Positions 1 through 34,245 of a stretch of DNA of 34,245 bases are shown here, in pieces. The notes beneath the pieces were generated by a model. That model was not told the DNA's origin and did not search any database. It was given only the letters and a program-made list of their open reading frames with translations. Made by a program: the position numbers and the translations under genes. Where the stretch lies: positions 1 to 34,245 of IMG/VR virus record IMGVR_UViG_3300042879_000368. One strand, written 5' to 3'. This stretch comes from a virus. Position 1 is the first letter of the stretch. The number at the start of each line of letters is the position of its first letter.

Positions 1-36
1 GAAAAGATTAACGAACTTGCCGAGGTGACAGCATGA
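1..36 (+). CDS. 3' end of the 111-aa early protein that starts at 33816
   Basis: These twelve codons (EKINELAEVTA plus stop) are identical to the end of the 111-aa gene at the far right of the window. The gene is cut only by the linear representation and is intact across the circular junction. Its TGA overlaps the ATG of the next gene (ATGA), indicating translational coupling. Confidence 0.85.
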   Translation, partial: EKINELAEVTA

Positions 37-130
37 AACCATTTAACCTATTTCTCTCAATCGTTTGCCTCTTGCTTGCGGGCTTCGTCCTTGGCGCATG
101 GTATCTCGGCCAATTGGACAATCTGGGATT
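1..130. repeat. Terminal direct repeat, left copy (contig overlap)
   Basis: Bases 1-130 match 34116-34245 at 129 of 130 positions; the single difference is g127 versus a34242. The repeat begins inside one gene and runs into the next, and both reading frames continue across the junction. The window is therefore a circularised contig or a genome with a short terminal redundancy. An overlap of about 127 bases is also what a de Bruijn assembler leaves on a circular sequence, so I do not claim a physical terminal repeat. Confidence 0.9.
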
Positions 131-188
131 CACTTTTGCTTTCGGCACTGCCATATTCGGCGGAGCAATGGCAGCTCTTGAACTGTGA
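33..188 (+). CDS. Small membrane protein, 51 aa
   Basis: The ATG overlaps the preceding stop codon (ATGA). The product has a hydrophobic segment at about residues 4-24 (FNLFLSIVCLLLAGFVLGAW) and a second Gly/Ala-rich hydrophobic stretch at about 32-49, so it is probably a two-pass inner-membrane peptide. No family was recognised. It sits second in the rightward early operon, where small membrane proteins often act on the host, but that role is inference. The 5' part is repeated at the right end of the window. Confidence 0.65.
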   Translation: MKPFNLFLSIVCLLLAGFVLGAWYLGQLDNLGFTFAFGTAIFGGAMAALEL

Positions 189-195
189 GGCCAGT

Positions 196-396
196 ATGTA
201 CCAAGTGACATACTTCAAACGGTTCGTCTCCGGCCCACTCAAAGGCATCGAGATTAAGGATATTGTCAAATTTCCTACTCACCCGGCAGCAGAGCAATTC
301 GCCCAATGGTGCGACATTCCTGAGGTCAAGAAACCGGCAGCAGGCGTTAGCGAATACCTGACAAGCTTTCCAATCATCGAAGCAATTGCACATTAA
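196..396 (+). CDS. Hypothetical early protein, 66 aa
   Basis: The start at 196 was chosen because gtgagg lies about 5 nt upstream and the gene then begins directly after the previous stop. An upstream in-frame ATG at 76 would overlap the membrane-protein gene heavily. The product begins MYQVTYFKRFVSGPLKGIEI and is a compact soluble protein with no motif I recognise. It lies in the early operon, 24 nt before the next gene. Confidence 0.6.
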   Translation: MYQVTYFKRFVSGPLKGIEIKDIVKFPTHPAAEQFAQWCDIPEVKKPAAGVSEYLTSFPIIEAIAH

Positions 397-420
397 TTAA
401 CCAAAGAGGAAATTAATATC

Positions 421-690
421 ATGAATGACAACAAATACAATGGCTGGACAAATTACGCTACTTGGCGCGTCAATCTGGAGATATTTGACGGCATGAATCC
501 TCGTGAGTTTGGATTCGATGGGCTAGATACTTACGATTTATCGCAATGCTTGCGCGAACATGCGGAAAACATAATCACTGATTACAAGTCAGAAACAAAC
601 CTTGCGCAGGATTATGCCCTTGCATTCTTGTCTGAGGTCAACTGGTACGAAATAGCGCAACATCTAATCGCTGACTATGCGGAGGTTTAA
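421..690 (+). CDS. Conserved small phage protein with NGWTNYATW motif, 89 aa
   Basis: The gene has a good ribosome-binding site (aaagagg, about 10 nt before the ATG). The N-terminus carries YNGWTNYATWRVNLE, a signature of a family of short phage and plasmid proteins of unknown function (recognition from memory). The rest is acidic and helical, with an aromatic-rich C-terminal part (VNWYEIAQHLIADYAEV). The next gene starts 2 nt after its stop. Function unknown. Confidence 0.75.
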   Translation: MNDNKYNGWTNYATWRVNLEIFDGMNPREFGFDGLDTYDLSQCLREHAENIITDYKSETNLAQDYALAFLSEVNWYEIAQHLIADYAEV

Positions 691-692
691 TC

Positions 693-878
693 ATGCTCAC
701 ATTCGACCCTGATCTGCCCAAATTAACCGCCCACAGGCCGCCGACACGCGCAGAGATACGCTTCGGCTATGGCGCAACCCATTACAAAGACATACCGCGC
801 ATCCTGTTTACAAAACCGGACGGAAGCCTGAAACGCTGGACAATCTGTCCAATAGACGGCCTCCGATACTACCGATGA
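693..878 (+). CDS. Hypothetical early protein, 61 aa
   Basis: The ATG lies 2 nt after the previous stop, with GGAGG inside the end of the upstream gene (cggaggtttaatcATG). The product is small and basic, with FGYGATHYKDIPRILFTKPD and a C-terminal WTICPIDGLRYYR. No family recognised. The next gene starts inside its stop codon (ATGA), so the two are probably co-translated. Confidence 0.55.
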   Translation: MLTFDPDLPKLTAHRPPTRAEIRFGYGATHYKDIPRILFTKPDGSLKRWTICPIDGLRYYR

Positions 879-1039
879 GCATTGACGAGCTGTTCCGCAG
901 AGCACACGGCCTCACAGAATCAGAGGCCGTGGCTTGCCTGCTACTGCTGAAGTCTGCTACTGACTCAGGCATCCCACTATCAGATCAACTTATCGAAGAG
1001 ACAATATACAGAATCAATCCTGCCGCCGGTCGGGAATGA
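875..1039 (+). CDS. Hypothetical early protein, 54 aa
   Basis: This short gene overlaps the previous stop (cgATGA). It reads MSIDELFRRAHGLTESEAVA and continues to a stop at 1037-1039. The product is helical and acidic, with a Leu-rich segment (CLLLLK). Support is the start-stop overlap and the absence of any other gene in this 200-nt interval. A 54-nt gap follows before the exonuclease gene. Function unknown. Confidence 0.5.
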   Translation: MSIDELFRRAHGLTESEAVACLLLLKSATDSGIPLSDQLIEETIYRINPAAGRE

Positions 1040-1093
1040 GCGAAACTATCTAACCGGCAAAACCAATTAACAAAATCTATGAAGGAGCTTTTC

Positions 1094-2053
1094 ATGGTTG
1101 GCAAAGTCACGCCCAATACAATGCTGTCCGCATCCCGCTTGCCTGCGGTTATGGGATACAGCAAATACCGATCACCTAATGACGAACTATCGTTCTCAAT
1201 CGATGCCCTCGGAGGCAAAGAACCTGAAGACATTGGCAATGAGGCAATGCAATGGGGAAACCATCTCGAACCCATCGTCCTTCGGGAATGTGCGAAACGT
1301 CTACACGCCACAAATTTGCAGACGGAATTCATAGACGCATTCTTTCATCCTAACCTTCCGCTCTGCTGTTCTTTGGACGGTACCGCAGACGGAATGGGCG
1401 CAACCATCACATCCAACCCGGAACACGGCATTTATGTGGTAGGTCAGGACGATATTACCCTTGACGGACCCGGCATCCTCGAAGCAAAGGTTACAAAGAT
1501 GGCCCCGGAAGACGTCCTGCCGCTCTATAGGGGACCGATCCAGCTTCAGGCACAGATGGACATTACCGGCGCTAAATGGGGCGCTGTGGCCGTGCTATAC
1601 CAAGCCAGCGAGCTGCGCATATTCCTGTTCGCACCCCACGAATCTACCATCCGGGCTATTCACCTCGCTGCATTAGACTTCCAGCGTAGACTTAACACAT
1701 GGACAAGCGAGAAACACATCGACTACTATCCACCTGTCAACTCTGAGGATGCTAACCGGACATGGCCTGACGGAACCCCCGAAACTGTTTTTCTGGCCGG
1801 TGAGTTCGAGCAATATGCCAGAGATATTCACGAGGCAAAGCAAGACATCAAGCAGTGCGAAGCCATCATCAATGACCGCGAGACAAAGATCAAAGAGGCC
1901 ATGCAGCAGGCCACGCAGGCAAAGATCGGTAAGTACACAGTGAGCTGGCCCATGCGTAGCTACAAAGCCACAGAAGAGCGCATAGTCCCAGCCAAAGCAG
2001 CCTATTCAGTCCGACAGTCAACCCTGACAGTAAAGGAGAATAAGGAATTATGA
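1094..2053 (+). CDS. YqaJ-type viral recombinase / 5'-3' exonuclease, 319 aa
   Basis: A lambda-exonuclease-like (PD-(D/E)xK) nuclease of the YqaJ family. Such enzymes resect double-stranded ends for RecT-type annealing. Visible motifs are WGNHLEP (Glu59), SLDGTADG (Asp95), ILEAKVTK (Glu130-x-Lys132) and IQLQAQM (Gln152), in family order. I chose ATG 1094 because AAGGAG lies 7 nt upstream; the in-frame ATG at 1079 would place that site inside the gene. The C-terminal third is helical (EAKQDIKQCEAIINDRETKI). Its stop overlaps the next ATG. RecT is encoded 650 nt downstream, giving a complete two-component recombination system that is probably also used in replication. Confidence 0.88.
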   Translation: MVGKVTPNTMLSASRLPAVMGYSKYRSPNDELSFSIDALGGKEPEDIGNEAMQWGNHLEPIVLRECAKRLHATNLQTEFIDAFFHPNLPLCCSLDGTADGMGATITSNPEHGIYVVGQDDITLDGPGILEAKVTKMAPEDVLPLYRGPIQLQAQMDITGAKWGAVAVLYQASELRIFLFAPHESTIRAIHLAALDFQRRLNTWTSEKHIDYYPPVNSEDANRTWPDGTPETVFLAGEFEQYARDIHEAKQDIKQCEAIINDRETKIKEAMQQATQAKIGKYTVSWPMRSYKATEERIVPAKAAYSVRQSTLTVKENKEL

Positions 2054-2235
2054 AAACAGCAAGAGACCTAGACCTGATCGATAAACACAAATTCTTTGGC
2101 GACTCGATAGCAATTGCCAGATGGCTAGACAATCACGGCATGAAAGAAGAGGCTAAGCACATTGCCAAGATGTACACATACCAAAAGAAGCTGATCGCAG
2201 AGATCAGAAAACTACGGAAGGAATTAAAAAAATGA
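2050..2235 (+). CDS. Small basic helical protein, 61 aa
   Basis: The gene overlaps the exonuclease stop (ATGA) and its own stop overlaps the next ATG, so it is locked into the recombination operon. The product has a short N-terminal region (FFGDSIAIARWLDNHGM) and a Lys-rich amphipathic C-terminal helix (YQKKLIAEIRKLRKELKK) that could form a coiled coil or contact nucleic acid. No family recognised. Confidence 0.6.
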   Translation: MKTARDLDLIDKHKFFGDSIAIARWLDNHGMKEEAKHIAKMYTYQKKLIAEIRKLRKELKK

Positions 2236-2477
2236 AAGCATTTCCTTATTCAGTCATGACTTATAACCCGAACCATCCAGATAGCCCACGGTACACAACT
2301 ACTTGGCACGAAGGAATGGACCTGCGCGATTACTTTGCGGCAGCAGCTTTGCAAGGGATGCTCCCAGATGCGTTTCAGGAGGCCCCAAAAGATTATCCAG
2401 AAAAGAATCTAGCTGCGTTTTGGTCTGAGATGGCCTATGAATTTGCCGATGCAATGCTGAAAACGAGGGAGAAATAA
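2232..2477 (+). CDS. Conserved phage protein with GMDLRDYFAAAALQGML motif, 81 aa
   Basis: A common small phage protein whose core GMDLRDYFAAAALQGML, followed by an AYEFADAMLKTREK tail, I recognise from many phage early regions. The function is not established. The gene overlaps both neighbours by a few bases and sits between the exonuclease and RecT genes, so a supporting role in DNA metabolism is plausible but inferred. Confidence 0.75.
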   Translation: MKAFPYSVMTYNPNHPDSPRYTTTWHEGMDLRDYFAAAALQGMLPDAFQEAPKDYPEKNLAAFWSEMAYEFADAMLKTREK

Positions 2478-2704
2478 TGGGTGATTGGGCAGACATGTAC
2501 GACTATGGGTATGAGCCACCCAACACAATTAATCACAAATATATAAGGGCTTCTCTGTGGACTTGTAAGGATGGTGCACAAATAGCTATTGGAGACATGA
2601 CAGATAGCCACCTGTTAAATGCTTTCAAAATGTTTGGCGACGATGAGTTGTTTCGAGAAATGGTTGTGCGATTGTTTGAGAAAAATGTAAGGGGGGAGAA
2701 ATGA
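2477..2704 (+). CDS. Conserved hypothetical phage protein, 75 aa
   Basis: The start overlaps the previous stop (taATGg), preceded by gagggaga. The product contains WTCKDGAQIAIGDMTDSHLL, resembling the 'W-x-T-x-DG-x-x-I-x-I-x-D-M-x-x-x-HL' pattern of many small phage proteins of unknown role. The C-terminus is an amphipathic helix ending FEKNVRGEK. Its end encodes the strong GGGGGAG site used by recT. Confidence 0.65.
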   Translation: MGDWADMYDYGYEPPNTINHKYIRASLWTCKDGAQIAIGDMTDSHLLNAFKMFGDDELFREMVVRLFEKNVRGEK

Positions 2705-3792
2705 GCAACATAACAGCACACCGTGGCTTTACACCACAGACAATGACGGAGGCAATGGAGTTCTCTGAACGGCTTGCTCGCAGCCAAATGGTTCCCAGAA
2801 ACTATCAGGGAAAACCAGAGGACATTCTTGTCGCAGTGCAATGGGGATACGAGATAGGTCTGGCACCCATCCAAGCCTTGCAGAACATCTCCGTTATCAA
2901 CGGCAAGCCATCGGTCTACGGGGACGCAGCAATGGCTCTGGTGCAGGCTAGCCCGGTCTGTGAGGGCGTCGAGGAATACTTTGAGGGTGAAGGCACACCC
3001 AATCCTATCGCCGTCTGTATAGCCCACAGGAAAGGCCGTAAGCCTGTGACCTGCAAGTTCTCCGTCGAGGATGCAAAGCGTGCTGGCCTATGGGGCAAAC
3101 AAGGACCGTGGCAGGCATATCCAAAGCGCATGTTACAGATGAGAGCACGAGGCTTTGCCCTGCGTGACGCATTCCCAGATGTACTTAAAGGATTGATAAC
3201 AGTAGAGGAAGCAGAGGATTATCCGGAGGAAGCTAAGCCACGGCCAGTCAAGGACATCACGCCAGCCAATCCATTGGATGCTATCGCTCCGCCAAAAATA
3301 ATAGAGGAAATCTATGAGGAAGAGGAAGGCCCCACCACGATTGAAACGATCGAGGCCGAACACGTATCAGCAGCTCAGCAGACGAATAGCGAGGATACTA
3401 GGCAAGAGATCGTGGACACACCACAGGAGGAAGCGCAGCAGACGCCAGCAGATGATTCATCGCGGGAAGGTGACAGCTCTACGTGGACTCTGTTCATTCC
3501 GGGCAAGGACTCAATCGATACAGGATCACTTGACAACTGGCTAATTCAGTACAATGATCTGGCCGATAAGGTCGCAAAGGCAGGCAGAGCTGCGCCCAGA
3601 AGCCGCATGACAAAGCTTCGGGAACTACGGGAAGCCAACGAGACAACTATCTCCAAGGTCCCAACAATGGCTAGAGTAATCCTGACACAGGGCTACCAGA
3701 CTAGGCTCAAACATCTGGGCGCAATCATGCGGGAAGAAGAAGGAACAACTGATTCAGTGAGGGCAGACAATGGACCACAACGTCAAACTTGA
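2701..3792 (+). CDS. RecT-family single-strand annealing protein, 363 aa
   Basis: RecT proteins coat resected single strands and anneal complementary DNA, working with a partner exonuclease (here YqaJ-type, upstream). Residues 1-180 carry the family core, including VAVQWGYEIGLAPIQALQNI, VINGKPSVYGDAAMALV, LWGKQGPWQAYPKRMLQMRA and FALRDAFPDVLKGL. An unusually acidic, Gln/Glu-rich linker (about 190-255) follows. After it comes a separate C-terminal helical domain with WTLFIPGK and a basic stretch RAAPRSRMTKLRELREANE. The start overlaps the previous stop (ATGA) and has a strong Shine-Dalgarno. The linker and tail make it longer than minimal RecT (about 270 aa). Confidence 0.92.
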   Translation: MSNITAHRGFTPQTMTEAMEFSERLARSQMVPRNYQGKPEDILVAVQWGYEIGLAPIQALQNISVINGKPSVYGDAAMALVQASPVCEGVEEYFEGEGTPNPIAVCIAHRKGRKPVTCKFSVEDAKRAGLWGKQGPWQAYPKRMLQMRARGFALRDAFPDVLKGLITVEEAEDYPEEAKPRPVKDITPANPLDAIAPPKIIEEIYEEEEGPTTIETIEAEHVSAAQQTNSEDTRQEIVDTPQEEAQQTPADDSSREGDSSTWTLFIPGKDSIDTGSLDNWLIQYNDLADKVAKAGRAAPRSRMTKLRELREANETTISKVPTMARVILTQGYQTRLKHLGAIMREEEGTTDSVRADNGPQRQT

Positions 3793-4000
3793 ACTGGCTA
3801 AGCAATACCTACGAGAGCGCGGCAAGTACATCTTGGAACAGGACAAGAGCGATCCCAACAGGTTCCAGCCTACTACCGCAGTGGCAACCAATGTACAAAT
3901 AACAATGAGGGAGTACGTCCATGTTAGAGATAAAAAAACTGCCGAGGCATCCACACAAACTGTTCGACTTTTTGATCGAAAACTTCGATTTAAAAAATGA
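3770..4000 (+). CDS. Hypothetical protein overlapping recT end, 76 aa
   Basis: Starts 23 nt inside recT with gaggg 6 nt before the ATG, and would fill the otherwise empty 128 nt before the HTH gene. It reads MDHNVKLELAKQYLRERGKY and then a mixed basic segment. The last 80 nt overlap the HTH gene in another frame, which weakens the case for the full length. No family recognised. Confidence 0.4.
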   Translation: MDHNVKLELAKQYLRERGKYILEQDKSDPNRFQPTTAVATNVQITMREYVHVRDKKTAEASTQTVRLFDRKLRFKK

Positions 4001-4145
4001 CAAGAGATTGTGCTTGGAAATTGGCATACAACCAAGTTCTCTCAGCAAGTTTAGGGCAAAGAAAAGAGCCGTCACCCCAGCCCTAATTCTTGCTATCCAC
4101 GACAGATTCCAGATTCCAATAGACGAAATTAAAAATAAATTATGA
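3921..4145 (+). CDS. Small Cro/XRE-like helix-turn-helix protein, 74 aa
   Basis: The pattern DKRLCLEIGIQPSSLSKFRA (about residues 27-46) fits helices 2 and 3 of a Cro/C1-type HTH, followed by AVTPALILAIHDRFQIPIDE, the usual closing helices of this fold. ATG 3921 has GGGAG about 8 nt upstream. It lies within the early operon rather than beside a divergent repressor, so it may be an early-to-late or Cro-like regulator; its targets are unknown. Its stop overlaps the next ATG (ttATGA). Confidence 0.7.
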   Translation: MLEIKKLPRHPHKLFDFLIENFDLKNDKRLCLEIGIQPSSLSKFRAKKRAVTPALILAIHDRFQIPIDEIKNKL

Positions 4146-4348
4146 GAAGCGTAGCCATCATGCTGCTCATGTTTGCCGTGATCTATGGCTTGGTATACAA
4201 GCTAACAGAGGAACGGGACAGAGAGTACCAGCGCGGATACCACGACGCACTTACCGGGCAGGGATCAATGGACAAGGCATGCGTGGCATGGTGGTTCGAT
4301 GCCAACGTCAAGGATGTTAAGGAAAAAATCTGTGGAAAAAAAAGATAA
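4142..4348 (+). CDS. Small membrane-anchored protein, 68 aa
   Basis: Overlaps the HTH gene stop (ATGA). Residues 3-20 (SVAIMLLMFAVIYGLVYK) form a single transmembrane anchor, followed by a charged segment EERDREYQRGYHDAL and a Trp/Cys-containing C-terminus (KACVAWWFDANVKDVKEKIC). The YxxGYxDAL pattern is common in small phage membrane proteins. Function unknown. The next gene starts 17 nt before its end. Confidence 0.65.
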   Translation: MRSVAIMLLMFAVIYGLVYKLTEERDREYQRGYHDALTGQGSMDKACVAWWFDANVKDVKEKICGKKR

Positions 4349-4514
4349 CGAGAAATGGTGCAGCTCATGTCATAACTATCGAGACATAACCAAAGGGTAC
4401 TGGAAGTCTTGCAACAGAACTAGACGATGGGTGTGCTTTGATTGTCGAGATAGAAAGTCTCCAAGCTTTTACGGGAAACTACATGCAACGCTGCCTCAAT
4501 TGCAGAAACTTTAA
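4332..4514 (+). CDS. Small zinc-ribbon-like protein, 60 aa (GTG start)
   Basis: I chose GTG 4332 because AAGGA lies about 8 nt upstream; an in-frame ATG at 4299 lacks this and would overlap the previous gene more. The product has WCSSCHNYRD near the N-terminus, then a central Cys (KSCNRTRR) and WVCFDCRD: two CxxC pairs typical of a zinc ribbon. It is basic and small, so nucleic-acid or protein binding is plausible. The next gene, also cysteine-rich, begins in its 3' end. Confidence 0.6.
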   Translation: MEKKDNEKWCSSCHNYRDITKGYWKSCNRTRRWVCFDCRDRKSPSFYGKLHATLPQLQKL

Positions 4515-4698
4515 CATGCGGGATTATCCGCAGCACGTAGCAGTCGGCTTTGGCAGATGTATGGCAGCAAGCATAGAGAGACATGGTGCAGTCTTTATGC
4601 CACTGCGTGCCATAGTTGACTGCGAACAATACTCAACAGCAAAAGAAGGCATCATCGCTAAACGACAGGAGTGGTATGAGAGCCGCAAAGGTAGATGA
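4483..4698 (+). CDS. Small CxxC protein, probably zinc-binding, 71 aa
   Basis: ATG 4483 (MQRCLNCRNFNMRD) was chosen because gggaa precedes it; the longer frame from 4438 would add only shadow sequence. The layout CLNCRNF ... GFGRCMA ... FMPLRAIVDCEQY (four Cys) matches a widespread family of small phage proteins that probably bind one zinc; the role is unknown. It overlaps both the zinc-ribbon gene upstream and the nuclease gene downstream. Confidence 0.65.
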   Translation: MQRCLNCRNFNMRDYPQHVAVGFGRCMAASIERHGAVFMPLRAIVDCEQYSTAKEGIIAKRQEWYESRKGR

Positions 4699-4990
4699 AA
4701 ACCAAAAGGAAATAGTCAAAGCTTTGCGTCACATGGGCTGTTCGATCCAGCACCTACACTCAGTAGGTAAAGGATGCCCCGATCTTCTGGTGGGATACAA
4801 GGGATTCAATATCCTGATTGAAGTAAAGGACGGCAGCAAACCACCGTCAAGCCAGAAGCTAACCCCGGATCAGGTTATCTGGCACAGAGATTGGCGTGGT
4901 GCAGTTGAAGTTGCCAATAGTCCTGAGCAAGCAATACTCGTGGTGCTCAGAACAGCACGGGACCTAGCCAATTTGGACGATCTTAAATGA
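4676..4990 (+). CDS. VRR-NUC-like PD-(D/E)xK nuclease, 104 aa
   Basis: A single-domain nuclease with the catalytic arrangement GCPDLLVG (Asp36) and ILIEVKDG (Glu49-x-Lys51), as in phage VRR-NUC proteins, which are often resolvase-like or structure-specific. Upstream, HLHSVGKG gives the conserved loop before the PD motif. ATG 4676 has caggag upstream. A longer frame from 4616 lies inside the previous gene. Likely a DNA-processing enzyme working with the recombination genes; substrate inferred only. Confidence 0.8.
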   Translation: MRAAKVDENQKEIVKALRHMGCSIQHLHSVGKGCPDLLVGYKGFNILIEVKDGSKPPSSQKLTPDQVIWHRDWRGAVEVANSPEQAILVVLRTARDLANLDDLK

Positions 4991-5031
4991 CTCTTTGGCG
5001 CAAAAGAATAATACAGAGGGAAGGAAATCAA

Positions 5032-5271
5032 ATGAGTAAACAACCCGAAGCCCTGCGGCTGGCTGATGAACTACAAAATACGCCGTTTGAATCTACGCGC
5101 TACGAAGCCGCCGCCGAACTACGCCGCTTGCATGAGGTGAATGCTGAGTTAATGCAGATATTTAAGCGCATTCGGTTTGAACAATGTTTTGTTTGTGAAT
5201 GCGGAATTGAAGATGCGACATGGGAATTGATTGAAGCCAACATCGCCAAAGCTACAGGAGAACAACGATGA
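5032..5271 (+). CDS. Hypothetical early protein, 79 aa
   Basis: ATG 5032 was chosen over 4987 because ggaaggaaat lies directly upstream. The product begins MSKQPEALRLADELQNTPFE, then AAAELRRLHEVNAELMQIFK, a layout seen in many small proteobacterial phage proteins. A CxC pair (CFVCECG) lies in the second half. No function known. It overlaps the next gene by 4 nt. Confidence 0.65.
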   Translation: MSKQPEALRLADELQNTPFESTRYEAAAELRRLHEVNAELMQIFKRIRFEQCFVCECGIEDATWELIEANIAKATGEQR

Positions 5272-5432
5272 CAACTTACACAATCGAAGTAAACCATGAC
5301 GAGGATGGCGTATCCGTGGTAGTCAAAGACCTTGACCCTAATACAATGGTTGAAGACCGTGAAGCAATCGCGTGTGCGTTAGAAGAAGCATTACGGATAA
5401 CCAGAGAACACTTGCCACAGAGGTTTCAATGA
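5268..5432 (+). CDS. Hypothetical early protein, 54 aa
   Basis: Starts in the stop of the previous gene (cgATGA, with caggag upstream) and ends in the start of the next (caATGA). It reads MTTYTIEVNHDEDGVSVVVK, a two-strand start, and ends in a helix (REAIACALEEALRITREHLP). The double start-stop overlap strongly suggests a real gene. No function recognised. Confidence 0.6.
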   Translation: MTTYTIEVNHDEDGVSVVVKDLDPNTMVEDREAIACALEEALRITREHLPQRFQ

Positions 5433-5779
5433 CCATCACACTAACCCGCGAGGAAGCGCAGCAGGTGCTGAAAGTTCTGGAATATCCCGGCCCATCTTGG
5501 CCTGAATCTCGTACAGAACTTGCGGTCGCACTCCGCTACAAACTGGCCGAACCTGAACCGAAGCCAACAGGATTCATTAGAACTCTGGTTAAAGTTCGTG
5601 CAGACGGTACAGAAACATGGAAAGATGAGCCGTTCTACACCGCCCCACCACAGCGCGAATGGCAGGGGCTGACAGATGAGGATAGACAAGAATTAGCGGC
5701 AAAGCAGTACGGTTGGGAAGGCTTATGTTCTGCGGTAGAAGCCAAGCTACGGGAGAAGAACTTTGCGCCCAATATATGA
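5429..5779 (+). CDS. Conserved phage hypothetical protein, 116 aa
   Basis: ATG 5429 overlaps the previous stop and has agagg about 6 nt upstream. The sequence is modular: an N-terminal helix (TREEAQQVLKVLEY), a Pro-rich middle, then YTAPPQREWQGLTDEDRQEL, a pattern often seen in phage proteins that end in 'W.GLTDEE'. The C-terminus is helical. Function unknown. The next gene starts 17 nt before its end, using GGGAG inside it. Confidence 0.65.
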   Translation: MTITLTREEAQQVLKVLEYPGPSWPESRTELAVALRYKLAEPEPKPTGFIRTLVKVRADGTETWKDEPFYTAPPQREWQGLTDEDRQELAAKQYGWEGLCSAVEAKLREKNFAPNI

Positions 5780-6182
5780 AACACCTGAAGACTTAGTTCG
5801 GGAATCATTAATAGGCAGAAGGCTAACCGAGATGTGGGGAGTCAGCCTGCATAAGTTGCCGCGTGCATATCACGTTGACTGGCTGATAGAGAAAGACGGA
5901 GATGTCCGTGGCTTTGCTGAACTAAAGTGCCGGTCCAATCCCAGAAGCAAGTACGATACATTCATGCTGTCCTTGCACAAGTGGATGCACGGCAAACAAC
6001 TGGCAGCAGAGATAGCTGGCAAGTTTATGATTATCGTGCAGTGGGAAGACGGACTGTTCTACCACCAGCAAGGATGGTGTGAGGTAAAGTACGGCGTGGG
6101 AGGCAGGAAAGATAGGCAGGATGCGCAGGACATTGAGCCTGTGATCTACATTCCTACCTATGCTTTCAAGAGGATTACTTAG
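5763..6182 (+). CDS. PD-(D/E)xK nuclease-like phage protein, 139 aa (TTG start)
   Basis: The only suitable start is TTG 5763, preceded by GGGAG at 7 nt. The core is YHVDWLI (Asp39) followed by GFAELKCRSN (Glu53-x-Lys55), the signature of PD-(D/E)xK nucleases, then a helix FMLSLHKWMHGKQLAAEIAG and strand FMIIVQWEDGLFY. This matches a common phage family thought to be a nuclease or resolvase. It is the last gene of the rightward operon and its 3' end overlaps the convergent Rz gene by 8 nt, with no obvious strong terminator. Confidence 0.75.
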   Translation: MRPIYETPEDLVRESLIGRRLTEMWGVSLHKLPRAYHVDWLIEKDGDVRGFAELKCRSNPRSKYDTFMLSLHKWMHGKQLAAEIAGKFMIIVQWEDGLFYHQQGWCEVKYGVGGRKDRQDAQDIEPVIYIPTYAFKRIT

Positions 6183-6636
6183 CTACTGCTTCGTATTGGG
6201 AGTAGCATTGTTTGAGGGCAAGTCGGAGTTCGTCGGCTTCTCTAGCGATCCTGATAAGAACTTCTCCATCTTCTCGGTAAAGCTCTTTTCCGGTACAGCC
6301 ACCCTGTCCAGTACCGGAGGCTTTGGACATTCCACTGCCTTCGGCGGGGCGCTCATTCCTGTCGCGCAAGCTGTTAGCCAGAGCAATGGTACGAGCGTTA
6401 ATATCTTTAAGCTCACGGTCTTTCTCCTGTCTGATCTTGTCAGCACTGTCCTGCATGTCGCGCTCTCGCTGACGGGCAGCCTCCTGTGCAGCAGCATACT
6501 CAGCCATCTGCTTGGCCTTCTCTTTGTCCCACTGCGCCTGCACCTTAGCCTGCCCAGCATCGTCACCCTGCCAATGCCCAACACCGTAGGCAAGGGCAAC
6601 AGCAACGACGCTGCCAGCTATGAAATACGGATTCAT
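6175..6636 (-). CDS. Rz: Rz-like i-spanin, 153 aa
   Basis: Inner-membrane spanin subunit, which joins Rz1 to fuse inner and outer membranes at lysis. It has an N-terminal anchor (PYFIAGSVVAVALAYGVGHW) followed by a long charged periplasmic coiled coil (about 30-90). The C-terminal region carries Cys residues (GGCTGKEL, LKQCYSQ). Size and layout match lambda Rz (153 aa). A separate lipoprotein frame (Rz1) is nested inside. The start overlaps the upstream stop (ATGA). Confidence 0.88.
   Translation of the reverse strand: MNPYFIAGSVVAVALAYGVGHWQGDDAGQAKVQAQWDKEKAKQMAEYAAAQEAARQRERDMQDSADKIRQEKDRELKDINARTIALANSLRDRNERPAEGSGMSKASGTGQGGCTGKELYREDGEVLIRIAREADELRLALKQCYSQYEAVAK
6183..6416 (-). CDS. 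Rz1: Rz1-like outer-membrane spanin lipoprotein, 77 aa, nested in Rz
   Basis: Lies entirely within Rz in another frame, as in lambda. I chose GTG 6416 because caggaga lies 8 nt upstream and this puts the signal peptide at the N-terminus: SLKILTLVPLLWLTACATG with lipobox LTAC, the lipidated residue being Cys17. The mature part is Pro-containing (APPKAVECPKPPVLD), as expected for o-spanins. It ends 8 nt before Rz. The frame is open upstream of GTG, but that part has no signal sequence. Confidence 0.82.
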   Translation of the reverse strand: MSLKILTLVPLLWLTACATGMSAPPKAVECPKPPVLDRVAVPEKSFTEKMEKFLSGSLEKPTNSDLPSNNATPNTKQ

Positions 6637-6812
6637 TTAGGCGGAACCTTGGTGCCATCCAGCTTCTTATGAACCTTAATCTTTTTGCAAACCTCTACCT
6701 CTTTGCCCTTCTTAACTTCTTTGGTGCAGACTTCTTTGATCTCACCGCCAGCCCAAGTTAAGTTTACAGTCAGCATCGAAATACTTAACAGTACAATTTT
6801 GATAATGTTCAT
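6633..6812 (-). CDS. Small secreted two-cysteine protein, 59 aa
   Basis: ATG 6812 has GGAG about 8 nt upstream and the stop overlaps the Rz start. The product has a signal peptide (MNIIKIVLLSISMLTVNLTW, cleavage probably after Trp-Ala) and a short Lys-rich mature part with two Cys (EVCTKEVKKGKEVEVCKKIK) that could form a disulfide in the periplasm. It is placed between the probable holin and Rz. No known lysis role is recognised. Confidence 0.65.
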   Translation of the reverse strand: MNIIKIVLLSISMLTVNLTWAGGEIKEVCTKEVKKGKEVEVCKKIKVHKKLDGTKVPPK

Positions 6813-6814
6813 AA

Positions 6815-7291
6815 TTAAATCTCCGGTTGAGGTGCGGGTGGAGGAGCTGCCTTACCACCGTATCCAACAATGACGGGAGGGGCAGAGGAAACAGACTCCA
6901 TAACAGGCTCCACACGCTGCGTAGAGGCTTGCTGTGGCGTCGAAACAGCAGCAGTAGGGGTAGGCTTAGGCGGCTCAGCATCGCGCTCTTTAGCCGTCGA
7001 TAATCCGGGTGGTACAAACTGAGGCAGAGCATCCTTGCCCTTGACTGCAAGCAATGTTGCCAAGCTACCAAGCACATACTTGGACATGTCGGACAGGATT
7101 AGGAAGAACTGCTTGTCAGCAGGGGCCATCCCTGACATTGGCTGTGTGACAAACACCACGGAGTACAGACTTATGCCCACCATCATAATGACGGTGAAGC
7201 AGAAGGTTACGGCAATGGCAAACTTAATTACCGCATCGTGTTGTTCCTGCGTCATTGCAAGGAACTGGCTTATCAGTTTTAGCGGGTTCAT
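6815..7291 (-). CDS. Probable holin, 158 aa
   Basis: Two hydrophobic segments (about 22-48, FAIAVTFCFTVIMMVGISLY; and about 62-83, ending LGSLATLLAVKG) are followed by a long hydrophilic Pro/Ala-rich tail ending PPPAPQPEI. Position in the lysis cassette, immediately before the spanins and two genes after an endolysin that lacks a signal peptide, supports a holin. Holins have no single diagnostic motif, so this rests on topology and context. It overlaps the lipoprotein gene by 68 nt. Confidence 0.6.
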   Translation of the reverse strand: MNPLKLISQFLAMTQEQHDAVIKFAIAVTFCFTVIMMVGISLYSVVFVTQPMSGMAPADKQFFLILSDMSKYVLGSLATLLAVKGKDALPQFVPPGLSTAKERDAEPPKPTPTAAVSTPQQASTQRVEPVMESVSSAPPVIVGYGGKAAPPPAPQPEI

Positions 7292-7466
7292 CGGATTTCA
7301 TGTCCTCTGGTTTAGTCAATTGATCCGGGCAAGTTCCAGTGGCCGAACAAATAGGACGCTTGCATTCCTTCTTTTCCCAATTGTCTGGGTCCTGACAAGG
7401 ATACCTAAACCTGTCACTGCACCCAGCCAAGAGGCTAAGCACCAAGAATATGTAGAGCTTCTTCAT
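7224..7466 (-). CDS. Small cysteine-rich lipoprotein, 80 aa
   Basis: ATG 7466 begins a lipoprotein signal: MKKLYIFLVLSLLAGCSDRF with lipobox LAGC. The longer frame from 7505 only adds sequence overlapping the endolysin. The mature part has RYPCQDPDNWEKKECKRPIC, then CPDQLTKP and a final CNDAGTTRC, a conserved Cys pattern I have seen in short phage lysis-region lipoproteins of unknown function. It overlaps the endolysin at one end and the holin-like gene at the other. Possible roles include outer-membrane interaction at lysis or exclusion; both are inference. Confidence 0.75.
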   Translation of the reverse strand: MKKLYIFLVLSLLAGCSDRFRYPCQDPDNWEKKECKRPICSATGTCPDQLTKPEDMKSDEPAKTDKPVPCNDAGTTRCGN

Positions 7467-8082
7467 AGTGTTTGATCCTGTCCTCAAGCCCGAAGTATCC
7501 ACCATTGACAGCCTTGGTAAGCCCCTTCATGTCATTCTGATCTGCGAACCTGTTAAGGTTGTTGGTCTCCCAAAACCAGCAAGCACTCTGACTTGCCCCT
7601 TCGAATGTCTGCATGTACTCTGCGGCTGCCTCTGGAGTTATCTCCAGACTTGCTGCAAAGTTGCTGTAGTTACTTCTGCCAGTGAGTTGGATAAGACCAC
7701 GGCCACGATAGCGCCAACCGTCACCACTAGACTCAGGGCCATTGCCCATACGGTTAGCATAAATATAGTTCGCAATTGCTTCCTTCTTATTAGGCTTAGA
7801 TGCGTACTGTTCAGCGAGTGCATCTGTCGGAAAATACTTTGAGAATTTGGCGCGGAGTGTTGACGCCCGGTAGTTGAGGTTTTCTTCCAAGGCAGTAAAG
7901 CCAGCAGACTCATGGCTACACTGCGCAAGGAAAGCAGCAATGCGCTTCGGAGTATTGATGTCGTAATCTTCAAGCAAGCACTTGCCACCGAGTTCGTCTT
8001 GAGGACCAGCCAGCGCACTATGCCAATGCTCAACATACTTATTCTTCGGAAGGAACTTCTTTAGTTGTTGCAGTGTTAGCAT
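7435..8082 (-). CDS. GH19 chitinase-like endolysin, 215 aa
   Basis: Muralytic enzyme of glycoside hydrolase family 19. Key motifs are AQCSHESAGF with the catalytic Glu of HES (Glu58), a following acidic ALEENLNY loop, and YRGRGLIQLTGRSNY, the substrate-site signature. The C-terminal part (WFWETNNLNRFAD, VNGGYFGLEDR) is also typical. No signal peptide, so export depends on a holin. I prefer ATG 8082 over the adjacent GTG 8085 because AGGAG is 7 nt upstream. It overlaps the neighbouring genes on both sides. Confidence 0.92.
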   Translation of the reverse strand: MLTLQQLKKFLPKNKYVEHWHSALAGPQDELGGKCLLEDYDINTPKRIAAFLAQCSHESAGFTALEENLNYRASTLRAKFSKYFPTDALAEQYASKPNKKEAIANYIYANRMGNGPESSGDGWRYRGRGLIQLTGRSNYSNFAASLEITPEAAAEYMQTFEGASQSACWFWETNNLNRFADQNDMKGLTKAVNGGYFGLEDRIKHYEEALHILGA

Positions 8083-8377
8083 CACGAAACTCCTGAAACT
8101 CTTTGACTATCTGGTTACGAGTATTGCGCATTCGGTTTAGCTCATGCGTAGCAGCAGTCAAGGCGTTATTTAAATCCATGTACAGAATGCCAAGCGCAGG
8201 AATAATTACCACGTACGTCACAGCCATTATTGCCAGACATAGTACAAGTACCCACGATACGTGTGACTCGTCCTTATCAGTAGCACGATTCCCCACATCC
8301 ACAGGAGGACGAACAGGATCGCGCCAATCCATGTTCCCAGCGCCTTTGCCCTGTTTATTGCTTGGTTTCGTCGCCAT
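8039..8377 (-). CDS. Single-pass membrane protein in lysis cassette, 112 aa
   Basis: Contains one strong transmembrane segment (about 42-65, VLVLCLAIMAVTYVVIIPAL) after a basic/Pro-rich N-terminus and before a helical polar tail (TAATHELNRMRNTRNQIVKE). It overlaps the upstream 230-aa gene by 151 nt and the endolysin by 44 nt; ATG 8332 would shorten the first overlap. No clear Shine-Dalgarno. It could be a second holin or an antiholin, but nothing in the sequence decides this. Confidence 0.55.
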   Translation of the reverse strand: MATKPSNKQGKGAGNMDWRDPVRPPVDVGNRATDKDESHVSWVLVLCLAIMAVTYVVIIPALGILYMDLNNALTAATHELNRMRNTRNQIVKEFQEFRDANTATTKEVPSEE

Positions 8378-8919
8378 GCTGCTATCTGCGCTTTCGCAAG
8401 TTCTTCAGCGTGTGCCTGCTTTTGTTCTTCAACCGTCTGCTGCCACATGGACTCGAACTTTGACCACAATGCACCCAACTCTTGAGGCGCGTTATAAGTC
8501 ATCTCGTATCGAAGTTCGGCGTACATGGCGTCAATCCTTGTCCTGATCCGAACCCTGTGGAGAGCACGTCTTGCTACGGATAAATCCCCCTTGTAAACCT
8601 TCTTGGCATTCTTCTCTTCCTCCAAGAACGCCTTGGCTATTGCATCGTAAGCATCGACAAAGTTGCCGAGATGTTCCCACACATCATCAAGCGCATCGTT
8701 AGGATCAGTCTTACCGATCTTCTGGACACGCTGGACCTCTTCGTTGTACTGACGCTTTTCTTCAACAGTCGGATTAGGCTTGGAAGCAAACTGTTTTTTC
8801 AGGTCATCAAGAACTTCCTTGACATCCCCTGCTGCACCCTTAATATCTTTGTAAAGTTTGCAACCAGCCTTAGCCGCAGCAATTGCAGTATTTGCCGCAG
8901 CCAGTAAAGTCAGCGGCAT
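8227..8919 (-). CDS. Membrane-anchored hypothetical protein, 230 aa
   Basis: Begins with a hydrophobic Ala-rich segment (MPLTLLAAANTAIAAAKAGC), continues as a long charged helical region (about 25-185), and has a strong transmembrane segment near the C-terminus (TWIGAILFVLLWMWGIVLLI). It is known to me only as a recurring unknown in the tail/lysis region of T7-like environmental phages. Its last 151 nt overlap the next gene in another frame. Function not assigned. Confidence 0.65.
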   Translation of the reverse strand: MPLTLLAAANTAIAAAKAGCKLYKDIKGAAGDVKEVLDDLKKQFASKPNPTVEEKRQYNEEVQRVQKIGKTDPNDALDDVWEHLGNFVDAYDAIAKAFLEEEKNAKKVYKGDLSVARRALHRVRIRTRIDAMYAELRYEMTYNAPQELGALWSKFESMWQQTVEEQKQAHAEELAKAQIAAWRRNQAINRAKALGTWIGAILFVLLWMWGIVLLIRTSHTYRGYLYYVWQ

Positions 8920-8925
8920 ACATGC

Positions 8926-9081
8926 TTACGCTTTTAGTACAAGCGTCAGTAACAGGAGGATGATTGCCCCTGCGCTACTGATAAGAATAGTCTCAAGGCG
9001 TTTCAATCTAGCCCAGATGCCAGCATATCGCTCAGCACAGACAGCTTCGTGTGTGTTCAGCCTAGCTTCCAAGTCTTCCAC
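8926..9081 (-). CDS. Small tail-anchored membrane protein, 51 aa (GTG start)
   Basis: GTG 9081 has AAGGAT just upstream. The product has an N-terminal amphipathic helix (VEDLEARLNTHEAVCAERYA), then KRLE and a C-terminal transmembrane segment (TILISSAGAIILLLLTLVLK). The layout resembles XhlA-type or holin-accessory peptides and is common in phage lysis regions. It fills the interval between the 230-aa and 108-aa genes. Role inferred only from topology and position. Confidence 0.6.
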   Translation of the reverse strand: MEDLEARLNTHEAVCAERYAGIWARLKRLETILISSAGAIILLLLTLVLKA

Positions 9082-9094
9082 CTTTCATCCTTTC

Positions 9095-9421
9095 TTATAA
9101 AGCTTGTATGTCAGCAGAAGTCAAAGCCGCAACCTGTGTGCTGGACATGGCCTGCAATTGCGCCGAGTCAATAGCTATCACTTCTTGCGTCTCAATGACA
9201 ACACCCGGCAGCTGGTACTCAATCCACTGCATCTGGTCGTGGTTCCACTTCCAGCGGTAGCCTTCGCGGTCAACGGGCTTAGGATCACGCACCACCCATT
9301 GCCAGTTCAGCCACACCACCTCTTTACCTTCAGGCGTTTCTGGAGGCATCTCGACTTCAATCCAGCCTTCAGTGCCGTCTGTCTCAGGCTTAGGGATTGA
9401 TCCGTTTTTTGTATAGAGCAT
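9095..9421 (-). CDS. Tail-associated hypothetical protein, 108 aa
   Basis: Follows the LamG protein gene. The core (EGWIEVEMPPETPEGKEVVW, LNWQWVVRDPKP, YRWKWNHDQMQWIEYQLPG) is Trp-rich and resembles small proteins encoded next to fibres of environmental phages. The C-terminus carries three degenerate repeats of about 8 residues (SAQLQAM, STQVAAL, SADIQAL), like the 'ALT-xx-Q' repeats of large adhesins. It may be a fibre-associated protein or chaperone; unproven. Confidence 0.6.
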   Translation of the reverse strand: MLYTKNGSIPKPETDGTEGWIEVEMPPETPEGKEVVWLNWQWVVRDPKPVDREGYRWKWNHDQMQWIEYQLPGVVIETQEVIAIDSAQLQAMSSTQVAALTSADIQAL

Positions 9422-9430
9422 GGTCAGTCC

Positions 9431-11389
9431 TTATTGCAGAGGGAAGGCGGCGGTTGGGACGGTGTATGTAGAACCAGAATAACGAGCATATCCCTTTGTT
9501 ATTCTAAAATCGTCTATATAACCATTCCAAGAATATGATCCAGTATTGTCATTTCCAATGTACAAAGTTGGAACTATGGAATAATTTGTTGTGTCAGTCG
9601 TTTGAAGAACACGCGAACCGCCTAGAAATACCGATGTGTTATTCGTACTGCTTCCGGAACGAACAATCGCAAAATGCACCCAAGCGTTTTGTGTAAATGA
9701 TGTGGACGCAACAATATCAAGTGTTGTTCCAAGGTTTACATATAACGTCGTACCTACAGTGAATGCACCAAGATACTGACTTGTTTCGCGCATATCAAAA
9801 ATATATCGCGCTCCTGACGCACCTGTGTACAGCCAACCTTCAATCGTATAGTCGCCGCCACCAATAGCGTTATTCAGTTTGCCTTTTAAACTGTCCCCCG
9901 TCCCATCGAAGTACATAGAGCTACCACCAAACTTGCTCTGCGTCGTGCTTATCTGCGCATTGCCAACAGTCTCCAGCACGTTCTTGCCAGTGGCATCAGT
10001 GATGCCGCCGTTGGTGAAGTTGGCAAGGAATTGAGTTCCTGTCGCCACCGCTGGAGGAGAAGTTGGCATGGTAATTGTGGATTGTGTGGGGTCATATGGG
10101 GTAGAGCCTGTTATCAGGCGAATACCAGCAATATACCCAGTAACATCACCGCCGTTCGACGGGTCAAGGCGGCCAATTGCGGAAGTCAAGCCGCTGAAGT
10201 TTGTTGAAATGGTTAGCGCACCGGTAGATGAACGCGTTCCATTTAGAAACACTGTCATCTGGTTCGATGAATTCCTACAAACAACAACATGGTTCCACAT
10301 ATTTGCCTGTAACGTAGGAACCGTAAAGTTATTGTTTGCTACGTTGTATTGACTTGCGTTGATGGTAGTCCCGGACATACGCACTTCAAGCGCACTGTTG
10401 TATCCAGATGTTGAAATAACGCCTAAAGGCGATCTGGATGTAGCAAAGCCGTTAGTGCTATAAATCCAGAATTCATAGCTAAATGCACCTGATCCAGCAG
10501 CAGTGCCAGTCCATGTCAGGTAATCCCCACTCCCATCAAAATACCCACTGCCACCATTCGTCGCCGCGCTGTACGCAGCCGTAGGAGCGAACGGGCTGAA
10601 CGCTTGGATGGAGGGGGAGCCGTTGACCGTGATGGCAAATGCGTTGCTGCTGTTGTCAACGAAGCGGTTTGATTGGCAGGTGAGCAGTTGCGTGTTGGTG
10701 ACTGCTGTCAGCGGTGTCGTGCTTGGCGTAAAGTTGGCCGTATATAAAGCCGAACCCTTTACAAAGCGCAGGTTCGATACATAGCCAGTAAAGTTTTGGA
10801 TGCCACCAGCCGACGCAACAGACATTGCTGTCTGCGTATAGTTTGTTGTGTCTGTCGTCGTGCTACCAATCTGCGTACCGTTGATGAAAACTCGCAAAGA
10901 ATTTGATGAACGCGAGAACGCAACGTGATACCAGTTTCCAACTGCAAACGTATACGAAGTACTAAATGTGTTTCCGCCTCCATATGGATTCAGTGAAACG
11001 CTCCCTGCTGCTAGGCTTAGATTGAAAACTGGGCCACCACTAGCCGCTGCTCCATACACAGTTCCGTTTGCAAGCGTTGATACAAAAACCCAGCACTCAA
11101 ACGTATAGTCACCAGTGCCAATAGCTAAATTCGCGTTGCTTGCAAAACTGAGATAACTGCTACCATCAAAGTAATTCGACCACCCCGTCTGCGAGAACGG
11201 CGAGAACGTACCCTGCGTCGTGTTGCCGTTGCGGGTGATGCTGAAGTTGTTGGTGGACGAGTCTAGGAACGTATTGTTCTGCGCTCCGTTCGTGCCATCG
11301 CCGGACAGCAGCAGCGTGGTCAGGTTGAAATACCCGTCCTTGATTGCTGCCGCAATACTTCCAGCAAGAATGTTAAGTATTCCTGTCAT
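9431..11389 (-). CDS. Tail or receptor-binding protein with three LamG-like domains, 652 aa
   Basis: Three tandem concanavalin A-like (LamG/jelly-roll) domains lie at about 25-218, 225-435 and 445-650. Each shows the family pattern: an exposed 'YFDGS.YL' strand (NYFDGSSYLSF, GYFDGSGDYLTW, MYFDGTGDSLKG), a 'YT.E.W.Y' strand, 'W.HVA/FAI.R', and a final 'GYI...R...G.A.Y' strand. Linkers repeat the phrase N-x-F-x-IT-x-NG ... FSPF. Such proteins bind glycans and fit a host-recognition role at the tail. The first 20 residues are hydrophobic and could mediate attachment or trimerisation. It overlaps the preceding gene by 4 nt. Confidence 0.82.
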   Translation of the reverse strand: MTGILNILAGSIAAAIKDGYFNLTTLLLSGDGTNGAQNNTFLDSSTNNFSITRNGNTTQGTFSPFSQTGWSNYFDGSSYLSFASNANLAIGTGDYTFECWVFVSTLANGTVYGAAASGGPVFNLSLAAGSVSLNPYGGGNTFSTSYTFAVGNWYHVAFSRSSNSLRVFINGTQIGSTTTDTTNYTQTAMSVASAGGIQNFTGYVSNLRFVKGSALYTANFTPSTTPLTAVTNTQLLTCQSNRFVDNSSNAFAITVNGSPSIQAFSPFAPTAAYSAATNGGSGYFDGSGDYLTWTGTAAGSGAFSYEFWIYSTNGFATSRSPLGVISTSGYNSALEVRMSGTTINASQYNVANNNFTVPTLQANMWNHVVVCRNSSNQMTVFLNGTRSSTGALTISTNFSGLTSAIGRLDPSNGGDVTGYIAGIRLITGSTPYDPTQSTITMPTSPPAVATGTQFLANFTNGGITDATGKNVLETVGNAQISTTQSKFGGSSMYFDGTGDSLKGKLNNAIGGGDYTIEGWLYTGASGARYIFDMRETSQYLGAFTVGTTLYVNLGTTLDIVASTSFTQNAWVHFAIVRSGSSTNNTSVFLGGSRVLQTTDTTNYSIVPTLYIGNDNTGSYSWNGYIDDFRITKGYARYSGSTYTVPTAAFPLQ

Positions 11390-12441
11390 GTCAGTCCCGA
11401 GCCGTTAATCAGCCACGTTGTCGATGTCAGCTTCACCGCTGTCGCCATGCCATACTGCGCCAGACTGCGGCTTCCAGTAGAGCCAGTGCCAGCCAGATAC
11501 AAAGTGTCAGAAGTAATTGCAATCGTCACCACCTGTGAAGTCATGTTCACAAACGTCAGTACCGTACCTACTGCATAAGCAACACTAGCATTTGCAGGAA
11601 TAGTAAATGTACGAGCATTAGCGTCAGTCGATGGGTGCAGGATTACTTTGCCAGCGTCGGCCAGCACTGCTGTATAGGCAGCAGATTGCGAGTTGACAGG
11701 AGCATTACGGAATCCTACCGAGTCAGTGCCATCGACTGTACAGTTCGACAACGTGCCAGAACTAGGAGTTCCTAAAGCGCCACCCGGAGCAACATAGTCA
11801 GTGCCAGCAGTCGCTGCACTAGCTACGCCAGAAGTGGCTTTTACTAGACCGCTAAGCGTTGCTCTCTTAATAAGCTTGCCGGTAGTGGAATTAAACAGGA
11901 CAATCTCGGAATCGACAGAGCTGGCTGGCCCTGATACATCACCAGTACCAGTGTCGCCTTTGCTAGCCAAGACCATCCAGTAAGCTGTAGCAGAAGTAGG
12001 ATTCTGGTTTGTGCTTGCTTGAATTGCTAAATAGCTAGTTCCGCTAACAGTAACAACATCGTTAGTTGCATACGTGGAACCAGAAGACCAAGTTCCACGC
12101 GGGGTAAACCCAACAGCAACCGCAGCAGCAGAGCCTTCGTATACTGAATATAAGCAAACAATTGCCGAACCAGAAGATGCAGATGCTTGGATATAGTCAC
12201 CAGCATTTACATCAATTGGCTTAGGCCATGTATATGTAGAATTTGCGGCTACAGATATGCCAGTAGCAACAGTAGTAGTTGTACCTAAGCTCTGAATATA
12301 AACTTTCAGAGTAATAGTTACTGCACCACCAGTATTGTTTGCAAATACTAAACCATGTACCGATGCCTCAATGGTAGATGGGCAGGTATATATTGTTGTA
12401 TCACTTGTGCCAATAGCAATTGGCTTGCCTTTAAGTGCCAT
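11386..12441 (-). CDS. Tail fibre-like protein with carbohydrate-binding-like segment, 351 aa
   Basis: The N-terminal half is a beta-rich Gly/Thr/Ser domain. At about 113-160 lies a short module (GTWSSGSTYATNDVVTVSGT, SYLAIQASTNQNP, YWMVLA) that fits the CBM5/12 (chitin-binding-like) pattern common on phage fibres. It is followed by a short collagen-like KGDTGTGDVSGP segment. The C-terminal portion (ADAGKVILHPSTDANARTFT) resembles fibre tip domains of many phages. Position between the gp17-like fibre and LamG protein genes supports a host-binding complex. Confidence 0.75.
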   Translation of the reverse strand: MALKGKPIAIGTSDTTIYTCPSTIEASVHGLVFANNTGGAVTITLKVYIQSLGTTTTVATGISVAANSTYTWPKPIDVNAGDYIQASASSGSAIVCLYSVYEGSAAAVAVGFTPRGTWSSGSTYATNDVVTVSGTSYLAIQASTNQNPTSATAYWMVLASKGDTGTGDVSGPASSVDSEIVLFNSTTGKLIKRATLSGLVKATSGVASAATAGTDYVAPGGALGTPSSGTLSNCTVDGTDSVGFRNAPVNSQSAAYTAVLADAGKVILHPSTDANARTFTIPANASVAYAVGTVLTFVNMTSQVVTIAITSDTLYLAGTGSTGSRSLAQYGMATAVKLTSTTWLINGSGLT

Positions 12442-12444
12442 AAT

Positions 12445-13959
12445 TTAACTCCCAAAAACTAAAGCCATTGCCACTGGATCAGGTATTGCAGAAACAGATG
12501 CAGCAGTTGCGGGTGTGAATGTAAGAGCGTCAGTAACGTCTGTGCTTGTTAATGTGACAGCGCCAGTCCTTGTATTAAAACTAGTAACAGCACCACTAAT
12601 GCTAAACGCAGCCTGATCCCAAGCAGAACCAGTCCACACATACAATTGATTTAATGCTGTATTCCAATAAATAGCACCAGTCAACAGTGCATTACCATCG
12701 TTGTCTAACGTAGGAGCAGAAGACTTAGCTCCAAGGTATCTATCATCAAAGCTGTCATAACTTGCAGCCGCAGCAGACGCAGAACCTGCCGCAGCAGAAG
12801 CACTAGAACTTGCAGCAGATGCGCTACTTGATGCTGCTTGTGCATGGTATTTGGCAGAGTATTCTCCGCCAGCTACAGTTCCAGATGTCTTGGTTGCCCA
12901 ATCATTTGCAAGGATAGCCGATGCGGCAGCAGCATCTGCATTTTCCTCAGCATTCTGAATATCAACTATGTTGGCTGATACGGTAGTAATGTCAGCACTG
13001 ATTGGACCTAATGCAGCAAGGCTTGTTGTTTGCAATGCCAATGCTGAAATTTGCGCAGACTGTCCAGCAAGCGTATTAATCTGTGCCGACTGCCCAGCAA
13101 CAGTGATAATTTGAGCGCTGATAGGGCCAAGAGCTGCAATGTTTGCAGTCTGGCCTGCAACAGCAGAAAGTTGAGCAGAGCTTAAAGCAGCAACCTGTGT
13201 GATCTCTGTATCGATAGCAGCCAGCGCCACCATCTCGTCTGCCAGCGGAGATAGAATTGCCATCTCGTCCGTAGCATTAGCAATGGCTGTAAGTTGCGCA
13301 GAGTTCAGAGCGCCGACGGCAACCACGCTTGACGATATACCTGCTACCGTCGTAATGCTTGACGAGATAGGAGCCAGTGTTGCAATCTGTGCAGACTGAC
13401 CTGCTACGGTAACTATCTGCGCATCAATTGCAGCCAGCGTTTCAATCTCATCGACAATTGCTGCGATGTCATCCACGTTCGAGCTGGTCGGCCCCGGTTC
13501 TGGATTGCCGTTTGCATCAAATGCCAGATACTTGCCAGCACGATCTGCCTTACGTGGCAGCGTCATGTTAATGTCAGTAGGATCAGTGACAGGCGCTTTC
13601 ATGCCGCGTTCTGCTGTCTCTGCTACCTGCTGAATAAAGATGGTCTGCGCATCCAGCTCATCGTTCAGCGTATTGGCAAAGAAGTCACCACCAGTGGTAA
13701 AGTCTGTGGTACGCTGAATTGTCTTAGAGCCGACAATCGTAATGTTATTAGTGCCAGCAGTTACCACCAGAGTTACAGACCCAGTACCATTTGCATTGAT
13801 GGTTACGGAGTAATCAGTGGTAAGCGTCAGGAGAGTATCGCCCTTATATACGGCAATATCACTTGACGACAAAATCTCAAACGTAAAGGCATAAGGGCCT
13901 ACTCCGCTCGGAGAATAGACCACACGCCGTGGTACGTTGGATATTGCGTAATCAGCCAT
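12445..13959 (-). CDS. T7 gp17-type tail fibre protein, 504 aa
   Basis: Residues 1-130 match the T7 tail-fibre N-terminal domain that attaches the fibre to the tail: RRVVYSPSGVGPYAFTFEIL, TDYSVTINANGTGSVTL, IQRTTDFTTGGDFFANTLND and TIFIQQVAETAERG. The middle (about 160-330) is a repetitive trimer-forming region with many Gln/Ser/Ala repeats such as VAGQSAQIATLAPISS. It is followed by an Ala-Ser stretch and a DRYLGAKSSAPTLDNDG ... LYVWTGSAW module common in fibres. There is no peptidase or depolymerase motif. Two more receptor-binding proteins are encoded downstream, suggesting a branched adhesion apparatus. Confidence 0.88.
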   Translation of the reverse strand: MADYAISNVPRRVVYSPSGVGPYAFTFEILSSSDIAVYKGDTLLTLTTDYSVTINANGTGSVTLVVTAGTNNITIVGSKTIQRTTDFTTGGDFFANTLNDELDAQTIFIQQVAETAERGMKAPVTDPTDINMTLPRKADRAGKYLAFDANGNPEPGPTSSNVDDIAAIVDEIETLAAIDAQIVTVAGQSAQIATLAPISSSITTVAGISSSVVAVGALNSAQLTAIANATDEMAILSPLADEMVALAAIDTEITQVAALSSAQLSAVAGQTANIAALGPISAQIITVAGQSAQINTLAGQSAQISALALQTTSLAALGPISADITTVSANIVDIQNAEENADAAAASAILANDWATKTSGTVAGGEYSAKYHAQAASSSASAASSSASAAAGSASAAAASYDSFDDRYLGAKSSAPTLDNDGNALLTGAIYWNTALNQLYVWTGSAWDQAAFSISGAVTSFNTRTGAVTLTSTDVTDALTFTPATAASVSAIPDPVAMALVFGS

Positions 13960-13990
13960 AATTCAGGCTCCTATGATTTTTGCTAATTTA

Positions 13991-16900
13991 TCAAGGATTT
14001 CCGTATATTGGAAGCCTTGCCTTCGCTTTTTCTGCGCGAATCATTACAGACGGCTTAGTTGCCAAAAGATCAGCTTTAGCCATCTCGACGTACTTTGAGT
14101 ACAGCTTTTTGATGGTGTTCTGCTGCTGGTCCTTATCAAGCTGTTTAAACTCATCCATTAATGCTTCGGCAACTATTGCATCTTTGACAGTCATATTTTT
14201 GACCGTCTTGTCCTTTGGGTCGTAATGCGGAATTTTCTGGGTGCCCAAAGAACTCATCATGTAGGAATATTCCTCTGGCGTCAGCTTCACATTGACCTTA
14301 TCCACCGTCAGGTTCCTACGCGGTTTTTCCAGTTTTGTCTCTGTGGCAATAATGATCTTATCTGCCTCGCGCTGCTTGGTCGAGCTGTAACGCACGCCAA
14401 TTGAAGAAGACAGCCAAGGGTTTTCAAGGTCGCCACGAAGTTCCTTTTCACCAAGGTAGTCATACGAAAAAGGCAATTCTTCAGACAGCCCCGGAGTACG
14501 CGACTTGTAATAATTGAATGCTTCTTGCCAACCTTTTAATCCAGTATCTAAGTTTGGATCGGCAGACACATCTCGTTTGTACGGGTCAATTGCTCGTGCC
14601 GCTTGGCCTCGTGCAGAACTGAATATCCCCACGGGAGAACCTTCCAAAGCATATCCAGTAGCCTGCTTAACCGTAGCGTCTATGGCTGCGCGGAACGCTG
14701 CTTTAGGATTGGGTACTGTTTGGCTAAAGGCGCCAGCAACAGACGATATAGCCGTCATAACAGGCATTTGGCTTACGTAGTTATACAAACCCCACGCAGC
14801 ACCCAAAATAACCTGACCTACCTTATCTTGATCGTCCTCGTATCTTGCATACTCAACAGCATCAGAAATCATTGCCATTGGCCCAGCAATCGGGTCAATC
14901 CCACGGAAAGGAACATAAAGATTGTCGCCAGCGCCAATAGACGGATCAATGTTGTTGCTCTTTAGATACTGAACAAAATCATCGTCCCACTCGCCTTTTT
15001 TGAAAACAAAGCTATATGGCCTCCAGCCGGATGCGAGATACTCATTGCGCATTGCAGTATCTCCGGGACCACCACCGGTAATCCTGCCGTCTGCAACAAA
15101 ACTTCCAACGCCAAGCATTAGCGACGTTCCCATGCCAAACTTAGCCATTGCCAATTCTGCTTTTGCCCCACCAGCTTTAATGTCTTTTTTCCACTGTGAT
15201 GACAAAAATGCCATTGGAGAATGTTGCATTGACTCGCTCGTTACCCACACAGGAGTTTTGACGAACGGCATTGCAATACGAGCAAGCAAATGCTCATTAG
15301 TTAATTCCTGCAAAGCAGCAGCCGATCCAGTTAATTTGCGGCTAAACGTAATCATGTGGGAAAAGTCTTCGGCAGCAGCTTGAACATCATTTCCCGGATC
15401 AGACATTGTTTTGCCCATAGCCTCAAGGCCAGCTTGCTCGGCTTCTTCTGCTGACTTGCCAGCAGTAATTGCTTCTCGTCTAGCTTGAGCGCCTTTACGA
15501 TATGCTTGAGCATGAAGTTCTGCTTGATAACCCAGAGACTTAAAAACCTCATCCGTAGCCATGATGGGCCGAGTTCCAAGCAGCGTTACAAAATTGGCCC
15601 AACCATTTGCAGCCTTAATTGCCGTTTCATTTTCTAGCCCGTATTGCCGAGCGTCAAAAATCATATTGTTGGTTTCATATTTCATTCCTGCGTCGCTAAG
15701 CAGATCGGAGCCTTCTCGCATCTCACGGGTCGTACCGGTCTTCAATGCCGTCCACCCAAGACGCATAGCATCACGCCATGTATTAACCATGCCAGCCAGC
15801 ATTGCAGCCGCTTCACCTAGCTCAACTTCGCCACCCATACCAGCAGCCCTACGTGCCGCACCAGCTACGCCAGCAAGCTGACGGGTTGCTAACGAACTAG
15901 CAAGGAATGTGACGTTAGATGCAGCATTAACAACATGTGTGCCGGTTCCAGAGAGCAATCCAGCTTTCCAAGTTCTATCCCAGATTTCTCTAGTAAGACC
16001 GCCCTTGCCAACCTTGTTAATCAACTCAAGCTGCGCACCCTCATCCGTAAGCTGCAAGTAAGCTTCCATGAGCTTTTTTAGCTCTGGACGCACACCTTCA
16101 GTATTAAGCATGGCCTTCATTTCTGCGCTGTCATACGCAGGAACTTTAGTGGCAACATCAAATGCAATGTCTTCAGCAACATTGGGCGTAATCGTTATAC
16201 GACCGGTAGCCGTAGCCTGCGCAGCACGAGTAGATGCTAGCTTATAAGTTTCATTTATCACATTGCCAGCATTAATCTTGAATAAGACCTTTGCCAGCAT
16301 TTCATCGTCGTCAGGATTAAGATACGCCTGCTTCATCAGGTCAAATATCTCCCTGTTGTTTTGGTACGAAGCAATGCGCAATCTGACAATATCTGACGGC
16401 AACTCTTGATACATCTTTTGCATTTGCTCAAGATCAGCAATCAGATCGGAACCAAAGCCTTTTGCTTTAGCATCAGCAATGGTTTGTTCCCAGCTAAGCT
16501 TTTGTGTGCCAATGCCAGCAGAACGGTTAAGCGATTCAACCATCTGCTTAAAGTCGTCTGGACCTTCAATGCGGTTCAGGTTGACCACATTAACTTCTGT
16601 AGTGCCAGCAGCAGGCGTTTGCTCAATGTTTGCCTCAACAGCCTTTAATTGCTGCTGTGCCTGCGTAACCTGTTCCTGCACAGGACGCTTGCCCGGCTTC
16701 TTGCGCACAGGCTGCGTCACCACCTTAGCTGGCTCGGCAACTTCAGCGGCGACTTTACCGCCAAGGTTTGCAGCCTCATCAGCCAATGCAGAACCTTTAG
16801 CCACACCCTTTGCTGCTGCTGCGGACTTGGATTTCAGCAAGCCCTTTATCAGACCTAAGCCAGCAACCTCGACCGGCTCCATGCTTTCGTCAGCGGCAAA

Positions 16901-17017
16901 CTCAGCGTCAACCGGCATCGACGTATCAACATTAGCAAGCAATGGATCAGGCAATGACAATTGCTGCGGGACAATCTCGCCAAGCCGTGTTTCGAGCGAA
17001 CGATCATCGATAGCCAT
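13991..17017 (-). CDS. Large internal virion (ejection) protein, 1008 aa
   Basis: The largest gene, in the position of T7 gene 16 (last ejection protein before the fibre). The product is Ala-rich and helical, with an N-terminal Ala/Lys/Pro-rich part, a central hydrophobic-amphipathic stretch (AGLLSGTGTHVVNAASNVTF onward) and a C-terminal region with LPIYGNP at the end. No transglycosylase motif is visible, unlike T7 gp16. It is shorter than T7 gp16 (1318 aa). The assignment rests on gene order, size and composition. It begins directly after the stop of the 157-aa gene. Confidence 0.7.
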   Translation of the reverse strand: MAIDDRSLETRLGEIVPQQLSLPDPLLANVDTSMPVDAEFAADESMEPVEVAGLGLIKGLLKSKSAAAAKGVAKGSALADEAANLGGKVAAEVAEPAKVVTQPVRKKPGKRPVQEQVTQAQQQLKAVEANIEQTPAAGTTEVNVVNLNRIEGPDDFKQMVESLNRSAGIGTQKLSWEQTIADAKAKGFGSDLIADLEQMQKMYQELPSDIVRLRIASYQNNREIFDLMKQAYLNPDDDEMLAKVLFKINAGNVINETYKLASTRAAQATATGRITITPNVAEDIAFDVATKVPAYDSAEMKAMLNTEGVRPELKKLMEAYLQLTDEGAQLELINKVGKGGLTREIWDRTWKAGLLSGTGTHVVNAASNVTFLASSLATRQLAGVAGAARRAAGMGGEVELGEAAAMLAGMVNTWRDAMRLGWTALKTGTTREMREGSDLLSDAGMKYETNNMIFDARQYGLENETAIKAANGWANFVTLLGTRPIMATDEVFKSLGYQAELHAQAYRKGAQARREAITAGKSAEEAEQAGLEAMGKTMSDPGNDVQAAAEDFSHMITFSRKLTGSAAALQELTNEHLLARIAMPFVKTPVWVTSESMQHSPMAFLSSQWKKDIKAGGAKAELAMAKFGMGTSLMLGVGSFVADGRITGGGPGDTAMRNEYLASGWRPYSFVFKKGEWDDDFVQYLKSNNIDPSIGAGDNLYVPFRGIDPIAGPMAMISDAVEYARYEDDQDKVGQVILGAAWGLYNYVSQMPVMTAISSVAGAFSQTVPNPKAAFRAAIDATVKQATGYALEGSPVGIFSSARGQAARAIDPYKRDVSADPNLDTGLKGWQEAFNYYKSRTPGLSEELPFSYDYLGEKELRGDLENPWLSSSIGVRYSSTKQREADKIIIATETKLEKPRRNLTVDKVNVKLTPEEYSYMMSSLGTQKIPHYDPKDKTVKNMTVKDAIVAEALMDEFKQLDKDQQQNTIKKLYSKYVEMAKADLLATKPSVMIRAEKAKARLPIYGNP

Positions 17018-17491
17018 TTACTTGCTCACTTTCTTTGCAATGTTTGCAGCACCCTTGGCAATACCTTTAGCGCCTTTGACGTAGCCGCCCGGAGCGCCAA
17101 ACTCACCAGCAAGCTCAAAGCCTTTACCTTCTTCGCTGGTAGCGCCCACGTTCTTGTCCAGCCAAGCCTTGACTTCCTCGGTCGTAGGCAGCACAGTCTT
17201 CTCGCTCATACCACGCAGAAAAGCATCAATCTTGCTCTCGTCTGCGCCACGCTTAAATATCTCTTTGACACCATAAGCAATAGACTCAATGTCTCCGGGC
17301 AAGCCGATAAAGCCCTGCGCAACACCTTTTGCCGTAGCCGCAGTCAACTCCGCTGCACGCTGTGGCGTAACCTTAAGGCCACCAACAGCACCAGACTTTG
17401 CAGGCATAGCATCGCTAGGCACAGTCTTAGAGACTGGATAGCGGCTTTGCATGTACATTTCCATGTACGCTTCGTCAAAGTTTTTAGCCAT
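17018..17491 (-). CDS. Probable internal virion-associated protein, 157 aa
   Basis: Lies between two ejection-protein genes, overlapping the upstream one by one base and ending at the base before the next ATG. The central part has GLPGDIESIAYGVKEIFKRG and LPTTEEVKAWLDKN, a pattern found in virion-internal proteins of related environmental phages, often as part of larger proteins. The C-terminus (GGYVKGAKGIAKGAANIAKK) is basic and may interact with membrane or DNA. It may be a detached domain of the ejection complex. Confidence 0.6.
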   Translation of the reverse strand: MAKNFDEAYMEMYMQSRYPVSKTVPSDAMPAKSGAVGGLKVTPQRAAELTAATAKGVAQGFIGLPGDIESIAYGVKEIFKRGADESKIDAFLRGMSEKTVLPTTEEVKAWLDKNVGATSEEGKGFELAGEFGAPGGYVKGAKGIAKGAANIAKKVSK

Positions 17492-19290
17492 TATGGTTGC
17501 ACCTTGTTAATAATCTCAAGCTTTTTACGGATGGCAAGAGCTTGATTGGAGTCAAGTATCTTTCTCTTTTCCAAATCATTAACATCACTAACAGTTAATG
17601 AGTCTGCATTAATTGAGATATTGTTTCCTGTCTTCTTCTTATTATCTTCAATTGCTTGATCGACAATAGACTTAATGCTGTCTCTTGCTGCATTTTTGTT
17701 AATGTCTTTTGCGTCATTATCTCTATAATTTCCAATAATCTCTAACGCAAGAGCACGTGGAGAATACGACTTTCCTTGACGCGCAAGCTCTTTCTTTGCC
17801 GCAATATAACGACTTCTTACTGCATTGCGCTTATCAAACCTAGCCTCATCACCCTGAGTTCTAGCAGTTACAACATCCGCAACCCCTGCAAAAGCATTTA
17901 TTTCTCTTGATGCCTCACCTTCCTCTTGGTTAAACAGTCTGTCGTCTAAGGCCCTGACAAGTTGTGTATATTGCTTACCACTCATTCCGGTTCGACGGGC
18001 GATTGATTTTAATGAGTCGCGGTCCTCAATTGCGCCACTACTAACTTGGTGCCACAAATCTCCAAAGACATACTCATCGCCATCCTGCTGCTTTGGATCA
18101 AGATACTTAGCTAGTTCCTCATTAGTAAACGATCCGTTCTGCGCAATGTCTCTGGCGATAGCTAGGCGTTTGTTGGTATCTTCGGTTTCGTAATACTCTA
18201 TTAATCGGTCATGGGTGTACTTTAGCTTTTCGTCTTTTTGGCGCTTTGCCTCACGCTCCGATGCAATATAAGCATCGTTCTCTGCAATTGTTAATGCCTG
18301 ACGCACCTTGGCTTTTACGTCTTCAGTGGCATACGCCCAAACAGCAGCGCCACTTGGCGTAAGCAAACGGCCAAGCTCAAGCATGTCGTTTGACCTTAAT
18401 GCTGGTTTTAATGCCGGATCAATAAATGCTTTCTCGCTAAGAACCTTTTTTGTCAAAGCATTTGTTAGTGCTTGGTCAATGTCTTTCTGCATCCCGGCAA
18501 CACGTTTGTTTGCCAAGTCTGCGCCACCAAGAATCAATGCCTTATTGCCAAGGTCTTGAGATATAGCATTGACAAGATCACCGACCGGAAACGGAGTGCC
18601 GGTCTCCCTATCAACAGGAAGATCGTTGCTAAACATTACTTCCAGTTCACGCATTGTGTTCTGGTAGTTGACGTTTTCTTTTATTCCATTTGCTGCAATA
18701 CGCTTGTTTGCATCTAGCCGGGCAATGTCTTTAATGACATCACCACCCAATCTAGCAATAGTCGCCCGATACTTTAGCGATGCTTCTGGGTCAATCTGCG
18801 TCAGGGCTTCGCTAGGCCCTTTTAAGATAGCGGCTACCTTTGCCTGTACGTCAGACGCGGTAATATCCTCACCGGCTTCGGCACGAGCATGTAGCTTCAG
18901 CAGTTCATTTCTTGCCTCAATCTCTGCATAACCAGAAACCTCAAGCGCACGGTACTTTTTGACGGCAGCACTAAAGACGTTAAAGTCAGAACCAATGCCA
19001 GTCTGGATAGACGATACATCGCCTTTGGCAATAGCCGTCAGTTGGTCTTGAGTCAGGCCATTCTCTGCCGCATACTGAAGACCAGCCTTTTGGCTAAACT
19101 TCTCGGCCATGCCAAACATCTGGTTAGATAGCTGATCGATAACATTGCTTAACGATCCGCTGTACCGCGATGCTGCTTCGTATCCTGCGCTGACATTTGC
19201 TGTCGGCATAGATACATTAGGCAGCACAGCGCCCGGCACATTAGCTATTTGTGCTCTACCGCCTTCTACGCGAGGAAGAATGTCTGCCAT
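17491..19290 (-). CDS. Internal virion (ejection) protein, gp15-like, 599 aa
   Basis: The second large helical virion protein. Composition is Ala/Lys/Asp-rich with extended helices throughout (KGDVSSIQTGIGSDFNVFSA ... RDSIKSIVDQAIEDNKKKTG). Size and position between the gp14-like gene and the largest ejection gene match T7 gp15 (747 aa), which forms part of the channel that carries DNA across the cell envelope. No enzymatic motif. Assignment mainly by gene order. Confidence 0.72.
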   Translation of the reverse strand: MADILPRVEGGRAQIANVPGAVLPNVSMPTANVSAGYEAASRYSGSLSNVIDQLSNQMFGMAEKFSQKAGLQYAAENGLTQDQLTAIAKGDVSSIQTGIGSDFNVFSAAVKKYRALEVSGYAEIEARNELLKLHARAEAGEDITASDVQAKVAAILKGPSEALTQIDPEASLKYRATIARLGGDVIKDIARLDANKRIAANGIKENVNYQNTMRELEVMFSNDLPVDRETGTPFPVGDLVNAISQDLGNKALILGGADLANKRVAGMQKDIDQALTNALTKKVLSEKAFIDPALKPALRSNDMLELGRLLTPSGAAVWAYATEDVKAKVRQALTIAENDAYIASEREAKRQKDEKLKYTHDRLIEYYETEDTNKRLAIARDIAQNGSFTNEELAKYLDPKQQDGDEYVFGDLWHQVSSGAIEDRDSLKSIARRTGMSGKQYTQLVRALDDRLFNQEEGEASREINAFAGVADVVTARTQGDEARFDKRNAVRSRYIAAKKELARQGKSYSPRALALEIIGNYRDNDAKDINKNAARDSIKSIVDQAIEDNKKKTGNNISINADSLTVSDVNDLEKRKILDSNQALAIRKKLEIINKVQP

Positions 19291-19292
19291 GA

Positions 19293-20000
19293 TTAAATCC
19301 CATACCTAGTCACGTTGTAGGTAATGTCCTGCTTATTGAGCGGCACATCACCTATTAGACTTTTGACAGTTTGCTTAGCACCCTCAAACGGGAATGTCTG
19401 CAAGAACTGCATACCGCCTTGGAACAGCTTAGCGTCAGCAATCATGCTTGCTCCGCCGACAACATACTTACCTGCTTGCTGCGTTGCACGAGTGCTGGAA
19501 ATAGCTGCTTCACGGCCAAAGAATGCGCTGTCATATCCTGCACGCAAAATCTGCGTTGCATCTTCCAAACCAAAGATTTTTGCTGCCAATGCGCTAAGAT
19601 CAGTAATGCCGACATCCCGATACGCTTGCAAGATGTTTTGCTCTTGGATGCCAGCAGCAGAACCTTCGCCGTAAGCAACACCAGATGCAGCAGCACGAGC
19701 ACGCGCAGAAGCATTAGCCTTGGCTGACTGGCGCAGGATATAGTTAGTCTGAATCTTGTAGTTGATAGCGTCAAACTCTACTTGCTGACGACGACGGGCA
19801 GCAGCCAATTCTGCGTACTCAACCTCTTTATCGGCACGCATACCTGCCATGCGCAGGTTTTCTTGAGCCTGCACAAGATTGGCCGCCTGCTGGAAATAGC
19901 CTTGAGCTTCAGCCTGCTTACTTGCCGCGTAGCTGCCAGCAAAGCCAGCAATTGCTGTGGCCCCTGCTAATGCCGTACTTCCTGTAGATGGTTCAGCCAT
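19293..20000 (-). CDS. Internal virion (ejection) protein, gp14-like, 235 aa
   Basis: The first gene after the tail tubular genes, as gene 14 is near gene 12 in T7 (gp14, 196 aa). An N-terminal Gly/Ala hydrophobic stretch (STALAGATAIAGFAGSYAAS) is followed by helices rich in Ala, Gln and Arg and the segment ARAAASGVAYGEGSAAGIQE, which resembles the conserved 'ASGV..GEGS' turn of gp14-type proteins. It is expected to insert into the outer membrane during DNA ejection. Confidence 0.75.
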   Translation of the reverse strand: MAEPSTGSTALAGATAIAGFAGSYAASKQAEAQGYFQQAANLVQAQENLRMAGMRADKEVEYAELAAARRRQQVEFDAINYKIQTNYILRQSAKANASARARAAASGVAYGEGSAAGIQEQNILQAYRDVGITDLSALAAKIFGLEDATQILRAGYDSAFFGREAAISSTRATQQAGKYVVGGASMIADAKLFQGGMQFLQTFPFEGAKQTVKSLIGDVPLNKQDITYNVTRYGI

Positions 20001-20001
20001 G

Positions 20002-21987
20002 TTACGTTCCTTGGTTCACAGCGACCTTATACTCAAGGCCGAGCAATGTCATCTTCAAAGGCAATGTCTGCTCAACAATCACAGACGCATCTTTGTTATA
20101 TCCACGGATACCCACAACCCGCTTGGTGCCAGTAAATTCAGGCACAGGGATGTCCAGCAGTGGATTATCAAAGTTCCTAAATGGCAATAGCTGATTGTTA
20201 ATCTTCATGTGCTGCGTTTTGTAAACCAGTGCATTTACCTCAGTAATCCGTTTCTTAAATGACACGCGGCTACCAGTCTGAAGCTTAACCTCGACCGGCA
20301 TCGTCTTGACGTAAACAGTAAACGGTAAGCCAACTTCATAGCTTGTCGTACTGGCACGATCAAAAGTTACAGAGCCAGCTCCGCTAACAGTTTCGTTAGA
20401 TTGCGGCACGCCATCGGTAATGACATTTACTGACTTAGCAATATGCGGAAGACCACTCGCACTAGCTGAAGCACCACCAGTAAAGGAACAGTCAGTAAAG
20501 CGATCATTGCTAAAAAGCTCAACAAAGTACCGAGTCGTCCCGTTGAAAACACGCTTAACAACTGCATAAATATCCGTTACGTCAACATTAACATCTTGAA
20601 ATTCTCCGTCAGTAATAAACTCTGACGGGGCAATAACTTGCTGGCTACGCAAGATAGAATAGGCAGCCATTGAGCCATCGGTAGAATTTGTCACCAGCAG
20701 CAAGTCGCCTTCGTCCGTGGACGTTGCACGACGCAAAGCCATGCGAGTAGGACCCTTTAGCAAGTGTCCTGACAGCAGGGAAATACGCTGCGTAATGTAG
20801 GTAAGTTGCTGGTCTGAGAACAAGAACTCATTGAGTGCTTTGCCCTGACGCTGCACAAACAGCGATCCAGACTCAAGTGACTCTACCCTAGTGCCGGGCT
20901 TAGTGCCATTACGGCTGACACCCTTAAAGGTAAACGTCGTCGGGGTAATTGGCTCTGTGCCTGTCTGCGGAACGTAGAACTCGCCGCCAGTGGTGAACAC
21001 TTGCAAGTCACGACCAGAGATTAAGTCAACAATGACGTTAAGCTGATTAGTGTCTAGCGTTGCCTCAACAGCATCATCGTCCAAATATTCTGCTGGCTTA
21101 AAGTCAAAGAACAGGCCAATCTTACTGCCCCAGACAGTAGACGGGCGGGACTTACTTCCGCCAAAGTACAGCCTGCCTTCGTGGAAAGATACGGTCCTCG
21201 GCCAGCCTTTAGTGCTCGACCAGACATCTTCGTAACCAGTCTCAAGCTCCCAATCGCCAGAAGCAATGGCCGTCGTATTAAAAAATGGAAACTCTGTAAC
21301 AGCCTCAACCGAAGTACCGCTAAGATACTTGGTAATGCGGCATCGGCCCTGTGGGCTGGCATTGATGTATTGGTTGACGTTACCAGCACTAAACACACTA
21401 GCAGATGCAGTCAGCGTGATATTGCCAGACACAGCAGAAGGAGTCAGTGTCGCAGCAGGGTTGCTTGTGCTGATCGAGAACGCATACTTCGGGATGCTGT
21501 CAAACGTAATCGTCGTAGCAGTCCAAGACGCATCATTAGCACCACGGACAATCTTTACTGGCTGCAAGTCTGGGTGGACAACGATCAGCGTATCAGCCGA
21601 TTGCGTCCAGCACAGCGACGACAGCATAGCGCCAGTAATCGAAGCAACGGACAGGTAGTTATTTGCACCGCCATTAATAGCACTAATGACAGCGCCGTCC
21701 TTAATGACGTACATCCTGCCAGCCACAAAGCACAGCATGTAGCTATCGTCTACCGAGAACTCAAACGGGATAAGCCTTACACCATTGGCTGCTGACGGCG
21801 TGCTGCTGTTGGGCAACTCAAGGACATGCTTGGTGCCGGGACGACGACGCAGACCACCCTGAGGCTGGATCAAGACATTGGTAGCCTTTGCCAGCGAGTT
21901 TGCATATTGAGCAATGTCAACACGCGCACGCAGCAAGGGATCAAGTTCCCCTGTGCTAAAGTTAGTCTGGAAGTCGATGAAGCGCAT
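20002..21987 (-). CDS. Tail tubular protein B (nozzle), gp12-like, 661 aa
   Basis: Forms the tail nozzle that joins to the portal/adaptor. The N-terminus is diagnostic: FQTNFSTGELDPLLRARVDI ... NVLIQPQGGLRRRPGTKHV, followed by LIPFEFSVDDSYMLCFVAGR. The middle carries PRTVSFHEGRLYFGGSKSRP and a FTTGGEFYVP strand, also standard. T7 gp12 is 794 aa, so this is a somewhat shorter version. It starts directly after the gp11-like gene and shares one base with it. Confidence 0.92.
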   Translation of the reverse strand: MRFIDFQTNFSTGELDPLLRARVDIAQYANSLAKATNVLIQPQGGLRRRPGTKHVLELPNSSTPSAANGVRLIPFEFSVDDSYMLCFVAGRMYVIKDGAVISAINGGANNYLSVASITGAMLSSLCWTQSADTLIVVHPDLQPVKIVRGANDASWTATTITFDSIPKYAFSISTSNPAATLTPSAVSGNITLTASASVFSAGNVNQYINASPQGRCRITKYLSGTSVEAVTEFPFFNTTAIASGDWELETGYEDVWSSTKGWPRTVSFHEGRLYFGGSKSRPSTVWGSKIGLFFDFKPAEYLDDDAVEATLDTNQLNVIVDLISGRDLQVFTTGGEFYVPQTGTEPITPTTFTFKGVSRNGTKPGTRVESLESGSLFVQRQGKALNEFLFSDQQLTYITQRISLLSGHLLKGPTRMALRRATSTDEGDLLLVTNSTDGSMAAYSILRSQQVIAPSEFITDGEFQDVNVDVTDIYAVVKRVFNGTTRYFVELFSNDRFTDCSFTGGASASASGLPHIAKSVNVITDGVPQSNETVSGAGSVTFDRASTTSYEVGLPFTVYVKTMPVEVKLQTGSRVSFKKRITEVNALVYKTQHMKINNQLLPFRNFDNPLLDIPVPEFTGTKRVVGIRGYNKDASVIVEQTLPLKMTLLGLEYKVAVNQGT

Positions 21988-22601
21988 TAGTACCTCACAG
22001 CCACAAGCTCATAGTCCTCCATAACCTGCGGAGGCTGACCTTGAGCATCGATGTTTGTTGCTTGCCTGAAGTATCCGCCACGGCCATTTTCTGCCGCAGA
22101 GCCGATTGAAAGAGTCTGCCAGTAAGCTGTCTTTGTCTCTTGCTCTGTAATCGGATAGGCTAAATGCCATGCCATCATATACTTCAGAAGCTGAACAAAG
22201 TATTGAGGCATAGCGTACTCAGGAGTCTGGTACGGATAGTCAATGTAGACTTCTTGGTAGTTCGTCAGCAGCTTGTCACCCTGAATCTCCCACTCTTTTA
22301 CGGGACGGGCATACAAAGCGTTAGTCTCAAACACTGCACGTGGGTTGCCAATGCGATCACCCGGCAGTTGATATTCGTAGGCCCACTCACTTGCTGGCGT
22401 AGTTACCAGCTTTGCCAGCTTAAGTTTCTTGTAAGAAAAAGACCAAGGGTACATGGACAATGCCATGTCGCGCACATCTGGGTACAGCCGGTCGCACGAG
22501 TTGGCTTCATCCGTACCGTCGTTGAACGACGAGATAGGGGTGGCACCTAGCAGGATTAATGCGTCAGCGCAAATAGAAACTGGAGTGTCGCCTGCTGCCA
22601 T
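21987..22601 (-). CDS. Tail tubular protein A (adaptor), gp11-like, 204 aa
   Basis: The adaptor ring between portal and nozzle, also the fibre attachment point in T7 (gp11, 196 aa). Visible family pattern: ICADALILLGATPISSFNDG, ANSCDRLYPDVRDMALSMYP, WSFSYKKLKLAKL, WAYEYQLPGDRIGNPRAVFE and the YPITEQETKTAYW segment. It is the first gene downstream of the terminator that follows the capsid cassette. Confidence 0.92.
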   Translation of the reverse strand: MAAGDTPVSICADALILLGATPISSFNDGTDEANSCDRLYPDVRDMALSMYPWSFSYKKLKLAKLVTTPASEWAYEYQLPGDRIGNPRAVFETNALYARPVKEWEIQGDKLLTNYQEVYIDYPYQTPEYAMPQYFVQLLKYMMAWHLAYPITEQETKTAYWQTLSIGSAAENGRGGYFRQATNIDAQGQPPQVMEDYELVAVRY

Positions 22602-22613
22602 CGTGGCCTCTCA

Positions 22614-22655
22614 TGTAATAAAGGGCTAGTCCTAAGTTGCCCCAGAACTAGCCCT
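22614..22655 (-). terminator. Intrinsic terminator after the capsid cassette
   Basis: On the leftward strand AGGGCTAGT (22655-22647) pairs perfectly with ACTAGCCCT (22630-22622) across a 16-nt loop, followed by UUUAUUAC. It sits between the small decoration-like gene and the gp11-like gene, the same place as T7's Tphi terminator. The U-tract is modest, so partial read-through into the tail genes is likely and probably needed. Confidence 0.75.
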
Positions 22656-22673
22656 GTGTTGCCTATTTACGGA

Positions 22674-22946
22674 TTAGTCCGTGTCAGTTGCAGATACGGT
22701 CGTGCCGTCAGCGATGTCTACCGAAGTAGACGTGACAGCATTTACGTAGGTCAGAACCAGACTTGGAGTAGTCGTGTCGTAAACAAAGATGATGTCACCA
22801 ACCTTCAGGGTGTCCTTCAGCGACAGGAAGTAGTCTGCCGTGTTGACGGTTGCCTGAGTGTCAGCGGTCTTATACAGGTACATCGAGGGTGCATTGCCAG
22901 CTTTGGCAGCGCACACTGTTACCCAACCGGTTGCAGAAAATGCCAT
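22674..22946 (-). CDS. Small head-associated protein, likely decoration, 90 aa
   Basis: A beta-rich small protein (MAFSATGWVTVCAAKAGNAP, then SLKDTLKVGDIIFVYDTTTP and YVNAVTSTSVDIADGTTVSA) encoded 15 nt after the capsid gene and before a terminator, so it is probably made in capsid-like amounts. Similar small genes next to capsid genes in podoviruses encode head decoration or stabilisation proteins. Assigned by context; no defined family motif seen. Confidence 0.6.
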   Translation of the reverse strand: MAFSATGWVTVCAAKAGNAPSMYLYKTADTQATVNTADYFLSLKDTLKVGDIIFVYDTTTPSLVLTYVNAVTSTSVDIADGTTVSATDTD

Positions 22947-22961
22947 GATTAACCTCCTAGA

Positions 22962-23804
22962 TTAAGATTCGCGGCAAGTGATCTTGACGATACCTTCATC
23001 GTCAATTGCCACTGCGCCAGCGGAGAACATCGAAGCCACGAGGAACGATGTCTTCTCAGGCACATAGTTGATCTCGGTCTTAGGAGCGATGCCTTCGGCC
23101 AGACCAAGCGCATCCTTGTGGAATGCGAAGCAGGTACGGTCGTTCGAGCCATCGATAGCCAGACCACCTTCGGTACGATCACCAAGCACGTGGAACGTGA
23201 AGCCCAAGAACGTGTTGATCTCACCCTGAACCAGCGCCTTGACGGTGTTGAAGTCAGAGGAAGTCACAGCGGTCTCAGACAGCAGCGAAGCCAGCGAGTT
23301 AGCGTGGATGATGATGTGGCGGCCATCCATAGGCACGTTGCCAGCATCCAGCTTCTTCTTAGCTTCACGCAGCTTAGCCACGTTCATGTTGGTGTCAGAA
23401 CCACCGATGTCGTTCGAGACGGTCAGGGAAGTCGAGGAAGCAGTCAGTGCGTCCAGAATCAGTTGATCCTGACGACGACCGATTGCATTCGAGACAACCT
23501 TCACCAGCTCACGACGCTCGTCGAAGTTGACCTTAGCCTGCATGAAGATGTCCGAATACTCAGCAGCGATGTAGTCGCTCAGAGTCGCGGTCACTTGCGA
23601 GTAGGTCACATTCAGAGGGGTTACATCAGTCTGAGGAATGCGGACCTGAGCAACACCTTTGCCGATCTTAGGGAATTTGTAGGTGGAACCTTCGACACCC
23701 GAACGGACACGGACAGCAGGACGGAGAACCGCCGAAGCCTGATAGGCTTGCTTAACTTCCGCATCAAACAGGGTTACAAAGGCTGTAGACAGATTAATAG
23801 CCAT
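22962..23804 (-). CDS. Major capsid protein, 280 aa
   Basis: The T7-like HK97-fold capsid protein. Visible family features are the N-terminal TLFDAEVKQAYQASAVLRPA, the YKFPKIGKG strand, DYIAAEYSDIFMQAKVNFDE, and the mid-domain VPMDGRHIIIHANSLASLLS followed by GFTFHVLGDRTEGG. T7 gp10A is 345 aa, so this is compact. Start ATG 23804 has aaagg about 8 nt upstream. It has its own leader and promoter and is bracketed by terminators, consistent with high-level expression. Confidence 0.9.
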   Translation of the reverse strand: MAINLSTAFVTLFDAEVKQAYQASAVLRPAVRVRSGVEGSTYKFPKIGKGVAQVRIPQTDVTPLNVTYSQVTATLSDYIAAEYSDIFMQAKVNFDERRELVKVVSNAIGRRQDQLILDALTASSTSLTVSNDIGGSDTNMNVAKLREAKKKLDAGNVPMDGRHIIIHANSLASLLSETAVTSSDFNTVKALVQGEINTFLGFTFHVLGDRTEGGLAIDGSNDRTCFAFHKDALGLAEGIAPKTEINYVPEKTSFLVASMFSAGAVAIDDEGIVKITCRES

Positions 23805-23945
23805 TTGAGTTACCTTTTGACAAAGTTATAAAGAGAGTTCTCGCTGTCGGTGAGCCGGGAAACCGGGCCGTTTGCTTGCAGTAGGGTGCCAGCCAGTTGG
23901 GTACAACCATCTGAGGGTCGGTAATCTGATATGCCTCGGTAACAC

Positions 23946-23973
23946 ATTCTAATCAACTTTGCCTATAAAGCAA
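23946..23973 (-). promoter_or_regulatory. Leftward sigma70-like promoter before capsid gene
   Basis: On the minus strand TTGCTT (23973-23968), a 16-nt spacer, then TAGAAT (23951-23946). The spacer contains GGCAAAGT, shared with two other leftward promoter candidates. It lies just after the terminator of the scaffold unit and about 140 nt before the capsid start. A better-matching TTGACA further upstream (minus strand, about 23983-23978) is 26 nt from the TAGAAT and so does not pair with it at normal spacing. Confidence 0.55.
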
Positions 23974-23994
23974 GCCCTGTCAATAGTTTTTTGT

Positions 23995-24020
23995 AAAAAA
24001 AAGCCCAGCCGAAGCTGGGC
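23995..24020 (-). terminator. Strong intrinsic terminator after scaffold gene
   Basis: Minus strand GCCCAGC-UUCG-GCUGGGC followed by eight U residues (24020 to 23995): a perfect 7-bp GC-rich stem with a stable UUCG tetraloop. It stops leftward transcription from the portal/scaffold genes before the capsid gene, which then has its own promoter. This is the clearest terminator in the window. Confidence 0.92.
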
Positions 24021-24048
24021 AAACCTCGCCGGTACGAGGGAAGGAGCC

Positions 24049-24837
24049 TTAGCCGTATCTCTGCTGGAATAGCCGCTCAACCTTCTGGCGGTACGCAGGA
24101 TCGCTTTCATACTTTGGATCGCCAACCATAGCTTGCAGCTCTAGGTCTGTTGGCATTCCGTCAACCTCTTCCTTGCCCGTAGGGATTCTGCCTTCGTAAG
24201 CAGCCCGAATCTTTGACAAAGCTTGCATTCCACGGGCGGTTCCCCCCATGATCTTAAACTCTTCAAAGTCTTCAGGCGACCATACGCCCTTATTGACAAG
24301 CCCTCTGGCCCAATCGACCATTCCATTAATAATGGCGTTGGCATTTGGACCTAAAGCCTTGCGTTCAGCCTCCATGTCAAAGGATGGCGCACCGGCCATC
24401 TCGTCTGCCTTGGCTGTTATTTCACGAGCCAGCTCGTCAAATGCAGCTTGAGAGACGCCATTCTTTGCAGCCCACTCTGTAAACATGGGGACCATCGGGC
24501 GCTTATCCGCATCTTCGCCAAACGCAGATAGGTCATACTTGCCGTCAGGCGGGGCCTTATGCTTACCTTGGCTGACCAGCTTACGCATGTCCTTCCAAGA
24601 CTTTGCCATGCCCTCAAGATCAGGCTCATTCTTGTCTTTCTTCCAAAAGTTCTCAGGCCACCAGTCCGGGCGGTCAACCGGTTCGTCGTCAGGAATGGAG
24701 TCTGCTGCACGGTGCTCAACCGTGGTTTCCTTCTCAGCGGGAGCGTTATCATCAGTTGGCTCTACGTTGTCAAGTAGGCCAGTGGGTTCCGCTGCTGCTG
24801 AATCACTAGGCTCGACTGCCGTATTTTCTTCGCTCAA
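24049..24837 (-). CDS. Scaffolding protein, 262 aa
   Basis: Acidic N-terminus rich in Glu, Asp and Ala, then DRPDWWPENFWKKDKNEPDL, followed by LEGMAKSWKDMRKLVSQGKH and AAKNGVSQAAFDELAREITA, features of the T7-like capsid assembly (scaffold) family. The C-terminus (YRQKVERLFQQRYG) is the basic helix expected to touch capsid protein. Located between portal and capsid genes, as in T7 gene 9. It overlaps the Bbp19-like gene by 4 nt and is followed by a strong terminator. Confidence 0.88.
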   Translation of the reverse strand: MSEENTAVEPSDSAAAEPTGLLDNVEPTDDNAPAEKETTVEHRAADSIPDDEPVDRPDWWPENFWKKDKNEPDLEGMAKSWKDMRKLVSQGKHKAPPDGKYDLSAFGEDADKRPMVPMFTEWAAKNGVSQAAFDELAREITAKADEMAGAPSFDMEAERKALGPNANAIINGMVDWARGLVNKGVWSPEDFEEFKIMGGTARGMQALSKIRAAYEGRIPTGKEEVDGMPTDLELQAMVGDPKYESDPAYRQKVERLFQQRYG

Positions 24838-25088
24838 AATTTCCTCGCTCTATCGATTCGGGATTCTATCTCTTTGACTAAAGAGCATCGTCCCTCTAAA
24901 AAATAGCCGTAGGATGGATCACTCCCCGGCCCCCAGCATGGTTGCTCAATGGTTTGACTTCTTAGCCATTTAAGCAACTTTTGCCCTTCCTCTGTGCCAA
25001 ATACTCGCAAGCACAGCTTATCCGTATCGCTAGACTCCGGTGGAGTCATAGCTTTCTGCATCTCTTCCAAATCATCCCAACCGGCCAT
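24834..25088 (-). CDS. Bbp19-like head-region protein, 84 aa
   Basis: A small protein between the cupin and scaffold genes. The pattern LCLRVFGTEEGQKLLKWLRS ... CWGPGSDPSYGYFLEGRCSL, with a final helix LVKEIESRIDRARKF, matches a family of short proteins typified by Bordetella phage Bbp19, encoded near the portal gene. Its role is not established (head or head-completion function suspected). It overlaps genes on both sides. Confidence 0.7.
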   Translation of the reverse strand: MAGWDDLEEMQKAMTPPESSDTDKLCLRVFGTEEGQKLLKWLRSQTIEQPCWGPGSDPSYGYFLEGRCSLVKEIESRIDRARKF

Positions 25089-25398
25089 AGGGGTCTCCGT
25101 CTGTTATTAATTCGTTATCTAGTTCGAATTTTTCTGCTTCGCTTAGTGCGTGGATGCAGTACCAGATGGTATCTGTCTCCGTGATAATTACGTGGGAAGT
25201 ATTAGCCTTAATCTCTATGCAGGCTGGCGCTTCGTACTTGGTTTGCACGCCATCGACATCGACATAGACCGTACCTTTTGCCAGAAGCGACAGATGAGAA
25301 TAAGGGTGGATATGCTGCGGCACAGCCCACCCTTTAGGAAGGAAGTATTCTTTGGCGTATAAGCCAGCCGCGAAATGGTGTTGAATATCAGGCTGCAT
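25072..25398 (-). CDS. Cupin-domain protein in head operon, 108 aa
   Basis: A single-domain cupin. Motif 1 is visible as G23-x5-H29-x-H31-x3-H35-x6-G42 (GWAVPQHIHPYSHLSLLAKG), with His at the position usually taken by Glu. Motif 2 is the stretch PACIEIKANTSHVIITETD containing His69. Four His could bind one metal ion. It overlaps the end of the portal gene by 11 nt and the Bbp19-like gene by 17 nt, so it is co-expressed with head genes. Possible roles are a small head component, a metal-dependent enzyme or a host-modifying factor; none is decided. Confidence 0.78.
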   Translation of the reverse strand: MQPDIQHHFAAGLYAKEYFLPKGWAVPQHIHPYSHLSLLAKGTVYVDVDGVQTKYEAPACIEIKANTSHVIITETDTIWYCIHALSEAEKFELDNELITDGDPYGRLG

Positions 25399-26992
25399 TG
25401 GCCTCCTGCTGCTGCGCCATTGCCATAGTTATATTCTGCTCTGTCTGCATATTCTGCGCCTGTTCCAGCATGTAAGAACGCTCTGCGGCAGAGTTACGCA
25501 CGGCTGACGGAATTCCAAACTTGTCAGCGATATAGTCAATCAGGTCGCCAGTCTTCACAGCAATCTGACCTTCTGGACCAAGGGTGCTGGCAATCTGCAT
25601 GAACTGCATGATGTTATTAATTTCCTCCATGTTCTGCGCCATAGCCAGTGGGGCTACAGGGCTGACCTTAACCTCAAGGCCATTGACACGCAGAGGCATA
25701 TTAATTAGGCCGCGCTCATCCATAACTTGCAGGATGCGAGAGACCATCGGGATCATCGTCTCATTAATCAGACGACCAAAAGCAGAGCCAAGGTTTTGCG
25801 CCAGCTCTTTCATGCGCTCAACTACCTCGGTTGCTGACCGGGCAGACATATTGTCTGGTGGCAAAGACTCGTCCAGCAGGGTACGCTTAACATTCTGACG
25901 CAGATCGTTAATCACAATCTGGCTGACATTAAAGTCACCGGCACGAGCCAGAGGACGCAGCGATTCGCCTTGAGGTCCACCGTTTCTAGCCACAGGAATG
26001 ATTGCACCCGGAACAATCTTTACAGTCTGAGGGTTTAGCACACCATCGTCTGCTGCGGTATACACACCAGCCACAGCCAGAGATGCATTCTTTAGCAACA
26101 GCTCAAGGGTTTTGTTTAGCGTCTTAATGTCTGGCAGCGCAGTCAGCAGCGGACCACGGCCATAGATTTCGCCAGCTACCTTTGCATAACGGCTGATAAC
26201 CCACGGAGACGAGTTCATCCGACGATAGACGATCTCTTCTTTGCCGCCAGTGACGCAGATAACGTGGTAGCACCAGTCGCCACGCTCGTAATCCAAGATG
26301 GTAGCTTCCATCAGATCAAAGTCGTCTGTAGGCTTGGTATCGATCATGTTCTGCATATGATCGGAAAACTCTGCATCACGCCACTGCTGCTTGATTGCCT
26401 CGCCCTTCATACGCATACGGCGGTAGATTTTGTCTACCTGACCGTTTGCCCCTTCCTCAAACGACACGAGGAACAGCGGCACAGGGATAAAGTTCAGCGG
26501 AGAGATGTCATCACCCGGCTGGATCATCATGCAGGCAGTGCCTACAGCCATGTCCATTAGGAATTCGCCAATAGCAATGTCGAAGTTCGACTGCTTAATG
26601 GCTGTGAACATTTCTTCCATATAAACATCGAGCACTGCTTGAGCCTGCTGCTTTTGCTCAACTGGAACTTCTGAACCCGGCTCTAGGCGGCACCACTTAC
26701 GCTGCGGAGGAAAGATGCCAGACTGTAGACGATTAGCAAAACGCTGAGTACTATTAATGGCAGTAGAGTCAAAGACCCTAGCCATCTTCTTAGCACCTTG
26801 AGAATTGCCATCGTAGTATCCATAAAGTTGGCGCTGAGGCAGAGCAAACTCATAGGCATCACGGTATAAAGACTCGAACAGGTCTTTATTGCGCTGTGCT
26901 TTCTCTGCACGCTTTAAGATTTCCTCTAATGGCAGTCGCTTGCCTTGAGGAACCTTGCGGCGCGTACCCTTCATGTAGGAAATTTCAGCCAT
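25388..26992 (-). CDS. Portal (head-tail connector) protein, gp8-like, 534 aa
   Basis: Forms the dodecameric DNA entry/exit ring. Length is almost equal to T7 gp8 (536 aa). Clear family features: FESLYRDAYEFALPQRQLYG near the N-terminus, FDSTAINSTQRFANRLQSGI, FPPQRKWCRLEPGSEV, the FIPVPLFLVSFEEGANGQVD clip/wing region, and MSARSATEVVERMKELAQNL followed by MVSRILQVMDERGL. It is adjacent to the upstream 131-aa gene with one shared base. Confidence 0.93.
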   Translation of the reverse strand: MAEISYMKGTRRKVPQGKRLPLEEILKRAEKAQRNKDLFESLYRDAYEFALPQRQLYGYYDGNSQGAKKMARVFDSTAINSTQRFANRLQSGIFPPQRKWCRLEPGSEVPVEQKQQAQAVLDVYMEEMFTAIKQSNFDIAIGEFLMDMAVGTACMMIQPGDDISPLNFIPVPLFLVSFEEGANGQVDKIYRRMRMKGEAIKQQWRDAEFSDHMQNMIDTKPTDDFDLMEATILDYERGDWCYHVICVTGGKEEIVYRRMNSSPWVISRYAKVAGEIYGRGPLLTALPDIKTLNKTLELLLKNASLAVAGVYTAADDGVLNPQTVKIVPGAIIPVARNGGPQGESLRPLARAGDFNVSQIVINDLRQNVKRTLLDESLPPDNMSARSATEVVERMKELAQNLGSAFGRLINETMIPMVSRILQVMDERGLINMPLRVNGLEVKVSPVAPLAMAQNMEEINNIMQFMQIASTLGPEGQIAVKTGDLIDYIADKFGIPSAVRNSAAERSYMLEQAQNMQTEQNITMAMAQQQEANAA

Positions 26993-27387
26993 TATTTCAA
27001 CCTTTCTTTCATAAGCATTGGGCGCTCGACCTGTCTTGGTTTCATAACAGCTCTAGCAGGAGCTTCTTCCTCATCCATGATTACGTGGATTTCTTCTGCT
27101 CTCTTGCCACCCTCTTGTCCTGTCTTATAAATGGGCCACTTACCAGCCTCAATATCATTTTGCCAGCGCTTATAAAGCTCATCCTCGTTAGTCAAAAGCT
27201 TTCTATCAACCCATCCGGGGACAGTAGCAAATTGACCCTTATACTTTCCCTCAGGAATGTATATTGTTGATGAATAAACAGTTATTGGATTGCCATTTTT
27301 GTCTTGACCAACATTGCCAGTAGCAATCGATCTACGATGGTAGTCAACAATATTTTGTTCAGCAGGAGTAAGTTTTAAATCGGCCAT
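26992..27387 (-). CDS. Conserved phage head-region protein, 131 aa
   Basis: A soluble protein with the segments DKNGNPITVYSSTIYIPEGK, YKGQFATVPGWVDRK and RWQNDIEAGKWPIYKTG, a recurring pattern in proteins encoded next to terminase and portal in many phages. The C-terminus is acidic then basic (HVIMDEEEAPARAVMKPR). Function unknown; a role in packaging or head morphogenesis is suggested only by position. Confidence 0.65.
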   Translation of the reverse strand: MADLKLTPAEQNIVDYHRRSIATGNVGQDKNGNPITVYSSTIYIPEGKYKGQFATVPGWVDRKLLTNEDELYKRWQNDIEAGKWPIYKTGQEGGKRAEEIHVIMDEEEAPARAVMKPRQVERPMLMKERLK

Positions 27388-27974
27388 TATTCATACCACT
27401 CCAAAGCTAAGTAAGCAGCGTGATTAGTGCCGTTTACATTGGTTAGCCTGAACAAATAATTTGTCAAAGGCTTTAATACATATTCAAGCGATCCTGCCGT
27501 TCCACCACCAGACTTTTTGCCTGTTCCGCCGGGGATAATCTGCGCATCTAGCTGCGTCCCGAGCGAAGATACTGTCGGGTTTATTATCATGGCAACTTGG
27601 CTGCTAGTCGTATAATTGCGATTCCTATTGATAGGAGTAAATGGCGTGCCGCCCGTAGCAGTCGTGCCTTCATAAATATATAACTCCGCATCTCCGATAC
27701 ATAACGCGTCAAGAGTCATGTGTGGTACTACGCCAGAAGCAGCCGCAAGAACAATATCAATGCTAGAACCTGACGCTAATGGTGCTGAGGTCGGATACAT
27801 CTTGTACGCAAACCAAGCTCTGCCGTCGTGATTACGCTGGTGGTTTACATCAACCACAATAGAAGGCGCATCAGCACCTGCAACTACATAGCTGCCAGAA
27901 TTGTTCTTCTGAACCTGAGTTACAAACCTAGACTTTGTGGTTAGTGACTCAAGTTCTACCAGAGTTACGGCCAT
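27387..27974 (-). CDS. Structural protein candidate, 195 aa
   Basis: A beta-rich protein with a recognisable phage pattern: DAELYIYEGTTATGGTPFTP, INRNRNYTTSSQVAMIINPT, then a Gly-rich GGTGKKSGGGTAG loop and LEYVLKPLTNYLFRLTNVNG with terminal LALEWYE. Proteins of this shape occur in head gene clusters of podoviruses and are usually virion components. It sits between the 51-aa and 131-aa genes of the head operon. Confidence 0.6.
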   Translation of the reverse strand: MAVTLVELESLTTKSRFVTQVQKNNSGSYVVAGADAPSIVVDVNHQRNHDGRAWFAYKMYPTSAPLASGSSIDIVLAAASGVVPHMTLDALCIGDAELYIYEGTTATGGTPFTPINRNRNYTTSSQVAMIINPTVSSLGTQLDAQIIPGGTGKKSGGGTAGSLEYVLKPLTNYLFRLTNVNGTNHAAYLALEWYE

Positions 27975-27976
27975 GA

Positions 27977-28132
27977 TTAGGCTTTCTGCTTAGTGGCCTT
28001 ACGCGCTTCTGACAAAGCAATCGCAACAGCCTGCTTCTTATCCTTAACTTCTGGACCACCTTTACCAGAATGCAGGGTGCCAGACTTGTATTCGCGCATT
28101 ACTTTCTGCACTTTCTTCTGGAACTTATCCAT
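27977..28132 (-). CDS. DUF6496-like small basic protein, 51 aa
   Basis: A short gene whose ATG (28132) shares one base with the previous stop (TAATG). The sequence VQKVMREYKSGTLHSGKGG, then KDKKQAVAIALSEARK, is the typical pattern of the small DUF6496 family ('KVMREFK.GKL.SG....V..RKQAIAIALSEA'). Function unknown; the protein is strongly basic. Often found among phage structural genes. Confidence 0.78.
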   Translation of the reverse strand: MDKFQKKVQKVMREYKSGTLHSGKGGPEVKDKKQAVAIALSEARKATKQKA

Positions 28133-28686
28133 TACAGTGACACTCCCTTGGATAGCATTGGACGTGACAGGCTGCGAACGCGAGCGCGTAGACGAGCAAG
28201 GCGACGCTCACCAGTTTCACGCTGCGTCATCTCTGTTTCTTGACGAGTTCTAGCAATTTGAGCCTGACCAGCAGCGGTTTCTTCCTGAATTTGCTTTTGC
28301 AAAACAGCCATTTCTTCTTCTGTTTTTTGAAGTTCTGCACGAGCGGCAGCTTCTTCTGCTGCAGCAGCAGCTTCTGCTTTTTTATTTTCAGGTTCCACAA
28401 TAGCTTTATATAACTGAGCTTCAAGTTTGGCCCATATATTAAATTCTGGACAACCAGACTCTTCGTTGATGCTATTCTTCTCGTGGCCTACGGTGTACTG
28501 GTCCATGTCCATGCCAGCAGCCTCAAAGGCTTTCTTTAGAGGCTCGGCCAGCTTTTGCACAAGCGGCAACGGTAGAACAACCTCGCCGGGAGTCAGGTGG
28601 CCCATGACGGTATCGCCATTACGACCCTTCTCGGCCATGTCTTCCATGTCTTCTTTCTCTTTACCGACGTTAATTTCGATGTCCAT
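28132..28686 (-). CDS. Coiled-coil virion-region protein, 184 aa
   Basis: The N-terminal part contains VMGHLTPGEVVLPLPLVQKL, a motif recurring in phage head-operon proteins of unknown role. Residues 95-165 form a long Ala/Glu/Gln coiled coil. The tail RLRARVRSLSRPMLS (165-179) closely resembles the tail of the neighbouring 138-aa protein, suggesting a shared partner or paralogous ends. Probably a head-associated component. Confidence 0.65.
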   Translation of the reverse strand: MDIEINVGKEKEDMEDMAEKGRNGDTVMGHLTPGEVVLPLPLVQKLAEPLKKAFEAAGMDMDQYTVGHEKNSINEESGCPEFNIWAKLEAQLYKAIVEPENKKAEAAAAAEEAAARAELQKTEEEMAVLQKQIQEETAAGQAQIARTRQETEMTQRETGERRLARLRARVRSLSRPMLSKGVSL

Positions 28687-28695
28687 AGTCGTTCC

Positions 28696-29112
28696 TTAGA
28701 TAGCAACTGAAGCGCCGAGGGTAGAAGTCTGGTCTGTGCCCAAAACTCCCATCTCTGGGTTGATACGAACGTCAGACAATAGGGCACGACGGCCAGATCG
28801 GACTCTGGCACGCAGACGGGAGGACTCTTCCTCGCCTAGCTTTCTGCGCTCAGCCTCCAAAGTGTCGGCAGTGCGCTTAGCTTCAGCCTCAAGGCTGGCT
28901 TTTTCCTGTGCGTACTTAGCAGTTTCAGCAGACAAACGCTCACGAGCAACAGCCGCTTGCTCTTTCTGTGCGGCAATTTGCTGTTCCATCTGCTGTGCAG
29001 CACGCCTAGACTCTGCGGCAGAGGATTCACGAGCTTTACGCGCAGCCGAAGATGCTCGATCCGCTTGATATACAGAGCCAGCCAGTACGGCGGCAGCTAC
29101 CCAAAATGGCAT
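28696..29112 (-). CDS. Membrane-anchored coiled-coil protein, 138 aa
   Basis: ATG 29112 has GGAGG 5 nt upstream; the upstream in-frame TTG (29124) would place that site inside the gene. The N-terminus is a short hydrophobic segment (MPFWVAAAVLAGSVYQA), followed by a Lys/Glu/Ala coiled coil (about 20-98) and a C-terminus with RLRARVRSGRRALLS, then GVLGTDQTSTLGASVAI. The ending resembles that of the next gene. Located first after the promoter downstream of terL. Probable virion or assembly protein. Confidence 0.65.
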   Translation of the reverse strand: MPFWVAAAVLAGSVYQADRASSAARKARESSAAESRRAAQQMEQQIAAQKEQAAVARERLSAETAKYAQEKASLEAEAKRTADTLEAERRKLGEEESSRLRARVRSGRRALLSDVRINPEMGVLGTDQTSTLGASVAI

Positions 29113-29143
29113 AATGGCCTCCAAATACGAAATATCTGAGGAA

Positions 29144-29171
29144 ATTCTATCGACTTTGCCTTAAACATCAA
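29144..29171 (-). promoter_or_regulatory. Leftward sigma70-like promoter after terL
   Basis: Minus strand TTGATG (29171-29166), 16-nt spacer, TAGAAT (29149-29144). The spacer holds GGCAAAGT, identical to that in the capsid promoter and similar to the RHH-gene promoter. It lies in the 87-nt gap between terL and the 138-aa gene, the only clear gap in this stretch, and would drive the head operon. Confidence 0.55.
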
Positions 29172-29175
29172 GGAT

Positions 29176-29196
29176 ATGATAGCACTGCGCTATCAT
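29176..29196 (-). terminator. Hairpin immediately after terL (weak terminator or processing site)
   Basis: ATGATAGC (29176-29183) and GCTATCAT (29189-29196) form a perfect 8-bp hairpin with a 5-nt loop, starting 3 nt after the terL stop codon. There is no U-run afterwards, so it is a poor intrinsic terminator. It may stabilise the terL 3' end, be an RNase processing site, or be a protein binding site. Confidence 0.5.
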
Positions 29197-29199
29197 TAT

Positions 29200-30756
29200 T
29201 TAAGCAAAAACGTCGAAGTCTGTAGCGGCAGTAGATTGCATGCCCATTGGCACACCGGATCGCCCTGAATTGGTTGTCATTCTTCTATGTTCTCCACCAC
29301 CAAGTAGCAGGTATCCAAAGGCGTCGCCTACGTGGGAGTGTTCATTCTTGTTTGGCGAGTCTCTAAATCGTTCTTGTCCTGCGCCGATGGCTACTCGTTT
29401 AAAGTGGTAGCCGCCAGCCAAGGACTTTCTTAACAATTTACAACTCTTGTCTACCAAAAGCCCCGGTTTGCCTTGGATTAACCTTTGCATTGGGGCGGCT
29501 CCTGCCTCGCGTCGGACTTTAAAGTCGTTAGACGGAGTAGGTTGAGCGCGTAATCCGAGGGTTCGCAGGTGGTCGAAGGCTGTAACTTCGTAGATAGCGT
29601 CACGCTGCATACCTGCTGGGTCGCCCCAGACCATAATCTGAGACTTGGGGAATCTGGCGTTTAGTTCACCCAGCAATTGCTGACCGAATCGCTCAAGGCC
29701 CATGTCAAAAGTGACAATCTCGTGCAGGACATGCCATGCCCCTGAGGGCATTTTCTGTCCGATCACTGCGGCTGGGGTCAAACCAAAGTCTAGTCCTACG
29801 TGGATGGGCAGGCTTTGGTCGTACTCTAAGTCTGCCGACATCATATTGTCGTCGTACTCAGGCCAGACGGGTCTGCCTTCCTGAACGTAGGTGTATTTAC
29901 CTTCTGCGTAGCAACGAATCCAGTCTAGGTTCTTACCTAGTAGCATTTGCTGGTAGTAGCCAGCGGGGAGGTTTGAGATATTTTCAGCTTTGGAGTTTGG
30001 CTTCCACCATCTTCCTGCGCTATATATAAAATCGTTTGCTTCAGGATTGTCTGGCAATTCTCCCAGATCAGCTTCGACGACGCCTCCGGGCTGTCTAAAG
30101 AACTCCCACTTATACGCACCACTCATCTTCTCCTTTTCAGCCATCCTAAACCACCAATGGTCGTCGTCCATAGGGTTAGTGTCAAGGATAATGCCATGCC
30201 AAGTAGCGCCGCCATCACGCTTAGTGGGATAGCGACCAACACGATGAGTAAGACCATCGATAACAGCTTTAGGAAGTTCCCTAGCTTCGTTAACCCATGC
30301 CCCGGTAAGCTCAAGTGACAGGAGCTTCCTAACGTCTTTCGGCTGATCCAGCGCAAGGAATATCACCTCACAGTCAATGCCAGCAGCGCCATCTCTGGCT
30401 GGCAGTTTAATATGGTGGGTAATCGGTGGCGTCCACAATAAAGGACCAAAAGTATTCTCAGGAAACAAGTCTAACCACGTCTTAATCGTCGTGGTTTTGA
30501 GCATTGGATAGCTATTCCTGACAATAGCGAAGCGGCTGTACTTAATGCCATCGATGGGGCTAGGTGCTTGCTGCACTGCCTTCATCATAATCTCTGCGCA
30601 GCAGGCATAAGACTTACCGCTACCCACAGGACCCATGACGCCACGAACAAAACCTTTGGACTGCAAGAACTTCCAGACAACAGGGCTAGTAGAAAAGTCT
30701 AAGTTCAGCCCTGTGACGGGCATAGATTTTGAGCCTGTATCTTTGGTTTTGCTCAC
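29200..30756 (-). CDS. terL: Terminase large subunit, 518 aa (GTG start)
   Basis: Packaging motor ATPase and nuclease. Walker A is GPVGSGKS (residues 42-49). The ATPase region includes LTGAWVNEARELPKA with the acidic Walker B/coupling Glu. The nuclease domain carries HVGLDFGLTPAAVIGQ, IMVWGDPAGMQRDA and HSHVGDAFGYLLLGGG, giving the three acidic positions. GTG 30756 is preceded by GGGG at 7 nt and overlaps the previous stop. Length is close to T7 gp19 (586 aa). Confidence 0.93.
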   Translation of the reverse strand: MSKTKDTGSKSMPVTGLNLDFSTSPVVWKFLQSKGFVRGVMGPVGSGKSYACCAEIMMKAVQQAPSPIDGIKYSRFAIVRNSYPMLKTTTIKTWLDLFPENTFGPLLWTPPITHHIKLPARDGAAGIDCEVIFLALDQPKDVRKLLSLELTGAWVNEARELPKAVIDGLTHRVGRYPTKRDGGATWHGIILDTNPMDDDHWWFRMAEKEKMSGAYKWEFFRQPGGVVEADLGELPDNPEANDFIYSAGRWWKPNSKAENISNLPAGYYQQMLLGKNLDWIRCYAEGKYTYVQEGRPVWPEYDDNMMSADLEYDQSLPIHVGLDFGLTPAAVIGQKMPSGAWHVLHEIVTFDMGLERFGQQLLGELNARFPKSQIMVWGDPAGMQRDAIYEVTAFDHLRTLGLRAQPTPSNDFKVRREAGAAPMQRLIQGKPGLLVDKSCKLLRKSLAGGYHFKRVAIGAGQERFRDSPNKNEHSHVGDAFGYLLLGGGEHRRMTTNSGRSGVPMGMQSTAATDFDVFA

Positions 30757-30992
30757 GCTTTACCCCTTGCGCGGATAGCTTCGGCACATTCAGCAGCGAT
30801 TTTGTTAAACGCGCCCCATTCCTCACACACCTTCGCGCATTCCTCGCGCTCTGCTGCTGCGACTAAGGCGGCGAACTTGAAGATATTGAAAGTGTGTTCT
30901 GGATCGCCATTAAAGATAAACGCACCGCCACGCTTGTCGTCTATAAAGTCGCCTTGCTCCCGCGCCATGCGGATAATGTCATCACGGTTCAT
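30753..30992 (-). CDS. Conserved small phage protein, 79 aa
   Basis: ATG 30992 (MNRDDIIRMAREQGDFIDD) was chosen over a start at 31085, which would overlap terS heavily. The pattern MNRDDIIRMAREAG ... FAALVAAAEREECAKVCEEW ... CAEAIRARG is very common in proteobacterial phages; the function is not known. It lies between the two terminase genes and overlaps both (11 nt and 4 nt). Confidence 0.75.
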   Translation of the reverse strand: MNRDDIIRMAREQGDFIDDKRGGAFIFNGDPEHTFNIFKFAALVAAAEREECAKVCEEWGAFNKIAAECAEAIRARGKA

Positions 30993-31422
30993 TAGATGGC
31001 TCCACGTCGATAATCTCAGGGGCTTTAACATTAATCCCGATAACACTAGGCTTATCTGATTCGTCAGCAGTATCCAGTAGTCCACTAGCCTTAGCCAGTA
31101 TTCTCAATACACCAACCTTATCGTACAGTTCAATGTCCAATGTTCTGGTGGTATTGCCGTCTTTATCGGTACGCTCGTTGACCTTAATAGACTTAATAGC
31201 TTGCAGGGCGTGCTCTGGGATGTCTTTGCTGGGCTTGACCTTAATATTGCCCATGTCGTCCCATTCCATCACATCGGTTAGCTTTGTATTAGCGATGGTC
31301 AGTAGGGAGTAGGCGACTGCTTCTCTGTTCTTGGCGATAGTGGCTGAACCACCCAGACGCTGCTGGACGTTCTTGACTCCACCCCAATGCTTTATGCTTG
31401 GAATTTGTTTAGTGACTGCCAT
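30982..31422 (-). CDS. terS: Terminase small subunit, 146 aa
   Basis: DNA-recognition partner of TerL. The middle includes REAVAYSLLTIANTKLTDVM, then IPEHALQAIKSIKVNER and LDIELYDKVGVLRILAKASG, matching the core of small phage terminase subunits. The start ATG 31422 has AAGGA at about 5 nt. Immediately upstream is a structured RNA region ending a few bases before this ribosome-binding site, so translation may be regulated by RNA folding. Position two genes before terL supports the call. Confidence 0.78.
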   Translation of the reverse strand: MAVTKQIPSIKHWGGVKNVQQRLGGSATIAKNREAVAYSLLTIANTKLTDVMEWDDMGNIKVKPSKDIPEHALQAIKSIKVNERTDKDGNTTRTLDIELYDKVGVLRILAKASGLLDTADESDKPSVIGINVKAPEIIDVEPSNEP

Positions 31423-31435
31423 AGTGTCCTTGTAG

Positions 31436-31943
31436 TTTGTTGGTGGCCGGTGCTGATCTCCGGCTTTCTGCTCTCGTTACGATCCCGCGCAGCGCGTATC
31501 GCAGCCAACCGAGCGCGCATCAGCCTGCGCATTCACCAACAAAGAAGGGCAGGTTGCATTCCCCTGCTGGCCGGTTGCACTATGCACCTGTCACCCTATG
31601 GCCTACCCTTGTTTGTTAGTCCTCGTCTTTCCGAGGTGTCTGTGTGGTCTTCCAGCATGGAGCTCGTAATGAGACTGGTCCACACTGCCGGTGTTAGCAG
31701 GAAAAAGCATAAACCTGCGGCACCTCCGGCTGGCCTAATACCTACACGACTGGACACTCACCTCTTTCTCGTGAGCTGTGGTGCGGTCAGCTCGTCAGCA
31801 AGTGCCCATGCGTGTAAATGCCGGTCTTTCCCGGCTGTCAGATTGACCACTGACCTTGGGTTAATCAAGTGGGATAGCTACGCCTGTGTGCGCTCCCCTG
31901 ATTACTCAGAGGCACAGTATCCGCTTTCCCGCTGCCATTTATA
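31436..31943 (-). ncRNA. Candidate large structured RNA / long structured leader
   Basis: A 508-nt stretch with no credible gene. Minus-strand helices (plus coordinates): 31872-76/31918-22, 31884-88/31913-17 and 31895-901/31906-12 (GUAA loop); 31837-41/31850-54; 31820-24/31831-35 (GAAAGA loop); 31743-48/31811-16 and 31752-58/31801-07 nested, with 31773-78/31788-93 inside; 31687-91/31726-30 with 31697-701/31714-18; 31642-47/31680-85 with 31652-55/31675-78; 31621-25/31632-36 (GAAAGA loop); 31538-53/31602-17. Three helices contain G-U pairs (31897·31910, 31754·31805, 31550·31605) that would be C/A mismatches on the plus strand, so the RNA is leftward. A closing 10-bp stem (31436-45/31534-43) encloses three hairpins next to the terS start. 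Confidence 0.6.
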
Positions 31944-32240
31944 TCAAAACGGTATGGGATCGTCTATATAATCATTCTTATCGGCAGGGGCATATCCATT
32001 GCCCTTATCTATACTATGCTGGCTCATCGTAGGCTGGGCAGGAACCATATTCCCAAGCTTGACAGAATAGAACACCTCTCCATTCTTCGTCTTCTTTTCC
32101 CACGCAGACAACCAAAACTCCTGACCATTTAACCTCATCTTCCCAGACCAGTCAGGACTATTCTCCGACTTCTTCTTCTTATTCAAAAACAAATTACCAT
32201 TGTCATCACGCAACTCATATTGCTTATTACCATTATTCAT
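31944..32240 (-). CDS. SSB-like small DNA-binding protein, 98 aa
   Basis: The N-terminal 75 residues look like a small OB-type fold (YELRDDNGNLFLNKKKK, MRLNGQEFWLSAWEKKTKNG, VFYSVKLGN), rich in Trp, Phe and basic residues. The acidic C-terminal tip DYIDDPIPF matches the SSB tail (DDDIPF), through which SSBs recruit replication and repair enzymes. ATG 32240 has GGAG at 6 nt; the longer start at 32252 lacks one. Its place after an initiator-like gene and its tail suggest single-strand DNA protection and host-replisome recruitment. Sequence does not match classical SSB throughout, so this is inference from tail and layout. Confidence 0.6.
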   Translation of the reverse strand: MNNGNKQYELRDDNGNLFLNKKKKSENSPDWSGKMRLNGQEFWLSAWEKKTKNGEVFYSVKLGNMVPAQPTMSQHSIDKGNGYAPADKNDYIDDPIPF

Positions 32241-32257
32241 GTGGCTCTCCAAAGAGA

Positions 32258-32548
32258 TTAAAAAAAACTACTTGCAGTCTCCTGCTGTTCTACTATACTC
32301 CATTTCAGGGGCATTAAACCCGGCCCTCCCGTCGGTAGCTTGCGACCAAGGGAATAAACGTGGCGAATAGGACGGTTCTCCTTATTCATATCCCCGGATG
32401 GGACCAGATACAGAATATCGGGACACATAGTTCTTGCAGAGACTGACACCTCTGTTAGCCTAGATAAACAAGAGCAAGCAATCCTATTAGGATTTTCATA
32501 TATAGCAATATATATGGGTTGGACTTTACACGTCCACCCTTGAGGCAA
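32258..32548 (-). CDS. Questionable hypothetical frame, 96 aa
   Basis: An open frame between the SSB-like gene and a gene-free stretch. The only upstream start is a TTG without a ribosome-binding site. The first third is encoded across a cluster of palindromes, which suggests the DNA there serves another purpose. The second half (PIRHVYSLGRKLPTGGPGLM) is more protein-like, so a shorter gene from an internal ATG is possible. No family recognised. Confidence 0.25.
   Translation of the reverse strand: MPQGWTCKVQPIYIAIYENPNRIACSCLSRLTEVSVSARTMCPDILYLVPSGDMNKENRPIRHVYSLGRKLPTGGPGLMPLKWSIVEQQETASSFF
32259..32286 (-). terminator. Weak hairpin plus U-run before SSB-like gene
   Basis: Minus strand GCAG-GAGA-CTGC is followed 6 nt later by a run of eight or so U residues. 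The stem has only 4 bp, so termination would be weak. It precedes the SSB-like gene, so it could modulate read-through. Confidence 0.3.
32480..32539. repeat. Cluster of three adjacent palindromes
   Basis: Within 60 bp lie AATCCTA-T-TAGGATT (32480-32494, perfect), CATATATA-GCAA-TATATATG (32497-32516, perfect 8-bp arms), and a GGGT(T)GGAC/GTCCACCC hairpin (32516-32539, one bulge, 7-nt loop). Such packing is unusual for coding DNA and suggests a protein-binding or replication-related site. No known origin is matched. Confidence 0.6.
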
Positions 32549-32799
32549 CCTAGCCGACCTCCCTGCCGTGACACACCCCCCAGCCGTCAGGAACCGATAC
32601 TCAGCTTTTTATATAAAAATAAGTCATTAAAACCCATCGGTTCCGGTCAAACCAGCCATATAAGGCAGGGAACATAACCAAAACTCAAGCGCCGCAGGCA
32701 ACCTGACCAAAACCTGTGGGCGGCTAAAAAGCTAGAAAAAATTGAGAGTAGGACCCAGCGATACAGGCGACCCCCGGGGGGAGGGCATACCGCCTCTTC
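32549..32799. other. Gene-free region downstream of initiator-like gene; possible origin
   Basis: About 250 bp with no credible gene. It contains a perfect 9-bp inverted repeat GGAACCGAT (32590-32598) / ATCGGTTCC (32636-32644), with a 14-bp AT palindrome TTTTTATATAAAAA (32606-32619) between the arms. It also has a CCCCCGGGGG palindrome at 32771-32780 and short ACCAAAAC repeats. An AT-rich palindrome inside a longer inverted repeat, next to an initiator-like gene, is compatible with a replication origin, but no iterons or DnaA boxes are clear. Confidence 0.45.
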
Positions 32800-33525
32800 T
32801 CAGACTGCTAACCGTGCGAAGTATGACAGACGATGCGGAGGTTCTCTGCGAAACTGCCGCCAATCATCAAACACACGGCAAACCTCGGCCTCGAATGCAC
32901 CGAAACTAACCCCGGCCTCAGCAATTCTTTCTAAGCTTGCAATGTCTTCAGGTGTTACAGTTCTGCTAATGTTGGCAGACTGGCAGGCGGACTTCCACAG
33001 TCTCACACACTCCACAACCCTTAACTTTTCCTCAACGCTGTTTCCCCGCGTTAATCCTTCCCTGTCAATTGTTACTTTGTTTCCCTCTTCAGATTTAACA
33101 TTTGAGGCTTCGATTGACTTCTGCAGGATGCGTTGCTGATGTCCCGGCGGCTTATCTTCGAAGGCAATAACTTGCAGCAGTTCATTAGTTGATAACTTCT
33201 CATCGTAGATTACCCGCATGATCTGCGCAGTTCTCCCCCATGAGTGATTCTTGACTTTGGTTATGTAGCCCCAAGCAACCAAGCGTTTCATCTGTCTGCT
33301 GATGGTTTGCCGGGTAACTCCGAGGTCCTTCGCTAGATTGTCAAAACCGGGCCAGCAAAGCCCTGCCCTGTTGGCATAACTGCTAACCGCAACCAATAGC
33401 TTCAGACTGGTGAACTTGAGTCTGCGATCCCTAACAGCCCTGATCGGGATAATTGAATACGCTCTCCGGTCTACCGGCGGCTGTTGGATAATCTTCGGCG
33501 GTTCCGGCAGTTCAAAGCTTTGCAT
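32800..33525 (-). CDS. Replication-initiator-like HTH protein, 241 aa
   Basis: Residues 24-95 form a winged helix-turn-helix of the type found in plasmid/phage replication initiators: IPIRAVRDRRLKFTSLKLLV, SSYANRAGLCWPGFDNLAKD, LGVTRQTISRQMKRLVAWGY. The C-terminal part (VVECVRLWKSACQSANISRT ... FDDWRQFRREPPHRLSYFAR) is helical and polar, as in several phage initiator-like proteins. It follows the RHH gene with a 14-nt overlap and precedes a palindrome-rich, gene-free stretch. With no DNA polymerase in the window, a role in recruiting the host replisome is plausible. A transcription factor is the alternative. Confidence 0.6.
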   Translation of the reverse strand: MQSFELPEPPKIIQQPPVDRRAYSIIPIRAVRDRRLKFTSLKLLVAVSSYANRAGLCWPGFDNLAKDLGVTRQTISRQMKRLVAWGYITKVKNHSWGRTAQIMRVIYDEKLSTNELLQVIAFEDKPPGHQQRILQKSIEASNVKSEEGNKVTIDREGLTRGNSVEEKLRVVECVRLWKSACQSANISRTVTPEDIASLERIAEAGVSFGAFEAEVCRVFDDWRQFRREPPHRLSYFARLAV

Positions 33526-33694
33526 CTTTTATCATCCGTGCAACTTTGTCTGAGGTTGTTTCCTGATTCCGGCAGTATTCTCTGATTGCCTGCTCCACGA
33601 TCCTGCTTCGACTGATCCTGCTGTCATTGGCAAGCTTGTCCAACATCTCCCGGACGTCTTCACGTAACCTTATAAATGTCGCTTTTTGATTCAT
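33512..33694 (-). CDS. Ribbon-helix-helix (CopG/Arc-type) regulator, 60 aa
   Basis: A typical RHH protein: an N-terminal strand (KATFIRLREDV) that enters the DNA major groove as a dimer, helix 1 (VREMLDKLANDS), and helix 2 with the turn ISRSRIVEQAIREYCRN. Divergently arranged against the early operon with a perfect palindrome between the promoters, so it is the best candidate for the main repressor. No Shine-Dalgarno precedes the ATG, and the promoter predicted at 33728-33701 would start transcription almost at the ATG. It overlaps the initiator-like gene. Confidence 0.8.
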   Translation of the reverse strand: MNQKATFIRLREDVREMLDKLANDSRISRSRIVEQAIREYCRNQETTSDKVARMIKDAKL

Positions 33695-33700
33695 AGACGC

Positions 33701-33728
33701 ATGCTATCACTTTGCAATAATCAATCAA
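33701..33728 (-). promoter_or_regulatory. Leftward promoter of the RHH regulator
   Basis: Minus strand TTGATT (33728-33723), 16-nt spacer, TAGCAT (33706-33701). The spacer carries TGCAAAGTGA, related to the GGCAAAGT of the other two leftward promoters. The expected start point falls at about 33694, that is at the first base of the ATG, so the transcript may be leaderless. Confidence 0.5.
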
Positions 33729-33742
33729 TATTTATTTATTGA
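33725..33742. promoter_or_regulatory. Palindrome between divergent promoters (candidate operator)
   Basis: TCAATA-TTTATT-TATTGA is a perfect 6-bp inverted repeat with a 6-nt spacer. It overlaps the -35 of the leftward RHH promoter on one side and the -35 (TTGACG) of the rightward early promoter on the other. A dimeric RHH protein bound here could control both directions. Confidence 0.55.
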
Positions 33743-33766
33743 CGTTCGCCAATTAGAGATTATCCT
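33739..33766 (+). promoter_or_regulatory. Rightward promoter of the early operon
   Basis: TTGACG (33739-33744), 16-nt spacer, TATCCT (33761-33766), about 50 nt before the first rightward gene. The -35 is a 5/6 match and the -10 a 4/6 match to sigma70. Its -35 overlaps the palindrome, so it is probably repressed by the RHH protein. Confidence 0.5.
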
Positions 33767-33815
33767 TCGAACTGTCAGCAATGACATCTGTCAACTAACC
33801 GAAGAGGGGTTCACA

Positions 33816-34151
33816 ATGCAAGTTCTCATTCATTCCGAGCACGTCGAAGGGTTCGACATACATTTCTACGCACTGCCCGAAGAGATGCACCCACGGCATC
33901 ATTTTGACGATTCTGTCGATGATATATCCGACATCTGCGACAAGATTAACCGAGGCGTGTATCAATGGTTTGTCGCTAAAGTAACCGCAAGCAAGGCCGG
34001 GATTGAGCTGTCTTCAGATTATCTCGGCGGCTGTCTTTATGATTCCTGCGAGCAATTTGTCGAGGATAACGATTACTACTCTGACATGCGCAACAGTGTT
34101 ATCCAACAGGCAAAAGAAAAGATTAACGAACTTGCCGAGGTGACAGCATGA
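33816..34151 (+). CDS. Conserved early protein, 111 aa (first gene of rightward operon)
   Basis: ATG 33816 has agaggggt about 7 nt upstream. An acidic protein with the conserved-looking string ALPEEMHPRHHFDDSVDDIS, then GVYQWFVAKVTASKAGIELS and SDYLGGCLYDSCEQFVED, a pattern I recall from small early phage and plasmid proteins of unknown function. Being first in the early operon, behind a probable repressor-controlled promoter, it is a candidate host-takeover or anti-defence protein; no evidence decides that. Its end is repeated at bases 1-36. Confidence 0.72.
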   Translation: MQVLIHSEHVEGFDIHFYALPEEMHPRHHFDDSVDDISDICDKINRGVYQWFVAKVTASKAGIELSSDYLGGCLYDSCEQFVEDNDYYSDMRNSVIQQAKEKINELAEVTA

Positions 34152-34245
34152 AACCATTTAACCTATTTCTCTCAATCGTTTGCCTCTTGCTTGCGGGCTT
34201 CGTCCTTGGCGCATGGTATCTCGGCCAATTGGACAATCTGGAATT
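34116..34245. repeat. Terminal direct repeat, right copy
   Basis: Matches bases 1-130 except a34242 (g in the left copy). Joining the copies restores both reading frames without interruption. The mismatch only 4 bases from the contig end is best explained as an end-of-assembly error. Confidence 0.9.
34148..34245 (+). CDS. 5' part of the 51-aa membrane protein (cut by window end)
   Basis: Same gene as 33-188, starting at the ATGA overlap with the 111-aa gene. The visible part encodes MKPFNLFLSIVCLLLAGFVL and a few more residues before the contig ends. The complete version is at the left end of the window. Confidence 0.7.
   Translation, partial: MKPFNLFLSIVCLLLAGFVLGAWYLGQLDNLE

Follow-up and report, generated by a model that had tools for sequence, protein, structure and literature searches.

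What occupies the space between the SSB-like gene and the small terminase subunit gene of the phage studied here? The DNA under study is a 34,245-base IMG/VR phage record (this whole stretch is "the window" below), in which 521 nt on the minus strand separate the stop codon of an SSB-like gene at 31944 (gene at 31944 to 32252, minus strand; phrog_18154, E = 1.1e-10) from the start of terS at 31422 (30982 to 31422, minus strand; PF03592, E = 5.5e-05, slightly short of the Pfam cut-off). An earlier reading of the letters by themselves (the sequence-only reading below) had seen no credible leftward gene in this gap and had proposed a structured minus-strand RNA there, either one large non-coding RNA or a long leader; the lower bound it gave, 31436, coincides exactly with the end of the last helix described below. 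One plus-strand ORF of 194 aa (31387 to 31971), absent from that reader's remarks, does span the gap. It looks like a chance frame because stop-free runs as long occur in 7 of 1000 shuffles, because neither Pfam nor PHROG has a match for it, and because it is not kept in relatives: the check for coding signal found that the open run of 174 codons in the window falls to 65 to 114 codons in them. A plus-strand coding gene was dropped on these grounds, and the absence of a credible gene is borne out, the 521 nt being non-coding. No promoter-like site or terminator of the RNA's own was found inside the gap. A second stretch without a convincing gene lies at 32549 to 32799 of the window, between a 96-aa ORF and a replication initiation-like gene.

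The minus strand of the gap folds better than its dinucleotide shuffles (z = −4.36; none of 100 shuffles was as good), whereas the plus strand is unremarkable (z = −1.50); a repeat run gave −4.02 and −0.88, respectively, with six coding controls between +0.5 and −2.5. Folding energy by itself was no longer used to judge the RNA, since several relatives do not stand out by this measure (z of −0.7 for L058, −1.1 for L011 and +0.6 for L014). The individual helices drawn in the sequence-only reading are real: that joining 31743–31748 to 31811–31816 has 6 of 6 pairs and is the outer helix of the C-like module (below), that joining 31752–31758 to 31801–31807 has 7 of 7 pairs, one of them U-G, and is its inner helix, and the hairpin closed by a GUAA loop is CCUCUGA-GUAA-UCAGGGG. 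Rfam finds nothing in the window at gathering thresholds (relaxed to E ≤ 5, the search adds a single snoRNA match within the SSB gene, at E = 1.7, which is due to chance), and neither Rfam nor ARAGORN finds a tRNA or tmRNA in the gap. Membership in a known Rfam family was rejected since none matches, and the folding and Rfam results together support the earlier idea of a structured minus-strand RNA that belongs to no recognised family.

The gap is a mosaic of separately distributed modules and not one giant RNA. Along the minus strand, on which all of the following features lie, the order in the window is A-like, D, C-like, E, D, C-type (G) and B. The divergent module A (31871 to 31930; GGGAAAGCGGAUACUG ... 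CACAGGCGUAGCUAUCCC) begins 13 nt past the SSB-like stop codon and is a conserved internal loop flanked by two helices, its frame one mismatch off the consensus. Next come the first copy of module D (31820 to 31835), a hairpin GCCGG-GAAAGA-CCGGC, and a divergent module C (31741 to 31818; UUUACACGCAUG-GGCA ... UGUC-CAGUCGUGUAGG), a long double hairpin with a CAUG/CAGU internal loop that fits the relaxed C frame with 4 of 4 inner and 2 of 2 outer pairs. Module E has a core (31685 to 31733; CCAGCCGGAGGUG ... UAACACCGGCAG) with the helix GCCGG/CCGGC and a second hairpin (31642 to 31685) closed by GUGUGG/CCACAC, and is followed by the second copy of D (31621 to 31636), CCUCG-GAAAGA-CGAGG. Strand X (CUAACAAA; 31612 to 31619), which can pair with strand Y and so close a C-type hairpin, precedes that hairpin, module G (31544 to 31611; CAAGGGUAGGCC ... 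CCUGCCCUUC), and Y itself (UUUGUUGGUG; 31534 to 31543) has X or Z as alternative partners. Module B (31436 to 31543) consists of the stem P1, made by Y and Z (CACCAACAAA; 31436 to 31445, the 3' side of P1), an AAU linker, P2 (GCGC-AGGCUGAU-GCGC), a variable middle of 50 nt and P3 (GCCGG-AGAUCAGCA-CCGGC), so that every feature of the B family is present at 31436 to 31543: P1, P2-AGGCUGAU, P3-AGAUCAGCA, a P3 that abuts P1 with no linker, and complementary loops (GCUGAU/AUCAGC).

How these pieces are distributed was learned from a search of metagenomic phages for regions upstream of terS, which the sequence-only reading had suggested. With the terS product as query, 80 loci with a related TerS were found, and they share pieces of the gap independently. 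Four loci with identical TerS (L002, L003, L004 and L053) match the first 331 nt of the gap at 97%, and exactly the last 180-odd nt (G and B) are missing from these near-identical phages. Other parts are shared separately: a segment homologous to the second hairpin of E is present in L058, L052, L041 and L038, and module G has homologues in L012, L006 and L014. In the near-identical L012, L014, L016 and L018 the frames of A are the same but enclose unrelated middles, a sign of cassette exchange by recombination; the conserved frames are probably the sites at which recombination replaces the variable middles. Module orders seen include A-D-C-B, E-D-C-B, C-C-A-B, A-B-D-C, B-C-A and D-C-B-C, among others, and modules also occur singly. 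The earlier choice between one large non-coding RNA and a leader therefore stands as regards RNA and fails as regards a single unit, the mosaic having at least four separately distributed modules.

Are the modules conserved as RNA structures? BLASTN against GenBank phages finds two 26-nt blocks of module B (31538 to 31513 and 31466 to 31441), mostly 96 to 100% identical, in more than 100 phage records (among them HK620, Bas80, and Pseudomonas and Klebsiella phages), and the sequence between the blocks is unrelated among phages. The blocks are two hairpins with complementary loops inside a stem that varies from phage to phage, in the following layout: a stem of 7 to 12 bp, a short AAU linker, a 4-bp arm with an 8-nt loop, a variable part, and a 5-bp arm without linker. 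The exact B pattern is present in at least 119 IMG/VR stretches (counts from this and similar collections are lower bounds throughout), the HK620-type B is present in 108 of 5426 complete E. coli genomes, and the GTDB genomes with exact B are, among the matches listed, Proteobacteria almost throughout. P1 was left out of the search pattern and its pairing is thus independent of the selection of instances; each of its six inner positions is paired in 94 to 99% of 114 distinct instances, in one register only. All four Watson-Crick types occur there (at one position TA 45, GC 36, AT 24 and CG 5), and 120 distinct frames give 279 double-change cells versus 88 in shuffles. P2 has the compensatory forms GCGC/GCGC, GCGU/ACGC, GUGC/GCAC, CCCA/UGGG and GCGA/UCGC; the search that yielded the divergent forms demanded pairing, and GCGU/ACGC was also found in L058, L087 and L096 without any pairing filter. 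The covariation check in homologues that had been proposed for this RNA thus returns compensatory changes in both P1 and P2. The loops show no compensatory variation, their invariance having been imposed in part by the exact search patterns, and a kissing contact between them is plausible. The G-U strand bias reported earlier for the window also holds across the B family (30 G-U versus 8 A-C cells, p = 0.0005), which fixes the functional strand. From these comparisons module B is almost certainly a conserved RNA structure.

Module A has the consensus GAAAGCGGAUG CUG.. / ..CAG AYGCAGCGAGUAC and is present in at least 120 IMG/VR stretches (129 distinct instances among the matches listed); the A/C region of L011 has no BLAST match among GenBank phages, and A is known here from metagenomic phages alone. 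At least 101 IMG/VR stretches contain module C (ACGCAUG-AGGAUUG ... CAGUCCU-CAGYCGUG), whose inner helix is fully paired in 59 of 85 cases when the search demanded the outer helix only. Module E (AGCCGGAGGUG ... AACACCGGCAG) occurs in at least 33 such stretches, and its helix GCCGG/CCGGC becomes GCCGC/GCGGC in relatives, a compensatory change; D is a GAAAGA-loop hairpin, and other phages have hairpins of the same type beside C, E and B. Compensatory change maintains the modules as RNA structures; they are non-coding and recur in many phages and combinations, and we hold with great confidence that the locus is a modular conserved RNA. Transcription of the SSB-terS operon would then yield a structured non-coding RNA built of exchangeable domain modules. 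At the IMG/VR A loci many of the genes just ahead of A encode proteins that finish with an acidic tail of the SSB type (DDxxF or SDWDDE), which suggests that A is linked to single-strand-binding protein genes. Separately, L012, L014, L018 and L058 encode, between A and the next RNA module, a small cysteine-rich peptide that looks secreted (e.g., MKYLIALWLAATATMSYAACTYNTYCSGGQCVYCTTCCYGGNCNTTCN); the window lacks this short gene.

What would such an RNA do? In C-type modules X and Y form the closing helix (7 bp or more in 47 of 54), Y doubles as the 5' side of P1 in the B that follows, and in the window the calculated energies of the two folds are −69.0 (Y-Z) versus −66.8 kcal/mol (X-Y). The case for a switch draws on P1 of B and on the five loci L136, L170, L171, L181 and L209, in which X, Y and Z are all off consensus yet mutually complementary; a Y-Z search downstream of every C module is uninformative, as a 260-nt space gives about 8 chance pairs. 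We infer that Y may serve as a conformational switch, closing either the C-type hairpin or B and so giving two nearly equal folds. Such a switch could belong to a cis-acting leader of the terS operon, in which the choice between X-Y and Y-Z pairing governs how far transcription reads through a terminator, or how the downstream late genes are translated or processed. This is the main rival to action in trans, and it draws on the near equality of the two energies, on the position of the window RNA, which stops 13 nt short of terS between two co-directional genes, and on module A, which has co-directional genes on both sides in 95 of 124 instances and begins a median of 16 nt from the upstream stop (and never shortly ahead of a terminator in the instances checked). 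We nevertheless consider it unlikely: G and B are the very parts missing from the sister phages with identical TerS, B is far from terS elsewhere (between pR' and tQ, ahead of the holin gene, in HK620, and in the tRNA array of ZC03), and in Bas80, HC6, ep3 and 6991 the next gene after B is not a co-directional protein gene. Because many phages have no co-directional gene after B, B is not simply a terS leader, and the long-leader interpretation was too simple.

Gene direction is indeed not followed by B, both neighbours being co-directional in 37 of 99 instances by crude ORF calls, and in Klebsiella phage 6991, Bas80 and HC6 the flanking genes on both sides are antisense to it. B lies within the tRNA arrays of Pseudomonas phages ZC03 and Haboob and ahead of tRNA genes in CASP1, phiEt88 and Bas80, and nearby tRNAs are on the same strand in 13 of 13 cases. 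In 21 of 114 instances a terminator-like site follows B by no more than 120 nt, where background would give about 3; a promoter-like TTGACA-17-TAGATT lies about 290 nt upstream of B in 6991 and Bas80, and such sites are not rarer in shuffles. These placements, in RNA-only islands antisense to the neighbours, inside tRNA arrays and on the same strand as the tRNAs, or shortly ahead of intrinsic terminators, strongly suggest a stable molecule that works in trans rather than a cis leader, and we regard action in trans as reasonably probable. Against it stands the window itself, where the RNA is flanked by two co-directional genes and has neither a promoter-like site nor a terminator of its own. 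Two genes annotated as hypothetical, PRB93_gp48 and Bas80_0056 (reverse strand of L474 and L477), overlap B antisense and are probably spurious. In Klebsiella phage Magnus an Rfam match to the STnc100 sRNA (L086, 4066 to 4280, plus strand; 52.9 bits, above threshold) lies near B and tRNAs.

Some members of the family carry a further module, a tmRNA-like tag segment upstream of B, in HK620, HK633, Magnus, 6991, Bas80, HC6 and an E. coli prophage, and also in a Pantoea genome carrying B. The segment ends AUAAAU-GCA-AAC-GA. with a 10-codon frame and then a stop (ANDDVVLMAA, ANDDAVLMAA or ANEEMYLAVA), and such loci stand unannotated in unrelated enterobacterial phages (2277 to 2330 of L082, which is HK620, and L086, L331, L474, L477, L647 and L648). 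ARAGORN found no tmRNA over 21 loci, no tag frame was found in the window, and B P1 has no conserved G-U identity pair. The tRNA-like layout of B (an acceptor-like stem, a 4-bp arm, a 5-bp arm that stacks directly on the stem, and kissable loops), its frequent tRNA neighbours and the tag module in some members suggest that the RNA would, through mimicry, have the translation or ribosome-rescue machinery as its target; this target is the weaker part of our interpretation, and we put it forward tentatively. As a whole, a structured non-coding RNA of exchangeable modules that acts in trans, possibly on translation, seems to us somewhat better than an even bet. It is conceivable, but on balance doubtful, that phages of Proteobacteria share a combinatorial RNA system in which an X-C-Y-B-Z switch core and swapped tRNA-like, tmRNA-like, pseudoknot-like and internal-loop modules with hypervariable inserts would make trans-acting translation mimics that disturb ribosome rescue or another host process.

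Would a less specific role suffice? An mRNA insulator or processing element, either a structured spacer parting early (SSB) from late (terS) mRNA or a substrate of a host RNase, would accord with the position of A, which in most instances comes immediately after one gene's stop codon and ahead of the following gene, and with the apparent interchangeability of the modules. The conserved loops are, however, far too specific for a generic spacer or RNase III site, none of 20 phage records yielded more than one canonical A pattern, and B occupies RNA-only islands, all of which makes this explanation improbable. That single occurrence of A per record, together with the cassette-like swapping of middles among near-identical phages, might instead suit a DNA-level element without RNA function (ssDNA hairpins for a recombinase, or a replication origin), but the 30 to 8 excess of G-U over A-C on one strand, the strand shared with all 13 neighbouring tRNAs, the terminators after B and the open reading frame retained by the tmRNA-like module leave it very little probability. 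Least probable of all are new self-cleaving ribozyme classes dispersed between phage genes, an idea that the near-invariant loop letters of A and B between helices of free sequence could prompt and that fits neither the lack of a matching Rfam ribozyme model nor the tandem arrangement of the modules.

Model phages carry a widespread structured RNA that has been overlooked and whose parts recur in hundreds of phages of Proteobacteria; in HK620, HK633, the BASEL coliphages Bas78 and Bas80, and Klebsiella phages it mostly shows up as gaps or spurious hypothetical ORFs. If the interpretation is true, the shuffling of modules by recombination with compensation across three alternative strands would be an unusual form of RNA evolution, and the likeness to tRNA and tmRNA is relevant to the question of why phages keep stable RNAs of unknown function by their tRNA genes.

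How does this RNA compare with known ones? The evidence is pointing to a family outside Rfam 15, its newness resting on Rfam 15 and on the open papers in PMC, among which no description of modules A, B, C, D or E was found. Look-alikes of the MS2 operator and of 16S rRNA were spotted by eye. B is like tRNA in layout only and is matched by neither the Rfam tRNA model nor ARAGORN. The stable RNAs C and D of T4 (species 1 and 2), which are not known to have a function, lie by annotation at one end of the T4 tRNA cluster, comparable to B in ZC03 and Haboob, and membership with them was rejected because the T4 locus has no A or B frame. The put RNA of HK022 is a structured antiterminator RNA of a lambdoid phage that acts on transcription by itself (PMC9378689), and B resembles it in preceding a terminator in HK620 and others. 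The early genes on which put works lie in cis to it, and behind B there is often no gene at all; identity with put was set aside on a comparison of genomic use, which differs. Phages with ssrA are known, including the TLD-only RNA of mycobacteriophage DS6A, which is a precedent for phage RNAs of the tag-module kind, and the same paper cites inhibition of tmRNA by a similar molecule (PMC4131195). The B-carrying phages with the tag segment resemble tmRNA in its resume-codon-like start (GCA AAC GA.) and 10-aa tag frame; they differ in that the segment stays below the Rfam tmRNA_permuted cut-off (27.9 versus 47 bits) and no tmRNA Ala-type acceptor domain is recognised, and the window differs in having no tag frame. 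GOLLD and ROOL, which the sequence-only reading had named as known examples, are long, highly structured, phage-encoded RNAs of unknown function that often lie by tRNA islands (PMC12286853), and in GOLLD, as in the RNA described here, the 3' part is conserved and the 5' part variable. The comparison holds for genomic context and for nothing beyond it: their Rfam models give no match at the gathering threshold in the window and eight relatives, nor at relaxed E-values in the window region and L011, and while GOLLD and ROOL have one fixed architecture, the RNA described here is put together from short domains that are shuffled in many orders.
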